Of a stretch of DNA of 64,000 nucleotides, positions 1 through 64,000 are shown one piece after another. Source of the stretch: Lentimicrobium saccharophilum (GTDB lineage Bacteria; Bacteroidota; Bacteroidia; Bacteroidales; Lentimicrobiaceae); NCBI RefSeq assembly GCF_001192835.1, contig NZ_DF968183.1, positions 558,001 through 622,000 on the forward strand, read 5' to 3'. Below the pieces are notes generated by a model. It was not told the origin of the DNA. It saw only the letters and a list, made by a program, of their open reading frames with translations, and did no database searches. Positions within the stretch are counted from its first letter, which is position 1, and each line of letters opens with the position of its first letter. A program made the translations under genes and the position numbers.

Positions 1-370
1 TTCGTCTTTCCGGTGCTATCTTTACACTGTGTTTCATAACTGTATGTATAAATGATTACCTACATACAAAAATACATACAGATTTATTAATAACCTACAA
101 AAACATAAAAAAATGTATTATCTTTACAGTATTATTTATCAACACTTTTGCAGTTCAATAGACAGTCTGAAATAATCAATAAAAACAAGCTTTGTAATCC
201 CGCCCGGATCACAACCATCTCATTAAAGCACCTGTAAATTTATTTATTTACCGGTGTTTTTTATTTATATAAACTTCCTTCAGCCCGATCCCGTTTAAAA
301 ACATTTGTAATTTTACTGTCCTCAATGTTCAAATTATCCGGATCGAAACCGGTGTCAGATTAAAAAAACT
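1..370. other. AT-rich intergenic region with short inverted and direct repeats
   Basis: No credible gene is seen. The octamer TGTATGTA at 41-48 is followed by its complement TACATACA at 61-68 and again at 73-80, and CTGTATGTAT (40-49) pairs perfectly with ATACATACAG (72-81). This could be an operator or a small hairpin serving whatever lies left of the window. A weak TAATTTTA match to the Bacteroidota -7 element lies at 308-315 ahead of the AAA+ gene, without a clear -33 partner. Confidence 0.4.
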
Positions 371-2983
371 ATGGATCACGATAATTATAAGTTAAAGGAT
401 TTCAGGATATTCAACATCAACGATTCATCAAACTGCCCTGAGCGCAGGTTCAGAAGTGTCTTTGACATTTCGGAGCTATCTGCTGTTACAGCCGAAATTT
501 CATTCTATAACAAGAAATTTGATGAAGAATCATGGGAATCTGAGCTGGAACTTTTCTGCTGGAGAAATCCCTACGATCAGGACAGGGAGATCATAGAATC
601 GACCAACATTACCCTCGGGGCAGACAAAGCGGAAAACATCATTAGTTGTGTGTATACCCTTGAACCCATTGATGAGGAAGACTGGATTCCCGGAAGCTAT
701 ATCATCGAAGCATGGATTGACAATGTTAAAATCGCGGATACTACATTTTACTTAGAGGATACCGGGTCTTTGGAGAAGGACGCAAATCCCTGCTTTGATA
801 TCTTCGGGCTGAAATTGTTTGAAGACAGCGACAAACCAGAACCAAAGCGATACGAAAGATCCTATTACAGGCAGTTTCAGCGCATGGCAACCCGGTTTAT
901 ATGGGCAGAACTCGAAATACGGAATAAGCTGCCTCACAAAACCTGGAAAGCGGAATTCTTTTTCAATTTTTACAACGACATGCGTCAACTGGTGCACCAT
1001 GTAGTTGCTGTTACCGATGTTAAACCCAACCACCCGAATCATGAATTTTTTATAGAAGCCGGTTGCGGAGATCCGGTTAATGTCAACTGGGAAGAAGGAA
1101 ACTACACGGTTGAAGTTATTTTTATGGGCAGGATGGTGGCGATTGCCAACTTCAAAGTTGCTGATTCGGTAGACAAGGAGAAACTCGCATATACAATAAC
1201 CTGGGGAGAAAGCCCTCTATCAGTGGAAACTTCCGGTGTAGAATTGATGAATGAAGATGAAATCTTCAGGGAGTTGGACAACCTGGTCGGACTTGAGGGC
1301 ATCAAACAGCGGCTTCACGACTATGCCGACTACATCAGGTATCTGAAACTGCGCGACACCATGGGCATTGAACCCATGAAATCCATTAACCTGCACGCGG
1401 TTTTTACCGGCAACCCGGGAACCGGAAAAACGACCATTGCCAGGATGCTGGGAAAAATATACAAGCATCTGGGTTTACTCTCCAAAGACACCGTTTACGA
1501 GGCCAGCAGGGCCAACCTGGTTGGAAGGTACATCGGGGAAACCGCTCCGATAACCCGCGAAGTGATTGAAAAAGCCAGGGGAGGCATCCTGCTGATCGAT
1601 GAAGCTTATTCACTGGCCGTAAAATCAGATGACAACAAGGATTACGGCCGGGAAGTGATTGAAACCCTGCTCACCGAAATGTCGGACGGACCGGGAGATA
1701 TCGCTGTCATTGTGTGCGGTTATCCGAAAGAGATGGAAGGATTTCTCAATTTTAACCCCGGACTGCCCTCCCGTTTCAAATACATTTATGAGTTTCCTGA
1801 TTACACGCCCGAAGAACTTATGGAAATTGCCCGCAGAACAGCGGTTCAAAAGAAACTGAATTTTTCGGAAGAGGTTTCTGATATGATGTATAAATACCTG
1901 GAAGAACAGTACAGAGGCCGTACACGCGCATTCGGCAATGCCAGGGTAGTAAAATCAATGCTCGAAGAAGCGCAGTTAAACCTCGGCATCAGGGTCATCA
2001 AAGCCCGAAGGGAAAACCTTTCGAAGGAAGACCTTTGCACCATCCTCCCGTGTGATATTGAAGGCCTGTTCAGAAAAAAAGGCAGCAAAAGCGTACAGAT
2101 GAAAACCGATGAGGTGCTGCTTGAAAATATGCTGAATGAGCTTAAGGATATGACAGGCCTGGAAAGTGTCAAAACCGAGATCAGCGAACTTGCCAAACTG
2201 GCAAAGTATTATCGTGAAATGGACATGGACCTGGTGAGTGCATTTTCGCTTAACAATATTTTTACGGGAAATCCGGGTACAGGTAAAACGACCGTGGCAC
2301 GCATTATGGCCAAAATATATAAAGCACTCGGCCTGCTGGAGCGCGGACACCTGGTTGAATGCAGCCGTGAAGACCTGGTTGGCGCCGTAGTCGGTGAAAC
2401 CGCTCCGAAAACCCTGGCAAAGATAGAAGCAGCCATAGGAGGTGTTTTGTTTATTGACGAAGCTTACTCATTGGTTAACGGAAACGCCAACGATTTCGGA
2501 CACGAAGCGGTGGAAGTGATCATTAAACAGATGGAAGACCGCAGGGGTGAGTTTTCGCTGATTGTTGCCGGTTATCCCAAAGAAATGGAGAGTTTCCTGG
2601 ATTCAAATCCCGGGCTGAGGTCAAGGTTCGATAACCACCTTGTATTTACCGATTATTCAGCCTCAGAACTTATGGAAATCGCCGGCATCATGCTGATGAA
2701 GAACAAACTTACGGCGAATACGGAAGCATTGGCACACCTGCAGGCTTATTTCAGCTATCATTCGGCTAACCGCAATCAATATTTCGGAAACGGGCGATTT
2801 GTAAGAAAAGTGCTCGAAAAGGCCATCCGTAACCACAATCTCCGGCTCAGTCAGGTGCCAAAAGCGGAACGGCATGAAAATATGATTAAAACACTGACAC
2901 TGGAGGATGTGCATGAATTTGCCGCCGGTTCGGATACGCTTATAAAACGCGGGATCGGCTTTATGAAAACCAATGCAGGGTAG
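371..2983 (+). CDS. Tandem AAA+ ATPase of the CbxX/CfxQ (CbbX/SpoVK-like) type
   Basis: The 870-residue protein carries two complete AAA+ modules. Each has a Walker A motif GNPGTGKTT (about residues 347-355 and 633-641), a Walker B motif (GGILLIDEAYSL and GGVLFIDEAYSL) and a sensor/arginine-finger stretch GYPKEME...SRF. The family remodels protein assemblies; RuBisCO activase CbbX is the best-known member, but the substrate here is unknown. The first 270 residues are not ATPase. They look like two copies of a beta-rich module, each ending in a similar pattern (PGSYIIEAWIDN and EGNYTVEVIFMG), so both halves of the protein appear duplicated. There is no signal peptide, so it is probably cytoplasmic. 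It stands alone, convergent with the protease gene downstream. The ATG at 371 is the only sensible start. Confidence 0.9.
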   Translation: MDHDNYKLKDFRIFNINDSSNCPERRFRSVFDISELSAVTAEISFYNKKFDEESWESELELFCWRNPYDQDREIIESTNITLGADKAENIISCVYTLEPIDEEDWIPGSYIIEAWIDNVKIADTTFYLEDTGSLEKDANPCFDIFGLKLFEDSDKPEPKRYERSYYRQFQRMATRFIWAELEIRNKLPHKTWKAEFFFNFYNDMRQLVHHVVAVTDVKPNHPNHEFFIEAGCGDPVNVNWEEGNYTVEVIFMGRMVAIANFKVADSVDKEKLAYTITWGESPLSVETSGVELMNEDEIFRELDNLVGLEGIKQRLHDYADYIRYLKLRDTMGIEPMKSINLHAVFTGNPGTGKTTIARMLGKIYKHLGLLSKDTVYEASRANLVGRYIGETAPITREVIEKARGGILLIDEAYSLAVKSDDNKDYGREVIETLLTEMSDGPGDIAVIVCGYPKEMEGFLNFNPGLPSRFKYIYEFPDYTPEELMEIARRTAVQKKLNFSEEVSDMMYKYLEEQYRGRTRAFGNARVVKSMLEEAQLNLGIRVIKARRENLSKEDLCTILPCDIEGLFRKKGSKSVQMKTDEVLLENMLNELKDMTGLESVKTEISELAKLAKYYREMDMDLVSAFSLNNIFTGNPGTGKTTVARIMAKIYKALGLLERGHLVECSREDLVGAVVGETAPKTLAKIEAAIGGVLFIDEAYSLVNGNANDFGHEAVEVIIKQMEDRRGEFSLIVAGYPKEMESFLDSNPGLRSRFDNHLVFTDYSASELMEIAGIMLMKNKLTANTEALAHLQAYFSYHSANRNQYFGNGRFVRKVLEKAIRNHNLRLSQVPKAERHENMIKTLTLEDVHEFAAGSDTLIKRGIGFMKTNAG

Positions 2984-2994
2984 CACTCTTTCAG

Positions 2995-3037
2995 AATAAA
3001 TCCCTGCAACCTTAAATTCCGGAAGCAGGGATTTATT
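2995..3037. terminator. Bidirectional hairpin terminator
   Basis: Perfect 13-bp arms, AATAAATCCCTGC (2995-3007) and GCAGGGATTTATT (3025-3037), lie between the convergent AAA+ and protease genes. The A/T-rich outer stem gives a U-rich tail in both directions. Confidence 0.8.
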
Positions 3038-3053
3038 TTGATATAAAATTCCT

Positions 3054-4697
3054 TTAGTTCACCGGCAGTGCTTTCCCGGCAGCCAGCAAGGCGTTATAAG
3101 CATTCACTACTCCTCCGGTTCTGGAGAGGGTGGCAAATTTTACTTTCTTTCTTTTCGGTGACTTTATATCAGGACTGTAAACTTTGGCTTTAGGATATTT
3201 CGTACTGCTTTCCAGCAATATATCTTTCAGTTGTAGGGCGGTGAGTTCAGGATAATACGACCATACCAGGGCTGCAACGCCGCTTACAACCGGGCCTGAA
3301 AAGCTGGTGCCATCCCCCATTTCATACTTATTCTCCGGGGCAAGCGAGATGATATTCACTCCGGGAGCAAACAAATCCACATTTTCGGCTCCGTAGTTGG
3401 AAAATATACCGCAAAACTCTTTGTTCAGGATATTGGAAGTAGCTCCTACCGTGATCCAGTTCGGTACTCTTGAACCATCGGCAAGAATTGCCGACGGATA
3501 ATGTTCGGTCAGGTCGAGATTATCGGCTTCATTGCCCGCCGAATGAATCATTAATACATTATGATCTCCCGCATAACGGACCGCATCATCAAGGATGCCC
3601 CGCGTAATGGAAAAATACTTGCCAAAACTCATATTGATGATATCGGCGCCATTGTCAACCGCATACCGGATGGCCAATGCCACATCTTTATCCCTTTCAT
3701 CCCCGTCGGGTACAACCCTGAGCGTCATAATTTCCACATAATCAGCGACCCCGTCAGTACCCGCTCCGTTGCCTCTTGCGGCAGCAATCACTCCGGCCAC
3801 AAAAGTGCCATGAAATGAACGCGGCCCCTTAACATCATTATTGCCATAATGAGTATCGCCGGGATCTTCCGGATCATCTTCCACCTGCGCCCTGGGATTA
3901 AAATCAAGGTTCAGATAGTAATTTAGAAAATCATTGCTGCGCTTTTGCATATCAGCAAGATCCCTCCTGGTAAATCCTTTATTGTAAAGATCCAGCAAGG
4001 CTTCCTTTGCCGAGCTTACCATTTCAGACTTTGTTTTTACCGATTTCACGTCTTCAACAGTAATCTCCTGCTTACGCAGATACTTCCTCAGCACCTCCTC
4101 AAAATGGTTAACATACTCTTCAAAATTATCAAGGTCCTTCTTACGTTGCGTATACTTCCTGAGCTCCTCCTCGTATTTCGTTTTACTTCTCAAATACACT
4201 GCGAAAAGCCGCTTTTCTTCGGCCGACAGTCCATTTTCATCCTTTACCCCGCTGAACCGTGGATTAAGCTTCTTGAAAATCCTGACAAATTCCATGTTTT
4301 CATAAAGCAGATGCTCCCCTTTGCTGTTGCCGATAAAATTCCATCCATGAATATCATCCACATAACCATTATTATCGTCATCCAGACCATTCCCTGCAAT
4401 TTCCTTTTTATTCGTCCATATTTTCCCCTGAAGCTCAGGGTGATAGATATCTACCCCTCCGTCAATTACGGCCACAACCACTTTTTTTCGCGGGGATTTG
4501 TCTTTCAGAAGTTCAAGATAAGCCTGATCAGTGGCTGCACCCTGAACTTTATCAACCACAGGGCTGCGATTGTACCAGTTCAGATATTTAACATCAAGCG
4601 AATCAATGGTTGTTACGCCCCTCGACTGTGAATAAACCGGAATCATGCCTATTGACAGGAACAGCAACAGGATACTGGATTTAGAAAATCTGATCAT
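3054..4697 (-). CDS. Secreted subtilisin-family (S8) serine protease
   Basis: The 547-residue protein begins with a signal peptide (about residues 1-23, ending VYSQ), so it should be periplasmic or exported. The S8 catalytic triad is complete: Asp79 in VAVIDGGVD, His296 in HGTFVAGVIAA and Ser465 in GTSFSGPVVSG, with the oxyanion Asn at about 389 (HSAGNEA). About 215 residues separate Asp and His, far more than in ordinary subtilisins. The extra stretch (about 125-265) is highly charged and predicted helical (KKDLDNFEEYVNHFEEV), so it could be a coiled or cap-like insert. A DDDNNGYVDD segment (about 106-115) looks like a calcium-binding loop. No T9SS sorting domain is visible at the C-terminus. 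Subtilases with this early aspartate and helical insert recur in Bacteroidota. Confidence 0.93.
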   Translation of the reverse strand: MIRFSKSSILLLFLSIGMIPVYSQSRGVTTIDSLDVKYLNWYNRSPVVDKVQGAATDQAYLELLKDKSPRKKVVVAVIDGGVDIYHPELQGKIWTNKKEIAGNGLDDDNNGYVDDIHGWNFIGNSKGEHLLYENMEFVRIFKKLNPRFSGVKDENGLSAEEKRLFAVYLRSKTKYEEELRKYTQRKKDLDNFEEYVNHFEEVLRKYLRKQEITVEDVKSVKTKSEMVSSAKEALLDLYNKGFTRRDLADMQKRSNDFLNYYLNLDFNPRAQVEDDPEDPGDTHYGNNDVKGPRSFHGTFVAGVIAAARGNGAGTDGVADYVEIMTLRVVPDGDERDKDVALAIRYAVDNGADIINMSFGKYFSITRGILDDAVRYAGDHNVLMIHSAGNEADNLDLTEHYPSAILADGSRVPNWITVGATSNILNKEFCGIFSNYGAENVDLFAPGVNIISLAPENKYEMGDGTSFSGPVVSGVAALVWSYYPELTALQLKDILLESSTKYPKAKVYSPDIKSPKRKKVKFATLSRTGGVVNAYNALLAAGKALPVN

Positions 4698-5151
4698 AAT
4701 TTGAAGTCTTTAATAATTAAATATAATTTGATAATCAATCACTTACATAAGAACACCCTACTGACCCTAATTGCAATTACTACTGATCTCACATAACCAT
4801 TAACCATCGGAACTGCAAGGCAGGTTAACCATGACATTGCCAAATCGCAACAATGAACAAATCAACCATTGTTGCGGCAAATATAAAATATTGTATAATA
4901 TTTCCCTGCAATCCGTCATTAAGTTTTCAGTAGAAATCTTCTCAAAGCAGCATGCAACAGAACAAGCTTATTTTCAGTTTAAGACGTTGATTTGCGCAGG
5001 TCATTTCCTTTTCTTAAAATTCATCATCACAGAGACGATGAACGGCCTTGGCGGGTTTTCACGCGGATCTCATTTACCAGATAACTTTGCGCTGATTTTC
5101 AAATCAATAAAACAATGTATATAAGTCAATGAATCAATAGTTTAGAACGCT

Positions 5152-5171
5152 ATTTAGAAATTGCTCTAAAT
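5152..5171. promoter_or_regulatory. Candidate regulator-binding dyad ATTTAGA-N6-TCTAAAT
   Basis: ATTTAGA (5152-5158) and TCTAAAT (5165-5171) are exact inverse complements. The dyad centre lies about 57-60 bp upstream of the start predicted from the -7 box at 5207, where Crp/Fnr-type class I activators usually bind. A second half-site, TTTAGAAC, lies at 5141-5148. Similar dyads occur at 26113 and 37702. The cognate protein is unknown. Confidence 0.5.
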
Positions 5172-5206
5172 TGCCTCAGGTTGAACAGGATACATTTATT
5201 TTATTC

Positions 5207-5214
5207 TATATTTG
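5207..5214 (+). promoter_or_regulatory. Bacteroidota -7 promoter element (TATATTTG)
   Basis: TATATTTG matches the TAnnTTTG consensus exactly. The nearest -33-like TTG (5181-5183) is 23 bp upstream rather than the usual 18-20, so the promoter may need an activator at the dyad further upstream. It would serve the operon starting at 5322 and leave a leader of about 100 nt. Confidence 0.6.
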
Positions 5215-5218
5215 CCAT

Positions 5219-5236
5219 AGAAATATTAATATTTCT
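5219..5236. promoter_or_regulatory. Perfect 18-bp palindrome over the predicted transcription start
   Basis: AGAAATATTAATATTTCT is its own reverse complement. It begins 4 bases after the -7 element, so a bound dimer would block initiation. It is very AT-rich, so chance is possible, but its position suits a repressor operator. Confidence 0.45.
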
Positions 5237-5321
5237 AATTATCCCGGATATTACCGACGAATAAATTTCTTTATGAAACTGACCATACTCCCGATAACGG
5301 AAGTTTAATAACAGCAAGGCA

Positions 5322-6917
5322 ATGAAAAGCTACACCAAACCGATTACATTTTTTCTGGCCATTGTGGCGCCACTACTGATCGTAACACTGGTGCTCAGGA
5401 AACCGGAGCCTGACCATGAACTGCTGAATACACTCAGGGCTAAATATGCGGTCAAACGGAAACCTGGTGTGGATCACAGCAAGTTTGAAATTCTGCAGAA
5501 AAATTTTACTAACCCGCATGAAATTACGGCAGCCTGCCTCTCCTGCCACACTGAGCGTGGTGAAGAGCTGATGAACAGCGCCCACTTCACCTGGGAACGC
5601 GAAGCCTTTATTCCCGGCAGGGGTGTAACATATCTTGGCAAGAAGAACCTGGTAAATAACTTCTGCACCGGCGTGCAGTCGAACGAAGGCAGTTGCATGA
5701 AGTGTCATGCCGGTTATGGATGGAATGACAAATCCTTTGATTTTTCAAATCCCTACAACATTGACTGTGTTGTTTGTCATGACAATACAGGAACCTATGA
5801 AAAAGCCAGCGGAGCAGCGGGATATCCCAAAATGGGGCCCGAAGGTCCGGACTTTAAAGCCATAGTCGCAAGCGTAGGTCAACCGAAAAGTGCGGGCTGC
5901 GGCACCTGTCACTTTGGTGGCGGCGGCGGCAACAATGTCAAACACGGTGATCTTGAGCTTGGCTTACTTACCGGAGGTCGTGATGTGGACGTACATATGG
6001 CTGTTGACGGACTAAACATGAATTGCGTGGACTGCCATACGGCCGAGAATCATAAAATAAAAGGAAGATATTATGCAGTATCCTCTTCGAACACCCAGCG
6101 CCTGAATTGCGAGGATTGCCATACGGAAACGCCTCATCAGCAAAATATCCTGAATGAACATTCAATCAAAGTAGCCTGCCAAACCTGCCACATTCCGGTT
6201 TATGCCAAAGTAAATGCCACCAAAATGTACTGGGATTGGGCCACGGCAACCAGAAAAAAAGATGGTAAAGAGTACGAAGTGCTGGATGAAGACGGCAACA
6301 TCGTTTATACCTCTATAAAGGGAGACTTCGTTTGGGATAAGATGGTTAAACCGGAATACCTTTGGTTTAACGGAACAGCTGACCATCACCTGTTGACAGA
6401 CAAGGTTGACACAAGTCAGAATATTTTGAAAATCAATACATTATTTGGAGAATACCGCGATCGCGACAGTAAAATCATCCCCGTAAAAGTTCACCGTGGA
6501 AGGCAGCCCTACGATGCGGAAAACCTGACAATTATTCAAGCTAAGCTCTGGGATAAGGATAAAGGCAAGGGAGCCCTTTGGCTGGATCTTGACTGGGAGC
6601 GTTCCATTGAAGAAGGCATGGCCTATATCCCCCTGCCATACAGTGGGAAACATTCGTTTATTAAAACCGAGATGTTCATGCCGGTAAACCACATGGTTAG
6701 CCCGGCTGCCGAAGCCGTTACCTGCAAGGAATGCCACACCAGAGAGAATGGACGTCTGGCCGGCCTCACCGATTTCTATATGCCTGGCCGCGACCGCAAC
6801 CGCACCCTTGATCTTGCCGGTCAGCTGTTGTTAATACTTTCATTCCTGGGCATTGTGGTCCACTCAGCGATCAGGGCTCTTTCATCACGCAAACATAATA
6901 CCATACAAAGCCATTAA
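5322..6917 (+). CDS. Octaheme c-type cytochrome, tetrathionate reductase (OTR) family
   Basis: The 531-residue protein has eight CxxCH heme-binding motifs, with first cysteines at about residues 72, 125, 149, 193, 235, 263, 286 and 468. The order and the long gap before the last heme fit the octaheme tetrathionate reductase family studied in Shewanella. Those enzymes reduce tetrathionate and also nitrite or hydroxylamine in vitro, so the natural substrate is uncertain. A hydrophobic N-terminal segment (about 8-26) acts as signal or anchor, and a second membrane helix lies at about 497-516. The catalytic domain should therefore be periplasmic and tethered at both ends. It is the first gene of the operon; the cytochrome b gene starts 11 bp after its stop, which suggests direct electron delivery from the quinone pool. 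Confidence 0.92.
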   Translation: MKSYTKPITFFLAIVAPLLIVTLVLRKPEPDHELLNTLRAKYAVKRKPGVDHSKFEILQKNFTNPHEITAACLSCHTERGEELMNSAHFTWEREAFIPGRGVTYLGKKNLVNNFCTGVQSNEGSCMKCHAGYGWNDKSFDFSNPYNIDCVVCHDNTGTYEKASGAAGYPKMGPEGPDFKAIVASVGQPKSAGCGTCHFGGGGGNNVKHGDLELGLLTGGRDVDVHMAVDGLNMNCVDCHTAENHKIKGRYYAVSSSNTQRLNCEDCHTETPHQQNILNEHSIKVACQTCHIPVYAKVNATKMYWDWATATRKKDGKEYEVLDEDGNIVYTSIKGDFVWDKMVKPEYLWFNGTADHHLLTDKVDTSQNILKINTLFGEYRDRDSKIIPVKVHRGRQPYDAENLTIIQAKLWDKDKGKGALWLDLDWERSIEEGMAYIPLPYSGKHSFIKTEMFMPVNHMVSPAAEAVTCKECHTRENGRLAGLTDFYMPGRDRNRTLDLAGQLLLILSFLGIVVHSAIRALSSRKHNTIQSH

Positions 6918-6928
6918 TACCATCAGCA

Positions 6929-7612
6929 ATGAGCACGAATAACAGAGTTTACGTTTACAAGGGTTTTGAGCGATTCTGGCACTGGAACCAGGCCTTGCTG
7001 ATCTTTGTCCTGGCATTTACCGGATTCGAGATTCACAGCTCCTACGATTTTTTTGGCTTTGAAACAGCTGTTAAAATCCACAATTACGCAGCATGGGGAT
7101 TTATCATCCTGATTGTATTCGCCATTTTCTGGCATGTCACAACCGGTGAATGGAAACAGTATATTCCGACTACGAAAAATCTGAAAGCACAGGCGGAATT
7201 CTACCTTTTCGGTATTTTCCGCAATGCCCCCCACCCTACCAAAAAGACGCTGATCAGTAAACTGAACCCATTACAGCGGCTGGTCTATCTCGGGCTTAAA
7301 GTCCTGTTCATTCCCATTATGGTAATTTCCGGGCTGCTTTTCATGTTCTATCGCTATCCTCAGGGCGACAGTATTGCCATTATCAATATCGACAACCTGG
7401 AAATTATCGCGCTGATTCACACTGCAGGCGCGTTTGTGCTGCTGGCTTTTGTGCTGGTGCATCTTTACCTGATTACCACAGGACACACCATCACCTCAAA
7501 CCTGAAGGCCATGATTACCGGCTGGGAAGAACTGGATGAGGAAGATCAGAAAGATCAGGATCAACCGATCGGGAAGCCGGAAAACGAACATGATGAAAAC
7601 CCTAAAATCTGA
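6929..7612 (+). CDS. Membrane cytochrome b (cytochrome b561 / FdnI-like subunit)
   Basis: This 227-residue integral membrane protein has about four transmembrane helices carrying histidines in typical heme b positions: FERFWHWNQ near residue 13, KIHNYAAW, IFWHVTTGEW, and a final helix pair with ALIHTAGAF and LVHLYLITTGH. It resembles the quinol-oxidising subunit of formate dehydrogenase or thiosulfate reductase, which passes electrons to a periplasmic partner. Here the partner is most likely the octaheme cytochrome encoded just upstream. The C-terminal 30 residues are hydrophilic and acidic (ELDEEDQKDQDQ) and probably cytoplasmic. Substrate specificity of the complex cannot be read from this subunit. 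Confidence 0.87.
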   Translation: MSTNNRVYVYKGFERFWHWNQALLIFVLAFTGFEIHSSYDFFGFETAVKIHNYAAWGFIILIVFAIFWHVTTGEWKQYIPTTKNLKAQAEFYLFGIFRNAPHPTKKTLISKLNPLQRLVYLGLKVLFIPIMVISGLLFMFYRYPQGDSIAIINIDNLEIIALIHTAGAFVLLAFVLVHLYLITTGHTITSNLKAMITGWEELDEEDQKDQDQPIGKPENEHDENPKI

Positions 7613-7619
7613 CCGGAAG

Positions 7620-8705
7620 ATGAATCTGAAAAATAAAATTATGCTGATCAGCATTTTTCTGACAACACTCTTTCTTAATACAGGGTGCTCCAGGAAAGAA
7701 CCGGACAAGACCGCTGAACCTGCAGCAACCGTCAATGAATCGCAGGTACTCTATGATTATCTGAAAAAGAAAGGGGACTACATTAACAGTGAAGCAGCCC
7801 CGGCCATTATGACTGCCGCTGAACTTTATACGATGCTCAACCGGAACATCCACTTAATTGATCTCCGGGAGGCTGATCAGTTTAATGAGGGACATATTGA
7901 AGGGGCCGTGAATGTCAGGCCTGAAAACGTGATCGATTATTTTGAAAACCGTATTGATGCGCCTTATTTTGAACGTGTGGTTTTTTTATGCAACCGGGGG
8001 CAGTTATCTGCCTATGTTAACGGGATTATGCGAATTCTTGGCTGCAGCAACACCTATTCGGTGCGTTATGGCATGAGCGGATGGAACACCCGGTTCGCAA
8101 AAACAGGCTGGGACCAGGCAACCGCCACCTTTCCCGGCAACCTGACCATGGAAACCCTGAATCAACCAGCCATCAAAGGCGGAATGCCGGAGATCGCTAC
8201 CGGAGGAATGAACGGATTTCAGATTGCGCGCTTGCGGGCTAAAGCGCTGCTCGATACTGCACAGGCTACATTCCTTATCAATTATTCCGATATTGAGAAA
8301 GCGCCTGAAAAATATGACGTTGTGGCCTATGTGCCTGCAGACTGGTTCGGAAACAACATGCATCCGGCCGGGGCATTGAACTTTATCCCCAAAGCCTCCC
8401 TCTCTACAGAGGCGGATCTGAAATTTTTATCTCCCGGCAAACCGGTAGCGGTTTATTGTTTCAACGGTCATCACAGCGCACATGCGGTGGCCTGGCTGCG
8501 CATGATGGGCTATGAAGCCTATTCGGTGATTTATGGCGCGAATGGTTTTATGTATGATCTGTTTGGCAAAAATGATAAAAACACGCCCCGACAGTGGACT
8601 GACATGCAAAAAAATGATTTTCCCTTTAAATCAGGCAATGCCGGTGGCGGAATAAAAGAAGAGAAAAAGGTTGTAGTAAAGCAGACGCAGGGCGGATGCG
8701 CTTAA
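7620..8705 (+). CDS. Lipoprotein with two rhodanese domains and a GGCA tail
   Basis: The ATG at 7620 is preferred because it gives a clean lipoprotein signal with the lipobox LNTGC (lipidated Cys23). The in-frame ATG at 7590 and the open frame back to 7536 overlap the cytochrome b gene. The 361-residue product has two rhodanese domains. The first has IDLREADQFNEGHIEGAVNV and the active loop CNRGQLS; the second has the loop CFNGHHS. Both keep the catalytic cysteine that carries a persulfide in sulfurtransferases. The extreme C-terminus is QTQGGCA, a tail also seen on two other proteins of this operon. It probably handles sulfane sulfur in the periplasm, close to the cytochrome and the permeases. 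Sulfur donor and acceptor are unknown. Confidence 0.87.
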   Translation: MNLKNKIMLISIFLTTLFLNTGCSRKEPDKTAEPAATVNESQVLYDYLKKKGDYINSEAAPAIMTAAELYTMLNRNIHLIDLREADQFNEGHIEGAVNVRPENVIDYFENRIDAPYFERVVFLCNRGQLSAYVNGIMRILGCSNTYSVRYGMSGWNTRFAKTGWDQATATFPGNLTMETLNQPAIKGGMPEIATGGMNGFQIARLRAKALLDTAQATFLINYSDIEKAPEKYDVVAYVPADWFGNNMHPAGALNFIPKASLSTEADLKFLSPGKPVAVYCFNGHHSAHAVAWLRMMGYEAYSVIYGANGFMYDLFGKNDKNTPRQWTDMQKNDFPFKSGNAGGGIKEEKKVVVKQTQGGCA

Positions 8706-8716
8706 TATTCAAAGAC

Positions 8717-9241
8717 ATGGAACAAAAACCCAAACCTTATATGAATCCATACCTGGCTGGCTTTCTGCTGGGAATGGTATTGCTGGCATCATTCTTTATC
8801 ACCGGCCGCGGGCTTGGTGCCAGCGGAGCAGCCAAAAGCGTGGTAATTGAAAGCATTGGACGCGTTTCGCCGGAATATGCCCAGAAGCATCCGTTTTATG
8901 CCTCATTTTTTGCGACCGGAGATGGCAGGCCAATGAAAAACTGGTTGGTTTACCTGACCCTGGGCGTGCTCGGAGGTGCTTTTTTCTCGGGATTTATGTC
9001 CGGACGTGCAGGTCTTAAGATTGATAAGGGACCAAGGATTTCGAACAGGACACGTCTTATTATGGCTGCGGCCGGAGGATTTCTCTTCGGATTAGGCAGC
9101 CAGTTCGGAAGAGGATGTACCAGCGGCGCAGCGCTCAGCGGTATGGCTACACTCTCTTCAGCCGGATTCCTGACGATGATCGCCATCTTCGGTACCGGAT
9201 ATGTCATTGCCTATTTTTTCAGAAAACTTTGGATCAGCTAA
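8717..9241 (+). CDS. YeeE/YedE (TsuA-like) sulfur permease, short subunit
   Basis: This 174-residue membrane protein has about four helices and the family signature GRGCTSGAALSG with its only cysteine. YeeE/YedE proteins import thiosulfate (TsuA) or related sulfur species through conserved cysteines. A frame opening at 8696 would overlap the previous gene by 10 bases; the ATG at 8717, 11 bases after that stop, gives a more natural start (MEQKPKPYMNPYLAG). A periplasm-sized loop of about 45 residues follows the first helix. It is about half the length of a full TsuA and is followed at once by a second YeeE/YedE gene, so the two may form one transporter. Confidence 0.85.
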   Translation: MEQKPKPYMNPYLAGFLLGMVLLASFFITGRGLGASGAAKSVVIESIGRVSPEYAQKHPFYASFFATGDGRPMKNWLVYLTLGVLGGAFFSGFMSGRAGLKIDKGPRISNRTRLIMAAAGGFLFGLGSQFGRGCTSGAALSGMATLSSAGFLTMIAIFGTGYVIAYFFRKLWIS

Positions 9242-9244
9242 CAG

Positions 9245-9249
9245 GGAGG
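9245..9249 (+). promoter_or_regulatory. Shine-Dalgarno site (GGAGG)
   Basis: A strong GGAGG lies 4 nt before the ATG at 9254. Such sites are uncommon in this window, where most starts lack one, so it supports the start of the second permease gene. Confidence 0.6.
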
Positions 9250-9253
9250 AACT

Positions 9254-10486
9254 ATGGCACCATTGATACCACAGGGATTTATTAATCCGGATCTGAGCTT
9301 GTTTTTCGCCTTCGTGATCGGACTTGGCTTTGGTTATGTACTTGAACAGGCGGGCTTTTCCACTTCACGAAAACTGGCCGGTGTTTTTTATGGTTACGAT
9401 TTTGTCGTACTGAGGGTTTTCTTTACCGCTGCCATTACCGCAGCAATCGGACTCCTGCTGTTTACATACATGGGATGGGTAGACTATGACCTGCTTTATA
9501 TAAATCCGACATTCCTCTGGTCGGCAATTGTCGGCGGGGTAATTATGGGGTTTGGATTTATCCTGGGAGGTTTCTGCCCCGGCACCAGCATGGTTGCAGC
9601 CATTATCGGTAAAATTGACGCCATGTTGTTTATCCTCGGCATGATGGGAGGGATATTCTTCTTCGGCGCTTTTTACAATACTTTTGAGCCGCTTTATAAC
9701 GGTTCGGCACTGGGCAGTATCTTCGTGTTCGACTCCCTGGGCCTTTCCCGTGATTTATTCCTGTTTTTGCTCGTGGTCATAGCGGTGGCAGCATTTATCA
9801 TCACACGAAAAATTGAAGACAAAGTAAATGGCATTCAATCAGAAAAAGGGCTGTTCCATTCTTCCTATGCAATTCCCTTTGCATTTATAAGTGGCCTGGC
9901 GCTGCTGATCTTAATTCTTCCCGACCAGCCCCACTCAAAATGGTATGAAACTGATCCGCAAAGCCTGCTGGAAGAAACGGTTTCCGGCGACCGCTATATG
10001 CAACCCGAAGAACTGGCATACAAAATCCTACACCCCGATGAAAACGACCTTGTTATCGTTGATGTAAGACCGGTTGAAGCTTTCAGGCAATTCAGACTGC
10101 CGGGGTCCATCAATATTCCGCTCGAAAATATTCAGAGCCGCGAGAACAGGCGGAGGCTCAAAAACACCGGCAAAGAAATCCTGCTATACAGCCATGGCTC
10201 AACGAGCGCCGACCAGGCTTGGATGTTTCTGCGAAGGGCAGGGCTGGAAAACATCCGCGTTCTGAAAGGCGGCCTCAATAATTTCTTTACCGGATTCTTT
10301 GCGGAGCAGGAAATTCCCGCCTCAGGCAAATACAGTGAAAAAGAACAATTTGAAAGACGCTTTGTCGAACGGGCTGCAAAAGCATTCAGAGAAGGGGAAG
10401 CTTCCCGCAAAACTCCCTCCGCCGCACAACCGGTAAGGACTCTGATAAACATTCAGCCACCCGCAGCGGGCAAAGGTGGCTGCTGA
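9254..10486 (+). CDS. YeeE/YedE sulfur permease fused to a cysteine-less rhodanese domain, GGC tail
   Basis: The 410-residue protein has an N-terminal membrane part (about residues 10-225, many helices) with the YeeE/YedE signature GGFCPGTSMVAA, then a soluble rhodanese-like domain (about 245-360: IVDVRPVEAFRQFRLPGSINIP and VLKGGLNNFFTGFF). In that domain the active loop reads LLYSHGSTSADQAW, with serine where the catalytic cysteine should be, so it cannot form the usual loop persulfide. The protein ends AAGKGGC. Apart from the permease cysteine, this tail residue is the only cysteine present. The stop codon overlaps the next ATG by one base, indicating translational coupling. Likely role: importing or exporting a reduced sulfur species, with the degenerate domain as docking or relay site. 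Confidence 0.87.
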   Translation: MAPLIPQGFINPDLSLFFAFVIGLGFGYVLEQAGFSTSRKLAGVFYGYDFVVLRVFFTAAITAAIGLLLFTYMGWVDYDLLYINPTFLWSAIVGGVIMGFGFILGGFCPGTSMVAAIIGKIDAMLFILGMMGGIFFFGAFYNTFEPLYNGSALGSIFVFDSLGLSRDLFLFLLVVIAVAAFIITRKIEDKVNGIQSEKGLFHSSYAIPFAFISGLALLILILPDQPHSKWYETDPQSLLEETVSGDRYMQPEELAYKILHPDENDLVIVDVRPVEAFRQFRLPGSINIPLENIQSRENRRRLKNTGKEILLYSHGSTSADQAWMFLRRAGLENIRVLKGGLNNFFTGFFAEQEIPASGKYSEKEQFERRFVERAAKAFREGEASRKTPSAAQPVRTLINIQPPAAGKGGC

Positions 10487-11184
10487 TGAGTTACCCGGCG
10501 AAGACAATCCGGTCAGCAATAAAAAACATAATTCGTAAAGTCAGAGCACTGCTTAAGAAAAAAATTATGGAAAGAGCAAACGACAAGATGCTGAATTACG
10601 CCTTAATGGCATTTTTCGGATTACTGATACTGATCATGGTATTTCAATGGTGGAAAGCGCCTTCCTATACCTTGTCATCCGATGAGGTGCAGCAGGTAAT
10701 ATCGGAAAAAGGGAAAATGATCCTTCCTGAAGAACTGAAATCCATGATGGATGATGGAACGATTAAACAATACACACTGGTGAAACTCGGAGAGAATACT
10801 GATAACGGAATCAGTGGATTCGGAAAGACAATCCGCATCCCCCTCGCCGGCCTGCTGGATCATGACAACCTGAAGCTCCTCAAAAATGAGCAAAGTCTCA
10901 TACTGATCGCTGATTTTGAATCAGAGTCGATGATGGCGATGCATTTACTGACTGCAAAAGGCTTTAAAAACATCCGGGCGGTCTCCAACAATCTGGCATT
11001 TTTCAAAAGTTCCATTCAGAATAACTATAAACCGGGGTTTGCAGCATCACACACCGAGAAAGCCCGCTGGGATTATGCCAGGTTTTTCAGAAGTGAATCC
11101 ACGGGGGGGGTGCCTAAAACCGGAAGTCCGGGCCCGCAAATCCCGGGCGCGCCAAAAGTGATCAAGGCAGGAGGAGGATGCTAG
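10486..11184 (+). CDS. Membrane-anchored degenerate rhodanese with C-terminal GGGC
   Basis: The start at 10486 overlaps the previous stop by one base (TGATG); an ATG at 10567 (MERANDKMLNY) is the alternative. The 232-residue product has a basic N-terminus, one membrane helix (about residues 38-57 from the upstream start) and a soluble domain that resembles the rhodanese part of the preceding protein: LILIADFESESMMAMHLL then GFKNIRAVSNNLAFF. The catalytic-loop cysteine is absent. After a Gly/Pro-rich linker the chain ends KAGGGC, and that terminal residue is the only cysteine in the whole protein. I infer a scaffold or sulfur carrier for the operon. It is the last gene of the cluster. Confidence 0.75.
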   Translation: MSYPAKTIRSAIKNIIRKVRALLKKKIMERANDKMLNYALMAFFGLLILIMVFQWWKAPSYTLSSDEVQQVISEKGKMILPEELKSMMDDGTIKQYTLVKLGENTDNGISGFGKTIRIPLAGLLDHDNLKLLKNEQSLILIADFESESMMAMHLLTAKGFKNIRAVSNNLAFFKSSIQNNYKPGFAASHTEKARWDYARFFRSESTGGVPKTGSPGPQIPGAPKVIKAGGGC

Positions 11185-11237
11185 GCCTGCCGATGTGTAA
11201 AAGGCCCCTGAGTTTGATTGATGATTGAGTGGCTGAA

Positions 11238-11435
11238 TTACTTTTTTCGCCTCTGATTATATCTTTCGATGATTTCAGCTTCCCGGCTTTTATCAGAAAT
11301 AAAGATCGTCGTTTTGCCTCCGTCAAGAACTATCGCGTGTTTACCCTTCACTGAACCACAGCTTGCCGCTATCTGAGGGGTGATTGCCTGAATTGTTTTT
11401 TGTCTTTGAGCCGACATAGGCCTGTTTTTCTTCAT
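11238..11435 (-). CDS. Small basic hypothetical protein
   Basis: A 65-residue open frame starting at an ATG (11435). A TTG seven codons upstream at 11456 also opens the frame but is less likely. The sequence (MKKNRPMSAQRQKTIQAITP ... RYNQRRKK) is basic at both ends with a short hydrophobic, possibly beta-strand centre (HAIVLDGGKTTIFIS). I recognise no family. It lies alone between the sulfur operon and the acyltransferase gene. Codon use and composition are plausible for a real gene, but this rests on length and composition only. Confidence 0.45.
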   Translation of the reverse strand: MKKNRPMSAQRQKTIQAITPQIAASCGSVKGKHAIVLDGGKTTIFISDKSREAEIIERYNQRRKK

Positions 11436-11597
11436 AGTATTTGTATTCTCTGACAAGATACAAACTATTGACAGATAAACAATTATTTAATAATACAAAC
11501 AAGAGGATTTTACATATTTTTAACACTTTCCCATCCCGTTTGATGCGGACAAAGATTATGTCCCTCAGGTAATAAGAAAAATCATCCGCATTATTTG

Positions 11598-11605
11598 TAC
11601 TTTTG
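11598..11605 (+). promoter_or_regulatory. Bacteroidota -7 element (TACTTTTG)
   Basis: TACTTTTG matches TAnnTTTG and lies 28 bp before the ATG of the acyltransferase gene. No TTTG is present at the expected -33 position. Confidence 0.55.
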
Positions 11606-11633
11606 ACATTCCAATAAATGGTAAACCTGCATA

Positions 11634-12509
11634 ATGGATTTCCTGAATAAGTTTATGGGTACATTGTTGTATGGCCTGCTGAAACTTACTGCTTACCTTC
11701 CGCTGAAACTCCTGTACTTAAAAGCTGATGCGATCAGTTTTATTGCTGAAAAGATCATCCGTTACAGGTATCCTGTTATTATTCAAAATCTTTCCCGTGC
11801 TTTTCCCGAAAAAAACTACCATGAGATAAAAGAAGTTGCCCATCAGTTCTACAGGCATTTCTTCAGGGTTTTTGCAGAAGTAATCAGGAGTCAGGCAATG
11901 AAACCCGAGGAAGCCAGAAAAAGGTACAATCTGACAAACCCTGAACTTATCAGGGAACTGCACCGGAATAAACTGAATATTCTCGTGCTTGGCGGGCACT
12001 GGGGCAACTGGGAGTGGCTGATTATGACACCCCTGTTCTTCAGCTTCAGCACTTATACATTATATAAACCACTGAGCAGCAAGACTACAGAGTATCTTAT
12101 GGCACGGATCCGCAGGCATTTTGGCATGAAGTTATTGCCAATGCAACAAGCCGGCAGATTCATTCTCAGCAAAAAAGATTTCCCGGCACTCTATTTCTTT
12201 ATCGGGGATCAATCCCCTTCGCATAAGAATCCGGAATACCGCTTTAACTTTCTTAATCAGCCCAGCTTTTTCTTCAACGGGGGAGCCAGGCTTGCCATGG
12301 CCACAAAATCAGCAGTGATTTATCAGTCAATCAGCAGAACAAAACCAGGATTCTATGATGTTACATTCCGGCTTGTTTCTCTTCCCGGCGATGGACAGAA
12401 TGAGCAGGATATCCTCCGGAAATATGTGACATTGCTTGAAGCAGACATTCATAGCAAACCGGCTTATTGGCTATGGTCGCACAAACGATGGAAACACCGG
12501 GCAGAATAA
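11634..12509 (+). CDS. LpxL/HtrB-family lysophospholipid (lipid A) acyltransferase
   Basis: The 291-residue protein belongs to the bacterial lipid A biosynthesis acyltransferase family, which adds secondary acyl chains to lipid A at the inner face of the inner membrane. The catalytic HX4E motif is present as GGHWGNWEW (His122, Glu127). An N-terminal hydrophobic segment (about 8-30) anchors it, and FIGDQSP and FNGGARLA match later conserved blocks. Length is usual for the family. It is convergent with the acetyltransferase gene, with only 11 bp between stops. Members of this family also include ornithine-lipid and other acyltransferases, so the acceptor is not certain. Confidence 0.88.
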   Translation: MDFLNKFMGTLLYGLLKLTAYLPLKLLYLKADAISFIAEKIIRYRYPVIIQNLSRAFPEKNYHEIKEVAHQFYRHFFRVFAEVIRSQAMKPEEARKRYNLTNPELIRELHRNKLNILVLGGHWGNWEWLIMTPLFFSFSTYTLYKPLSSKTTEYLMARIRRHFGMKLLPMQQAGRFILSKKDFPALYFFIGDQSPSHKNPEYRFNFLNQPSFFFNGGARLAMATKSAVIYQSISRTKPGFYDVTFRLVSLPGDGQNEQDILRKYVTLLEADIHSKPAYWLWSHKRWKHRAE

Positions 12510-12520
12510 ATGGGCTGAAT

Positions 12521-13234
12521 TTATGGCTTTGACACCCTGGCCCAGGTAAGCCGGTTTCTGACGATAAAACCAAGACTTCCGAACAACCCTAGCGAAGCGA
12601 TATTGGTTGGCTCGATATGAGCAAAAACCGGCCTTCCTTTCTGATGTACTTTTCGCGACATTGCACTTACCAGCCTGCGCGCAAACCCTCTTCCCCTGTA
12701 TGCATCAAGCACATGCAGCATACCTACGGAGCCGTCATCATGGGTCATTATCCATGCAACCGGTGATTGCTGATACCTGATACAGTATCCGCCACCCAGC
12801 TCCAGACGTTTTGTCAGATAATCCATGTTAAGAAATTGCTGGTACTTTGAATTGTCATAAACATAACGCAGATCATCGGGCCGGAGCTGATCAATATCTG
12901 CAGCCGGTTCCGGAAACACTGACAGATTCAGGAAAAGTCTGTAGCAACTGATGGACCAGGCTACCCTGTAAGTTTTATTGATCCAATCAAAAAGATGACT
13001 GTCCGAAACTACGATGAATTGTCTTTGGCCATGTTTACCGAAGAAGTTTTTGATAAATCCGGCATCTGCATTGTGACTGAAATGGCACCATTCTTCATCT
13101 GACTGAAAGCGACACATCAGCATGCCGGTCTGTTCCATTACTTCGAGCAAAGGATATTCTTCAGCCAGGCAAAGGATTGAAACATTCTGCTCGGGCTCTT
13201 TAAGGAGAAGTTGCCTGTTTTCCTCTGTCAGCAT
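12521..13234 (-). CDS. GNAT-family N-acetyltransferase
   Basis: The 237-residue product starting at ATG 13234 has a C-terminal GNAT fold. The acetyl-CoA binding motif appears as VLDAYRGRGFARRLVSAMS (about residues 170-188), followed by PVFAHIEPTNIASLGLFGSLGF, the usual strand-helix end of the FR47-like subfamily. The N-terminal 110 residues are poorly conserved and may hold the substrate pocket. A TTG eight codons upstream at 13258 is an alternative start. Substrate unknown. It follows the LytTR regulator gene on the same strand with a 70-bp gap and might be co-transcribed. Confidence 0.8.
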   Translation of the reverse strand: MLTEENRQLLLKEPEQNVSILCLAEEYPLLEVMEQTGMLMCRFQSDEEWCHFSHNADAGFIKNFFGKHGQRQFIVVSDSHLFDWINKTYRVAWSISCYRLFLNLSVFPEPAADIDQLRPDDLRYVYDNSKYQQFLNMDYLTKRLELGGGYCIRYQQSPVAWIMTHDDGSVGMLHVLDAYRGRGFARRLVSAMSRKVHQKGRPVFAHIEPTNIASLGLFGSLGFIVRNRLTWARVSKP

Positions 13235-13304
13235 TCCGAAAGCTATTATTGTTGGCAAAATTGTTCATAATCAGCACATTTCCCCCTTCTCCAGACTAAA
13301 ACAA

Positions 13305-14060
13305 CTAACCTAACCACTCTTTAAATTTGGTGACTTTATCGCGGCTGACAAAAATCTCTTTGTCGGATGAAGGCACGAGTTCGAGCTTCAGCCTGCCTTT
13401 GGGATAGATATGTATGTTCTTTACCGAACTTATTTTAACCAGGAACTGGCGGTTGATCCTGAAAAATTCTTTTGGATTTAACATGGTAGTAAGCTCATCA
13501 AGGCTGAAATCAACGGGATACTGGTGGTTATCGTTCACAACCATAAAAGTGATGCCGGCTTCAGAATAAAACCATGATATTTCGGAAATGCTGTAACTTT
13601 TGATTTTCTGTCCGACGGTAATCGAAAAACGCTCCTTGTAATTTTCCTCACTGCTGCCTGAAAACATCCTGAACAGCGACTCAATGTCAGGTTGGGAATT
13701 CGGGCGGCTGAATTCCCTGAATTTATCGAGGCTCCTTGCCAGTTCCTCCTGAACAATAGGTTTAAGCAGATAGTCTATACTGCGGAGCTTAAACGCCCTG
13801 ATCGCGTATTCATCATAGGCCGTGGTAAAGATGACCGGCGCATCCACTTTTACCTTCTCAAAAATGGCAAAACTCAGGTCATCTTCAAGATGAATATCAA
13901 GAAAAATCAGATCGGGCGAAGGATGGTTGCGAAACCATGTAACTGAATCTTCCACCGATTCGAGTTTTGCTATTACTTCAACCGAACTGTCACAATTCCT
14001 GATCATACCTTCAAGCCTGCGGGCGGCCAGTTCTTCGTCTTCGATGATTACAACTTTCAT
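13305..14060 (-). CDS. LytTR-family response regulator
   Basis: The 251-residue protein has an N-terminal receiver domain with acidic pocket IIEDEE, phosphoacceptor Asp55 (LIFLDIHLED) and conserved Lys at about 103 (DYLLKPI). Residues about 150-250 form a LytTR DNA-binding domain (FSITVGQKIKSYSISEISWF ... NPKEFFRINRQFLVKISSVK). LytTR proteins bind paired direct repeats and often control exopolysaccharide, secretion or sensory genes. The histidine kinase gene lies immediately upstream on the same strand (66-bp gap), so the two form a LytS/LytR-type pair. Confidence 0.93.
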   Translation of the reverse strand: MKVVIIEDEELAARRLEGMIRNCDSSVEVIAKLESVEDSVTWFRNHPSPDLIFLDIHLEDDLSFAIFEKVKVDAPVIFTTAYDEYAIRAFKLRSIDYLLKPIVQEELARSLDKFREFSRPNSQPDIESLFRMFSGSSEENYKERFSITVGQKIKSYSISEISWFYSEAGITFMVVNDNHQYPVDFSLDELTTMLNPKEFFRINRQFLVKISSVKNIHIYPKGRLKLELVPSSDKEIFVSRDKVTKFKEWLG

Positions 14061-14126
14061 AACGGATTCATTTAATGAGTCTGAAAATTTTAACGATGGT
14101 TAAATTCTTTGAGCATGATCGATTAT

Positions 14127-17100
14127 TCAGAGTAATGGAATTCTTACCACAAACTTCTTATCTTCCTCACCCGAGAACATCTTCCGCTCGGTAAAGAAAG
14201 CATAACGACTTGCAATGTTGTTAAGACCTACTCCGGTTGACTGCACATAAACCTCTCTTACCTGAAGATTATTCTCTACCACAAGGTAATCGCCTTCGCT
14301 GTATATGTCTATCAGCAATGGCTGTTTCTTCGAAAAGGTATTGTGCTTGATGGCATTCTCAATCAACAGCTGTAAAGCCAACGGAACCACCTTTTGCTGC
14401 AGTTTTTCATCCTCAAGGTTGACATTAACTTTCATCTTGCCTGAAAACCTGATGTCGAGCAAAAATGTATAGGCTTTCAGAAAGTCGAGTTCAGTTTCCA
14501 GGGTCACGAGATCTTTATCCTTATTCTCAAGCACATAGCGATATACCATTGACAGACGAAGGGTAAACTGCTCGGCCAGATCAGGCTCAACCTTAATAAG
14601 CGATGTAAGCACATTCAGGCTGTTAAACAGAAAGTGCGGGTTTACCTGACTTCTGAGGGTTTCAAACTGCGACTGCAGGTTCTCCTTCTGAAGCCGGAGC
14701 AACTCATTTTTACGCGTCTCCAGTTCAAGTGAATAGGACTGAACTTTAATTCTTGACTCGGAATAGCTCTTTTCAAGCACTGTAACATACTTTTCAAGCT
14801 CTGCTTCAAGCTTTTTCTGTTCCGTAATATCCTGTACCAGTGAAGCCAGGCCGATAACATTGCCGGATTCATTTTTCAGCGGGGTGTTGTACCAGTTGCA
14901 GATGATGGTGTGCCCCTCCTTTGTCAGATTTTCGTTGGTACTTCGTTGTCCGCCCGATTGCTGCAGTATTTCCATCGAAAGCTGCTGTATCTCCTCCATG
15001 ATATGTTCAGGAACAATCAGGTTAAAGGCATATTCGCCAAGCACTTCCTCTTTTGAATATCCGAAAATCTTTTCTGCGGCAGGATTCCAGTCGGTGACTT
15101 CCATCTTTTCATTCCACTCGATATATGCAAGCGGGGTTTCCCTGAAGTGCAGGGTAAGCCGCTCGTTCACCCTTCTCAACTCCTCTTCCGACCGCTTACG
15201 TTGCGTAATATCATGGACAATAGCTATAATGAACGGTTTACCTTCCATTTCAAAATAGCTGGCCGATATCTCCACCAGGACAGTCTGACCATCTTTGCCG
15301 CGCGACTTGCGCATCGGTACGAAATGAAAGCGGTTGAGCCGGTCGAGAATTTTAATGGTATCGTCAGGTTCGGCGGCAAGCTGATCGATGTGCATCTGCA
15401 ACAACTCTTCGGTTGAATAACCATAAATACGGACTGCTGACTGGTTTACGTCAACGATCTTGCCGTTTTCCTTATCAATCAGAAAAATGGCATCTCCCGC
15501 TGTATTAAAGATACTCCGGTACCTGGCTTCACTTTCACGGAGCAATTCTTCCGCTTTCCGCCGGTCGCTGATATCCATATGCGAACCGGCCATGCGGTAA
15601 GCCTTGCCATTGTCGTCACGCAGACAAACGCCCCTGGCCAGAATCCAGCGATATTCTCCGGAACTGTGCAACAGACGGTATTCAGGATTATATACCGGTA
15701 CTTTGCCTTCGATAAAATCCCTGTTGGCTTTCAGCACCCTGTCCCTGTCATCCGGATGAATGCGGTTTTCCCATTCTGAAAGTTCATTATGCATTTCATC
15801 CGGTTCAAGGCCCAGAATGGCTTTGTAATGATTCGAGAAATAAACCTTGCCTGATTCCAGATTCCAATCGAAGATTCCTTCATTTACCCCTTCAACGGCA
15901 AGTGCAAAGCGTTGTTCACTTTCAATCAGCGCCTGCTGGGCTGCTTTGCGTTCGGTAATATCACGGATATAGGTCTGTGTGGCAATTCTGCCATTGTATG
16001 TGATGATGCCGTTGTTAAACTCTACCGGTTTAAGCGTTCCGTCCTTCTGAACCAGCACTGACTCATAAATCGGCGGAACCGCCTCTCCCTGCTGTCTTCG
16101 CCGGTAAATATCGATAATCTTCTTCCGCTCATTTTCCGCAATATACTTAACAAATGGCGTATTTAATATTTCAGCTACCTCATACCCAAGGATATTGGCC
16201 ATCATCTGGTTAATAAACTTCACTTCCCCATCCTGAAGTATCACTATGCCATCGTTGGCCCTTTCGATCAGTGAACGGTATTTTTCTTCACTCTCGCGCA
16301 ATTGTCTTGCAGCTTCCACCTGGCTTGAAACATCGCGCATGATAACATACGATGCCGGGCGGCCTTCATATTCGATGGTACTGCTGTTGAATTCAAGATT
16401 GACCCTCCGACCCGATTTCGAAATTCCGATGGTAGAATAAATCGATGGTACCTTTTCACCTGCCATCCTTCGCATATGAAGTTTTGTGAGGGCTTCCTGC
16501 TCCTCGGGCGCAATCAGCTCAGAGAAGTTTTTCCCGATCAGCTCCTGCGCAGTGTATTCGGTAATTTCACAAAAGGCCGGATTTACATATTTAAAAACAC
16601 CATCCTGAGTGATGAATATGCCGTCTTTTGCCTGACTGACCAGGTTACGGTATTTTTCTTCAGAATCACGCAATGCCATTTCAGCCTTACGCCGTGCACT
16701 GATATTTCTGGAAACGCCGAGCATCTCAATAAGTTCTCCGTTTTCGTCGGTTATTAAGGTTGCGGCAACTTCAATCCAAACAGTAGATCCATCGCGACAT
16801 GTCTGCTCTAATTCTCCGACAGAAAATGAAATATCATCATTGCCTTGCCTGAAGTCACTGATAACCTTATCGAGCAACCTGTTTACCTTTACGGCACTTT
16901 CTCCGGTAAATGAATCTTCCAGCCGCATCCGCATTACCTCTTCGGCCGTAAAGCCCCGCAGCTTTTCAACGGAGGGGCTTATCCAGGTAAACTTCCGCCG
17001 CCGGAGGTCAAGGGTCCATACGACATCCTGCATGTTTTCTGTCAGAATCCGGTATCTGTTGTCGCTGATTCTGAGGGCGGTAGAGCAGGCATAGTTTGCA

Positions 17101-17684
17101 GCTGCACCACGGTTGTTCACAAACGCGATCACCACACCGGCGGCCAATGCGCCGATCAGATAGATACCCGATCCCAGAAGAACCGGATAGGCAGGGAGAC
17201 TGTCTCCGAGCAGCCACAAGCCGGATACATAGATCAGAAGAAACAAAATTGCGTGCAGAATCAGTCTAAGATACCTGAAGGGCACAAATGACAACCAGAC
17301 AATCACCACCAGGGCTATACCGCCCCACATATACGAATCGAAACCTCCGGTGAGTGATGAGATAAGCGTTGCACTCAGCGCCCATATGTAAAAGGATGAA
17401 TAGGTCAGCCACTTAACCTTATGAAGATAGGGAGTATAAATTGCAAAAAACAGGTTAAAGATTAGCAGCAGGGCTGTGCCAGTCCTTACCAGAAACAGGG
17501 CATCACCTGCCGGTGCTTTGTTAATATGGTCGAGCAATACCCCCAATGCCAGCACAAAAATGGCGGCTATCGTGATGGTAATCAGCACACTTCTGATCCC
17601 GAGCTCACGAAACCTGATGAAATCCCTGTCCTCGTTGATGGCTTCCAGGTCACGGATTATCTTCAGAATGGGATTCAGGATCAT
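14127..17684 (-). CDS. LytS-type sensor histidine kinase with six PAS domains
   Basis: The 1185-residue protein begins with six predicted membrane helices (about residues 30-205) and no large periplasmic domain. Six PAS modules follow, each opening with a recognisable core such as YRILTENMQDVVWTLD, YRNLVSQAKDGIFITQDG, YRSLIERANDGIVILQDG, VEGVNEGIFDWN, YRSIFNTAGDAIFLID and FRETPLAYIEW, several with a PAC segment. A coiled coil (KLEAELEKYVTVLEKSYSES) leads to the His_kinase domain with the phosphorylation motif NPHFLFNSLN, then an HATPase domain with LLIENAIKHN and a short G box (STGVGLNNIASRY). The signal is unknown. It is encoded directly ahead of its LytTR partner. Confidence 0.93.
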   Translation of the reverse strand: MILNPILKIIRDLEAINEDRDFIRFRELGIRSVLITITIAAIFVLALGVLLDHINKAPAGDALFLVRTGTALLLIFNLFFAIYTPYLHKVKWLTYSSFYIWALSATLISSLTGGFDSYMWGGIALVVIVWLSFVPFRYLRLILHAILFLLIYVSGLWLLGDSLPAYPVLLGSGIYLIGALAAGVVIAFVNNRGAAANYACSTALRISDNRYRILTENMQDVVWTLDLRRRKFTWISPSVEKLRGFTAEEVMRMRLEDSFTGESAVKVNRLLDKVISDFRQGNDDISFSVGELEQTCRDGSTVWIEVAATLITDENGELIEMLGVSRNISARRKAEMALRDSEEKYRNLVSQAKDGIFITQDGVFKYVNPAFCEITEYTAQELIGKNFSELIAPEEQEALTKLHMRRMAGEKVPSIYSTIGISKSGRRVNLEFNSSTIEYEGRPASYVIMRDVSSQVEAARQLRESEEKYRSLIERANDGIVILQDGEVKFINQMMANILGYEVAEILNTPFVKYIAENERKKIIDIYRRRQQGEAVPPIYESVLVQKDGTLKPVEFNNGIITYNGRIATQTYIRDITERKAAQQALIESEQRFALAVEGVNEGIFDWNLESGKVYFSNHYKAILGLEPDEMHNELSEWENRIHPDDRDRVLKANRDFIEGKVPVYNPEYRLLHSSGEYRWILARGVCLRDDNGKAYRMAGSHMDISDRRKAEELLRESEARYRSIFNTAGDAIFLIDKENGKIVDVNQSAVRIYGYSTEELLQMHIDQLAAEPDDTIKILDRLNRFHFVPMRKSRGKDGQTVLVEISASYFEMEGKPFIIAIVHDITQRKRSEEELRRVNERLTLHFRETPLAYIEWNEKMEVTDWNPAAEKIFGYSKEEVLGEYAFNLIVPEHIMEEIQQLSMEILQQSGGQRSTNENLTKEGHTIICNWYNTPLKNESGNVIGLASLVQDITEQKKLEAELEKYVTVLEKSYSESRIKVQSYSLELETRKNELLRLQKENLQSQFETLRSQVNPHFLFNSLNVLTSLIKVEPDLAEQFTLRLSMVYRYVLENKDKDLVTLETELDFLKAYTFLLDIRFSGKMKVNVNLEDEKLQQKVVPLALQLLIENAIKHNTFSKKQPLLIDIYSEGDYLVVENNLQVREVYVQSTGVGLNNIASRYAFFTERKMFSGEEDKKFVVRIPLL

Positions 17685-17846
17685 AATAAGCGTAGTTTAA
17701 AATAAAATCAAATATCGTAAAACATTTTAAACCATCTGACCACCCGGAATGGATTCACAAAACATTTGTCAGATTTCAGTTGAGGAAACGGCGGGAATTA
17801 AAATTCGCATATCCGGCATAGAATTAGTATTCAATTGATTTAAAGA

Positions 17847-18671
17847 TCAATGCATCTTGTCTGCAAGCGGCTTTATCTCTGATTTACTGATCTGACCGGG
17901 TTTTCTGAAAGTAAGACAATAGAGCATGGAATCAAAGAAATAACTGACCTCTATGTTCCGCATCCCGTTAGGTAAAAGTTTAACCGGGGCCGACTGCTCT
18001 TCATCAGTCCGGGCAACGGATGCCGGCGAAAACGGGTTTTTATGATAAACCTTTCCCTGTGAGACTTCATTATCATCAACAATCATCACCTGACCGCCCG
18101 GCTTTGCTACCCTGATCATTTCATGGATTGCCCGCTGGCTGTCGTTGAACAGACTGATGCCCCCCACATGGAATACCACATCGAATGAATGCTCGGCAAA
18201 TGGAAGATGTTCCGCTTCGCCCTGATAGAGGCCTGCCTGTATACCCCATTTCCGCAAATGCCTTTTAGCCATGGTCAGCATCCCGAATGAAATATCAAGA
18301 CCTGAGTAAGAGGCATTCCGCGGAAGATAAAGCAGATTATCTGCTGAACCCACGGCAACTTCAAGCACTTTATCACCGGGCTTTACCTGAAGCTGCTCCA
18401 GGTACTTCATTTTTATCTTCTTATCAGAACTGCCCTTCAGCCAACTGTAAAATACTGATGAAACACGGTAAAACCTGCTGATACGGTCGTAAAAACGCGA
18501 GTATTTAAGGTTGTTCCCGCTCATCTGCTCCTCGGGAAGAAATACGGGAATCCCGTTATTGATATAATACTTTTCATCATTAACGGGATTAAACCAATAT
18601 CCCCTTCCAAGGCTGAGCGGATAGTGATTGAAAGGATCAACCAGTTCGGGCGGGTTTACAGGCTCCATCAT
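17847..18671 (-). CDS. SAM-dependent methyltransferase with Trm112-like N-terminus
   Basis: The 274-residue protein has a class I methyltransferase domain (about residues 75-240): motif I VLEVAVGSADN, the acidic end of strand 2 in YSGLDISFGML, motif II FDVVFHVGGISLF and the post-motif GGQVMIVDD. The first 50 residues (DPFNHYPLSLGRGYWFNPVN ... YYINNGIPVFL) resemble a Trm112-type module, but the zinc-ligand cysteines are missing. The substrate is unknown; UbiE-like small-molecule methylation is a possibility. It starts 9 bp after the stop of another methyltransferase gene and both follow a secreted-protein gene, so the three form one operon. Confidence 0.8.
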   Translation of the reverse strand: MMEPVNPPELVDPFNHYPLSLGRGYWFNPVNDEKYYINNGIPVFLPEEQMSGNNLKYSRFYDRISRFYRVSSVFYSWLKGSSDKKIKMKYLEQLQVKPGDKVLEVAVGSADNLLYLPRNASYSGLDISFGMLTMAKRHLRKWGIQAGLYQGEAEHLPFAEHSFDVVFHVGGISLFNDSQRAIHEMIRVAKPGGQVMIVDDNEVSQGKVYHKNPFSPASVARTDEEQSAPVKLLPNGMRNIEVSYFFDSMLYCLTFRKPGQISKSEIKPLADKMH

Positions 18672-18680
18672 ATTAAATAA

Positions 18681-19283
18681 TCAGGCGACTAAGGCAGTAC
18701 AAATATAGCTGTTCGATCCTGCAGATTCAAATGTCACCGTCGAAAAACCCGCATCCCTGAGCAGATTGGAGACAGTGTTAAACTGATAGATGCTATTGGG
18801 ATTACCCTCAGTATAGGATGACAGTAGATTATCGGTCAAGGGATTGAGCTGCCTGAACCACTGATCGGCAAGCACCAGCCGGCCTCCGGGCTGAAGCACC
18901 CGGCACAGTTCGCGCAGACACAGTTTCGCATCCTGAAATGCGCTGAAAGCGTCAACACAGATAATGGCATCAAAGGAAGAAGCTTCCCAGGGAAGTCTCT
19001 GCTCCTTTCCATACCTTCCAAAACCGGTTTCAATGCTGATCAGGTTAAAAAGCCGGGGCAGGTAATCGGTTTCCGAAGCATCAAACAGGTTGATATTGGC
19101 AAGCACTGAATCCCCGCGTCTGTCACCGGGGGTCAGTTCGAGCAAAACCCCGCTTTTATTATGACCGACACGGCGTAACACCTGCCGGTAAAGCGTGCCG
19201 CGCCTTTTAGCACAAACCCTGCCTTCAAAAGAATAGGTCTCATGATACCTGATCTCAGGTCTGGTAATAATATATTGCAGCAT
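18681..19283 (-). CDS. Methyltransferase-like protein
   Basis: The 200-residue product from the ATG at 19283 (a TTG three codons upstream also opens the frame) has the later half of a class I methyltransferase fold: SFDAIICVDAFSAFQD, LCRELCRVLQPGGRLVLADQ. The nucleotide-binding motif I is atypical, VLLELTPGDRRGD instead of the glycine-rich consensus, so SAM binding should be checked. It is the middle gene of a three-gene operon. The neighbouring methyltransferase suggests the two act on related substrates or as a pair. Confidence 0.72.
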   Translation of the reverse strand: MLQYIITRPEIRYHETYSFEGRVCAKRRGTLYRQVLRRVGHNKSGVLLELTPGDRRGDSVLANINLFDASETDYLPRLFNLISIETGFGRYGKEQRLPWEASSFDAIICVDAFSAFQDAKLCLRELCRVLQPGGRLVLADQWFRQLNPLTDNLLSSYTEGNPNSIYQFNTVSNLLRDAGFSTVTFESAGSNSYICTALVA

Positions 19284-19301
19284 ATCAGACAAAGTTTATA
19301 T

Positions 19302-19967
19302 TCAGAATACACCAAGTTTGAGCAATGCGCCGGCATGAAAACCGTTCATCAGATACTCACGGCCGGCATCCAGCCTTACAGCGGTTGTAAAACGGTAACT
19401 GACCATCAGGCCCAGGCGCATAAACCTCGACAGGTTTATCTCCATTTCAACACCCGGCTCAAGAATCAGGAAAGGCGCTGCTTCGATGGCAAACCGCTCG
19501 TTGTCGTATTCCCAGTCTTCCCAGTCGTATATATTGCGATCCTCAGTTAAGGCAACTCCTCCGGCCCCGAAAAGCATGGGGAATGAGAGATGAACCGGAA
19601 AATCAGGGGCAAAAACCGGTTCCAGCAACAATCCGCCATAACCGCCATCAATATAATAACCATCCGGAATGGTTTCCAGGCGGTCATAGTTTAAACCACC
19701 GATCATATCGGTAAAACCCGTGCCCGCGACGCCTATTGACAGGCTGTGGTTGATGCGTGCGGCAAGTCTCATCTGTCCGGCAAAGGCATTATGTCCTTTC
19801 AGGGCTGCATTCCCCATACCAAAAGAAATATATCCACCTAAGGCTGTTGGCTGATCGCCAAAAATGGTCCTTACCGGAGAGCTGACATCAAAATCCTCCT
19901 CCTGGGCAAACAGACGCGGACTAGTAGTAAGAAAAATCGCGAGCAGTGCGAGATGTATCATTTTCAT
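19302..19967 (-). CDS. Secreted or outer-membrane beta-barrel-like protein
   Basis: The ATG at 19967 gives a normal signal peptide (MKMIHLALLAIFLTTSPRLFAQ); the open frame extends 14 codons further without one. The 221-residue protein has alternating hydrophobic strands with glycine and aromatic residues (GGYISFGMGNAALKGHNAFA, FMRLGLMVSYRFTTAVRLD), and its C-terminus (ALLKLGVF) ends in phenylalanine as outer-membrane barrels often do. An eight-stranded barrel is plausible but not proven. It is the first gene of the operon with two methyltransferases; the next start lies 18 bp downstream. No specific family recognised. Confidence 0.65.
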   Translation of the reverse strand: MKMIHLALLAIFLTTSPRLFAQEEDFDVSSPVRTIFGDQPTALGGYISFGMGNAALKGHNAFAGQMRLAARINHSLSIGVAGTGFTDMIGGLNYDRLETIPDGYYIDGGYGGLLLEPVFAPDFPVHLSFPMLFGAGGVALTEDRNIYDWEDWEYDNERFAIEAAPFLILEPGVEMEINLSRFMRLGLMVSYRFTTAVRLDAGREYLMNGFHAGALLKLGVF

Positions 19968-20160
19968 AATCGTTGTGGTTAGGTTAACGAAGCAAAAGTA
20001 AACAGTCATATTACCCTGAGAAATTAATTTAAGGTGAATGCCTCCAAACAGCCGCCGATCAGTTTAAATCTGCACATGAACCGGAAAAAAATTTCGACTG
20101 TGCCACATGTCTTCCACAGCATAAATATGTTCAGAATCTTGTACGCATCCCCGGATTGTT

Positions 20161-21456
20161 TTGCTTAGTTTTGCCGTAAAAAGTCAGCTCTTGAACCGGT
20201 TTACCGATATATCCAGTTATCTTAACCGTCCGGGTTTTGCCTTCAGGTCCCTTCGGCACCGGAACTACCGCTATTATTTTTTCGGTCAGCTGATTTCACT
20301 TCCGGGCACCTGGATTCAGAATATTGCCCTGGGATGGCTGGTTTACAGGCTGACTGATTCAGCGTTTATGCTGGGAGCCGTCGGTTTTGCCGGACAGATA
20401 CCAGCCCTGCTGCTGACTCCGGTCGCAGGCGTTTATGCCGACCGCACCAACCGGCGAAAAATCCTGATTATTACGCAATCTGTTTCCATGTTGGTCGCCT
20501 TTTCTGTTTCCGTTCTGATTTTCTCAGGAACAGTTGAAATCTGGCATATCCTTGCTGCAGCTATACTGAACGGAATCTCAATTGCGTTCGACACTCCATA
20601 CAGGCATGCTTTCCTGGTTGAGATGGTCACAGAAAAGAAAGACTTACCCAATGCCATAGCACTGAATTCCACCCTGTTCAATACTGCGCGCTTCATCGGC
20701 CCTCCGCTGGGCGGACTGCTGATCGCCCTGGGGGGCGAAGGACTCTGCTTCCTGGTTAACGGGTTCAGCTTTCTGGCAGTTATTGGTACTTTGCTGGCGA
20801 TGAACGTTAAGGCTACTGCAATAGTCGCTTCCGGAAAATCCATCTTCAGTGACCTGCTCTCCGGATTGAAATACGCATGGGGCAACCGTCCGATCAGGGT
20901 GCTGCTGCTGATGGTAATCACCACCAGTTTTACAGGCCTGCCCTATCAGGTGTTTATGCCGGTATTTGCCCGCGAGGTATTGGGTGGCGATGCCCAGACA
21001 CTCGGGTTCCTGACCGGTGCCATCGGAGCCGGTGCGCTGACCGGAGCATTCTTTCTGGCTTCACGTAAGGGATTGTCGGAAATACCCCGGATTGTATTTG
21101 TGTCAGCTTCCATGTTCGGCATTGGACTTGCAGCATTCTCGCATTCAACCAGCTTCTGGCTTTCCATGGGTTTGCTGCTGATCGCCGGCTTTGGAATGGT
21201 TGTGGAGTTTGCATCCAGCAACACCTTGCTGCAAACCATGGTTGATGACCGGATGCGGGGCCGGGTTGTAGCCCTTTACAGCATGTCATTTATGGGAATC
21301 ACCCCGCTGGGCAGCCTTACCCTGGGCTCGGTGGCAGAAACAACAGGGGTGCAGAATACCCTGCTGATTTCAGGGTTGTTATGTTTTGTGGCCTCATTAA
21401 TATTTCTAAGAAAAATCCCGCTGATCAGAAATGCGATGAAAAAAGCGGGACTCTGA
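20161..21456 (+). CDS. MFS exporter (MFS_3 / EntS-like), TTG start
   Basis: The protein of about 431 residues has 11-12 membrane helices and the MFS motif A between helices 2 and 3 (GVYADRTNRRKILI). It fits the MFS_3 group that includes the enterobactin exporter EntS and many drug or metabolite exporters. No ATG is present near the N-terminus. Candidate starts are TTG at 20161 or TTG at 20191, and the conserved sequence begins around RSLRHRNYRYYFFGQ. A -7-like TAGTTTTG at 20166-20173 overlaps the first few codons. If it is a real promoter, the 20191 start is more likely. Substrate unknown. Confidence 0.85.
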   Translation: MLSFAVKSQLLNRFTDISSYLNRPGFAFRSLRHRNYRYYFFGQLISLPGTWIQNIALGWLVYRLTDSAFMLGAVGFAGQIPALLLTPVAGVYADRTNRRKILIITQSVSMLVAFSVSVLIFSGTVEIWHILAAAILNGISIAFDTPYRHAFLVEMVTEKKDLPNAIALNSTLFNTARFIGPPLGGLLIALGGEGLCFLVNGFSFLAVIGTLLAMNVKATAIVASGKSIFSDLLSGLKYAWGNRPIRVLLLMVITTSFTGLPYQVFMPVFAREVLGGDAQTLGFLTGAIGAGALTGAFFLASRKGLSEIPRIVFVSASMFGIGLAAFSHSTSFWLSMGLLLIAGFGMVVEFASSNTLLQTMVDDRMRGRVVALYSMSFMGITPLGSLTLGSVAETTGVQNTLLISGLLCFVASLIFLRKIPLIRNAMKKAGL

Positions 21457-21477
21457 AACCTTAACTGTTATTCAAAC

Positions 21478-21512
21478 AAAAAACCGGAAAGGTCAGTAAC
21501 CCCTCCGGCTTT
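21478..21512. terminator. Weak hairpin terminator between convergent genes
   Basis: AAACCGGA (21481-21488) can pair with TCCGGCTTT (21504-21512) with one bulge, flanked by A- and T-rich sequence, between the stops of the MFS gene and the first T9SS cargo gene. Confidence 0.45.
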
Positions 21513-21532
21513 CATCAATCTGTCACTTTCAC

Positions 21533-23650
21533 TTACCGTGAAACAATAAACCTGGCAGTGATATCCTTGTTGCTGCCAAGCAGGCGGATAAAATACAAGC
21601 CTGAAGGCAGGTTGCTGATGTCGATTCCGGCTTCGCCGCGAGAAGTTCCGAAATTGTTGACCGACATCACAACATTACCTACTACACTGATAACTTCAGC
21701 ACGCTCAATGCCCGTAACATCACTGATGTAAAGGGTGCTGTTTGCGGGATTGGGATAAATGCTGTGTTTCACAACTTCATTTACCGGAACACCAACATTG
21801 AGCAGGGTAGTAAAGTTGCGGGTCACCGGCAGCGTAGCAACCCCGGTCATATTCTCAACCGCATCAACCCTGAAATAGTAACGCTGATCATACTTCAGGC
21901 TGGGATTGGGAACCACGACAATCTGGGTTTTAGCCGCATTGATGGTGGCGGTAAATCCTACCGGAGCACCTGTAGCCGCGCCTTCACGGAAATTGATCAG
22001 TTGGGCAACATTGCTGTTGGTAATGGCCTGGCCACCGATCATCCGTACCGCCTGGCTGTAATCAATTATGAATGTTTGATTAACAGGAACATTGACTGCG
22101 TTGTCATCAATATTTATTGTGGTTGTCGCACCTATTTCGAGAGAATAACCCGAATGAAAGATTCCTTTGTTTGAATTATCCTGAATAAAAATGGCCAGCA
22201 TCAGGTCATCCATTTCCTCCACGTTGGTGGTTGACATGTCAACAGTATGTTTCAGGTTGAGCGTTTCACCGGAAACCAGGTTGGCAGTTGTGCCATTGGC
22301 ATCAGGTACCATTTTCATCATCACATGATGAAACTCGGTTTCACCATTGGTTGCAACATTCTGCGTGGTTACCTCTTCGATGATCGCCATATGAACCTTA
22401 ACATTCGGATAATTGGCAAAAGGAACAATATTGGCATCAATAATTACATTATTTCCCTGAATTTCGTGGGTAGAAACGATGTCAACATAAGTGTAGGTTC
22501 CATAAGTGGCGCTGAATGCAGCATTAACCGCTGCCGAATTGGTGCCGGTTTTCTTTCCGTCAACATAAAGATCAGGAACGGCATTTACGCCGTAATAAGT
22601 GCGACGGACTCCGCCTTCCGCAGTATAATAGGGATCACCGCTGCCGGGCCAGTTCATCTGATATTTAATCAGCGTAAGATTATCCCCATTCTGCTGAATA
22701 AAAGGGTTTAACACCCCATTGTTAAATGAAGCACAGGGTCCGCAGGTTGAACTGGTAAACTCTTCGAACAAAGGACGGTAGGGAATCAGCGCTGTCGGAA
22801 TCGAAACTGATTTCACCATGGTGTCATTGGCGGTATTCAGGTCATTGCCAAGTCCGTTGACATTGGCAACCCACACTTTCAGATCGTAAACTCCGGTTGG
22901 CAGAATCAGCGAATCGGCACATTCAAAGTTATACAACCCTCCGGTAACAACATTCAGACCGGAAAAAGCAGTGGTGAAAATCTCTCCGTCATTAGCCTGC
23001 CAGCTAACTTCAGCTGATGTGACGGCTTCCTGTCCAAGATTAGCAAAAGCCCCTTTGACGGCCTTGTTCCCCACGAACAATGCCGGCACATCAATCATCG
23101 ACATCGCGGCATCGCGCTCCAGGGGCACCAGTACTTCCACATCATCAATATACCAGTCTTTCATATTAGCGCTTGAGCCGTTCACATAGATGCTGAACTG
23201 AAAACTTGCAGCCCCGACATTTGCATTGCTTACAGCAATCGTGAGTGTTTGTGCGGCAATATCAGTTGTGGCATTGGTTGACCACACGGAATTCCAGGCT
23301 CCGTTATTTGAACGGGTGTCAACACCCAGGGTAATCGGACTGGAGTTGCCGTCAGCATGATCAAACATATGCTTCAGCCTGATGATAACTGAAGTGTAGC
23401 CGGTAGTGTTGATCTGAGGACCAATGATGCGTTGGGTTCCGGTAAATGAAGGGGTTCCCTTTACCCGCATTTCCGGAGCGGTACCACTCGCATTGTTTGT
23501 CTGCGATGAAGTCCAGTTCTGCATATTACCGAACACCATCCACCCCGCAGGAGGAAAAGTCGTCCCGCTGAAGTGCTCTTCGAACAATACCTGGGCAGAA
23601 AGAAAAGATGACAGGAAAACTCCGGCCAATAAAAGTAATGATTTTTTCAT
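21533..23650 (-). CDS. T9SS cargo protein with Omp28/thioredoxin-like domain (copy A)
   Basis: The 705-residue protein starts with a signal peptide (MKKSLLLLAGVFLSSFLSAQ). It then shows a choice-of-anchor J-type beta domain (about 20-180, FPPAGWMV ... DWYIDDVEV), a CARDB-like segment, an Omp28-related thioredoxin-like domain with redox motif STCGPCASFNNGV (about 300), an Ig-like domain, and a C-terminal T9SS type A sorting domain (PNPANSTLYISDVTG ... GLYFIRLLGSNKDITARFIV). T9SS exports such proteins across the outer membrane and attaches or releases them at the cell surface. The CGPC motif suggests disulfide chemistry outside the cell. The next gene is a paralogue with the same architecture. 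Confidence 0.9.
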   Translation of the reverse strand: MKKSLLLLAGVFLSSFLSAQVLFEEHFSGTTFPPAGWMVFGNMQNWTSSQTNNASGTAPEMRVKGTPSFTGTQRIIGPQINTTGYTSVIIRLKHMFDHADGNSSPITLGVDTRSNNGAWNSVWSTNATTDIAAQTLTIAVSNANVGAASFQFSIYVNGSSANMKDWYIDDVEVLVPLERDAAMSMIDVPALFVGNKAVKGAFANLGQEAVTSAEVSWQANDGEIFTTAFSGLNVVTGGLYNFECADSLILPTGVYDLKVWVANVNGLGNDLNTANDTMVKSVSIPTALIPYRPLFEEFTSSTCGPCASFNNGVLNPFIQQNGDNLTLIKYQMNWPGSGDPYYTAEGGVRRTYYGVNAVPDLYVDGKKTGTNSAAVNAAFSATYGTYTYVDIVSTHEIQGNNVIIDANIVPFANYPNVKVHMAIIEEVTTQNVATNGETEFHHVMMKMVPDANGTTANLVSGETLNLKHTVDMSTTNVEEMDDLMLAIFIQDNSNKGIFHSGYSLEIGATTTINIDDNAVNVPVNQTFIIDYSQAVRMIGGQAITNSNVAQLINFREGAATGAPVGFTATINAAKTQIVVVPNPSLKYDQRYYFRVDAVENMTGVATLPVTRNFTTLLNVGVPVNEVVKHSIYPNPANSTLYISDVTGIERAEVISVVGNVVMSVNNFGTSRGEAGIDISNLPSGLYFIRLLGSNKDITARFIVSR

Positions 23651-23748
23651 AATGTGTTGATTTTGTTTGATTTAAGAAAACAAGACAAGCTCCCTCTTTA
23701 AGGTTCTAAATATATACATTATTGTTTTTAAAAAACATTAAAATCAAA

Positions 23749-23784
23749 AAAAAGCCGGCAAATTTTTACAGTTGCCGGCTTTTT
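23749..23784 (-). terminator. Rho-independent terminator
   Basis: AAAAAGCCGGCAA (23749-23761) and TTGCCGGCTTTTT (23772-23784) form a perfect 13-bp stem with a 10-nt loop just after the stop of the copy B cargo gene on the minus strand. The ends provide a U-tract. Confidence 0.85.
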
Positions 23785-23788
23785 CACA

Positions 23789-25909
23789 TCAGTTTAAAAC
23801 AACGATCCTTAATGTCTGATTTTCTTTCTCAGCCCTGATCCGGATCAGATAAAAACCTTGCTGCACGGATTGCATTGTCAACCTTGCAAGATCACTGCCG
23901 GAAACGGGTACTGCAAACTTCCGGATTTCTTTTCCCGAAAGGTCTGTAAGGGTAATATCGTAAATACGGCCGCAGGCAGCCAATCCTGAAATCTCAGTAT
24001 ACTCAACTGCCGGATTCGGGAATACCCTTAAAGCAGATACATCAGCAATGGCCGTACCAGTAGTTGTTTCAGTAGTAAAATAAGTTACACAGGTATGCGT
24101 AGCCATTCCACTGTAATTCTCAAGGGGCAGAACAGTCAGCGTGTATTGGGCGCCTCCGGCAAGCGGCGCAACAGGGGTCAGTGTCACCATGGTCTTGTCT
24201 TCACTGACTTCTGCGGTGAATTCAACCGGAGTTTTTGAATTATCTGTCCGCTCAAGTGAAAACACGGTCGATGCATTTGCAGCAGTAAGTTCTTCCCCGC
24301 CCGACAATCTTACGGGCTGACTGAATGTAACGGTGAGTGGTTCGTCAACCTGCACGCCAACAGCACTATTGGCCGGATATGTATTAATCAGTGCACCTGT
24401 CAGCGTAGCATATTCAGCCTGGAACACTTCCTTTGTGACATTGTCCTGAAGGAATATGGCAACAAACAGGTCTTCCATTTCCTCCACGTTTGTACCGCTC
24501 ATATCAACCAGGTGATTGATCTGAACCGGTACCCCTGTCTGTAATGTCGACAGACTGCCGTTACCGTCGGGCAACAAACGCATCATTACATGGTGAAATT
24601 CAGTTTCACCGTTGGTTCTTTTGTTTCCGGTTGTCACGCCTTCAAAAATCACCACATGCAGGGTGGCATTGTCAATATCGGTGAAGCTGGTTATTTCAGC
24701 ATTTATGCCCACTTCCGTTCCCGTAATGGTATATTGACCAGAAATGGCGACAAATGCAGGATTGGCAATAGAATTATTAAAGGCGGTATTCACACCCGGT
24801 GATGAAGTGGCTACATTCTTTCCATCAACGAATAACATGGGTACCGCATTTACACCGTAATAATTTCGACGGCTTCCGCCTTCCTCTGTGTAATAAGGAT
24901 CTCCCGAGCCGGGCCAGTTCATCTGGTATTTCACCAGCACGATTTCTTCCCCGTGCTGATTCACGAAGGGATTCAGTACCCCATTGTTGAACGAGGCACA
25001 GGGCCCGCAGGTGCTGCTGGTAAATTCCTCGAAGAAAGGCTTCCTGGGAAGTGTCTGGGTTGGTATTCTGATAATTTTTGCCAGGGTATCATTGGTTGCA
25101 ACGTCGTCGGGTCCAGTGGCGCCGTTGACCTCACTCACCCAGATCCTGAGATTATATATGCCAGCGCTTATTTCAAGCTGATCGGGAAAAGTAAAGGGGA
25201 TAGTCTCGCCAAGCGCCGCATTCAGCGCATCGAGCGTAGCGGTGTGCACTTCCAGATCATCTACCTGCCAGTTCAACTTCAGGCTCGTCAGCGGCGACAA
25301 ACCCAGGTTGGTGACCGTAGTGGCGACATCCATGGGGCCTGTAAAATAAGTCGGCACATTGATATGGGTAACGGCAGCATCGGTATTGGCTGGAATAATC
25401 AGGCTGATGTCGTCAATAAACCAGTCGTTCAGATTATAACTGCTTCCACTGAAATAGATACAGAACTGAAAACCGGCGCTGTTAACATTGGCATCCTCTA
25501 TCACCACTGAAACCTGCTCTGCGCTTACGCTGGCACTGATGGTCCGCGACCAGGCCACGGCCCAGGCACCTCCATCTGAACGGGTGGCAACGCCTATCTG
25601 GTAATTGCCGCTGTAATGATCGATCATATGCCTGAACTGCAACAACACCTTTGTGTTCCCGGTAAGATCAAGTGAAGGTGAAATCAGCCTGGTAGTTGTA
25701 TTGAACTGGGGCGACCATGACATGTGTCCTTCCGGAGATGAACCACCGGCGTTGGAAGTGGAGCTTACTGACCAGTTGGAAGTCTGGGCATCAATGGTCC
25801 AGCCCTGCGGAGGCATTTCCCCTTCTGAAAAGTCTTCAAACAACACCTGCTGGGCCATCAGCCCCGCGGTCATTAAAAACAATGTCACAAACAGTAAAGT
25901 TTTCTTCAT
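23789..25909 (-). CDS. T9SS cargo protein with Omp28/thioredoxin-like domain (copy B)
   Basis: A 706-residue paralogue of the next gene, with the same order: signal peptide (MKKTLLFVTLFLMTAGLMAQ), anchor J-like beta domain, CARDB-like segment, Omp28-like domain with an identical STCGPCASFNNGVLNPF block, Ig-like domain and T9SS type A sorting domain (FPNPAVEYTEISGLAA ... GFYLIRIRAE). The Omp28 region is nearly identical at the amino-acid level to copy A, while the Ig-like and linker regions differ. This fits an old tandem duplication. A strong terminator separates the two genes, so copy A, which lies downstream, probably has its own promoter. Function at the surface is unknown. Confidence 0.9.
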   Translation of the reverse strand: MKKTLLFVTLFLMTAGLMAQQVLFEDFSEGEMPPQGWTIDAQTSNWSVSSTSNAGGSSPEGHMSWSPQFNTTTRLISPSLDLTGNTKVLLQFRHMIDHYSGNYQIGVATRSDGGAWAVAWSRTISASVSAEQVSVVIEDANVNSAGFQFCIYFSGSSYNLNDWFIDDISLIIPANTDAAVTHINVPTYFTGPMDVATTVTNLGLSPLTSLKLNWQVDDLEVHTATLDALNAALGETIPFTFPDQLEISAGIYNLRIWVSEVNGATGPDDVATNDTLAKIIRIPTQTLPRKPFFEEFTSSTCGPCASFNNGVLNPFVNQHGEEIVLVKYQMNWPGSGDPYYTEEGGSRRNYYGVNAVPMLFVDGKNVATSSPGVNTAFNNSIANPAFVAISGQYTITGTEVGINAEITSFTDIDNATLHVVIFEGVTTGNKRTNGETEFHHVMMRLLPDGNGSLSTLQTGVPVQINHLVDMSGTNVEEMEDLFVAIFLQDNVTKEVFQAEYATLTGALINTYPANSAVGVQVDEPLTVTFSQPVRLSGGEELTAANASTVFSLERTDNSKTPVEFTAEVSEDKTMVTLTPVAPLAGGAQYTLTVLPLENYSGMATHTCVTYFTTETTTGTAIADVSALRVFPNPAVEYTEISGLAACGRIYDITLTDLSGKEIRKFAVPVSGSDLARLTMQSVQQGFYLIRIRAEKENQTLRIVVLN

Positions 25910-26112
25910 AATACGTTGTTTTACTTTTAGTTAAAAAAACAGGAAGTGACGATCAGCCTGCAGCTCATGTTAGTCTTTAACTATCATCATAAGTACCTGA
26001 CTGATTTTGTTAACAGGTTCAAAAATAAATTAATTCTAAACAAATATTCAAATTAGGACAAAAGATTATAATTTTTTTTATCAACATGAATAACACAGCC
26101 ATTCAGGCTTAT

Positions 26113-26131
26113 ATTTAGAAATGTTCTAAAT
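26113..26131. promoter_or_regulatory. Dyad ATTTAGAA-ATG-TTCTAAAT ahead of the copper ATPase gene
   Basis: Perfect 8-bp inverted arms with a 3-bp centre, 22 bp before the ATG. It overlaps a -7-like TATATTTA at 26110-26117, so a bound protein would block transcription, as expected for a metal-responsive repressor. It shares ATTTAGA...TCTAAAT with the sites at 5152 and 37702. Confidence 0.6.
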
Positions 26132-26152
26132 TAGCAGTCCCGAATCAGCATC

Positions 26153-28363
26153 ATGAAACCTGTTTATACTGATATCACTTTACCCGTGAGCGGAATGAGT
26201 TGCGCCGCATGCGCAACCAGCGTAGAAAGTATGCTGACTTCTCTCAACGGTGTATTTTCGGCTTCGGTAAACTATGCCACTTCCACCGTCCACATCCGGT
26301 TTAATCCTTTGCAGGTCAGCCTTGACCAGTTTCAGGCGGCCCTTAAACCCATTGGTTATGACCTTGTTATCTCCGCCGGCGATGAAGATGAGACCTTTGA
26401 ACAACTGGAACTGAAGCGTCATAATACGCTCAGGCGCAGGCTCGTAACAGCCGCAGTTTTTTCGCTGCCGGTATTTGTTATTTCCATGCTGTGGCATCAT
26501 CCATCAACAACGGTACAGTGGTTATTGCTAGCGCTCAGCCTTCCGGTTATATTTTATTCCGGACAGGGTTTTTACCTGAATGCATTCAGGCTTGGGGTGC
26601 GGGGAAAGACCAATATGGATACCCTTGTCTCCATCGGCACAGCGGCGGCATTTGTGCTGAGTCTTATCAATACCCTTTTCCCTGATTTTATTCCGGGTGA
26701 CGGCATCAGCGCCTATGTCTATTACGAGTCAGCTGTGGTTATCATCACCCTGATTCTGCTGGGCCGGTTCCTTGAAGAACGAAGCCGGGGAAAAGCTTCG
26801 GCGGCCATCAGCAGGCTGATGCATCTTCAGCCTCAGACAGCCATCCGGCTGAAAGGAAACAATCAGGAAGAAGTGGCCATCAGGCATCTTTTACCGGGCG
26901 ATACCGTGCTTATCAGACCGGGGGCAGTGATTCCCGTTGACGGCATCGTTGTTTCGGGAGGTTCCTGGATTGAGGAGAGTATGATGAGCGGAGAACCTGT
27001 CCCTGTTTTCCGGAAAACCGGCGACCAGGTGCTGGCCGGGACGATTAACAAAGACAGTGTGCTTCAGGTAACCACGCTGAAAACCGGAAAAGAAACGACG
27101 CTTTCGCGCATCATCGCCATGGTTGACGAAGCGCAGAACTCAAAACCACCGGTTCAGTTGCTGGTAGATAAAATATCAGCCGTTTTTGTCCCTGCAGTCA
27201 TCCTTATCAGTATAGCCACTTTCATAGTCTGGGCCCTGATCATTCCGGATCAGCCGCTCACCTATGCCATTGTAACTTCCATCAGTGTGCTGATTATCGC
27301 CTGCCCCTGCGCGCTCGGGCTGGCCACGCCGACAGCGCTGATTGCGGCAATCGGCCATGGTGCCGGAAAAGGAATTCTTTTCAGGGATGCAGAAAGTATT
27401 GAAACGGCCGGAAAAACCGATGTTCTTGTAATTGATAAAACCGGAACACTCACCAAAGGGAAACCTGAACTGATTCAGGTTCATTATCCGGGGAACGGCT
27501 CACAGGATCAGATCAACAGCACATTCTCAGCCCTCACGGCCTTGTCTGCTCATCCCTTATCGGCAGCCGTTGCAAGAGGAATTTCAACGGAATCAACCGT
27601 CATTCCTGAGGTTGAAGAATTCACCGACCTCCCCGGCAAGGGCATTACCGGTAAAGTCGGGAACAAACGCTATTTTGCCGGCAGCCCGGCTGTCTTAAAA
27701 GAAACAGGCATTGTTCCGGATAAAGAGGTCCTGACCATACTCAGCGAATATGATAAACAGGCCGCCTCGCTGGTTTTATTAACGGATTCAACTGAAATAC
27801 TCGCCATAGCCGCCCTCAGCGACACCCTTCGTGATGACGCCGTTCAGGCGGTTGAAGCGCTCCGCAGCGCAGGAATTGAACCCTACATGGTGACCGGCGA
27901 CAACCAGGCAAGCGCCGCGCAAATTGCCCGGTTGGCCGGGATTACCCGTTTCAGGGCAACGGCATCGCCTGAAGATAAAGCTGCCATCGTCAGGGAATTG
28001 CAGGCCAGCGGCCGGAAAGTGGCCGTAGCCGGCGACGGCATCAATGATACGATTGCTCTGGCCCGGGCCGATGCAGGCATTGCCATGGGAGGCGGAACGG
28101 ACGCCAGCCGAGAGGCCGCAGGCATCACACTTACCGGGCATCACCTGATGCAGGTTGCCGAAACCATACTGCTCTCCCGCAAAACAAATAAGATCATCAA
28201 AGAAAACCTTTTCTGGGCTTTCGGATACAATGTGATAGCGATTCCGCTTGCTGCCGGCCTGCTTTTCCCGTTTACGGGATTGCTGCTCAATCCCATGATT
28301 GCCAGTGCCGCCATGGCGTTCAGCTCGGTATCGGTGGTACTCAACAGTCTGAGACTCAGATAA
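26153..28363 (+). CDS. copA: Cu+-exporting P1B-type ATPase
   Basis: The 736-residue protein pumps monovalent copper (or silver) out of the cytoplasm. One N-terminal heavy-metal domain carries GMSCAAC (Cys17, Cys20). The membrane metal site is CPC (about 384-386), the phosphorylated aspartate is in DKTGTLT (about 428) and the nucleotide-binding HP motif is in SAHPLS (about 467). The later YNVIAIP and MAFSSVSVVLNSLRL in the last two helices are the Cu+-specific (P1B-1) signature. It heads a probable metal-resistance operon with a CDF exporter and a small HMA protein, under the dyad at 26113. Confidence 0.94.
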   Translation: MKPVYTDITLPVSGMSCAACATSVESMLTSLNGVFSASVNYATSTVHIRFNPLQVSLDQFQAALKPIGYDLVISAGDEDETFEQLELKRHNTLRRRLVTAAVFSLPVFVISMLWHHPSTTVQWLLLALSLPVIFYSGQGFYLNAFRLGVRGKTNMDTLVSIGTAAAFVLSLINTLFPDFIPGDGISAYVYYESAVVIITLILLGRFLEERSRGKASAAISRLMHLQPQTAIRLKGNNQEEVAIRHLLPGDTVLIRPGAVIPVDGIVVSGGSWIEESMMSGEPVPVFRKTGDQVLAGTINKDSVLQVTTLKTGKETTLSRIIAMVDEAQNSKPPVQLLVDKISAVFVPAVILISIATFIVWALIIPDQPLTYAIVTSISVLIIACPCALGLATPTALIAAIGHGAGKGILFRDAESIETAGKTDVLVIDKTGTLTKGKPELIQVHYPGNGSQDQINSTFSALTALSAHPLSAAVARGISTESTVIPEVEEFTDLPGKGITGKVGNKRYFAGSPAVLKETGIVPDKEVLTILSEYDKQAASLVLLTDSTEILAIAALSDTLRDDAVQAVEALRSAGIEPYMVTGDNQASAAQIARLAGITRFRATASPEDKAAIVRELQASGRKVAVAGDGINDTIALARADAGIAMGGGTDASREAAGITLTGHHLMQVAETILLSRKTNKIIKENLFWAFGYNVIAIPLAAGLLFPFTGLLLNPMIASAAMAFSSVSVVLNSLRLR

Positions 28364-28431
28364 CAAATCATTAATTCATTGCAAAACAATTGATAAATCA
28401 GGATTACGGAAACAGAACTCCTGCAACACCC

Positions 28432-29319
28432 ATGACTAACCATCAACATAACCATACGCCGGATCCGCAGAAGAACATCGCGGTTGCATTTTTCCTGAAT
28501 GCCTCCTTCACCATTATCGAGATCATCGGGGGTATCCTGACGAACTCTGTGGCCATTCTTTCGGATGCGGTGCATGATCTGGGCGATACTTTTTCGCTTG
28601 GCCTCTCCTGGTACACCGAACGCATTGCCCGCCGGAAGCCCGACAGTCGATACACTTACGGATACAAGAGGTTTCCGGTCCTGGCGGCGCTGGTAAATGC
28701 CGTTTTTTTGCTGGGTGCATCCATATTTGTGCTGAGCCGCGCCATTCCGCTGATTCTGAACCCTGAACCTGTCTATGCAGAGGGAATGATCTGGCTGGCC
28801 ATTCTCGGGATTATCTTTAACGGCGCAGCAGTCCTGAAACTGAGCAAGGGAGATTCAATCAACCAGAAGGTAGTGAGGCTGCACCTGCTCGAAGATACCC
28901 TGGGCTGGGCCGCCGTGCTGATCGGGGCTGTTGTTATCCGGTTTACCGGTCTGCTCTGGCTCGATCCGCTGATGGGCGTAATGATTGCCCTGTTTATAAT
29001 CTATAACGCGCTGAAAAACCTCCGGGAAGCCCTGCGCATTTTCCTTCAGGCCTCCCCTGCCGACAGCGACATTCCCGAACTGGAAGAAAAGCTAATGAAA
29101 ATTCAGGGAATTAACGAAATACACGACATACGCACCTGGACCATCGACGGAATGACCCATGTTTATACCCTGCACGTGGTGACAGAGCGCGGATTTCCGG
29201 CTGAAGGATATCCGGAACTGAAGAAACAGGTACGCGACACGCTGAAAGCCGCCGGGTTTGAATTTGTGACTATAGAAATAGACCGCTATGATGAACACTG
29301 CGGCCTCAGCGATTGTTGA
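28432..29319 (+). CDS. Cation diffusion facilitator (CzcD/ZitB-like) metal exporter
   Basis: Starting at ATG 28432 the product has 295 residues; a TTG at 28390 would add 14. It has about six membrane helices with the family's HxxxD zinc-site motifs (SDAVHDLGD and HLLEDTLGW), an N-terminal histidine-rich stretch (NHQHNHTPD) and a C-terminal cytoplasmic ferredoxin-like domain (about 215-295). CDF proteins use the proton gradient to export Zn2+, Co2+, Cd2+ or Fe2+. It follows the copper ATPase by 68 bp on the same strand. Specificity for zinc is likely but not certain. Confidence 0.92.
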   Translation: MTNHQHNHTPDPQKNIAVAFFLNASFTIIEIIGGILTNSVAILSDAVHDLGDTFSLGLSWYTERIARRKPDSRYTYGYKRFPVLAALVNAVFLLGASIFVLSRAIPLILNPEPVYAEGMIWLAILGIIFNGAAVLKLSKGDSINQKVVRLHLLEDTLGWAAVLIGAVVIRFTGLLWLDPLMGVMIALFIIYNALKNLREALRIFLQASPADSDIPELEEKLMKIQGINEIHDIRTWTIDGMTHVYTLHVVTERGFPAEGYPELKKQVRDTLKAAGFEFVTIEIDRYDEHCGLSDC

Positions 29320-29339
29320 CCCTTGTAAATTTAGTTTAA

Positions 29340-29546
29340 ATGATCAAACTGGAACTTAAGACCAACATTAAGTGCAATGGGTGCATTGCTGCAGTAAAAC
29401 CCGGACTCGACGACACTGAGGGATTGACGCGCTGGGAAGTGGACCTTTCGGATCCCGACAGAAAGCTGACCGCAGAAGTTGAATCGGAAGAAGTAAAGGA
29501 GAGCCTGATTAAGACGCTGGAAAAAGCCGGGTATAAAGCATGGTAA
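29340..29546 (+). CDS. Small heavy-metal-associated (HMA) domain protein, copper chaperone-like
   Basis: A complete 68-residue protein consisting of one HMA fold. The metal-binding CxxC appears as IKCNGCIAAV (Cys12, Cys15), and the C-terminal GYKA is usual for the family. Such proteins carry Cu+ to a P-type ATPase. It lies 20 bp after the CDF gene and in the same operon as the copper ATPase, so delivery to that pump is the likely job. A strong terminator follows. Confidence 0.85.
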   Translation: MIKLELKTNIKCNGCIAAVKPGLDDTEGLTRWEVDLSDPDRKLTAEVESEEVKESLIKTLEKAGYKAW

Positions 29547-29547
29547 C

Positions 29548-29578
29548 AAACGGGGCAACCTTTTTGATTGCCCCGTTT
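29548..29578. terminator. Bidirectional rho-independent terminator
   Basis: AAACGGGGCAA (29548-29558) and TTGCCCCGTTT (29568-29578) form a perfect 11-bp stem with a 9-nt loop between the stops of the HMA gene and sodB. Confidence 0.85.
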
Positions 29579-29585
29579 CATAAGA

Positions 29586-30158
29586 TTAAAGCCTTTCGGC
29601 GACCTTGTCCCAGTTAACGATGTCCCAGAAGGCGCTGATATAATCAGGCCGCCTGTTCTGGAAATCGAGGTAGTAGGCGTGCTCCCATACATCGCAGGTG
29701 AACAGCGGCTTCAGACCATCACGCAGTGGATTGCCGGCATTGGAAGTCTGCACGATCTTAAGGGCTCCTTCCTGATCTTCAACGAGCCAGGCCCATCCTG
29801 AACCGAATAGTTTGGCCGCAGCATCGGCAAAAACCGCCTTAAAGTTTTCAAAAGTTCCGAAAGAAGTGTTGATTTTCTCAAGCAATTTGCCGGCAGGTGT
29901 GCCGCCTTTTCCGCCGAGACCTTCCCAGTAAAATGTGTGATTCCAGACCTGTGCGCCGTTGTTGAAAATCCCGCCATCCGATTCCCGGATGATTTCCTCA
30001 AGGGTGGCATTCTCGAAACGGGTACCCACGATCAGATTATTCAGATTATTCACATAAGCCTGGTGGTGCTTTCCGTGATGGAAGCTGATTGTTTTTGCAC
30101 TGATAACAGGTTCAAGGGCTTCCGGTGCATAAGGAAGCGGAGGTAATTCAAATTTCAT
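29586..30158 (-). CDS. sodB: Superoxide dismutase, iron-type or cambialistic
   Basis: The 190-residue protein converts superoxide to hydrogen peroxide and oxygen. All four metal ligands are in place: His27 (SFHHGKHH), His74 (VWNHTFYW), Asp157 and His161 (CDVWEHAYY). A glutamine at position 70 (FNNGAQ) is the hallmark of iron rather than manganese forms, though Bacteroidota enzymes can accept both metals. There is no signal peptide, so it is cytoplasmic. It has its own promoter (30205-30236) and is convergent with the metal operon. Its presence shows that the organism meets oxygen at times. Confidence 0.95.
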   Translation of the reverse strand: MKFELPPLPYAPEALEPVISAKTISFHHGKHHQAYVNNLNNLIVGTRFENATLEEIIRESDGGIFNNGAQVWNHTFYWEGLGGKGGTPAGKLLEKINTSFGTFENFKAVFADAAAKLFGSGWAWLVEDQEGALKIVQTSNAGNPLRDGLKPLFTCDVWEHAYYLDFQNRRPDYISAFWDIVNWDKVAERL

Positions 30159-30204
30159 GACGATAAATTTATATGGTGATTAATGTTTTGCTCCTTTGAT
30201 TAAA

Positions 30205-30236
30205 CAAATATACGAAAATGGCCGCTGGCACCCAAA
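30205..30236 (-). promoter_or_regulatory. Bacteroidota promoter of sodB
   Basis: On the minus strand TTTG (30233-30236) is followed after 20 bp by TATATTTG (30205-30212), a full match to the -33/-7 consensus. It lies about 47 bp before the sodB ATG. Confidence 0.75.
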
Positions 30237-30292
30237 CCAATCACCAAAAATATCTTAACGAAATACATATCAAACAATTATACAAAGTAATA

Positions 30293-30316
30293 GCCCGGCG
30301 AACAATTTCACCGGGC
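30293..30316 (-). terminator. Hairpin terminator after pepE
   Basis: GCCCGG (30293-30298) pairs with CCGGGC (30311-30316), with partial pairing inside the loop. It is placed 24 bp after the pepE stop on the minus strand and followed by a T-rich run. Confidence 0.6.
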
Positions 30317-30339
30317 CCCTTCTTGTCTGAATCTTCAGC

Positions 30340-31053
30340 TTAATCCAGCATCAGGAAACCGACCTCTGAACCGGGTTGAATTTCCCTTGGAGTGGTTCCA
30401 TAACGGAAAATACGCATGGGATGGCGGCCAATCAGTTTAAGATTGCCGTTATCGTATTGAAGCGAGGTGGCTTCCCGAAGCCCTGCAACGTAAACGCCCG
30501 GGTTGGCGGCAATAAATTCTTCGATGCGTTGCTCCCGGGTCTCCCCTCCGTGTCCGGCAGGATGTGCATCCAGGTAATGCGGATTGATCTGGAAAGGGAT
30601 CAGTCCCATGCAGTTGAAACTATCGGGTTCTACGATGGGCATATCGTTGGTTGTACGCAAGGTGGGACATGCCACATTGGAGCCGGCGCTCCATCCCATA
30701 TAAGGAATTCCAGCCAGCACACGGCCTCTGATGGCCTGCATGATACCGGTGCGCTGCATCTCCCTGACCAGGTGAAACGTATTGCCGCCGCCAACGGCAA
30801 TGGCCTCGGCTTCAACTACGGCACGGATGGGGTCCTGCTCATGGTGGATGGAATAAATTTCATAACCAAACTGCTGAAAAACAGCATTTACCTTTGCTTC
30901 ATAGTCGTTATAGGTAACAGTCACACCGGCATATGGAATAAACAAAATCCGCTTTACGCCGGTATCTTTGAGGAAGTTGCTGATATCCTGCCTGGGCCAG
31001 CCAAGATACTCCTCACCGGGATTGGTTGAGTTACTGATCAGTAAAAGTTTCAT
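30340..31053 (-). CDS. pepE: Dipeptidase E (alpha-aspartyl dipeptidase, peptidase S51)
   Basis: The 237-residue cytoplasmic enzyme cleaves dipeptides with N-terminal aspartate. The nucleophile is Ser122 in GWSAGSNVA, preceded by the conserved AVGGGNTFHLV; the likely catalytic His is in INPHYLDAHP (about 159). Length and motifs match the family. It is monocistronic or followed only by sodB, from which a terminator separates it. Confidence 0.92.
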   Translation of the reverse strand: MKLLLISNSTNPGEEYLGWPRQDISNFLKDTGVKRILFIPYAGVTVTYNDYEAKVNAVFQQFGYEIYSIHHEQDPIRAVVEAEAIAVGGGNTFHLVREMQRTGIMQAIRGRVLAGIPYMGWSAGSNVACPTLRTTNDMPIVEPDSFNCMGLIPFQINPHYLDAHPAGHGGETREQRIEEFIAANPGVYVAGLREATSLQYDNGNLKLIGRHPMRIFRYGTTPREIQPGSEVGFLMLD

Positions 31054-31227
31054 CGTTGGTCTTATTTATGATTTCTCGGTTAGTCCCATTTATATTATAC
31101 ATTCATACAGGAACACAGTATTCCTGTATTTGAATTTTCAAACATAGTAAAAACCCCTGAACCTGCAAAATAATATCCCGGCAAGGCCATCCGGCTCACC
31201 GGAAACAGGTTGTTAAATTGCAGGTAT

Positions 31228-33876
31228 TCAGTGATTAAGGATATGAAAACGATAGACCTCCGCAAAACGCCGGTACCATTTATTTCCACCTGTATAAATC
31301 CGCAGCATCAATTTGACATCTACCTCTCCGGTTTCCGAAAGGTCGCGCAATGCCAGCCCTCTTCCAAGACTTTCAAGGTGCGGGCGGGCCGCATCTTCAC
31401 CCATCCCTGAACTCCGGAGTCTTTCGGTAAGCTGAATCGCTTTGTCGTAATGGCCGCGGGTGATGTAATAGCCGGTTGTATAATCGATCAGCCTCAGCTC
31501 ATCCGTCGCCATGGCCAGTTCGAACAGGCCTGAACTGACCAATCCGAGGGTATCCATGCGGTAGTGCGTAAATAAAGCTTCCGCTTCGTTGAGTTTCCTG
31601 ATCCCCTCCGTATAATCTCCCTCCGCAATTTGCTGCAGGGCAGTTCTGTGCATTTCATTCCAACGGACCGGATGGCGGTACTTTTCGGTCACCCTGTTCA
31701 GTTGCTGTGTGCTGAGTCCGCAATAGGAACGGCTGTATATAAGTTCGCGCGCTTCGATGATGACTTCCGATGCCTGATCAAACCTGTTCTGCTGCAACAA
31801 AGCCGACGCCTCCCCGATCAGCGACTCCAGTTCTCCGCGAATCCTGCTGCAAAGCGACTCATCAGCCAGACGCGCCAGTTCGTCCTGCTGCGTTTTCAGT
31901 GCCGGCAGATTGGCAACACCCATAACAGCGGCCAGTTGTGAAGCCTTTTGTGAATAACCCAAAGCCTCTTCCGGTTCCCCGGCCCAGAGTTTCAGCCTTC
32001 CGGTGGAATAAAGCCCGTTCAGGTAGGGAATTACCCCATCCTGAACCAGTGAATCAAACAGGGCAACATGCTCCAGCCCGGCATTGCGCGCGGTAAGGGC
32101 TGCTTCGGTCATGTGCAGGATCAATTGTTCCTTGTTGCGATCCAGTTTATCCTGCCAGGCGGCTGCAAGCAGGGCATGGTAGGTCTGTCCGGCTATCATG
32201 CGCCGGAGACTGTCTACCAGGGTCATATCCGGCTGATAAACCGGATAATTGCCGGCAAAACCCAGGGCTTCATCCAGCGATTGGCCCGCCCGCTGATAAT
32301 TACCCGTTTGCAGCAATGCCTTTGTCAATCCCACTATTTCTTCAAACCGGCCATCCACGGCTTTCTTCAGGGTTGAAGTATAGGTGTGTCCCAACACAAT
32401 CCCCTGCCGGTTTAATGAGATATTCCTGACTTTATCAAGTTCGGACAACGCGCCATTGTAATTCCCTTTTTGCAGCAGGTTTCCTGCATTTACCAGGTAC
32501 ATATCGGCCATTTGCTGATACAAAGATGTAAAACCGGTGGCCTCACCATCGTCAAGGTTATATTTGAGCACGTATTGTTCCGCTTCGGCCAGGTATTTCT
32601 CCGCTATCACCGGAAGGTTGCTTTTCAGGGCTTTTTTCACCACCCGGGTATAAGCCGCGGTCAGCCCGCTTCTGGCCTCTTTCAGCCTGCGGGTCAGGGT
32701 GTCTGGCAGGCCGGCTTCCGGATTTACCGAGCAGAATTTCACACCGGCCGAAAGCAGGTCCACCGCCTCGGCAAAACGGTCATCGGCAATCAGTTCATTT
32801 GATTTCAGCAGATAAGCGAAAATCATTTCATGCGAAAGTCGACCCCAATCGGGATCCGGCATGCCACGGGAACCGGTATACGCCCGGGCCAGTTCCTTTA
32901 AGCGGAAAAGATGCGAGGCGCTGATTCCGTTGGCAAAAAGCCGGTAAAAAAACGGCGAGCTGTAATAATCCACCTTTTGCGAAAGGCGCAATGCATCCTC
33001 AAGCTGGCGCGCATAACCGTATCCAAGGTTTTTGTACAAATTACCCGCACCAGGTCCTTTTGCCCCCTGTTGCAGCAGATAAGAATCCAGATCTCCGGCC
33101 TTGTAAGCTGCAATCCGCTGCTTTTCCGCGAGGCCAGCGGGATCTTTTCCCGGTACGATCAGCGAATTAACGCTTGAGGCTTCCCGCAGTAGTCGGACAG
33201 TTTTACCTGCATACACGGAAATGGCAAACGCTTCGGCGGCCGTGTGCCTGGTAATCCTTGCCGCCCGTATCCTCTTTTCGAGGGTATCAGCCATGGCCGA
33301 AGCGGCTTCGTAGTCGCGTATGTAAAACAACTCCTTTTCTGCCCTGGCATAGGATTCGGCATCAAATCCGAAATGTATGAAATCTGCTTTCACCAGACAT
33401 CCTTCACGCCAGAGGCTGTCGGGGAAGGAAATAACTTTCCGCGGCAAATGCAGGGAGTCGGTGCGCAGCGGCATTTCTCCGGATTGCAGGATCACCCCGT
33501 TTACCGGATGCTCAAGCACAACCCTGCACTTCATCTGCGCCGGTATAAGCACAGGCGACAGGTCAAACCCGCGTATCTGAACGTCGCCGCTGCACATGGA
33601 GGGATGAAAGGTGAGCATGACCTCCAGCATGCTTCCCTGTCCGTAACGCACCTCAAGGTTGTAGCGGTAAAAAAATGTAAAGGTTGTTTTTTCCGGAATT
33701 TTCCGGTGGGAAAGCGCCAGCTGGTTAATGATCTGATTGTTGTACCGGTTTGCATTCCCCGTGGCAGAAAAACCGAACTGCCAGGCGCCGTCCCTTCCGG
33801 CTGTATAGATGGTCTGCCCCGAAAGCAATGGAGCCTGCATCAACAGCATAAGCAGAACTGAAAGGAAACGGAACAT
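31228..33876 (-). CDS. Large secreted protein with TPR-like helical repeats, function unknown
   Basis: The ATG at 33876 gives an 882-residue product with a signal peptide (MFRFLSVLLMLLMQAPLLSGQ); the frame also opens at a TTG three codons upstream. Residues about 25-200 look beta-rich. The rest is mostly helical, with repeated degenerate TPR-like units such as GNLLQKGNYNGALSELDKV, TKALLQTGNYQRAGQSLDEA, LLQQNRFDQASEVIIEA and QIAEGDYTEGIRKLNEAEAL. These suggest a protein-interaction solenoid in the periplasm or at the outer membrane. No sorting domain or catalytic motif is seen, and I do not recognise the family. The same-strand PorE-like and small membrane protein genes lie upstream. Confidence 0.75.
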   Translation of the reverse strand: MFRFLSVLLMLLMQAPLLSGQTIYTAGRDGAWQFGFSATGNANRYNNQIINQLALSHRKIPEKTTFTFFYRYNLEVRYGQGSMLEVMLTFHPSMCSGDVQIRGFDLSPVLIPAQMKCRVVLEHPVNGVILQSGEMPLRTDSLHLPRKVISFPDSLWREGCLVKADFIHFGFDAESYARAEKELFYIRDYEAASAMADTLEKRIRAARITRHTAAEAFAISVYAGKTVRLLREASSVNSLIVPGKDPAGLAEKQRIAAYKAGDLDSYLLQQGAKGPGAGNLYKNLGYGYARQLEDALRLSQKVDYYSSPFFYRLFANGISASHLFRLKELARAYTGSRGMPDPDWGRLSHEMIFAYLLKSNELIADDRFAEAVDLLSAGVKFCSVNPEAGLPDTLTRRLKEARSGLTAAYTRVVKKALKSNLPVIAEKYLAEAEQYVLKYNLDDGEATGFTSLYQQMADMYLVNAGNLLQKGNYNGALSELDKVRNISLNRQGIVLGHTYTSTLKKAVDGRFEEIVGLTKALLQTGNYQRAGQSLDEALGFAGNYPVYQPDMTLVDSLRRMIAGQTYHALLAAAWQDKLDRNKEQLILHMTEAALTARNAGLEHVALFDSLVQDGVIPYLNGLYSTGRLKLWAGEPEEALGYSQKASQLAAVMGVANLPALKTQQDELARLADESLCSRIRGELESLIGEASALLQQNRFDQASEVIIEARELIYSRSYCGLSTQQLNRVTEKYRHPVRWNEMHRTALQQIAEGDYTEGIRKLNEAEALFTHYRMDTLGLVSSGLFELAMATDELRLIDYTTGYYITRGHYDKAIQLTERLRSSGMGEDAARPHLESLGRGLALRDLSETGEVDVKLMLRIYTGGNKWYRRFAEVYRFHILNH

Positions 33877-33901
33877 AGATAACAAAAGGCTGAATGCCCG
33901 G

Positions 33902-33909
33902 CAAAATTA
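33902..33909 (-). promoter_or_regulatory. Bacteroidota -7 element (TAATTTTG)
   Basis: On the minus strand TAATTTTG matches TAnnTTTG 26 bp before the ATG at 33876, which supports that start over the upstream TTG. No good -33 element. Confidence 0.5.
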
Positions 33910-33966
33910 CCAATCTGCTCAATATGCCCGACATTTGCCGGCCTGCACGTCACCCGATTTTATCTG

Positions 33967-34149
33967 TTAATTACGTGAATTTTTCCGGGTCTGCATTTTC
34001 ATCACAAACTTGCCGGTGAAGTAAGCAATCAGTGCAACAATCAGGATATAATCCGACAGGATTTCTTCAATGCCAAAATAATGAAACAGCAGAAACACAG
34101 CGGTAAACAGCACAATAACAAGGAGGTCGGCAAGGGGGAAGTTTTTCAT
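33967..34149 (-). CDS. Small two-helix membrane protein
   Basis: A 60-residue open frame with an ATG start, two hydrophobic segments (LLVIVLFTAVFLLFHYF and YILIVALIAYFTGKFVM) and a basic tail (KMQTRKNSRN), as expected for a real inner-membrane protein. No family recognised. It sits alone between the repeat protein gene and the palindromic element at 34171-34430. Confidence 0.6.
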   Translation of the reverse strand: MKNFPLADLLVIVLFTAVFLLFHYFGIEEILSDYILIVALIAYFTGKFVMKMQTRKNSRN

Positions 34150-34170
34150 GACTTAAAGCTTTATGCAAAT

Positions 34171-34430
34171 TTATAATTGTTATCACTGTTGTCCGGGAAA
34201 AAGCATGAGATTCTTCGCTAACGCTCAGAAAGACTGCAATTTGCATGTGTTTTTTAAGGAGGGGGCTTGGTGGCGGCTTCGCCGCCACCAAGCCCCCTCC
34301 TTTGAATCCTAAAACATTGTCTTTCTGAGCGTAACATCGTGGAGCGAAGAACCGACCAAAGGGAGCTCACCGGAGGTAATCTCTAAGTTCATTATCCGGT
34401 TTTTTCCGGACAACAATGAATTGTTATAAC
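34171..34430. repeat. 260-bp nested inverted-repeat element
   Basis: The gap between two genes is almost wholly made of three nested pairs of arms. The outer arms (about 34171-34202 and 34400-34430) share TCCGGACAACA and TTGTTATAA-like blocks. The middle arms (34211-34234 and 34319-34351) share GTCTTTCTGAGCGT and AGCGAAGAA. The inner arms (34256-34277 and 34281-34302) are a perfect 22-bp stem with a 3-nt loop. Transcripts would fold into one long hairpin. It looks like a palindromic repeat or MITE-like element; no transposase is encoded. Confidence 0.75.
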
Positions 34431-34440
34431 TGATCTTTGG

Positions 34441-36369
34441 TTAATAATCCCCATCCACACCGGTAATTTTGAACTCGGTGCGGCGGTTGGTAGCCCTTCC
34501 TTCAACTGTTTCATTGCCGGCAATAGGCTGCATGGCGCCATACCCTCTGTAAGTCAGGCGGTTTTCGCTTATGCCCTGAGCGGTCAGGTAGTCATACACC
34601 GCCTTTGCCCGACGCCGGCTCAGGTCAAGGTTATGGGCCTCGCTCCCGGTACTGTCGGTGTGGCCGCTGATCTCTACCGAAAGGGCGCGGTTTTGCTGAA
34701 GGAACTGCAGCAGTCGCTCCAGCTCAACCATGGATGCCGGCAGAAGCCTGGCGCTGTCCGTTTCAAAAAAGATGTTGCGCAGCACGGTAACTTCATCCTT
34801 CTGCAGCGGCTTCAGCAGCACATCGCGTAAATAGGGTTGCTCAATCCCCGCTTGATCCCCGATAAAGAAATGAACGGAATAAAAAAGATAACCCTGTTTC
34901 TCCACATTCAGGGCATACATCCTGCCGGCGGGAATGGAAACAAGGAATTCACCGGTAACGGGATTTGAACGCGATTTCACCACCTCTTTCCCGGTCTCCA
35001 GGTCGCTTAGGACAAAATCGGCGCCCAGCCTGCTTCCGCTGATACTGTCGATAACAATGCCTTTCATATAGGTGACAGCCAGTGGCCGGGCAGCTTCCGG
35101 CAACCTGAAACGGTAAATGTCCTGCATGCCGGAGCCGCCTTCCATGGCCGAGGAGATGTAAGCATACCGCCCCTGCTGGTCAACGACCAGGGTAACTTCA
35201 TCGGCCGGGGTATTCACCGGGTATCCCAGATTCACCGGTGGTGACCAGTTGCCGGCTTCATCTTTACGGCTCATAAAAATATCACCTTCGCCCATGCCGG
35301 GATGCCCTTTGGAGGAGAAATACAGGGTTTGCCCGTCGGGATGGATAAAAGGGCCACGCTCGGCCTCAGCGGTATTGATGACCGGTCCGGCATTCACGGC
35401 CTGACTCCACCGGCCATCGGGTTGCAGCAATGAAATCCAGATATCGCTTCCGCCGTGGCCGCCCGGCCTGTTGCTTACAAAATAAAGAGTGCGTCCGTCG
35501 GGGGCAAAAGCCGGTTGCGATTCCCAGTATGAAGTATTGATCTCAGGGCCGGTGTTGCGCGGTTCGCTCCATCGGTCGCCCTCGCGGCGGCAGAAATAAA
35601 TATCGCAGCTGCCGTAACCATCGGGCCTGTCGCAGGCGGCAAAAAACAGGTACTGACCGTCGGGCGAGATGCAGATTGCGCCCTCATCCCCTTCGGTGTT
35701 AACCGGGGGGCCAAGTTCACGGGCAGGCCCCCATACCGAATCATTCACACGGGTGGAAACAAAAAAATCCTCATCCCGCTTAATGCCTTTGGGGGTTCTC
35801 CGGGTAAAATAGAGCTGCTCCCCGTCGGCGCTGATGTAGTTCACAAATTCATAGCCTTCAGTGTTGATCTCCGGGCCAAGGTTCAGTGGCTCAAAGGGCA
35901 CCGGATTGGCCAGCGCGTGCATCCGGAAACGGGCAGTTTTCATATTTTTCTCCGCCCGCGCCGCTTCAGCCGGCTTCACCGTGGGATAACGCAGATAGGT
36001 TTCGTAAGCAGTGATACAGTCCTCATACTGCCCTTCGGCAAACTGCAAATTGGCCAGTATGTAAAACGCAGGCGGGAAAAAATCCGGATTCAGCCGGATG
36101 GCCCTGGAGTAAGCGGTGATCGCGTCAGGGCGGTTGCCTTTCAGGGCGTGTATATCGCCAAGCAGCAGCCAGGATTCAATAAACAGGGGGTCCGCCTTCA
36201 GCGCCTTTTCCGTTTCCTTCAGGGCATCCTCATAAGCCGAAGCATGGTAGTAGGCCAGGGCTTTCTGATGCATCTTCATCACCCTGCCGTCAGCCTCATG
36301 CTGGGCAAAAACCGGGGCAGGATAAAAAAACAGAAAAAGCAAAGCCAGATGTAACACCCCTGCACGCAT
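34441..36369 (-). CDS. PorE-like OmpA-family protein (TPR, PD40 propeller, CRD, OmpA)
   Basis: The 642-residue protein has a signal peptide (MRAGVLHLALLFLFFYPAPVFAQ), TPR repeats (about 28-130), a beta-propeller of PD40 repeats (GEQLYFTRRT, GQYLFFAAC, GRTLYFVSNR, GQTLYFSSKG, GRYAYISSA; about 170-430), a carboxypeptidase-regulatory-like domain (MKGIVIDSISGSRLGADFVL) and a C-terminal OmpA domain with the peptidoglycan-binding motif SGHTDSTGSEAHNLDLSRRRA. This order is that of PorE, the T9SS subunit that ties the secretion apparatus to peptidoglycan. Several paralogues of this build exist in most Bacteroidota, so assignment to T9SS itself is an inference. Confidence 0.85.
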   Translation of the reverse strand: MRAGVLHLALLFLFFYPAPVFAQHEADGRVMKMHQKALAYYHASAYEDALKETEKALKADPLFIESWLLLGDIHALKGNRPDAITAYSRAIRLNPDFFPPAFYILANLQFAEGQYEDCITAYETYLRYPTVKPAEAARAEKNMKTARFRMHALANPVPFEPLNLGPEINTEGYEFVNYISADGEQLYFTRRTPKGIKRDEDFFVSTRVNDSVWGPARELGPPVNTEGDEGAICISPDGQYLFFAACDRPDGYGSCDIYFCRREGDRWSEPRNTGPEINTSYWESQPAFAPDGRTLYFVSNRPGGHGGSDIWISLLQPDGRWSQAVNAGPVINTAEAERGPFIHPDGQTLYFSSKGHPGMGEGDIFMSRKDEAGNWSPPVNLGYPVNTPADEVTLVVDQQGRYAYISSAMEGGSGMQDIYRFRLPEAARPLAVTYMKGIVIDSISGSRLGADFVLSDLETGKEVVKSRSNPVTGEFLVSIPAGRMYALNVEKQGYLFYSVHFFIGDQAGIEQPYLRDVLLKPLQKDEVTVLRNIFFETDSARLLPASMVELERLLQFLQQNRALSVEISGHTDSTGSEAHNLDLSRRRAKAVYDYLTAQGISENRLTYRGYGAMQPIAGNETVEGRATNRRTEFKITGVDGDY

Positions 36370-36499
36370 CGGTTTCAGAATTTTCAGCTAAGATAATCCG
36401 AATAGATATAAAACGGAAATCCACCCGGGATTATTAACTCAGCGTGGCCCACATGTTCTGAGAAAAACAGGATTTTCAGGATGCAAAGCCGGAAGTTAA

Positions 36500-37501
36500 C
36501 TATTTGAATGCATCCGGAAGGGAATCTCCTATATTCCCGGTCCAGGGGCGGGTAAATATTTTAAATAAACCGGCCGGACTGACCGCTGTTCTTTCCGATG
36601 AAATCACGGCTTCGTAATCCCTCAGGTAAGCAACCCCTTCCGTTTGTGTGCCGGTATGGCCCGAAAAGTCAATTCTCCGTTTGTTGCCGCCGAAAAAGTC
36701 AGCATCCCGGAAATCATACAAGAGCCAGATAAAGGGACTGTAATTTTTATATCCGCAAAGCATCACCTCTTTGCCCGAAGGTGAAATGTCGGAGCCGGTA
36801 ATCAGCCCATCGGCGTTGAACGAAGATTTCGGACGGGCAATGTATTCTCCGGGCGTTTTGGGCAGGGCATACAGCCGCGTTTGCTGATCGGCCCAGTTTT
36901 TCGAGAACAGGTACAGGCTGTCGCCGGAAGCCAGCATGGCTTCACAATCGAAGTTGTTGCTGCGGTTGGCGATGTTGAAGTCCAACTGATCGCCGTAAGC
37001 AAAACGAATGATTTCCGCCTCCGCCTCACCGTTTTCAGCCCCGGTGATGGCGGCTTTGGAGACTTTATAAATTAAGAGGTCCTTGCGGTTACCGAGGTTA
37101 TTTCCGAAATCTCCGATATAGATATAGTCCTGATCCTGGGTTATTTCCTCCCAATCTACATTGCGCGCGTTGGTGATTGTCAGCGTGGCGCGCACTTTTC
37201 CCCTGAGGGTATCCAGTTTGTAAAGCACCGGTTCTCCCCCGCTGTCGTTGTGCGTCCACAGAAAGCCATCCAGAAAGATCAGGCCGGAAGTTTCCTTCAC
37301 GGTGGCCGGCAGCGACCTTACCAGGGTGGCTGGCATCAGAGAAACCGGCGGGTAAAGACAGGAACCGTCGTTCACCCCGGCAGCCGGGCTGTAGTTAAGC
37401 GCCTGCGGATCGGTGCAGCCGGGCGACTGGGCCCGTATGCCGGACAAGCCCGGTAAAATTACAATCACCGACACCCACAGGACATATTTTACGATATACA
37501 T
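36500..37501 (-). CDS. Secreted beta-propeller-like protein
   Basis: The 333-residue protein has a signal peptide (about 1-25, ending GIRAQ) and then a short calcium-type motif, GCTDPQALNYSPAAGVNDGS, which in Bacteroidota often repeats in surface proteins. The remainder is beta-rich with blade-like strands (LIFLDGFLWTHNDSG, YIYIGDFGNN, SLYLFSKNW, EVMLCGYK) and resembles extracellular six-bladed propellers. No T9SS sorting domain is visible. Function unknown. Confidence 0.72.
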   Translation of the reverse strand: MYIVKYVLWVSVIVILPGLSGIRAQSPGCTDPQALNYSPAAGVNDGSCLYPPVSLMPATLVRSLPATVKETSGLIFLDGFLWTHNDSGGEPVLYKLDTLRGKVRATLTITNARNVDWEEITQDQDYIYIGDFGNNLGNRKDLLIYKVSKAAITGAENGEAEAEIIRFAYGDQLDFNIANRSNNFDCEAMLASGDSLYLFSKNWADQQTRLYALPKTPGEYIARPKSSFNADGLITGSDISPSGKEVMLCGYKNYSPFIWLLYDFRDADFFGGNKRRIDFSGHTGTQTEGVAYLRDYEAVISSERTAVSPAGLFKIFTRPWTGNIGDSLPDAFK

Positions 37502-37701
37502 AATAATTCTGTTTTATAATAAGTTAATCCCGCCTGTTGTACAAACCGGAAATACCGCCTGGCCTGTTCAGAAAAAAACTCCTGACCGAAAATGACCAGC
37601 AACCATGCCAGCATTGCTTGAAACAGTGTATGGTCCCGGCAAATTTAATGAAAATACACTCCATTGCCCCGGGCAGTCTTTTCTGATATAATGATAAGAC
37701 T

Positions 37702-37720
37702 ATTTAGAATAATTCTGAAT
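37702..37720. promoter_or_regulatory. Third ATTTAGA-N5-TCTGAAT dyad
   Basis: ATTTAGA (37702-37708) and TCTGAAT (37714-37720) are inverted with one mismatch. The core TTAGAATAATTCT is close to boxes described for Fur/PerR-family regulators. It lies 500 bp from the metalloprotease gene and 200 bp upstream of the propeller gene on the other strand. Confidence 0.4.
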
Positions 37721-37837
37721 TTAAAAAAAATATCCATTTAACCGGATATTTATTATTTTAGCAGATTATAAGGGATTCAGGAGGTATAATTGTATAATTT
37801 TTTCTATTTGAAATAATTCAGGAATATGCAAATACGT

Positions 37838-37865
37838 AGAGAGAGAGAGAGAGAGAGAGAGAGAG
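37838..37865. repeat. (AG)14 dinucleotide microsatellite
   Basis: Twenty-eight uninterrupted bases of AG repeat, in non-coding DNA. Such tracts are rare in bacteria and prone to slippage; read errors are also possible. Confidence 0.9.
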
Positions 37866-37998
37866 GCTGAACACCGATGCTATTGTAATAAAGCCAGTCA
37901 TAATGATGTCAGGTGTAGATACCTTGAATATAATTTTTCTACTGACAATAGTTTTCTTTCTCGCTTTCACAAACAACTACAACCTTTTACTAATAACC

Positions 37999-38058
37999 GC
38001 ACAACCCGCTTTGGTATAGTATTGCCTTGTCCATGGCTTCGCCATTGCTGGGTTGTGC
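37999..38058. repeat. Nested hairpin in intergenic DNA
   Basis: GCACAACCC (37999-38007) pairs with GGGTTGTGC (38050-38058), enclosing an inner ATGGC-TTC-GCCAT stem (38033-38045). It could be a remnant of a mobile element end or part of a structured RNA. Confidence 0.5.
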
Positions 38059-38201
38059 CTCCGTAGTTTTAAATATTCTCCGCTAAATGAATTCATACTG
38101 CTTTTTAATAACAATAAACCGGATTTGCACACAGACTTAATGAATTTTGCAAATCCTCATGTATTCACAATCATAATTATCAAACCAAATAAAATAAAAC
38201 A

Positions 38202-41200
38202 ATGAAAAAGATTTTGTTTATTATCCTGATACTATTAGTCAGGTACACCGTTTTTTCGCAAGCAACATGGGATATACGGGAAATTAACCCTGGTATCGAG
38301 CAGAGTCCTTTGCTTTCTCCAACAGGAATTATAAATTCATGGGATGGCGCCTTTATCAACCCCAATCTTAATCTCCGGATGCTGAACATACTTATTAACA
38401 TTATTTATGATGTTACCCCTGGTCAGGATCCCTACACTGAAGTTTCAGGTAATAACATCGGATGGCCTCATATAAGTATTTCGCAGGCTGGAATTAACGT
38501 GCCCGGAACAATCCCAACATGGTTGGAAGATCTGTTTGATATACAGGAAGAAGACGAAAGTAATATTCATGGCATGTTTACAAAGAAGTATTACGAATCA
38601 TCTTTTGGTAATCTGCATTTGATTGGTGATTTTATTGTTGTTAATATTCCACAATCTTATGTAATCGCTGGCGTACAAGGCTCAACCGGCACATTTGAGA
38701 AAGGCGACCTATTTAATCGAACAATAGATTATATTAATGAAAATGGTGGGTTAACAACCATTTTCGGGCATGATGATATTTCTGACTACAAACTACCTGG
38801 GGGAGATGAAGAAATACATTTCGGGAGTGTAATGTTTAGAAACTCAAAACCAGGTTATGGCACATATGAAGCGGAGATAGGTGGAATGTTTAGTTCAAGT
38901 AGCCCTATTTTATTTAGTGATGACAACACTTATGAAGTCAGGGCCGGATTGATTTTCTGCTCAGGCCCTTCTGAATCCTGGGTATTAAACCCGGTTAGTG
39001 TAATGAATCATGAGATGGGACATGCTTTGATTGCGCCAGACAACAATATGCATTACGGGGGTGGAAACGGATGGGATCACAACTCAGGCAGGGTTTTCCT
39101 TCAGATGATGGGAGGATATGGTTTGATGGGTCAAAGCAGTACAGGGCTTGTTTCGGCAAATGCTTTCGACAGGTGGTGGCTGCATTGGAAAAATCCGATA
39201 TATAATACTACTGATTCATACATTGCCGCAAGCAACCAGGTATCGGATATTTCTGTTACAGATGGTAATAAAACTTTCATACTCAGAGATTTTGTTACAA
39301 CTGGCGATGCAATCAGAATAAAGCTACCCTATGTAGATGAAGGTGCCAGGAATCAGTATATCTGGCTCGAACACCATAAAATAGGCACAAACGGAAAAAT
39401 TGATTTTCTCACTTTTTCCAACACTGATGACTATTGCAGGCCACAAGGTAAGCCCGGCATTTATGCATATTATCAGGTTGGAAAAGATATCCTCACAGGA
39501 GAAAGCACCGTGATCAGGCCAAGCGGCCAATCTGACCACCTCAAGCCCATCTCGGCAGAAGGAAATTTTAATTATTCCGCGCCAAATCCTGCTTATAAAA
39601 TTTTCCACTGTGTGGGGGATAAGGACATATTGCAACGTGCAAGAAAAAATGATCCAAACCCATTTATGGGGACAAATGATATCATGGCTCATTTGAATAA
39701 TACCGGCAACAATCCGCTTACAGTGAATGATGCGTTCGGAGCATTTTCAAAGTACCATTATGTAAACGGACAATGGATTGATAATGATTCATTGCCATAT
39801 CTGATGGATGAACGCGACCCTTTTCGGGGTGAGTGCTTTTTTAACCTCTCTACAAATCCTGCTCCGGTGCCAACCACAACATATTACAATGAAGTTTTCG
39901 GTGACGAAATTCAAAAAGCGGCTATAACGGATAATAACACAATTTATCTCAGTGGTCTCAGCATATTTATGGCACCACTCGCAAATGGTGATTACAAGGT
40001 TTCGATTGACTGGAACAGGAACACTGTTGAAAACGATGTAGTATGGACCGGGAAAATTGCGATGACAGACCGTTTGTATGTGAGCAACGGAAGTGTCGTT
40101 GAACTAAAGCAGAATTTAACCCCCTGCCAGGTTGACAAAGATCCGATTGCAAATCAATACGCGCCTGTTACAGAGTTTTTTTGCAAGGAAAACAGCCTGA
40201 TGACATTTTCCGGCCAGAGCAAGATGGATGTTACAGAGAAAAGCAAAATTCATATTTTAAGCACAAGTGTAACAACATTCGAAGATTATGCAACACTTAC
40301 CATAAAGACCGGAAGTGAGCTTATCGTTGAAAGTTGCGCGAATCTGGTATTGAGGGGACAGGCAAAACTGATTGTTGAGCCAGGAGGTATACTAACCGTA
40401 AAACCCGGTGCAAATATTTTTGTTGATAACGAAACCAATATTGATCTGAAATCCGGCTATGAAATAGGCATTGGAGGAATAGATATATTTGAAGATGAAT
40501 TTTTAGGAATTCCTCCATCAAAAATCATCTCATCAAATACAACCTGGTCCAATGTAAATTACAATTTTTTAGACGACCTTTACATCGCCCCCGGTGCAAC
40601 ACTTACGCTTTCAAACACTGAATTAAGATTTTTCAGAACTGCAAAAGTTAAAGTAGCCAGAGGCGCTAAACTTGAGATGACAACCAATAGCAATTTAACA
40701 GCAACCTGTAATTCTGAACTTTGGGCAGGGGTCGAAGTGTGGGGAGATCCTTCACTTCCCCAAACTCCATCAACAAACCAGGGACATATTGTTATAAACA
40801 ACAGTAAAATTGAACTTGCCCGTACCGGCATTTTACTTGATAAACCAATGAATCCCACCGACAATCCCGTCACTCCGGGTGTACCTTCCGGCAATGGGGG
40901 TGGAATCATTCAGGCAATAAACGCTTATTTCGTAAACAATTACATTGGGGTGAGTTTTTCGCCTTATGTAAATAACAATGCTAGCTATTTCACTAACTGT
41001 ACTTTTTCAGCAAATGCTGCATTCCCCGAAACATTTACCGGTATCGACTGCCATGCAAATCTTAATGGTGTTGTTGGAATAGACTTCCTAAAGTGTACTT
41101 TCACAATTGAAACCGGAGTTAAAATCAATGCTGGAATCCGATCGTACAATTCTAACTTTCTGGTTGATGGTATCATGAGTAACCAGAAATATTTAAGAAG

Positions 41201-43064
41201 TGTATTTGAAAACCTGACACATGGTATTTATGCAACAGCTTCACTTTCTAACAGGAGTTTTAAAGTCAGAAATTCCGTTTTCAGAAAATGCAACAAGGGA
41301 ATCTTCGCAAGTGGAGTGAATAATATCACAATTAAAGACAATTTTTTTGCACAACCATTATTATTCGGTAATCCCACAAATACCCGATCTGGAATTTATC
41401 TTGAATACTGCACCGGATATATGATCCAAAATGATACCATAAAGTCCACTACTAATCGTTTAAGAAGCGAAGTAGGTATGTATATCAAGAATTCAGGCCC
41501 TCATGAAAATCTGATATACAATAACGCAATTATTGACATGGATGATGCAATAATTGTTGAAGGGGAAAACCGGAATGGTGATTCAGAAGGCTTGTGTATT
41601 AAGTGTAATGTATTTCAGTACAATAAAAATGATGTCAGAATCCTACCCGGCGAAAATACCTGGATATTTAACCAGGGAATTAAAAAATACCAGGGCAGCC
41701 CGGCTGATGATCCTAAAGCTCCGGCGGGAAACATTTTTTCGAATCCCGCTGATTATTTCAACATCGACAATGAGCTGTGCAGACCGATTGAGTATTTCCA
41801 CCATCCCGACAATAATCCTAATATCGTGATACGACCGGATAATGATAAAGTCAGAATCTTTAGAAAAACGGTTAGTTTAACTGAAAATGAAAACAATCAA
41901 TTTGATCGACCTTCTGCTTGTCCTCCGATACCAATTCCTCAAGATTCAAAAGAAGAACTGCTTGCTGGTGTTTTATTAATGGATGGTCAAATTACCAATA
42001 CTAAATCAGAACTTGAGTTACTTACTGATGATGGTGACACGCCTTTAACTGTAAATAACATTACTTCAAGCGCTCCTTTTGAAGCCTTATGGTTACACGA
42101 TGAATTATTGGGCGCTTCGCCTTACCTGAGTGACACAGCTCTTGTAAAAGCAGCAGAAAAGGAAGAAGTACTGAACAGCGCCCTAATCAGGGATGTAATG
42201 GTTGCCAATCCTCATTCTGCCAAATCAAAAGAGGTAATTGAGGCGCTTGAGCAGCGAAACGAATCCTTGCCTGAAAGTATATGGACAGAAATCAATGCCG
42301 GTAGAAATCAGATCAGCGCCAGACAGGCGCTTGAAATCAACATTTCTGATCTTTCGGCAGAAAAATCCTTATCAAGAACCCTTTTGATGCAGGCTTATCA
42401 GGATGAAAACAAAACCGACAGTTTACGTTGGCTGCTGAATCAGATTCCAGATGCACTTTCTGCCTACAAATCTACCTGGACTTGGTTTGATGAAGGGAAT
42501 ACAGGGGTTGGCCTGACTGCAATTCAGAATATGGACTTATCATCGATACCTGAAAATCACCGGAGTTACAAAGACGGGTATGATCAACTTGCTGAAATTA
42601 TAAATCAGCTTGCAACCGATACATCCTATATTTTGCAGAATGACACTTCTGCACTATTAACCCTTCAGAATCTTGTTTTAAACGACAATCCTGCCGGTAT
42701 TACAGCCCGTAACCTGCTTACAGCTTATCGTTTAATGAATTATGAAGCGGTTATTCCGGTTCCTGACACCGCCCTGAAGTCAGCAATAGCATCATTTGAT
42801 AATCCCCGGAAGGTAAAGGAAGATAAAACAGGTATCCATGTTTTCCCTAACCCTGCCAACGATTATGCCATTGTAAGTTACAACATGGAAGGAAGGTGTA
42901 TTATGGAACTATTAAGCAAGGATGGGCGCGTAATAAGGTCGGAGAACCTGAAATCCGGCATCAACCAGCACCTTATTCGTACTGAAGGTTTGCCTTCAGG
43001 CGTCTATACTTTAATCCTAAAAGGTGGCAATAAAGTATTATCCACCAAGTTGGTCATCAGGTAG
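38202..43064 (+). CDS. Giant T9SS-secreted metalloprotease-like protein with beta-helix region
   Basis: The 1620-residue protein starts with a signal peptide (about 1-20, VRYTVFSQ). A zinc metalloprotease motif HEMGH lies at residues 270-274, followed by HYGGGNGWDH and a possible Met-turn GGYGLMGQ, in the style of M6/gametolysin-like enzymes. Residues about 640-1200 carry repeated short beta strands (LTIKTGSELIVESCANLVLR, KLIVEPGGILTVKPGANIFV), typical of a right-handed parallel beta-helix. A helical stretch (about 1250-1530) precedes the T9SS type A sorting domain (VFPNPANDYAIVSYN ... GVYTLILKGGNKVLSTKLVI). It should be exported to the surface. Proteolysis is inferred from the motif only; substrates are unknown. 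Confidence 0.85.
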   Translation: MKKILFIILILLVRYTVFSQATWDIREINPGIEQSPLLSPTGIINSWDGAFINPNLNLRMLNILINIIYDVTPGQDPYTEVSGNNIGWPHISISQAGINVPGTIPTWLEDLFDIQEEDESNIHGMFTKKYYESSFGNLHLIGDFIVVNIPQSYVIAGVQGSTGTFEKGDLFNRTIDYINENGGLTTIFGHDDISDYKLPGGDEEIHFGSVMFRNSKPGYGTYEAEIGGMFSSSSPILFSDDNTYEVRAGLIFCSGPSESWVLNPVSVMNHEMGHALIAPDNNMHYGGGNGWDHNSGRVFLQMMGGYGLMGQSSTGLVSANAFDRWWLHWKNPIYNTTDSYIAASNQVSDISVTDGNKTFILRDFVTTGDAIRIKLPYVDEGARNQYIWLEHHKIGTNGKIDFLTFSNTDDYCRPQGKPGIYAYYQVGKDILTGESTVIRPSGQSDHLKPISAEGNFNYSAPNPAYKIFHCVGDKDILQRARKNDPNPFMGTNDIMAHLNNTGNNPLTVNDAFGAFSKYHYVNGQWIDNDSLPYLMDERDPFRGECFFNLSTNPAPVPTTTYYNEVFGDEIQKAAITDNNTIYLSGLSIFMAPLANGDYKVSIDWNRNTVENDVVWTGKIAMTDRLYVSNGSVVELKQNLTPCQVDKDPIANQYAPVTEFFCKENSLMTFSGQSKMDVTEKSKIHILSTSVTTFEDYATLTIKTGSELIVESCANLVLRGQAKLIVEPGGILTVKPGANIFVDNETNIDLKSGYEIGIGGIDIFEDEFLGIPPSKIISSNTTWSNVNYNFLDDLYIAPGATLTLSNTELRFFRTAKVKVARGAKLEMTTNSNLTATCNSELWAGVEVWGDPSLPQTPSTNQGHIVINNSKIELARTGILLDKPMNPTDNPVTPGVPSGNGGGIIQAINAYFVNNYIGVSFSPYVNNNASYFTNCTFSANAAFPETFTGIDCHANLNGVVGIDFLKCTFTIETGVKINAGIRSYNSNFLVDGIMSNQKYLRSVFENLTHGIYATASLSNRSFKVRNSVFRKCNKGIFASGVNNITIKDNFFAQPLLFGNPTNTRSGIYLEYCTGYMIQNDTIKSTTNRLRSEVGMYIKNSGPHENLIYNNAIIDMDDAIIVEGENRNGDSEGLCIKCNVFQYNKNDVRILPGENTWIFNQGIKKYQGSPADDPKAPAGNIFSNPADYFNIDNELCRPIEYFHHPDNNPNIVIRPDNDKVRIFRKTVSLTENENNQFDRPSACPPIPIPQDSKEELLAGVLLMDGQITNTKSELELLTDDGDTPLTVNNITSSAPFEALWLHDELLGASPYLSDTALVKAAEKEEVLNSALIRDVMVANPHSAKSKEVIEALEQRNESLPESIWTEINAGRNQISARQALEINISDLSAEKSLSRTLLMQAYQDENKTDSLRWLLNQIPDALSAYKSTWTWFDEGNTGVGLTAIQNMDLSSIPENHRSYKDGYDQLAEIINQLATDTSYILQNDTSALLTLQNLVLNDNPAGITARNLLTAYRLMNYEAVIPVPDTALKSAIASFDNPRKVKEDKTGIHVFPNPANDYAIVSYNMEGRCIMELLSKDGRVIRSENLKSGINQHLIRTEGLPSGVYTLILKGGNKVLSTKLVIR

Positions 43065-43078
43065 TTTTCTTAAACCGG

Positions 43079-43115
43079 CAAACCTGCAGGCCCAGAGCTG
43101 CCTGCAGGTTTGTTT
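43079..43115 (+). terminator. Rho-independent terminator
   Basis: CAAACCTGCAGGC (43079-43091) and GCCTGCAGGTTTG (43100-43112) form a perfect 13-bp stem with an 8-nt loop, then TTT. It lies between two T9SS cargo genes and immediately precedes the ATG at 43129. Confidence 0.8.
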
Positions 43116-43128
43116 AAAAATTAATATA

Positions 43129-44775
43129 ATGAAAATCAAGTCTTTCATATTTTTTTCTTATTTTATTTTATTACCGTTTTTAGTTATTTCCCAAACGTGG
43201 CCTAAGATATACATCAATCCCGGTACACATACATCAGGTAAAGTGGCTTATGAATCATACGATAATGGCATAATTTTACTTGCAGAAAATCTTGGTCAAT
43301 ATGGCCTGCGAACTTCAGGCTGGCTGATAAAGACTGATATCAATGGCAATGTACTGTGGGACAGAGTAATTGGAAGACAGGAACAATATTTATCCTTGAC
43401 AAATAATATGGAAGCTACCAGCGATTCAGGAGTAGTTATAGCGATGTCAACACGGTTTTTTGAACAAGATCCATTTGGTTTTTATAATGATCCGGTTTTT
43501 ATTAAGCTGAATAAATGTGGGCAGTTGGATTGGTGTACACTTATTAGCTTGTTGGGTACTGGTAATTCCGGAACTGATGTTGTACAGACGAATGATGGCT
43601 TTATCGGTCTGTATTATAATTTAAATGTACCCAACAACGACATCGGTGTTGTAAAAATGAACCTTAATGGCCAGATTCAATGGCTGTTTACATACGATTC
43701 AGATACAATTGTTGATAATATACCATGCGATATTCTTGCACTGGACGATGGCTCCACAATTGTAACCGGTTTTGGCTATTATGATAACGGGCAATCAACA
43801 TATGTGAGTCTTAAACCTGTCAAATTGCATATTGCTCCAGACGGCGGTGTAATTAATTGGCAAGTTATGCATTATGACAATGATTCATTAAGAGGAGTGG
43901 ATTACGAGACTATTAAAGACAACCGAGGAAATCTGTTTTCTGCAGGAAGTACCATCACCACACAAACATATCCATACAACTATGATAAAAAAACACTTCG
44001 AAAACAAAAGGTAAATGGTTCAAATCTGGAATACTATATTCAGGATGAATCAAAGAGTATTAATGGCTATCTGTGCTGGATGGTTGATAGTACCATCGCT
44101 ATTACAGGAGCTTCTGAAATATTTGAAAATAATTGGTGGAGATACCCTTCTGATGTGTCCATTATTGATACATTCGGGAATGTTATTAACAACCGTATAT
44201 TACTTGATGATTATTGGGGTTCCGTTTACAGAGTTTCAACTACCCACGACAATAAAATTTTGGCTACCGGTAGCGCTGATGCAGAAAACCCATATGGCCC
44301 GCCTGGAAATACCTTTCTTTTCAAACTCACCTCCACCCTTGAGGACGATGTGTATGACCCCACCCCCCGGGTATATGACTACGCCTGCCCCGGTGGTGTA
44401 GCACCACACGATACCATTGGTATGGAGGAGTGCGATATTGTGGTAAGCGCAGCCCACCTTGCCACCTTGCCCGATATAGCGGTTATGGAGGTTTACCCCA
44501 ACCCGGCAAACGATGTATTTCAGGTGCGGTTGCCGGAGTTTATTGCCATCCGAAACAACAACAAAGGTTTAAATACCGCCCTTTACCAAAGCAACTACCA
44601 GCAGCAAAGCACCTTGCAGGTTTTTGATCTGAGTGGCAGATTTATTTCAGAACAAAAACTTACTCAGGGACAACTTATTGCACAATTCGATGCTTCACAC
44701 TGGGTACCGGGGATGTATTTGCTACGTTTAGTGTATAAAGATAAGACGGTGGGGAGCGCGAAGGTGGTGAGGTGA
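43129..44775 (+). CDS. T9SS cargo protein, function unknown
   Basis: The frame opens at 43024 inside the previous gene and terminator, but the ATG at 43129 gives a proper signal peptide (MKIKSFIFFSYFILLPFLVISQ) and a 548-residue protein. The central part is beta-rich with propeller-like repeats (SGWLIKTDINGNVLWDRVIG, IGVVKMNLNGQIQWLFTYD). The C-terminus is a T9SS type A sorting domain (MEVYPNPANDVFQVRL ... GMYLLRLVYKDKTVGSAKVV). The 3' end of this gene is copied several times in the non-coding DNA that follows. Function unknown; repeats of this type occur in extracellular propellers. Confidence 0.83.
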   Translation: MKIKSFIFFSYFILLPFLVISQTWPKIYINPGTHTSGKVAYESYDNGIILLAENLGQYGLRTSGWLIKTDINGNVLWDRVIGRQEQYLSLTNNMEATSDSGVVIAMSTRFFEQDPFGFYNDPVFIKLNKCGQLDWCTLISLLGTGNSGTDVVQTNDGFIGLYYNLNVPNNDIGVVKMNLNGQIQWLFTYDSDTIVDNIPCDILALDDGSTIVTGFGYYDNGQSTYVSLKPVKLHIAPDGGVINWQVMHYDNDSLRGVDYETIKDNRGNLFSAGSTITTQTYPYNYDKKTLRKQKVNGSNLEYYIQDESKSINGYLCWMVDSTIAITGASEIFENNWWRYPSDVSIIDTFGNVINNRILLDDYWGSVYRVSTTHDNKILATGSADAENPYGPPGNTFLFKLTSTLEDDVYDPTPRVYDYACPGGVAPHDTIGMEECDIVVSAAHLATLPDIAVMEVYPNPANDVFQVRLPEFIAIRNNNKGLNTALYQSNYQQQSTLQVFDLSGRFISEQKLTQGQLIAQFDASHWVPGMYLLRLVYKDKTVGSAKVVR

Positions 44776-44894
44776 TTCAAGAATTAGCTTCGCTGAGCTC
44801 TCCCGAAAAAGAGTTCGGGACAGGCTCTTCGGTCGGTTCAAGAATTCAAAATTCAAGGATTCAAGAATTCAAGAATTCAAAGATTTAAGAAGAA

Positions 44895-45084
44895 GCAGAT
44901 CCTGTAAATCCTGTCTGACAATCTGAGAAAGAGAGGTTTCAATGAATAGCGCGAAGGTGGTGTGGTGAAGTCGGAGGTCGGATGAAAGAAGTATGAAGTA
45001 AGAAGTAAGAGGTAAGACAATGTATTTACTGTTGGCTGATGGCTGAAATCCGAACCGGAGCGTAGTGGAGTTCACCGAAGGTAA
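44895..45084. repeat. Long direct repeat, copy 1
   Basis: About 190 bp that recur almost unchanged at 45833-46029. The repeat includes a copy of the 3' end of the upstream T9SS cargo gene (AGCGCGAAGGTGGTG then a stop, at 44948-44968) and ends with GGAGTTCACCGAAGGTAA. Confidence 0.85.
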
Positions 45085-45164
45085 TTCCGAAATCCGAAAT
45101 CCGAAATTGCTGTCAATCCTGTAAATCCTGTCTGACAATCTGAGAAAGAGAGGTTTCAATGAAT

Positions 45165-45215
45165 AGCGCGAAGGTGGTGAAGTGATTCAAAATTTAGCTT
45201 TGCTGAGCTCTCCCG
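45165..45215. repeat. Partial copy of the T9SS gene 3' end and downstream flank
   Basis: The 21 bases at 45165-45185 match the last codons and stop at 44755-44775, and the match continues some 30 bp into the flank (TTAGCTTTGCTGAGCTCTCC against TTAGCTTCGCTGAGCTCTCC). This shows that copying included DNA beyond the gene. Confidence 0.75.
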
Positions 45216-45226
45216 ATAGCTATCGG
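45213..45226. repeat. Perfect palindrome CCGATAGCTATCGG
   Basis: A 14-bp perfect palindrome. A related one, TCCCGAT-CGCT-ATCGGGA, lies at 45752-45769. Both are typical of short dispersed palindromic repeats. Confidence 0.6.
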
Positions 45227-45448
45227 TTCAAAGATTCCAGGCTGCTTGCGCAGGTATAGGATGCTAGAAATACTCTGTGGTTTTTAGTATTTTGGTGTTT
45301 TTGTGGTAAAAGAATCAAGCATACTATTACTACAGATAGCTCTCTGCGGCCCTCTGCGTAAGACCTCGGCGGTCTCTGCGGTTAATTTAAACGCTAAGTG
45401 CGCAGAGAATTCGCAGAGAACGCGGAGGGATAAAAAAAGCAAGAAGAC

Positions 45449-45475
45449 CTAACAAGTTGAAAGAAAACTTGTTAG
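45449..45475. repeat. Hairpin CTAACAAGTT...AACTTGTTAG
   Basis: Perfect 10-bp arms (45449-45458 and 45466-45475) with a 7-nt loop, flanked by GACC and GGTC that extend the stem after a bulge. No adjacent gene ends here, so it is more likely a repeat element than a terminator. Confidence 0.6.
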
Positions 45476-45832
45476 ATCAGGTCGTTGATAGATGCAGGCC
45501 GGGACGAAACCTAAGGTTGGCGCAGACAATCATATCAATGCTTACTTACCTCAGTTTTATAAACCGTGGCAAACTTAGGAGCACTTGCTTACCGGATTTG
45601 ATGTATTGTGCTCTAGTGTGCCTATTGTGGTTTTAAGGAGCCAAAAGATTTAACAATTCAAGATTCCAGAGCGCATGTGCTGGTATAGAATTCCAAAATT
45701 ATTCAGTGGGTCCTGGTGTTTCTGTGTCTCAGTAGTAAGAATTCATTCGTGTCCCGATCGCTATCGGGATCGTGGCAAAAAAGATTAGCTTTGCTGTGCT
45801 TACTGCGTTCGGTTCAATGATTTCAGGAAAAA

Positions 45833-46029
45833 GCAGATCCTGTAAATCCTGTAAATCATGTCTGACAATTTGAGAGAGAGGTTTCAATGAATAGCGCGAA
45901 GGTGGTGAAGTGAAGTCAGAGATCGGATAAAAGAAGTATGAAGTAAGAAGTAAGAGGTAAGACAATGTATTTGCTGTTGGCTGATTGCTGAAATCCGAAC
46001 CAGAGCGAAGCGGAGTTCACCGAAGGTAA
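45833..46029. repeat. Long direct repeat, copy 2
   Basis: Near-identical to 44895-45084, including the T9SS tail codons at 45893-45913. The two copies are about 940 bp apart. Confidence 0.85.
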
Positions 46030-46126
46030 ATCAACAATCCGAAATTCCAGCATTCCTGCATACCCCGTAACGCAGCAGGGCGCACAAAACGTGGTAAATA
46101 AAAGCAGAAATTCAATTTTCTCCCTT

Positions 46127-47005
46127 TCAGGAATAAATCTCCCTGTTATAGGCTTTCAGGGTGTTCAGCAGCAGGCTGACAATGGTCATCAGTCCCACAC
46201 CGCCGGGCACAGGCGTGATGTAGGATGATTTCGGCGCTACGCTCTTAAAATCAACATCGCCGGTGATATGATAGCCCTTTTCGCTGTTATCCTCAATGCG
46301 GTGTATACCCACATCCACCACCACCACGCCTTCCTTCACCATATCGCCGGTAACAAAGCCCGGCTGTCCGATGGCAGCGATCAGAATATCGGCCTGACGG
46401 GTAATTTCAGCCAGGTTTGTGGTTTTGCTGTGGCAGAGCGTAACCGTGCAATTCCCGGGAACGGCCTTGCGCGACATCAGCAGACTGACCGGGGTACCTA
46501 CGATATTGCTCCGGCCGAGGACCACGCAATGCTTCCCTTCGGTCTCTATGCCGTACTTTTCGAGCAGCAACACAATACCTGCGGGGGTAGCTGGCACATA
46601 TGAAGGGAGTCCCAGCGCCAGCCGGCCGACATTCACCGGATGGAAACCGTCCACATCCTTGGCGGGATTGATCCTTTCAATCACTTTATTGGCATCGATA
46701 TGCCGGGGCAACGGCAACTGAACGATAAACCCGTGAACTTCCTCATCGGTATTGAGGAAATCAACCACTTCGAGCAACTGCTGCTCGCTGATTTCAGCAG
46801 GATAACGGTAAACGCTTGAAGTAAATCCGACCGCGCGGCAGGCCTTTTCTTTACTGGCAATGTAGGTTTCGCTTGCCGGATCATTCCCCACCAGTATGGC
46901 TGCCAGATGCGGGGGCGTTTGCTCGGCATCAATAATTTCAGCCGCCTTGCGGGCGATCTCTCTCTTAATCTCTTCAGCGATCTTCTTACCGTCAATCAAT
47001 TCCAT
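46127..47005 (-). CDS. folD: Methylenetetrahydrofolate dehydrogenase / cyclohydrolase
   Basis: The 292-residue cytoplasmic enzyme interconverts 5,10-methylene-, methenyl- and 10-formyl-tetrahydrofolate using NAD(P). Signature blocks are present: ETYIASKEKACRAVGF with the catalytic lysine, the nucleotide loop VLGRSNIVGTPVSLLMS, and PGGVGLMTIVSLLLNT near the C-terminus. Length is standard. It follows ffh on the same strand with a 26-bp gap, so the two are probably one transcript. Confidence 0.97.
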   Translation of the reverse strand: MELIDGKKIAEEIKREIARKAAEIIDAEQTPPHLAAILVGNDPASETYIASKEKACRAVGFTSSVYRYPAEISEQQLLEVVDFLNTDEEVHGFIVQLPLPRHIDANKVIERINPAKDVDGFHPVNVGRLALGLPSYVPATPAGIVLLLEKYGIETEGKHCVVLGRSNIVGTPVSLLMSRKAVPGNCTVTLCHSKTTNLAEITRQADILIAAIGQPGFVTGDMVKEGVVVVDVGIHRIEDNSEKGYHITGDVDFKSVAPKSSYITPVPGGVGLMTIVSLLLNTLKAYNREIYS

Positions 47006-47031
47006 AATCTGATAATTTGATGGTTATGTGT

Positions 47032-48384
47032 TTATCTTTTCCTCCCTGACGACATCTTCTTCATATTCCGCATGGCATTCAGGGCATTTTTGCCCCCTCC
47101 GCCGGAAACAAGTTTCATCATTTTGCGGGTATCTTCAAACTGTTTGATCAGTCGGTTCACCTCGGCTATTTCAACCCCGGAACCCATGGCGATGCGTTTG
47201 CGGCGGCTGCCGTTTAACACCGATGGATTTTCCCTTTCAAACGGTGTCATGGACCCGATAATGGCTTCGATGCCTTTAAACGCATCATCGTCAATATCAA
47301 CATCCTTCAGGGCTTTTCCCATCCCCGGGATCATGCCGAGCAGGTCTTTCACGTTGCCCATTTTCTTGATCTGTTTGATCTGGGAAACGAAATCGTTGAA
47401 ATTGAACTGGTCTTTCGCAAGTTTCTGCTGCAGCTTGCGGGCTTCCACCTCGTCGAACTGCTCCTGGGCGCGTTCAACCAGCGATACGATATCGCCCATT
47501 CCCAGGATACGGTCGGCCATACGCGAAGGATAGAACACATCAATGGCGTCCATCTTCTCGCCCAGACCGACAAATTTCACGGGCTTATCCACCACCGAAC
47601 GTATGGTAAGGGCCGCTCCCCCGCGGGTATCGCCGTCGAGTTTGGTAAGTACCACCCCGTCATAGTCAAGCCGGTCGTTGAAGGCTTTTGCAGTATTCAC
47701 GGCATCCTGTCCCGTCATGGAATCCACCACAAACAGGGTTTCGTGAGGGTTAACGGCCTGCTTTACGGCCGCTATTTCATTCATCATCTGTTCATCGATG
47801 GCCAGGCGGCCGGCCGTATCGATGATGACTGTATTGATGTCAAATTCTTTGGCATGCGCGATGGCCTTTCGGGCGATATTAACCGGATTTTTGTCCTCGT
47901 CAATGGTGAATACCTTCACGCCGATCTGTTCGCCAAGCACTTTCAGCTGCTCAATGGCGGCAGGGCGGTAAACGTCGCCGGCAACCAGTAAAACCTTGCG
48001 GTTCTTTTTGGTTTTGAGGTAGTTGGCCAGTTTTGCCGAGAAGGTGGTTTTACCCGATCCCTGCAATCCGGCAATCAGGATAACCGCGGGAGCGCCTTTC
48101 AGGTTGATTTCAGCCTGCTCCGCACCCATCAGCGCAGCGAGCTCGTCATGAACAATCTTCACCATCAGCTGTCCGGGCGAAACCGCCGTAAGTACCTGCT
48201 GCCCGAGGGCTTTTTCCTTTACCGTATCGGTAAACGACTTGGCAACCTTATAGCTGACGTCGGCATCAAGGAGGGCCTTGCGCACATCCTTCAGGGTTTC
48301 CGCAACATTGATCTCGGTAATATGCCCCTGGCCTTTCAGGGTCTTGAACGCCCGTTCGAGCTTTTCACTTAAATTTTCAAACAT
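47032..48384 (-). CDS. ffh: Signal recognition particle GTPase Ffh
   Basis: The ATG at 48384 (MFENLSEKLERAF) is preferred to the open frame from 48432, because a -7 element at 48421-48428 would place transcription start downstream of 48432. The 450-residue protein targets nascent membrane proteins together with SRP RNA and FtsY. It has the N domain, the GTPase G domain (GLQGSGKTTFSAKLANYL, DTAGRL, TKLDGDTRGGAAL) and a methionine-rich M domain (GMIPGMGKALKDVDI, GSRRKRIAMGSG) that binds the signal sequence and RNA. The final residues, KMSSGRKR, are basic. All motifs are intact. Confidence 0.97.
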   Translation of the reverse strand: MFENLSEKLERAFKTLKGQGHITEINVAETLKDVRKALLDADVSYKVAKSFTDTVKEKALGQQVLTAVSPGQLMVKIVHDELAALMGAEQAEINLKGAPAVILIAGLQGSGKTTFSAKLANYLKTKKNRKVLLVAGDVYRPAAIEQLKVLGEQIGVKVFTIDEDKNPVNIARKAIAHAKEFDINTVIIDTAGRLAIDEQMMNEIAAVKQAVNPHETLFVVDSMTGQDAVNTAKAFNDRLDYDGVVLTKLDGDTRGGAALTIRSVVDKPVKFVGLGEKMDAIDVFYPSRMADRILGMGDIVSLVERAQEQFDEVEARKLQQKLAKDQFNFNDFVSQIKQIKKMGNVKDLLGMIPGMGKALKDVDIDDDAFKGIEAIIGSMTPFERENPSVLNGSRRKRIAMGSGVEIAEVNRLIKQFEDTRKMMKLVSGGGGKNALNAMRNMKKMSSGRKR

Positions 48385-48420
48385 ATCGGAATAACGAAAA
48401 ATTACACTTTTTAAGCGGTG

Positions 48421-48428
48421 CAAAATTA
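48421..48428 (-). promoter_or_regulatory. Bacteroidota -7 element (TAATTTTG) of ffh-folD
   Basis: On the minus strand TAATTTTG matches TAnnTTTG 36 bp before the ffh ATG. No convincing -33 element. Confidence 0.55.
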
Positions 48429-48740
48429 ACAAAATAGGTGATTGAACCGGAATTTTGGCTGCTTCGTTATTTCAATGGTCCGCTAAATTTAAGAATCGCG
48501 CAAGGGCGCAAAGACGCAATGACTTGATTATGAATGATTTGTTATCTTTATGCAAGTTTTCATAATCCGCTGTAAGCCAATTCATTAAAATTTCTCAACG
48601 GAGTATTGTTATTTAATGTGGCCAAAAGTAATGTATAATTGGGTAATTCGTTATTTGATATACCGGTGATAAAGATGAACTTTGTAATCCTTAGGGTAAT
48701 TATGAAAGATTTTCACTAAAAGGATCATAGCGTTTAATAT

Positions 48741-49080
48741 TCTTCTCAGTGTTGCTCTGTGAAACCTCGGTGTGCTCTGTGTAACTTTTTTTTTGTTTCA
48801 CAGAGATTCACAGAGTAGTCACAGAGGTTAAGATACTTCTCCGTGTTACTCCGTGATGCCTCGGTGTGCTCTGTGTAACTTTTTTTTTCACAGAGATTCA
48901 CAGAGTAGTCACAGAGGGTCACAGGGGCTTAAATTCTTTTCTGTGTTGCTCCGTGAAACTTCATTGTATTCTGCATATCTGATTGCTTCACAGAGATTCA
49001 ATGAGGATTGTATTCTTCTCTGTGTTTCTCCGTGAAGCCTCAGTGTGCTCTGTGTAACTTTTTGTTTCACAGAGATTCAA
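48741..49080. repeat. Four degenerate tandem units with CTCTGTG/CACAGAG hairpins
   Basis: Units begin near 48741, 48835, 48938 and 49014. Each runs through a TTCTcCGTGTTgCTCcGTG block, then GTGTGCTCTGTGTAACTTTTT and TTCACAGAGATTCA. Within each unit CTCTGTG pairs with CACAGAG across a T-run. Spacing is uneven, so this is a decayed array. Confidence 0.7.
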
Positions 49081-49155
49081 ATGCGGAAAGAAACTGTTGA
49101 AGCAGTGAAATCGGGCTCATTAAATTCCGGTTCACGAAATACCCGGACTGTCTAT

Positions 49156-49207
49156 GACTTAAAATATTTTGGTGGAATTTGGAGTTTTCGTGCTTTGGTG
49201 GTAAAAG
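49156..49207. repeat. Dispersed 50-bp repeat, copy 1
   Basis: The segment matches 52050-52100 with few differences; the shared core includes TTAAAATATTTTG and GGAGTTTTCGTGCTT. It is non-coding. Confidence 0.7.
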
Positions 49208-49345
49208 AAATTAGCATTTCAATTGATCAAAAAAAACCGATAAGCGCTGCCGGCCGGTTAAAGGAAATAAATAAATATCCCCGGCTACAGGCAATATTAA
49301 CGCACAATATGAAATTGCGGGCTTTATAGTTTCGCAGAATCGTGA

Positions 49346-50035
49346 TTATTCATCACTACGTGCCAGATCTGCAATGGCTTTATCGCTGCCGAACAGCAGC
49401 AGTATATCCCCGGCGACCAACACCTCGTCACCGCTGAGCAATCCGGTTGCTTCAGGAACCTGCATTGGCTTTGCAAATAGTGATTTTTCTTCTTTATTCC
49501 TGATAATGGTGATCGGCTGAAGGCCATACGTCCTGATAAAATTCACCTCTTTCAGCTTCAGCCCCGTAAACCTGCCCGGAAGCTGATACTCCACAATCCT
49601 GAAGCCTGAAGGCACTGGAAAGGAATTTCTGATTCCGCTGAAAACAAGCCGGTTGGCGAGTTGTACGGCTGATTCTTTTTCGGGCTGCATCACCAGATCT
49701 ACCCCTATGGTTTCGATCACCGTCTGGTGCAATGCATCAATGGCCCGGCTTACGATCCGTTTGACACCCGCCTTTTTAAGCAAGGCGGTGGTCATTACCG
49801 AAGCCCCGAAATCTTCACCGATCGCGACTACGGCGTAATCACATTCCCTGAGTGGCAACGTCTTCATGGCCAGTTCATTGGCACAATCCAAACAGATGGT
49901 CTGGGTGATTACTTCCTTGAAAGTTTCTGTCTTCACCTCACTGCCATCCACACCTATCACTTCGTGTCCCATTCGGGTAAGTTGCATGGCCAGGACAGAA
50001 CCGAAATTCCCCAAACCAATAATGATAAATTTCAT
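49346..50035 (-). CDS. Potassium uptake regulator, TrkA/KtrA family (RCK domains)
   Basis: The 229-residue cytoplasmic protein starts with an RCK_N Rossmann fold (FIIIGLGNFGSVLAMQL, with acidic residue D31 at the end of strand 2) and ends with an RCK_C domain (about 145-225, FRIVEYQLPGRFTGLKLKEV). Such proteins form a ring under a TrkH/KtrB channel and gate it in response to ATP/ADP or NAD(H). The channel gene lies directly upstream on the same strand, 62 bp away. Confidence 0.92.
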   Translation of the reverse strand: MKFIIIGLGNFGSVLAMQLTRMGHEVIGVDGSEVKTETFKEVITQTICLDCANELAMKTLPLRECDYAVVAIGEDFGASVMTTALLKKAGVKRIVSRAIDALHQTVIETIGVDLVMQPEKESAVQLANRLVFSGIRNSFPVPSGFRIVEYQLPGRFTGLKLKEVNFIRTYGLQPITIIRNKEEKSLFAKPMQVPEATGLLSGDEVLVAGDILLLFGSDKAIADLARSDE

Positions 50036-50097
50036 AGCTATGGTATTTTAGAATTATAAATACTGATCACAACAAAATAAAACTATCCCGGTTATTC

Positions 50098-51918
50098 TCA
50101 GTTGATCATGATATTCTCAGCGGGATAGCGGTAATGCAGGCTCCGCACCTTGCGGAAGAATCCGATGATAAGCGTAAGGGTACCTACCCTACCCAGGAAC
50201 ATCACTACAATGATTATCCACCTGCCTGATGTGGATAACTGAGAAGTGATGCCCAGCGAAAGGCCAACGGTTCCGAAAGCCGAGAAAGTCTCGAATACCA
50301 GATTTTTCATGCCCAGATGCCCGTCGGTCAACTGAAGCAAAAACACTGCCAGCCCGATCACCAAAAGTGAAAGCCAGATAACGGCAGAAGCCCTCCTTAC
50401 CGAAGCATTTGATATTTCCCTGCCCTTCAGTTCAATCCTGTCCTTGCCGCGTGCCAGGCTGAGTACATTAAGCAATGCTACAGAAAATGTAGTGGTTTTG
50501 ATGCCTCCCCCTGTCGAAGCGGGCGAAGCGCCCACCCACATAAGGAAAATCACAATCAGGACTGAAGCCGGCGCCATGGCGGTCAGATCAGTGGTATTGA
50601 AACCGGCAGTGCGTGCAGTTACGGAGCTGAAAAATGCTCCGGTAATTTTCCCCTGTAATGAAAGCCCTTTCAGACTGTAATTATACTCCAACAGGAAAAG
50701 CAACAGAAAACCGCCGGCCAGCAGGAGTAATGTAGTTAACAGCACAAGACGGCTGTTGACATTGATGATTCTGGGGAGGTGTTCATAAGGTTTTCTAAAA
50801 ACAAGTTGCCGGAAACGGTTCACCAGATAATAACGGAATAATCTGTAGTAATTAAAGACGATGGGAAATCCCAGGCCTCCGGCAATAATCAGCAATGCAA
50901 TTACCAGTTGCAGACTGTAATTGAAACGGTATCCCTCCTGAGACAGATTATTACTCAGCAATGAAAAGCCGGCATTACAAAATGCTGATATTGAATGAAA
51001 TACTGAAAATGCAATCTGCCCCACCTGATTACCGGCCTGAAACTGATCCAGGCTCTGATAGATCAGCACAGCGCCGATGGCTTCAATGGAAAAGGTGATC
51101 AGGATGATTTTGCCCAGTGTCCTGAAAATCTCCCCGAGCTTATCCTCATTCAGTAGTTCTTTCAGCAGGAATTCATTCCCGAACGATGAGCCGCCTTTGA
51201 AGAAATAACCGAAAAAACTGGTAAATGTCATGATACCGAGGCCGCCCAGTTGTATCAGTATCAGAATAAATCCCTGTCCGAGCGGTGTAAAGTATGTTGC
51301 AGTATCTACAACAATCAATCCTGTAACACAAACAGCGCTTGTAGCGGTAAAAAATGCATCAGTAAATGCTATTCCTGAATAGGTGGCGTTTGGAAGCATA
51401 AGCAAACCGGCGCCGAAAATGATAAGAAACAGAAAACTCCCGATAAAAAGCCGGGCCGGGTTTGAATTCCGGTTGCTGAGCCTCAATGAGCTGGTGGATA
51501 TCTCAACAAACAATACGAACACTATTATCAGCTGCACCGCGATGTCACGCAACAGAAATAATCCTGCTGCCCCAATAGACCAATCAATTCCAGTAAAATT
51601 TACACGCAGGTCTAGCAGCAGAAATACAAGCGGAATCATGATCAGCTCGGCCAGGCGGAGTTTCCATACCTTGACCCTCCAGGTGCTCAGGGTAAGCCCT
51701 GCCAGGTTGCTGACCAGGATAATGCCAAGAACAATGTTATATCCTTTCTGAATCAGCAGAAGCTGTGCGCTTTTGTGATCAAAACCGATATGGTAAAGCA
51801 GCAGCAGAAACCCGGTAACAGCGGCAACAATCCCCAACCCATCGAGCCATCGCAGCAAACGCCGGCGCCAGCGGTTGACCGCATTGATTAGCTGAAATAA
51901 CTTTAACCTTAGCGACAT
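50098..51918 (-). CDS. TrkH/KtrB-family potassium transporter with N-terminal membrane extension
   Basis: The ATG at 51918 (MSLRLKLFQLINAVNRWRRR) is chosen over the frame opening at 51996, because a full promoter at 51945-51974 would start transcription just ahead of 51918. The 606-residue protein has the four selectivity-filter loops of the Trk/Ktr family: TATSAVCVTGLIVVDT, FHSISAFCNAGFSLL, FSSVTARTAGFNTTD and FETFSAFGTVGLSLG. The first 170 residues add about four to five helices absent from short KtrB proteins. It imports K+ driven by Na+ or H+ together with the RCK subunit encoded next. Confidence 0.92.
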   Translation of the reverse strand: MSLRLKLFQLINAVNRWRRRLLRWLDGLGIVAAVTGFLLLLYHIGFDHKSAQLLLIQKGYNIVLGIILVSNLAGLTLSTWRVKVWKLRLAELIMIPLVFLLLDLRVNFTGIDWSIGAAGLFLLRDIAVQLIIVFVLFVEISTSSLRLSNRNSNPARLFIGSFLFLIIFGAGLLMLPNATYSGIAFTDAFFTATSAVCVTGLIVVDTATYFTPLGQGFILILIQLGGLGIMTFTSFFGYFFKGGSSFGNEFLLKELLNEDKLGEIFRTLGKIILITFSIEAIGAVLIYQSLDQFQAGNQVGQIAFSVFHSISAFCNAGFSLLSNNLSQEGYRFNYSLQLVIALLIIAGGLGFPIVFNYYRLFRYYLVNRFRQLVFRKPYEHLPRIINVNSRLVLLTTLLLLAGGFLLLFLLEYNYSLKGLSLQGKITGAFFSSVTARTAGFNTTDLTAMAPASVLIVIFLMWVGASPASTGGGIKTTTFSVALLNVLSLARGKDRIELKGREISNASVRRASAVIWLSLLVIGLAVFLLQLTDGHLGMKNLVFETFSAFGTVGLSLGITSQLSTSGRWIIIVVMFLGRVGTLTLIIGFFRKVRSLHYRYPAENIMIN

Positions 51919-51944
51919 TACAGATAGAACAAGTAGATAAGGCA

Positions 51945-51974
51945 CAAAGATAAGCCCAAAACAGGCTCCGCAAA
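51945..51974 (-). promoter_or_regulatory. Bacteroidota promoter of the potassium transporter operon
   Basis: On the minus strand TTTG (51971-51974), 18 bp spacer, TATCTTTG (51945-51952): a full match to the Bacteroidota consensus. It decides the start of the transporter gene. Confidence 0.75.
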
Positions 51975-52049
51975 TGTCTGGTCGCAGCAAAAACATCCGC
52001 GAGCCATTTAAACAGGCTATTTTGTCATCTTATTAACCAGATTATTATT

Positions 52050-52100
52050 GATTTAAAATATTTTGTGGAATCCGGAGTTTTCGTGCTTGGGTGGTGAAAA
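52050..52100. repeat. Dispersed 50-bp repeat, copy 2
   Basis: Near-copy of 49156-49207. It lies between the potassium transporter gene and a small membrane protein gene transcribed the other way. Confidence 0.7.
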
Positions 52101-52165
52101 ACAATATATTATTTGACAATCATCTAAATCATTCCAGTTGTAAAGGAAATACCAACTCAACGTTC

Positions 52166-52173
52166 TATCTTTG
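52166..52173 (+). promoter_or_regulatory. Bacteroidota -7 element (TATCTTTG)
   Basis: TATCTTTG is an exact match 26 bp before the ATG at 52199. It lies inside the upstream part of the open frame, so it argues against any start further upstream. Confidence 0.65.
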
Positions 52174-52198
52174 CATCCATCACCGAAAACATCCGCAC

Positions 52199-52657
52199 AT
52201 GCACAACACTCATTATTTCAAGGACTTTCAGAAAACGATGGCTATCCTCTTTTTTGCCATGCTTGCCGGTCAGGTTTTCTTTGCGCTTGTTTCGCTCTGG
52301 CTGGTCAGCAGCGGGGCCTTTGAAGCAACCCCAGCGCTGCGTAACCCTTTTCTGATGATCGTGCCGTTATTTGTATTCGGCGGATTTATTGCAGGCAACT
52401 ACCTGGGCAGGCGATTACTGCTTAAGGCGCAGGAAGCGGAAGCCCCTGAGGAAAAACTTAACAATTACCGTTCCTCCATGCTGATGCGTTACGCGCTACT
52501 CGAAGGCCCTTCGCTGATGTCCATCATCGCTTTCCTGCTAACCGGTGAAAGGCTGTTTCTGGGCTTTACCGGCATGATCCTCTTTTATTTTGTAACCCTC
52601 TACCCTTCCCCAACACGCATCAGCAACGATCTGGAGATTCCGGATGAAGAGAGGTAA
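52199..52657 (+). CDS. Small four-helix membrane protein
   Basis: The ATG at 52199 is chosen because the -7 element at 52166-52173 would place transcription start near 52180; the frame itself opens at 52091. The 152-residue protein has about four membrane helices (MAILFFAMLAGQVFFALVSL, FLMIVPLFVFGGFIAG, LEGPSLMSIIAFLL, LFLGFTGMILFYFVTLY) with a charged loop (KAQEAEAPEEKLNNYRSS). The tail (PSPTRISNDLEIPDEER) is acidic. No family recognised; similar small proteins are common in Bacteroidota. Confidence 0.7.
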   Translation: MHNTHYFKDFQKTMAILFFAMLAGQVFFALVSLWLVSSGAFEATPALRNPFLMIVPLFVFGGFIAGNYLGRRLLLKAQEAEAPEEKLNNYRSSMLMRYALLEGPSLMSIIAFLLTGERLFLGFTGMILFYFVTLYPSPTRISNDLEIPDEER

Positions 52658-52952
52658 TATCCGAATTCCCGCGCATTTTCAAGTATCTCCCTGAATACCA
52701 AACATTCATAAAAACAAAATCGAATCTTCCTGAATTAAGGAAGGCAGCGGAGCTCAGCCCAACTGCCAGGATAAAAAGCATATATCGGACAGAAATTAAT
52801 TGATAAAACCGATCAAGCCCCTTCCGGAATAATTAATTATCCTTATATTTCAGGGTTATTCCTGGCAAATATTTTATACCTTTGAAATTACGATAAATTG
52901 CATAGTTTACATTATTCAATCTGATTAATAAAAATTACAAATCAAGGATTTT

Positions 52953-55058
52953 ATGAGAAACAGGTTTATTGCATTTTTCATCCTTTTATCCGGGGCTTTA
53001 TCAGCCCAGTCCTGGCACTGGATCAACCCAACCACCGGGATAAATCAGATCAACGATATACATTTTGTATCAGTCAATGAAGGCTTTGCGGTGGGCAATC
53101 AGGGCAGATTGCTGCATTACGCAAACGGGGAGTGGTCGTTGATGGACAGCCCGGTAAATACCGATTTGTTTGGCATTTCTTTTGTCAACCCTGATATGGG
53201 ATGGGCAATTGGCGCCAATGGTACCATTTTGCGATATCAGAATGGCTCATGGACACAGGTTACATCGCCTATAACCGGTGTGCTGAGAGACATTTGCTGC
53301 ATAAACGAAAACCACTGCCAGGCAGCAGGCGATGCCATAATAAGATATAACGGCAGCGAATGGCTGATTGATGCCAACCTGAGTGGCATCGAAACCATAG
53401 GCTTCCTTAATGAGAGCCTGGGTTGGGCCGGTGGGAACAGCAACGTCTTATATAAGTATGAAAATGGAGTTTGGTCGGCCGACAATAGCTTTAGTTCCGG
53501 TAATTACTATATATTCAATACACTCGAAAAAGCCGGTGATGTTATGCTGATGAACGGGCAAACCATTCCTCAGGAAGGTTTGCTGTTTGAAAACAATGGC
53601 AATGGATGGGTACAGGTTCCGGCAGGAAGCTGTAACAGCGGAATTTCATTTACCGACAGGCAGCATGGCTTCGGCCTGCAGCATGCAGGCGTTATGCCTT
53701 ATGACCTCTACCCTACCGTGCATCAATATAATGAAGGGGAATGGCAGGAAGTTTTTGTTCACGAAAAGCAGTATCAGTTGTTCACTGCTGTTGAAGCCTT
53801 AAGCAATACCGCATGTATGGCCTCCGACAATCTGGGATATATCCATAAGATAGAAGATGGCAGCCATTCCATTGCCAATGGATTTATGTACGACAGCATA
53901 CTTGATCTGCAATTTGTAAAACCAAACGCCGGATTTCTGGCAGCACACAACAGCGGGCTTTGGAAGTATAATGCCGGTGAGTGGGAAAACATCTTCAATC
54001 TTCCTGATCACACCATTCATGTTATTGATTTTCAAAGTGAAGATTTGGGTTATTTTGGCGCATATGAGCACACTGAAATCTTTCCTTTCTGGCCTGAAAC
54101 AAAACTCTTTGTATATAACAGCGGTGTAATTACTCAAATTCCGGATCCTTATGCAGGTTCATTTATTACTTCTTTAAACATTATCGGTGAAGACCTGGTG
54201 TTTACACACACCGATGCAATTTGTACTTATTCAAATGGCCTGATAACGACTGAAACAATAGCATATCCGGACAGTATCTCGGATTTAAAGTTTATGATGC
54301 CTGTACCCGTCAATTCAAGCAACAGGAATGATGAATGGGAAGCTGCATGGATGAGCGTGAAACGCCACAACGATGCAGACAGTGGTGTAATTTTTTACAA
54401 ATACTTTGTTGACAACATCTGGCAGGAGGTATACGAAACCAGCAGCGGAAGTTTCAACGATCTGTGCATTTTCGGCTACAATCAGGTAGTCGCGGTGGGT
54501 ACCAATGGTTTGATTGCGGTTTTCGACGGCAGTAACTGGTCTGAAATCCAGCCGCTTACCAGCGAAGAGTTGCTTTCGGTGCACCTGGATGAAAACATGA
54601 ACGGCTGGGCGGTGGGCCGCAACGGCACCATGCTCGAATGCACCGGAGGCGCCTGGTCTGTTTACGATAACGATGCCATGTACGACCTGAACGTTGTTTC
54701 ATTTTACGACCAAACGCTGGGCTTTATCGGTGGAAATGAAGGGGCACTGCTGTGTACCAGCGAAAAACTCCCGGTCCCGAATACGTATATCACGGTTGCT
54801 GACACCAGGAATTCGCTGAAGATTTTCCCCAACCCGGCTACTGAAACCTTTACCATTGAGTTGGAATCACCGGCGACAAACGCCCGTATCATCCTTACTG
54901 ATCCGGCCGGCAGGCTGTTGATGGAAAAGCAGCTGCCTGACACGGGCCAGGGAAAACAGCTTGTCACCATGTCCGCATCCGGCCTCGGATCCGGAATCTA
55001 CCTGCTGACCCTGATCCACGAAAACGGTGTCAGGACTGCGAAATTAGTGGTGAGATAA
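52953..55058 (+). CDS. T9SS cargo protein with YCF48-like beta-propeller
   Basis: The 701-residue protein has a signal peptide (MRNRFIAFFILLSGALSAQS). About twelve blade-like repeats follow, of the type DIHFVSVNEGFAVGNQGRLL, GISFVNPDMGWAIGANGTIL, GFLNESLGWAGGN and HLDENMNGWAVGRNGTMLE, characteristic of YCF48/sortilin-like propellers. The C-terminus is a T9SS type A sorting domain (IFPNPATETFTIELES ... GIYLLTLIHENGVRTAKLVV). It should be delivered to the cell surface. Role unknown; such propellers usually bind partners rather than catalyse. Confidence 0.87.
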   Translation: MRNRFIAFFILLSGALSAQSWHWINPTTGINQINDIHFVSVNEGFAVGNQGRLLHYANGEWSLMDSPVNTDLFGISFVNPDMGWAIGANGTILRYQNGSWTQVTSPITGVLRDICCINENHCQAAGDAIIRYNGSEWLIDANLSGIETIGFLNESLGWAGGNSNVLYKYENGVWSADNSFSSGNYYIFNTLEKAGDVMLMNGQTIPQEGLLFENNGNGWVQVPAGSCNSGISFTDRQHGFGLQHAGVMPYDLYPTVHQYNEGEWQEVFVHEKQYQLFTAVEALSNTACMASDNLGYIHKIEDGSHSIANGFMYDSILDLQFVKPNAGFLAAHNSGLWKYNAGEWENIFNLPDHTIHVIDFQSEDLGYFGAYEHTEIFPFWPETKLFVYNSGVITQIPDPYAGSFITSLNIIGEDLVFTHTDAICTYSNGLITTETIAYPDSISDLKFMMPVPVNSSNRNDEWEAAWMSVKRHNDADSGVIFYKYFVDNIWQEVYETSSGSFNDLCIFGYNQVVAVGTNGLIAVFDGSNWSEIQPLTSEELLSVHLDENMNGWAVGRNGTMLECTGGAWSVYDNDAMYDLNVVSFYDQTLGFIGGNEGALLCTSEKLPVPNTYITVADTRNSLKIFPNPATETFTIELESPATNARIILTDPAGRLLMEKQLPDTGQGKQLVTMSASGLGSGIYLLTLIHENGVRTAKLVVR

Positions 55059-55078
55059 AGTTGCGGGATTACCACGCT

Positions 55079-55111
55079 GACCTGTCAAGTTTTCTTCCGG
55101 CTTGTCAGGTC
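55079..55111. terminator. Imperfect hairpin between convergent genes
   Basis: GACCTGTCAAG (55079-55089) and CTTGTCAGGTC (55101-55111) form an 11-bp stem with one T-T mismatch between the T9SS cargo and lipoprotein stops. The T-tract is weak. Confidence 0.5.
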
Positions 55112-55134
55112 TTCCATGAGAGGGCACGACCCGT

Positions 55135-55737
55135 TTAATTCGAAGTAAACTCGTTCCGGATGGTCAGATAACCGGGATAAGCGATGGTCTGCGATCCCAC
55201 CGAAATATAAGGCCTTGCTTTCAAAGTGATGCGTGTTGGCTGATTGCCCGCACCCGCCAGGTTCAGGCCGAAATTGGCGATGGCATCGCCGCTTTTGCCT
55301 TTTAACGCCTGTTTCAGGTCGATGCTTATGGTGAGCGGAAGAATGGAAGTACCTCCATTGGCTGGAATCTGCACCCGGTTTTCATTCACGCCGCTGACCA
55401 TTTCTATATCGTCAATCAGCAGGGTCCAGTCGAGGCGGTTCAACCCGGCAACCGCCGGATTGGGATTTTTTGCCTCCACATTCAGGGTGAAGTTCAGCGG
55501 GAGGCTGCCCCCCGACATTGCTGCGGTGGTTATCTTTGCAGCATCCATCAAACTCAGGTCAGAAAGCTGCCTGATCTGCTGAATGTTAACCCCGGCCAAC
55601 CGGAGCTGATCCACAGTTTTCAAACGGAATTCACATTTCGTCAGATTGGCCATCTGCTGAACCTGATTCAAAACATCACAGGCAGAAACCAGGAGCAACG
55701 TCAGCATCACGGCCACAGGAAAGCGGAACTTTTTCAT
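55135..55737 (-). CDS. LEA type 2 (WHy-like) family lipoprotein
   Basis: The 200-residue protein has a lipoprotein signal (lipobox LVSAC, lipidated Cys20) and a single LEA14/WHy-like domain (about 65-195) with strands LPLNFTLNVEAKNPNPAVAG, LDWTLLIDDIEMVSGVNENR and STSILPLTISIDL-like segments. LEA type 2 proteins occur in desiccation- and stress-related contexts; the bacterial lipoproteins have no proven role. The pattern is clear, the function is not. Confidence 0.78.
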   Translation of the reverse strand: MKKFRFPVAVMLTLLLVSACDVLNQVQQMANLTKCEFRLKTVDQLRLAGVNIQQIRQLSDLSLMDAAKITTAAMSGGSLPLNFTLNVEAKNPNPAVAGLNRLDWTLLIDDIEMVSGVNENRVQIPANGGTSILPLTISIDLKQALKGKSGDAIANFGLNLAGAGNQPTRITLKARPYISVGSQTIAYPGYLTIRNEFTSN

Positions 55738-55862
55738 AAGTGAAAATTTAGAGGCAAAAATAAGTTTAAACCGATAAGTTAAACAAATATCAGGCCTGAA
55801 ACGGATGAATGAATCTGAAAGCAGCGTGCGGCAGGGAAAAAATCAGCACCGGCCAAATGTCC

Positions 55863-57665
55863 TCACACCTTAGAAGCGCGTTTGCGTTCGTGTTCGTCAA
55901 GGATAATCTTGCGCAGCCGCAGTGACCTGGGCGTTACTTCGAGGTACTCATCTTTACCGATATACTCCATGGCCTCTTCGAGAGAAAATTTAATGGCAGG
56001 GATGATGAAAATCTTCTCATCCGATCCGGATGCGCGCACATTGGTCAGCTTCTTGGTTTTGGTCACATTTACCATCAGATCATCGGGACGGATATGTTCA
56101 CCAATTACCTGACCGGCATAAATATCTTCATTGGGATGCACAAAGAAAGCGCCACGGTCCTGAAGTTTATCGATGGAGTAGGCAATGGCCTGACCGGTTT
56201 CCATGGCGATCAGCGATCCGTTGCGTCTTCCCTGAATTTCGCCCTTCCAGGGCTCATAAGCCAGAAAACGGTGGGCCATAATGGCTTCGCCTTCGGTGGC
56301 TGTAAGAACATTGTTGCGCAAGCCGATGATGCCGCGCGAGGGAATTTTAAATTCAAGGTGAATGCGGTCGCCTTTGGTTTCAATGGTTACAATCTCCCCC
56401 CTGCGTTGGGTCACCAGTTCGATCACTTTGCCCGAAAATGCCTCCGGCACATGCACGGTAAGCATTTCGACCGGCTCATTGTCAACGCCGTCAATTTTTT
56501 TGATGATTACCTGGGGCTGACCCAGCTGCAGTTCATATCCTTCGCGCCGCATGGTTTCAACCAGAATGGAAAGATGCAGGATACCGCGCCCGTAAACCAT
56601 CAGCGACTCGGGTGAGTCGGTCTCCACCAGCCGCATGGCCAGGTTCTTCTCAATTTCCTTAAACAGGCGTTCGCGCAGGTGGCGCGATGTTACAAACTTC
56701 CCTTCACGGCCGTAAAACGGTGAGTTGTTGATGGTAAACAGCATGCTCATCGTAGGCTCGTCAATCTGCAATGGTTTCAGGGCTTCCGGCACTTCAAAAT
56801 CGGCGATAGTATCCCCGATTTCAAAATCGTCGATGCCAAGTACCGCGCAGATTTCACCCGGCAGCACGTCAGTCTTCATCTTCTCCTTGCCCAGCCCTTC
56901 AAACACGTACAATTCTTTTATTTTCGACTTGAATACCCGGCCGTCCTGCTTGATCAGCGAAACATTCTGTCCCCAGCGCAGCACTCCGCGCGACAGGCGA
57001 CCCACGGCAATCCGGCCGACGTAGGACGAATAATCCAGAGAAGTGATCTGCATCTGGGTAGATCCTTCTTCGAAGACCGGCGCAGGAATATATTCAATAA
57101 TGGTATCCAGCAGATAACTGATGTCGTCGGCAGGCTGCCGCCAGTCTCCCGACATCCACCCTTCCTTGGATGAACCAAAAACAGTCGGAAAATTAAGCTG
57201 GTCTTCGGTGGCATCAAGGTTGAACATCAGGTCGAAAACGGATTCCTGCACCCCTTCCGGATCGCAGTTGGGCTTATCCACCTTGTTAATTACCACAATG
57301 GGTTTCAGGTTCAGGGCCAGCGCTTTCTGGAGCACAAACCGCGTCTGAGGCATCGGCCCTTCAAAAGCGTCCACCAGCAGCAACACCCCGTCGGCCATAT
57401 TGAGCACACGCTCTACCTCACCGCCGAAATCACTGTGTCCGGGTGTGTCTATAATATTGATTTTAAATCCCTTATACCTTACCGACACATTTTTCGACAA
57501 AATGGTAATTCCCCTTTCCCTTTCCAGGTCATTGCTGTCGAGGATCAGCTCCCCCATATCCTGGTTTTCCCTGAAGAGTTTCACCTGGTGCAGGATCCGG
57601 TCAACGAGGGTGGTCTTTCCGTGATCGACGTGTGCAATGATGGCTATATTCCTGATATTCTGCAT
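55863..57665 (-). CDS. typA: Translational GTPase BipA/TypA
   Basis: The 600-residue protein belongs to the EF-G-like GTPases that bind the ribosome and aid 50S assembly and stress adaptation. The G domain is complete: AHVDHGKTTLVDRI, RERGITI, IDTPGHSDFGGEV, NKVDKPNCDP. Later domains include the EF-G domain V and the BipA-specific C-terminus (RGIIGLRNNVLTATEGEAI, RLRKIILDEHERKRASK). Length is standard. It stands alone under a -7 element at 57701. Confidence 0.97.
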   Translation of the reverse strand: MQNIRNIAIIAHVDHGKTTLVDRILHQVKLFRENQDMGELILDSNDLERERGITILSKNVSVRYKGFKINIIDTPGHSDFGGEVERVLNMADGVLLLVDAFEGPMPQTRFVLQKALALNLKPIVVINKVDKPNCDPEGVQESVFDLMFNLDATEDQLNFPTVFGSSKEGWMSGDWRQPADDISYLLDTIIEYIPAPVFEEGSTQMQITSLDYSSYVGRIAVGRLSRGVLRWGQNVSLIKQDGRVFKSKIKELYVFEGLGKEKMKTDVLPGEICAVLGIDDFEIGDTIADFEVPEALKPLQIDEPTMSMLFTINNSPFYGREGKFVTSRHLRERLFKEIEKNLAMRLVETDSPESLMVYGRGILHLSILVETMRREGYELQLGQPQVIIKKIDGVDNEPVEMLTVHVPEAFSGKVIELVTQRRGEIVTIETKGDRIHLEFKIPSRGIIGLRNNVLTATEGEAIMAHRFLAYEPWKGEIQGRRNGSLIAMETGQAIAYSIDKLQDRGAFFVHPNEDIYAGQVIGEHIRPDDLMVNVTKTKKLTNVRASGSDEKIFIIPAIKFSLEEAMEYIGKDEYLEVTPRSLRLRKIILDEHERKRASKV

Positions 57666-57700
57666 GCTGGCATTTTTAGAGTAAAAATTTTTTGGAAGTG

Positions 57701-57708
57701 CAAAAGTA
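57701..57708 (-). promoter_or_regulatory. Bacteroidota -7 element (TACTTTTG) of bipA
   Basis: On the minus strand TACTTTTG matches TAnnTTTG 35 bp before the ATG. No clear -33. Confidence 0.55.
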
Positions 57709-57900
57709 CTTATAATATTAATACCTGATTTATAATGGTTTTAAAGTTTCTGAAATCATTTTTCAAAAGGGGGTAATTCGTTATTTGATGTGCTTGAAAA
57801 AAAAATCAAAGTCCCGTTGGTGATAAATTCAATCTCCATATGCTAGCGTGGGCTGACTTTAATTTCTGATTCAGAGCTCAGATTTTAAAGAATTGCAACA

Positions 57901-59030
57901 TAACTCTGCGTGCTTTACTCCGGGCTTCAGCCCGGGGAAAATGCAGATCCCCGGCTTTACGGCTTTAGCCGTAAATCCGGGAGAAGCCTGAACAGGGAAA
58001 GTTCCGGGCTTGCCGGTTTTTACTATTGCAGGGTTGCCTATAAACTTTTGCCGCATTTTGGGCTAAAGCCCCCGCGTTTACCAGCTCCCTATTACCCCTG
58101 GCTCAAGCCGGGGGTAATAAACCGGAATTGAGAATCTTCAGAAACTACGGGATATAAAGGAAATTGAGCTTAGGGATAAACGGATTCAAACATCAGAATT
58201 CTGATAAAAAGTAAGATAACTCTGCATGCTTTACTCCGGGCTTTAGCCCGGGGAAAACGCAGATCCCCGGACCAAACGGCTTTAGCCGAAAAGCCGGGCA
58301 AAGCCTGAACAGGGAAAGTTCCGGGCTTGCCGGTTTTTACTATTGCAGGATTGCCTATAAACTTTTGCCGCATTTTGGGCTAAAGCCCCCACGTTTACCA
58401 GCTCCCTAATACCCCCGGCTCAAGCCGGGGGTAATAAACCGGAATTGAAAATCTTCAGAAACTACGGGACATAATGGAAATTGAGTCTAAGGCTAAACAG
58501 ATTCAAACATCAGAATTCTGATAAAAAGTAAGATAACTCTGCATGCTTTACTCCGGGCTTCAGCCCGGGGAAAATGCAGATCCCCGGACCAAACGGCTTT
58601 AGCCGTAAAGCCGGGAGAAGCCTGAACTGGGGAAATTCCGGGCTTGCCGGGATTAACTGATGCCGGGCTGCCTATAAACTTTTGCCGTATTTTGGGCTGA
58701 AGCCCCCGCGTTTACCAGCTCCCTATTACCCCTGGCTCAAGCCGGGGGTAATAAACCGGAATTGAGAATCTTCAGAAACTACGGGATATAAAGGAAATTG
58801 AGCTTAGGGATAAACGGATTCAAACATCAGAATTCTGATAAAAAGTAAGATAACTCTGCATGCTTTACTCCGGGCTTCAGCCCGGGGAAAATGCAGATCC
58901 CCGGACCAAACGGCTTTAGCCGTAAAGCCGGGAGAAGCCTGAACTGGGGAAGTTCCGGGCTTGCCGGTATTAACTGATGCCGGGCTGCCTATAAACTTTT
59001 GCCGTATTTTGGGCTAAAACCCCCGCGTTG
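57901..59030. repeat. Four tandem copies of a 317-bp hairpin-rich repeat
   Basis: Copies start at 57901, 58217, 58534 and 58851 (periods 316, 317, 317); the last is truncated near 59030. Each full unit has four palindromes sharing the core GGCT-N2-AGCC: CCGGGCTTCAGCCCGG, CGGCTTTAGCCG, GGGCTAAAGCCC, and a longer one around CCCCCGGCTCAAGCCGGGGG (perfect in copy 2). Copies differ by scattered point changes. No transposase, CRISPR-like spacing or conserved protein is present. This resembles an expanded palindromic repeat element of unknown function. Confidence 0.9.
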
Positions 59031-59250
59031 GCAAGGCCCCTTTTTGAATGATACAGTAGGATCATTCGGACCTGGATGAATTTTGTGCTTTACCGAAGCA
59101 GTCAGGCAAAGAGGGCTGAGACATTCTGGTCTTTGGTAGATTAATAATTCTGAATACCCTCAGGCACATCAATTAATAAAAAGCCCCAAAAACCGCAAAA
59201 AGCAATGAAATACATTTTTTACATACTAAAAATGAAATAGATTTACGAAA

Positions 59251-59276
59251 TTTGTGCATTCAAATATCTGATTACC
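59251..59276 (+). promoter_or_regulatory. Shared upstream motif of the Rrf2 genes, copy 1
   Basis: The 26 bases ending just before the ATG of the first Rrf2 gene are 21/26 identical to 60029-60054 ahead of the second Rrf2 gene. The common part includes ATTTG, ATTCAAATA and ATTAC. It probably combines a -7 element with an operator for autoregulation. Confidence 0.6.
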
Positions 59277-59279
59277 GGA

Positions 59280-59684
59280 ATGTCCAAAATCATAACTATT
59301 TCCGAAGCTGCATCAATCGCCATCCACAGCATGGTATTGATTGCCGGTGCAAAAGATCATCTTAACGTAACGCAAATCGCTGAAAGGATGGGTTCTTCGC
59401 GGCATCATGTAGCCAAAATCCTGCAACGGCTGGTAAAGGAAGGTTACCTGAGCAGCAACCGGGGCCCCGCCGGCGGCTTTACCCTTAAGAAACCCGCCAG
59501 CGATGTCAGCCTCATGGAAATATTCGAAACCATAGAAGGAAAACTCAGCGAAACATCCTGCCCCCTCGACCACCCGGTGTGCCCTTTCGACAAATGCCTG
59601 ATGGGCAACATTGTTACAAAGATGACCCGTGAGTTCAGAAAGTATATGGAGGAACAAAAACTCTCTGATTATATCAAACATTAG
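59280..59684 (+). CDS. Rrf2-family transcriptional regulator (Fe-S type), copy 1
   Basis: The 134-residue protein has the Rrf2 winged-helix fold (HLNVTQIAERMGSSRHHVAK, then the wing GYLSSNRGPAGGFTLKKP). The three cysteines that bind the Fe-S cluster in IscR, NsrR and RsrR-type members are present as C-x6-C-x4-C (ETSCPLDHPVCPFDKCLMG, about residues 99-111). Family members sense iron-sulfur status, nitric oxide or redox state. It lies alone about 390 bp upstream of a second Rrf2 gene that heads the hcp operon. The ligand is inferred only. Confidence 0.9.
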   Translation: MSKIITISEAASIAIHSMVLIAGAKDHLNVTQIAERMGSSRHHVAKILQRLVKEGYLSSNRGPAGGFTLKKPASDVSLMEIFETIEGKLSETSCPLDHPVCPFDKCLMGNIVTKMTREFRKYMEEQKLSDYIKH

Positions 59685-59978
59685 TTGTTTTCTCCGGCTC
59701 CTTCACGCCTGTTGAAAGACCGCACACAATCATTAAACCGTTTCAGAAAGTTTACATACCAGCAGGCTGACAGCTGATCAGTAACTAATCTATGACTAAG
59801 GGTAGATTTTACGGTGATGTCAACCTGAAAAAAGATAATGGTTTGCAGACAGTTTTTACACCACACAATTACAAAACAGGCAATTTTTAGCTTGATTATC
59901 CAACCCTGACCGCTATTTGTCATAGCCCTGATCAATTATTTCAGCAATTATATCATTGCATACCAACGCTTTAAAAAA

Positions 59979-60001
59979 TTTTCCAATTTTTTTTTGGAAA
60001 A
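59979..60001. promoter_or_regulatory. Hairpin TTTTCCAA...TTGGAAAA abutting the promoter
   Basis: Perfect 8-bp arms with a 7-T loop, ending 3 bp before the -33 element. It could be an operator half-site pair or a terminator of upstream transcripts. Confidence 0.45.
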
Positions 60002-60003
60002 AG

Positions 60004-60033
60004 TTTGCGGCGCTAAAATTAATTGTATATTTG
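60004..60033 (+). promoter_or_regulatory. Bacteroidota promoter of the second Rrf2 gene and hcp operon
   Basis: TTTG (60004-60007), 18 bp spacer, TATATTTG (60026-60033): complete consensus. Transcription would start near 60038, which excludes the TTG-opened frame at 60023 and fixes the start at ATG 60071. Confidence 0.75.
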
Positions 60034-60054
60034 CGTATTCAAATACCGAATTAC
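60029..60054 (+). promoter_or_regulatory. Shared upstream motif of the Rrf2 genes, copy 2
   Basis: 21/26 identical to 59251-59276. Contains the imperfect dyad GTATTC-N7-GAATTAC (60035-60054), which overlaps the predicted transcription start and would act as a repressor site. Confidence 0.6.
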
Positions 60055-60070
60055 ACAAACAACATTCAAG

Positions 60071-60469
60071 ATGGTAAAAGTGGTTCATATCTCCGAGGCA
60101 GCTTCACTTGCGGTGCACAGTATGGCCCTTATTGCAGGCAGTAAGGAAATGCTGAACGTTAACCAGATTGCTGACCTGACCCATGCCTCACGAAATCACC
60201 TGGCCAAGGTTATGCAAACCCTGGTTAAGAACAATTACCTTGAATCGGTCAGGGGCCCCAAAGGCGGCTTCACCCTCAAAGGCGATGCAGCAGGCATCAC
60301 CTTGCTGGAGATTTACGAGCTGATTGAAGGAACGCTTGAACACAAATATTGTGGAATCGGTGACCAGAAATGTCCGTTCAGAACCTGCGTATTCGGGGGG
60401 CTGGCCGACAGATTCTCCAGAGAATTCACCAACTACCTGAGGAATACTACTTTGTCACAATTAATATAA
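60071..60469 (+). CDS. Rrf2-family transcriptional regulator (Fe-S type), copy 2
   Basis: The 132-residue paralogue of the first Rrf2 protein starts at ATG 60071. It keeps the winged helix (MLNVNQIADLTHASRNHLAK, wing YLESVRGPKGGFTLKG) and the same cysteine spacing C-x6-C-x4-C (KYCGIGDQKCPFRTCVFGG). It heads a run of same-strand genes for an Fe-S protein, a porin and hcp, with 16 bp to the next start, so it probably regulates them and itself. Nitric oxide or another nitrogen oxide is a plausible signal given hcp. Confidence 0.9.
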   Translation: MVKVVHISEAASLAVHSMALIAGSKEMLNVNQIADLTHASRNHLAKVMQTLVKNNYLESVRGPKGGFTLKGDAAGITLLEIYELIEGTLEHKYCGIGDQKCPFRTCVFGGLADRFSREFTNYLRNTTLSQLI

Positions 60470-60485
60470 TCACTATATTTTTACG

Positions 60486-61442
60486 ATGAAAAGGACCATT
60501 ATTAAAATTGATGAAGATTTGTGCAACGGATGCGGCAATTGTGTACCGAATTGCCATGAAGGCGCACTGCAGATTATCGACGGAAAAGCCAGGCTGATCA
60601 GCGACCTGTTCTGCGACGGACTGGGCGCCTGCATCGGACACTGCCCCGAGGGAGCCATTGCCATGGAAGAGCGTGAGGCAGAACCCTATGATGAAATCAA
60701 GGTAATGGAGCTGATGGTTCCCAAAGGCCGCAACACAATTCTGGCTCATCTGGAGCATCTGCGCGATCACAACGAAACCGAACTGCTCAAACAGGCCATC
60801 AATTACATCAAGGAAAACAATATTGATATGAGTCCGAAAAATGGCGAAACCTTACACAATCACACCCACCATCATTCCCGTCCTCAGGCATTCGGAAACC
60901 TGAGCGAGGCCAGGGCGGCAGTAGCTCCGGCAGCATCGGGATGCGGAGGAGGTTGCCCCGGATCAAAACCCATAGACTTCAATATTGACCTGAAAAAGGT
61001 TCAGGATGCTGTAGCAGAGGCAAAAGCCGACACAACAGTTGTTTCAGGCGGTGATGCGCCTTCGGAACTCCGGCAGTGGCCCGTTCAGTTGCATCTTCTG
61101 AATCCGCAGGCGGGATACTTTAAAAATGCCGATGTGGTATTGGCCGCCGATTGCGTGGCCTTCTCGATGGGAAATTTCCACAACAAATACCTCAGGGGAA
61201 AAACGCTTGCCATAGCATGTCCGAAACTCGACTCAAACAAGGAATCTTACGTGGAGAAGCTTACGACAATGATCAGAGAAAGCAATATCAACACACTGAA
61301 CGTGGTAATGATGGAAGTACCCTGCTGCGGCGGATTGCTTCAGATAGCGCAAATGGCAAGGCAAAAAGCGGGAAAAAATATCCCTGTAAAAAAGAGCCTC
61401 ATTGGCGTGCAGGGCAATGTGCTGTCGGAAGAATGGGTTTAA
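60486..61442 (+). CDS. Ferredoxin-like 4Fe-4S protein of the hcp operon
   Basis: The 318-residue protein opens with a canonical 4Fe-4S motif (Cys13, 16, 19, 23 in CNGCGNCVPNC). The second motif, CDGLGACIGHC, has leucine at the position of the second cysteine, leaving Cys43, 49 and 53 only. A histidine-rich segment (HNHTHHHSRP, about 121-130) and a CGGGCPGS stretch follow. The C-terminal domain (about 205-318) has further cysteines (LAADCVAF, IACPKLDSN, VPCCGGL). Such proteins often accompany hcp and are presumed to supply its electrons. The operon position, 16 bp after the Rrf2 gene, agrees. Confidence 0.8.
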   Translation: MKRTIIKIDEDLCNGCGNCVPNCHEGALQIIDGKARLISDLFCDGLGACIGHCPEGAIAMEEREAEPYDEIKVMELMVPKGRNTILAHLEHLRDHNETELLKQAINYIKENNIDMSPKNGETLHNHTHHHSRPQAFGNLSEARAAVAPAASGCGGGCPGSKPIDFNIDLKKVQDAVAEAKADTTVVSGGDAPSELRQWPVQLHLLNPQAGYFKNADVVLAADCVAFSMGNFHNKYLRGKTLAIACPKLDSNKESYVEKLTTMIRESNINTLNVVMMEVPCCGGLLQIAQMARQKAGKNIPVKKSLIGVQGNVLSEEWV

Positions 61443-61477
61443 CAGTCATCAATGCGGAAACACCAAAACCACAAAAT

Positions 61478-62773
61478 ATGAAACGAACTATTGGTAAAAC
61501 TTTAATTCTTTTGGCCCTGTCAGTGGCGCTTCCGGAAATCAGCAACGCACAGTTTGTACTGAGCGGCGAACTCCGTCCGCGCGTTGAATACAGGCATGGA
61601 TTCAAATCACCTGCAGAAGAAGACATGACTGCTGCCGCATTTATCTCACAGCGCAGCCGGCTTAACCTGGCTTACAAAAATGAAAAAATGAAGATTGGCT
61701 TTAGTTTTCAGGATGTAAGGGTATGGGGAGATGTTCCGCAATTGAACCTTTCTGACAACAGCTTTTCGGTACATGAAGCCTGGGGAGAGTATTTTATTAC
61801 CCCCACCCTGTCGCTTAAGGCCGGACGCATGGAACTGGTCTATGACGACGCCCGCATGCTTGGGAATGTAGACTGGGCGCAACAGGGACGCAGCCACGAC
61901 ATCGGCCTGCTCAAATGGGAGCCTGCTTCCTGGAAAATACATGCCGGGTTTGCATTCAATCAGGACAAAGAGCAATTGCAAAACAGAATATACACCGTCG
62001 CCGGTAACTACAAATCCCTGCAGTTACTCTGGATCAACCGGAAATGGGATAACCTCGGCCTGAGTTTCCTGTTTCTGAACAACGGCAAACAAAACACCGA
62101 GGAAAATGGCGAGATTGTAAGTTACAACACCCGTTTCAGCCAGACTTTCGGCGGAACCGGCAGCTGGGAACTGAAGCCTCTTACCCTCAGTGGATCTATC
62201 TATAAGCAAACCGGCAAGGACGTGCCTGAAGTCGAAATCGATGCCCTGATGTACGCCCTGAGTCTGAAGTGGTCAGTCACCAAAACACTGAGCATTACCC
62301 CAGGACTTGAACGCCTCTCTGGCACCAGCCAGAAAGATGCGGCAGATCCTGATTTCAACGAAAACAACAGCTTTAACCCGTTTTACGGCACCAACCACAA
62401 ATTCAACGGCAACATGGACTACTATTATGTGGGAAACCACATCAACAGTGTCGGACTGCAAAATATTTTCGTTAAAATAAATTACGTTAAAAACCGCCTC
62501 AGCCTAGGTGCTGATGTGCATTTATTCAGCGCAGCAGCCGATATTATCGATCCGGAAAACCCCGCCGAGACATTGAATAAAAACCTTGGCCAGGAGCTTG
62601 ACATCTACATGGGATATAAGCTGGCTGATAATGTGATGCTGAATGCCGGTTATTCACAATACTTTGCGACTGAATCAACCATTGCGCTCAAAGGCGGCAG
62701 CAAGGATGAAACCAGCAACTGGATCTGGGCATCCCTCACTTTCAAACCACAATTTCTGAACACGGCAAAATAA
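61478..62773 (+). CDS. Alginate-export-family outer-membrane porin
   Basis: The frame opens at 61151 inside the previous gene, but the ATG at 61478 gives a clear signal peptide (MKRTIGKTLILLALSVALPE ... SNAQ) and a 431-residue beta-barrel. Blocks such as SQRSRLNLAYKNEKMKIGFS, HEAWGEYFITPTLSLKAGRM and DDARMLGNVDWAQQGRSHD are those of the alginate export / OprD-like barrel family, which in Bacteroidota often serves anion or small-molecule passage. It lies between the Fe-S protein gene and hcp on one strand, 36 bp after the former. A role in passing nitrogen oxides or another substrate is only an inference. Confidence 0.83.
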   Translation: MKRTIGKTLILLALSVALPEISNAQFVLSGELRPRVEYRHGFKSPAEEDMTAAAFISQRSRLNLAYKNEKMKIGFSFQDVRVWGDVPQLNLSDNSFSVHEAWGEYFITPTLSLKAGRMELVYDDARMLGNVDWAQQGRSHDIGLLKWEPASWKIHAGFAFNQDKEQLQNRIYTVAGNYKSLQLLWINRKWDNLGLSFLFLNNGKQNTEENGEIVSYNTRFSQTFGGTGSWELKPLTLSGSIYKQTGKDVPEVEIDALMYALSLKWSVTKTLSITPGLERLSGTSQKDAADPDFNENNSFNPFYGTNHKFNGNMDYYYVGNHINSVGLQNIFVKINYVKNRLSLGADVHLFSAAADIIDPENPAETLNKNLGQELDIYMGYKLADNVMLNAGYSQYFATESTIALKGGSKDETSNWIWASLTFKPQFLNTAK

Positions 62774-62852
62774 ATTAAGGCCGGATTTCATAAAAATTTT
62801 CAAAGTAAAAACCTTAATCAATCCAATATTAACACACAAAAAAAATTAAATC

Positions 62853-64000
62853 ATGAGCATGTTTTGCTATCAATGCCAGGAAACAGCCAAAGGGACGGGC
62901 TGTACCATCAAGGGTGTCTGCGGAAAGACCGATGATGTTGCCAATCTTCAGGATCTGCTGATGTTTGTTCTCAAGGGAATCTCTGTTTACAGCGCGAAGG
63001 CCCGGGAAAAAGGAATTGAAAATGCTGAAGTAAACAAGTTTATCACCGACAGCCTGTTCACCACCATTACCAATGCCAACTTCGACCGCGCGGTTTTCAT
63101 CAAACGCATCAACGAAGGTTTGAAAATCCGTGCCGCCGTTAAGGAAGTCTGCGAAAAAGCCGGTATTTCATTAAGCGGAACGCTGCCCGAGTGCGCAACC
63201 TGGTTTGCATCCACCGAAGCTGAATTTGACGCCAAAGCGCCGCTGGTAGGGGTACTCACCACTGAAAATGAAGATGTCCGTTCACTGCGCGAACTGCTGA
63301 CCTACGGGCTCAAAGGGATGGCAGCCTACACAGAACACGCCTATAATCTGGGCTTCGAAGACCCCGCGCTTTATGCCTTTATGCAACGCGCCCTGTTAGC
63401 CACCCTCAACGACAATCTTTCAGCCGACGAATTGGTAGGCCTGGTGATGGAATGCGGAAAATACGGTGTAACCGCCATGGCTTTGCTCGACAAAGCCAAC
63501 ACCAGCAGCTACGGCAATCCTGAAATTACCAAGGTCAACATCGGTGTAGGCACAAAACCCGGAATCCTGATCAGCGGCCACGACCTGAAGGACATGGAAG
63601 AGTTGCTGAAACAGACCGAAGGCACCGGTGTGGACGTATACACCCACAGCGAAATGCTGCCGGCCAACTACTACCCTGCTTTCAAGAAATACAGTCACTT
63701 CGTGGGCAACTACGGAAGCTCATGGTGGAAACAGAAAGAAGATTTCGAAACCTTCAACGGGCCCATCCTCTTCACCACCAACTGTATCGTACCTCCTCCC
63801 GTAAATGCAAAATACAGGGATAAAGTCTATACCACCGGAGCTGCCGGTTTCTCAGGTTTCAAACACATCGCCAACCGCGAAAACGGCAGGATGAAGGATT
63901 TCAGCGAGATCATCGCGCATGCAAAGAAATGTGCCCCGCCTGTGGAAATTGAAAAAGGCGAGATTATCGGAGGATTTGCCCATGCACAGGTATTTGCCCT
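62853..64000 (+). CDS. hcp: Hybrid cluster protein (hydroxylamine reductase), partial
   Basis: The first 382 codons are in the window; the 3' end is cut off. The N-terminal cluster cysteines Cys5, 8, 17 and 23 have the C-x2-C-x8-C-x5-C spacing of the 4Fe-4S (anaerobe) class rather than the enterobacterial 2Fe-2S class. Hybrid-cluster ligands are visible as His in SGHDLKDM, Glu in YTHSEMLPA and Cys in TTNCIVPP. Hcp reduces nitric oxide or hydroxylamine and protects against nitrosative stress. It follows the porin gene by 79 bp and is last of the visible operon under the Rrf2 regulator. Confidence 0.96.

Follow-up and report, generated by a model that had tools for sequence, protein, structure and literature searches.

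An octaheme cytochrome operon with a probably split YeeE-type transporter and Gly-Gly-Cys-tailed rhodaneses that looks like a sulfur relay outside the cytoplasm

Six tandem genes on the + strand, spanning positions 5322-11184 of the window (the whole 64,000-nt stretch of DNA analysed here), make up an operon that seems to give anaerobic bacteria a hitherto undescribed means of handing on sulfur atoms outside the cytoplasm; full-text searches of an open-access library found no prior description of such a system. We put the probability that the operon specifies a sulfur relay that is attached to the membrane, faces the periplasm and is coupled to a respiratory reductase at slightly better than even (about 0.52). 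Three of the proteins, those of genes 3, 5 and 6, end in ...GGCA, ...GGC and ...GGC, and this C-terminal Gly-Gly-Cys, absent from an earlier note on the same DNA, is a conserved device as judged from the endings of related proteins. The features are:

5207-5214, + strand: promoter-like element TAnnTTTG (TATATTTG), a match upstream of gene 1
5322-6917, + strand: gene 1, octaheme cytochrome c of the OTR family (TIGR04315), 531 aa; profile and 1sp3 match
6929-7612, + strand: gene 2, b-type cytochrome (Ni_hydr_CYTB), 227 aa; Pfam match
7536-8705, + strand: gene 3, double-rhodanese protein, probably a lipoprotein; Pfam match; likely start ~7620
8691-8702, + strand: GGCA tail, C-terminus of gene 3
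8696-9241, + strand: gene 4, YeeEa, C-terminal half of a YeeE/YedE-type transporter; PF04143 match; likely start ~8717
9254-10486, + strand: gene 5, YeeEb, N-terminal YeeE half with a fused rhodanese fold that lacks the catalytic Cys
10475-10483, + strand: GGC tail, C-terminus of gene 5
10486-11184, + strand: gene 6, protein with a signal anchor and a rhodanese fold that has no catalytic Cys; likely start ~10567
11173-11181, + strand: GGC tail, C-terminus of gene 6

The gene models are longest-ORF models made for this analysis. Neighbouring longest ORFs have median gaps of -1 to 24.5 bp across loci, and the true starts of genes 3, 4 and 6 probably lie downstream of the longest-ORF starts, as read by eye from relatives. 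The earlier note had placed six genes in the interval 5152-11184; the six genes are real, but its start at 5152 falls in upstream DNA and the genes run from 5322.

That gene 1 encodes the eight-heme OTR-family protein claimed before is borne out by a score of 564.4 bits against TIGR04315 (curated cut-off 375), a match to the S. oneidensis OTR structure 1sp3 (E 5e-119) and 8 CXXCH motifs; tetrathionate reductase activity is predicted from what the literature says of its relatives. The protein carries hydrophobic segments at its N- and C-terminal ends, which by eye read as membrane anchors. Residues equivalent to Cys64 and Lys153 of 1sp3, which we take to be catalytic in OTR, are kept in 184/184 rows, 1sp3 counted; only these two were used, because residues 80 and 237, where an Asp and a Lys of the active site were expected, turn out as Gly and Ile in the numbering used here. 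Gene 2, already named as a b cytochrome, matches Ni_hydr_CYTB (Pfam, 108 bits), has as its best NCBIfam match a thiosulfate reductase cytochrome b subunit (under the cut-off of that model), and is likely the quinol-oxidising subunit for OTR.

The earlier note also recognised two YeeE/YedE proteins, one of them rhodanese-fused, which stands, but read them as two permeases, which probably does not. Against PF04143 (Sulf_transp, gathering score 27), gene 4 reaches 66.6 bits over profile positions 177-309 of 310 and gene 5 reaches 59.3 bits over positions 4-187 of 310. Because these matches are opposite, complementary halves, two full permeases are rejected and genes 4 and 5 probably encode one split transporter. 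The half-length pair keeps a conserved gene order across loci, and the only two YeeE-family matches in the window's genome both lie within this operon. Cys141 of YeeEa, in GRGCTSG (9116-9118), is invariant (97/97), as is the Cys of YeeEb in GGFCPGTS (9575-9577). The two halves score 27.5 and 11.2 bits against the TsuA equivalog (cut-off 400), and no TsuA chain was among the best 50 Foldseek matches of the gene 5 model, whose membrane part is of low confidence. TsuA has a cytoplasmic TusA-like protein as its known partner. A PF01206 (TusA) profile search of the genome gave 0 matches at E <= 0.001 and hence no TusA/YeeD-type cytoplasmic partner, so that any import here would be without a known cytoplasmic acceptor.

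The rhodanese-type proteins fall where they had been placed before, with gene 3 as a probable double-rhodanese lipoprotein and gene 6 as a membrane-anchored degenerate rhodanese. Gene 3 has two rhodanese domains, a Cys51 at the lipobox position that is kept in 100% of 55 relatives and catalytic Cys152 and Cys308 kept in 94% each, and with a catalytic Cys within the active-site loop it is predicted to be an active rhodanese. The signal-anchored gene 6 protein matches no Pfam family at its cut-off, and its AlphaFold2 model matches rhodaneses in Foldseek, including Sud (1qxn) at rank 50 with E 0.015. In gene 6 and in the rhodanese domain that gene 5 carries besides its YeeE half, the loop reads ADFESES and SHGSTS, respectively, with no conserved Cys at this site in alignments A1 and A2. 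Judged by these alignments, the active-site Cys of rhodaneses is gone from genes 5 and 6, while their tail Cys remains.

In the window, 84 stop-to-stop frames are 120 aa or longer, and genes 3, 5 and 6 are the only 3 with a Gly-Gly-Cys ending of this kind. Across the loci, counting distinct sequences that were gathered for lying near OTR and leaving kinship uncorrected, the YeeEb-rhodanese fusion ends in GGC or GGC plus one residue in 86/92 full-length relatives (those of 380-450 aa; a wider set gave 95/111), rising to 91/92 when GGxC is counted, and the tail is kept in 31/31 rows of alignment A1; the gene 6 type of membrane rhodanese ends in GGC in 29/30, the lone exception ending AGC; and the double rhodanese has the tail in 39/55 relatives and in 28/30 where YeeEa shares the locus, 14 of the 16 rows without it being from loci without YeeEa. 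The ending occurs in 0/97 YeeEa proteins and in 0/1323 other (background) genes of the loci. The tail is encoded by 26 codon combinations with all three stop codons used, which places the conservation at the level of the protein, and an artefact of ORF calling or of a DNA repeat is ruled out. A sorting signal is judged unlikely, because the tail ends the protein with no membrane helix after it. The tail Cys is the sole Cys in the last 165 residues of 61/92 fusions and the sole Cys past residue 30 in 25/28 unfused homologues, and the modelled tails have pLDDT < 50 (gene 5 residues 386-410, gene 6 residues 177-205). The unfused homologues listed mostly begin with basic residues and then a hydrophobic stretch, and residues 186-203 of YeeEb, before the last helix, form its most basic inter-helix stretch (mean 3.7 K+R); given these anchors and loop charges, a cytoplasmic arm is judged unlikely, and the arms would face the periplasm. 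The small rhodaneses of other OTR clusters, which are without YeeE, end in GGC in 18/18 cases, and the genome's own second OTR operon (L071) has one of this kind.

Conserved synteny, on which the earlier note let its system view depend, was searched for and found: OTR and YeeEa lie in one same-strand gene string in 96 of 183 distinct OTR rows, where linkage means YeeEa at most 7 genes downstream or at most 5 upstream of OTR on the same strand and where the 183 leave out loci L053-L070, which are short, and OTR frames no longer than 420 aa. Within this count, 21 OTR rows without YeeEa sit near a contig end, L103 counts as lacking YeeEa owing to a shifted YeeEa frame, L040_8860 is among the 96 only via the YeeEa of a nearby second OTR operon, and L167_3099 and L190_9937 have YeeEa upstream of OTR. 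The linkage is seen in Bacteroidota, Ignavibacteriota and Chloroflexota, and YeeEa lies downstream of OTR in 36/52 first-search loci. This frequency and the location of both YeeE matches of the genome in one operon rule out chance neighbours. In the phylum sample, linked YeeEb occurs in 36/55 genomes with OTR over the cut-off; the other 19 comprise 13 genomes of family f19 and 6 others that have no b cytochrome gene beside OTR, one of which (G407) has an unlinked set. SoxY as the arm where OTR is without linked arms is not supported, as it was found in only 7/13 f19 genomes and is thus no systematic replacement.

Away from OTR, genes for a PhsA-like molybdenum reductase (assigned from three large subunits tested by NCBIfam), an Fe-S protein and an NrfD-like protein adjoin the set in 25 of 30 further loci, a number that leaves out the YeeEb matches G273:C36 and G153:C14 and weaker ones. 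Both YeeE halves and a Gly-Cys rhodanese are present in 21 of the 25. No partner rhodanese was found in L214 and L229, and only a short one without tail in L230. L211 has arms with PhsABC-like genes and without YeeE, and 4/30 arm loci have no adjacent reductase and keep YeeE with Gly-Cys arms. Because the YeeE/rhodanese set also follows this second, unrelated sulfur-type reductase, the sulfur-redox role that had been suggested for the module gains support.

In the relay that we favour, quinol electrons would reach OTR (gene 1) by way of the b cytochrome (gene 2), and OTR would cleave the S-S bond of a sulfane-sulfur compound, for example tetrathionate or a thiosulfate adduct, and the sulfane sulfur would be loaded onto the two catalytic Cys of the gene 3 lipoprotein. 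The flexible Gly-Gly-Cys tails of genes 3, 5 and 6 would then act as periplasmic carrier arms that hold sulfur covalently, as persulfide or thiosulfonate, with chemistry like that of SoxY on an unrelated fold, and the rhodanese folds without catalytic Cys in genes 5 and 6 may provide these arms with docking bodies. With one invariant Cys per half, the split YeeE would accept sulfur from a tethered arm and move it across the membrane. Polythionate reduction followed by import of the product is one of two possible directions. More doubtfully, the natural substrate of these OTR and PhsA-like enzymes might be arm-bound sulfur and not free polythionate, in which case the bound form would be protein-S-S-SO3 or a protein persulfide, chemically like tetrathionate or polysulfide. 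If true, sulfur would be respired in carrier-bound form, in a reductive counterpart to the step of SoxAX/SoxY that relies on rhodanese folds which have lost a catalytic cysteine of their own. Metagenome surveys count OTR genes as tetrathionate reductases (e.g. in passages of PMC7887784), and the conserved partner set with its carrier-like terminal Cys makes an action of OTR on carrier-bound sulfur testable.

The arms could instead bring a sulfur substrate to the OTR or PhsA-like enzyme, as Sud of Wolinella feeds polysulfide reductase, with YeeE mainly anchoring an arm or taking a side role, e.g. in signalling. Arms with a reductase and without YeeE (the 18/18 small rhodaneses of OTR clusters, and L211) fit this explanation, as do the lack of a TusA match in the genome and the chains of up to ten sulfur atoms that Sud held under experimental conditions, according to an excerpt of PMC3397948. 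We hold it to be unlikely, though worth serious thought, given that YeeE halves with an invariant Cys are kept in those 96 linked rows and that four loci retain YeeE and Gly-Cys arms with no reductase beside them. Clearly improbable is a salvage route in which OTR converts tetrathionate to thiosulfate for import through the split YeeE as a source of sulfur, with the arms only raising its local concentration. While the OTR family name and the 1sp3 match agree with such a route, and YeeE (TsuA) imports thiosulfate, with a Cys relay proposed (passages of PMC11073785), both halves score below the TsuA cut-off, no TusA/YeeD partner was found in the genome and a PhsA-type partner would, going by its family name, use up thiosulfate.

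It is very unlikely that selenium takes the place of sulfur, with selenite or selenium reduced or imported and selenium borne by the arms in a persulfide-like form. In its favour, SelD is present in the genome (391 bits), selenium YedE models of NCBIfam are weakly matched (16.1 and 24.6 bits), and an excerpt of PMC13188914 lists Sec-containing forms of both YeeE and OTR; the PhsA-like nature of the alternative partner reductase (three proteins tested) argues weakly against it. We give hardly any credence to OTR acting in this operon as a nitrite/hydroxylamine reductase with the sulfur genes as bystanders: Shewanella OTR can reduce both compounds, as the title of reference 27 in PMC7887784 has it, but cross-phylum synteny with YeeE and Gly-Cys rhodaneses, and the presence of the same set beside a PhsA-like enzyme, argue against it.

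The arms of the proposed relay share a C-terminal Gly-Gly-Cys with SoxY of SoxYZ, the carrier in the Sox thiosulfate-oxidising complex, where the GGCGG tail has an established role in binding the sulfur substrate (excerpt of PMC6067878). Unlike SoxYZ, they have a rhodanese fold, several bearer proteins, membrane or lipid attachment and a tie to reductases; PF13501 (SoxY) gave no listed match at E up to 1 for any of the six, and none in the genome, and they were not filed as SoxY because the similarity is one of motif only. Lucinid symbionts have a divergent soxY beside otr (excerpt of PMC11237559). TsuA-TsuB (YeeE-YeeD) thiosulfate uptake likewise uses a PF04143 transporter with an invariant Cys, whereas the transporter here is split in two genes, rhodanese-fused and below the TsuA cut-off, with no TusA-like partner found. 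PmpA/PmpB are two short YeeE-like proteins proposed as one transporter (passages of PMC11582611), as may hold for the pair in this operon, whereas one half here bears a rhodanese and a GGC arm inside a reductase operon. The YTD cluster of sulfur disproportionators links YeeE to sulfur-transfer proteins, as here, but the excerpt of PMC13047784 names TusA- and DsrE-like carriers and mentions no OTR, rhodanese arm or split YeeE.

S. oneidensis OTR (1sp3) is of the same family, with 8 haems and Cys64 and Lys153 kept, and is set apart by the dedicated b cytochrome, transporter halves and arms that share one operon here (stated for this operon alone). Sud, which works with Psr in Wolinella, is a periplasmic rhodanese partnered with a respiratory sulfur reductase; it shares the rhodanese fold, 1qxn being among the gene 6 Foldseek matches, whereas genes 5 and 6 are without catalytic Cys and have a C-terminal Cys arm. 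If the relay exists, genomes of Bacteroidota, Ignavibacteriota and Chloroflexota would hold a periplasmic sulfur arm of a second type, independent of SoxY, and a YeeE half with a rhodanese ending in Gly-Cys would be a sequence marker for sulfur respiration modules.

An 18-base palindrome 5' of gene 1 was dropped, since it was missing 5' of OTR in L001, a near-identical relative. The TAnnTTTG element, presumably a Bacteroidota -7 type promoter element, lies upstream of OTR in 14/14 loci and at -80 to -134 in 12 of them, a raw count without chance comparison.

The earlier note had described six tightly spaced genes of octaheme cytochrome, b cytochrome, rhodanese and YeeE/YedE type in this DNA, and we confirmed the run, which lies in a genome of 4.5 Mb in two contigs and is arranged as follows:

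3054-4697, opposite strand: subtilase gene, flanking the six-gene run on one side
5322-11184, + strand: six-gene run
Gene 1: OTR-family octaheme cytochrome c (564 bits vs. a cut-off of 375)
Gene 2: b-type cytochrome
Gene 3: probable lipoprotein with two rhodanese domains
Gene 4: YeeE half (YeeEa)
Gene 5: second YeeE half (YeeEb), fused to a rhodanese domain
Gene 6: small signal-anchored protein
At 11634: lipid A acyltransferase gene, flanking the run on the other side

The nearest named relative that we found is a Lentimicrobium MAG (L001) whose OTR is 99% identical. Gene 6 matched no Pfam family above its cut-off, but its AlphaFold2 model matched rhodaneses in Foldseek (e.g. 3gk5, TM-score 0.76 by target length). 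Rather than the two YeeE permeases counted previously, genes 4 and 5 match as two halves, covering positions 177-309 and 4-187, respectively, of the 310 positions of the Sulf_transp profile PF04143, and they are the only PF04143 matches of the genome (E ≤ 0.001). The cysteine of GRGCTSG is invariant in gene 4 relatives (97/97), as is that of GGFCPGTS in gene 5 relatives (92/92). A heterodimer has been proposed for the short YeeE proteins PmpA and PmpB (PMC11582611).

A protein search of one-per-species genomes yielded 52 OTR loci; in 36 of them YeeEa follows OTR on the same strand, and several of the remaining 16 end shortly after OTR. With the loci from the family, order and phylum samples added, the set grew to 183 distinct OTR rows and 1sp3, the Shewanella oneidensis OTR. 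Of these rows, 96 have YeeEa in the gene string, 34 have rhodaneses without YeeEa, 39 have only a b cytochrome and 14 have neither, with 21 of the 87 rows that lack YeeEa lying near a contig end. Median gaps between the longest ORFs range from -1 to 24.5 bp, and record titles assign the linked loci to Bacteroidota, Ignavibacteriota and Chloroflexota, along with one Elusimicrobia MAG (L029). On a quick maximum-likelihood tree of OTR, the YeeE-linked rows require 8 changes versus a mean of 61.6 for shuffled labels, and the association is thus strongly clustered, yet was gained or lost several times. In the phylum sample (395 genomes), OTR scored above cut-off in 55 genomes and YeeEb was directly linked to it in 36 of them. 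The other 19 comprise 13 genomes of one family (f19) and six whose OTR has no adjacent b cytochrome gene; since these genomes lack a linked YeeEb, and SoxY was found in only seven of the 13, the set is not required by OTR as such.

Three of the six proteins share a C-terminal tail, with gene 3 ending in GGCA and genes 5 and 6 in GGC; among the window's 84 stop-to-stop frames of 120 aa or more, only these three end in this way. The tail recurs in relatives: GGC, either final or followed by one residue, closes 86 of 92 full-length gene 5 relatives (91 of 92 when GGxC is counted, the exception being L185). It is likewise present in 29 of 30 gene 6 relatives (L008 ends in AGC) and in 39 of 55 gene 3 relatives, the latter split into 28/30 at loci with YeeEa and 11/25 at loci without it. 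By contrast, we found no tail in gene 4 proteins (0/97) or, in a wider count, in b cytochromes (0/161), OTRs (0/182) or the remaining complete genes of 120 aa or more from the loci (0/1323). The Gly-Gly-Cys residues are encoded by 26 codon combinations followed by all three stop codons, and the residues before them, frequently Lys, Ala, Pro or Glu, have AlphaFold2 pLDDT values under 50. Invariant positions are few in the poorly conserved gene 6 relatives, and they include the final residues.

The tail also outlasts the rhodanese active site, being kept where the active-site cysteine is lost. While both rhodanese cysteines of gene 3 are retained (94% each among 55 relatives), the catalytic cysteine is missing from gene 5 (loop SHGSTS) and gene 6 (loop ADFESES), and the tail cysteine is the sole cysteine of the last 165 residues in 61 of 92 gene 5 proteins. 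All 18 members of a related group of small rhodaneses from other OTR clusters (160-195 aa, mostly with a lipobox-like cysteine) end in GGC, whereas the CKKG active-site cysteine is present in 10 and does not show in eight.

A search of the phylum sample with a gene 5 profile also returned matches away from OTR, and 30 such loci were fetched. In 25 of these, a PhsA-like molybdenum enzyme, an Fe-S protein and an NrfD-like membrane protein are encoded beside the set, and in 21 of the 25 YeeEa, YeeEb and a Gly-Cys rhodanese come next, in that order; L211 has two GGC rhodaneses without YeeE between them, no partner rhodanese was obtained in L214 and L229, and that of L230 is short and tail-less. 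For the three large subunits tested, the best NCBIfam match was thiosulfate reductase PhsA, at 463-525 bits (below the cut-off of 694). Among 28 unfused partner rhodaneses ending in Gly-Cys, 15 end in EGC, eight in GGC, four in MGC and one in DGC, and 25 of them have no cysteine beyond residue 30 apart from the terminal one. Of the remaining loci, L205 begins at a contig end, and four from family f25 (L212, L217, L218 and L220) have YeeE halves and rhodaneses ending in RMGC with no such reductase adjacent. Some genomes of these loci hold OTR elsewhere (e.g. G407, G080 and G032), and the genome of the window has weak PhsA matches only, none above cut-off.

At their N-termini, most of the unfused rhodaneses listed carry basic residues together with a hydrophobic segment, as do anchored proteins whose N-terminus stays inside. 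Among gene 5 relatives, the segment linking helices five and six (residues 186-203) averages 3.7 Lys+Arg, above every earlier loop, and residues 73-84 have none; the membrane part of the gene 5 model is weak. Together, these N-termini and loop charges suggest that the rhodanese and its tail are periplasmic.

The tail, or arm, occurs with OTR and YeeE, with the PhsA-like enzyme and YeeE, with OTR but no YeeE, and with YeeE but no adjacent reductase. It is the part common to all contexts, as expected of a carrier, and would carry sulfur between several stations; judged from sequence, sulfur may pass from the arm to the reductase, to the transporter, or to both of them. These data support the reading in the earlier note of the operon as a sulfur-redox module; the uptake that the note also proposed is one possible direction. 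Precedents include SoxY, in which the cysteine of the C-terminal GGCGG is established as binding sulfur (PMC6067878) and of which a divergent gene adjoins otr in lucinid symbionts (PMC11237559), and TsuA, for which thiosulfate is proposed to be handed from cysteine to cysteine towards a cytoplasmic TusA-like protein (PMC11073785). Neither known partner was found, as the genome gave no match to SoxY or to TusA (11 of 14 control genomes were TusA-positive). That the cargo is selenium rather than sulfur seems very improbable to us, even though SelD is present in the genome and Sec-containing YeeE and OTR have been listed (PMC13188914). The SelD match (G000:C2:688961-689884, minus strand) lies within an open frame of 754 aa, longer than SelD alone and possibly a fusion. 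Full-text searches of an open-access library returned no account of the tails or the two alternative reductases.

The arm with OTR and without YeeE is exemplified by the second OTR operon of the same genome (L071, G000:C1:561000-579000; OTR at 11699-13291, minus strand), which encodes OTR, a b cytochrome, a GGC lipoprotein rhodanese, a tail-less relative of the double rhodanese, a Porin_O_P-type porin and another rhodanese, with a divergent Crp/Fnr-type regulator gene upstream. The b cytochrome itself varies. In L046 (6163-8910; the one checked against Pfam) and similar Chloroflexota loci it forms the C-terminal portion of a protein of 916-970 aa that has seven CXXCH motifs. In L176 (7892-9775), L121, L122, L172 and L178, no b cytochrome gene follows OTR, and YeeEa-YeeEb precede a multihaem protein of 591-632 aa (8-9 CXXCH), which in L176, the only one tested, has a weak b-type match. 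Other versions of about 440 aa are fused to PAS domains (tested for L035, 10589-11917), suggesting a redox sensor form. Upstream of OTR, a TAnnTTTG element (window 5207-5214) recurs in all 14 loci examined and is likely a promoter candidate common to OTR loci. In L085, a MerR-type regulator gene (12550-13056, minus strand) lies directly upstream of OTR, and in many linked loci a gene of comparable size precedes OTR.
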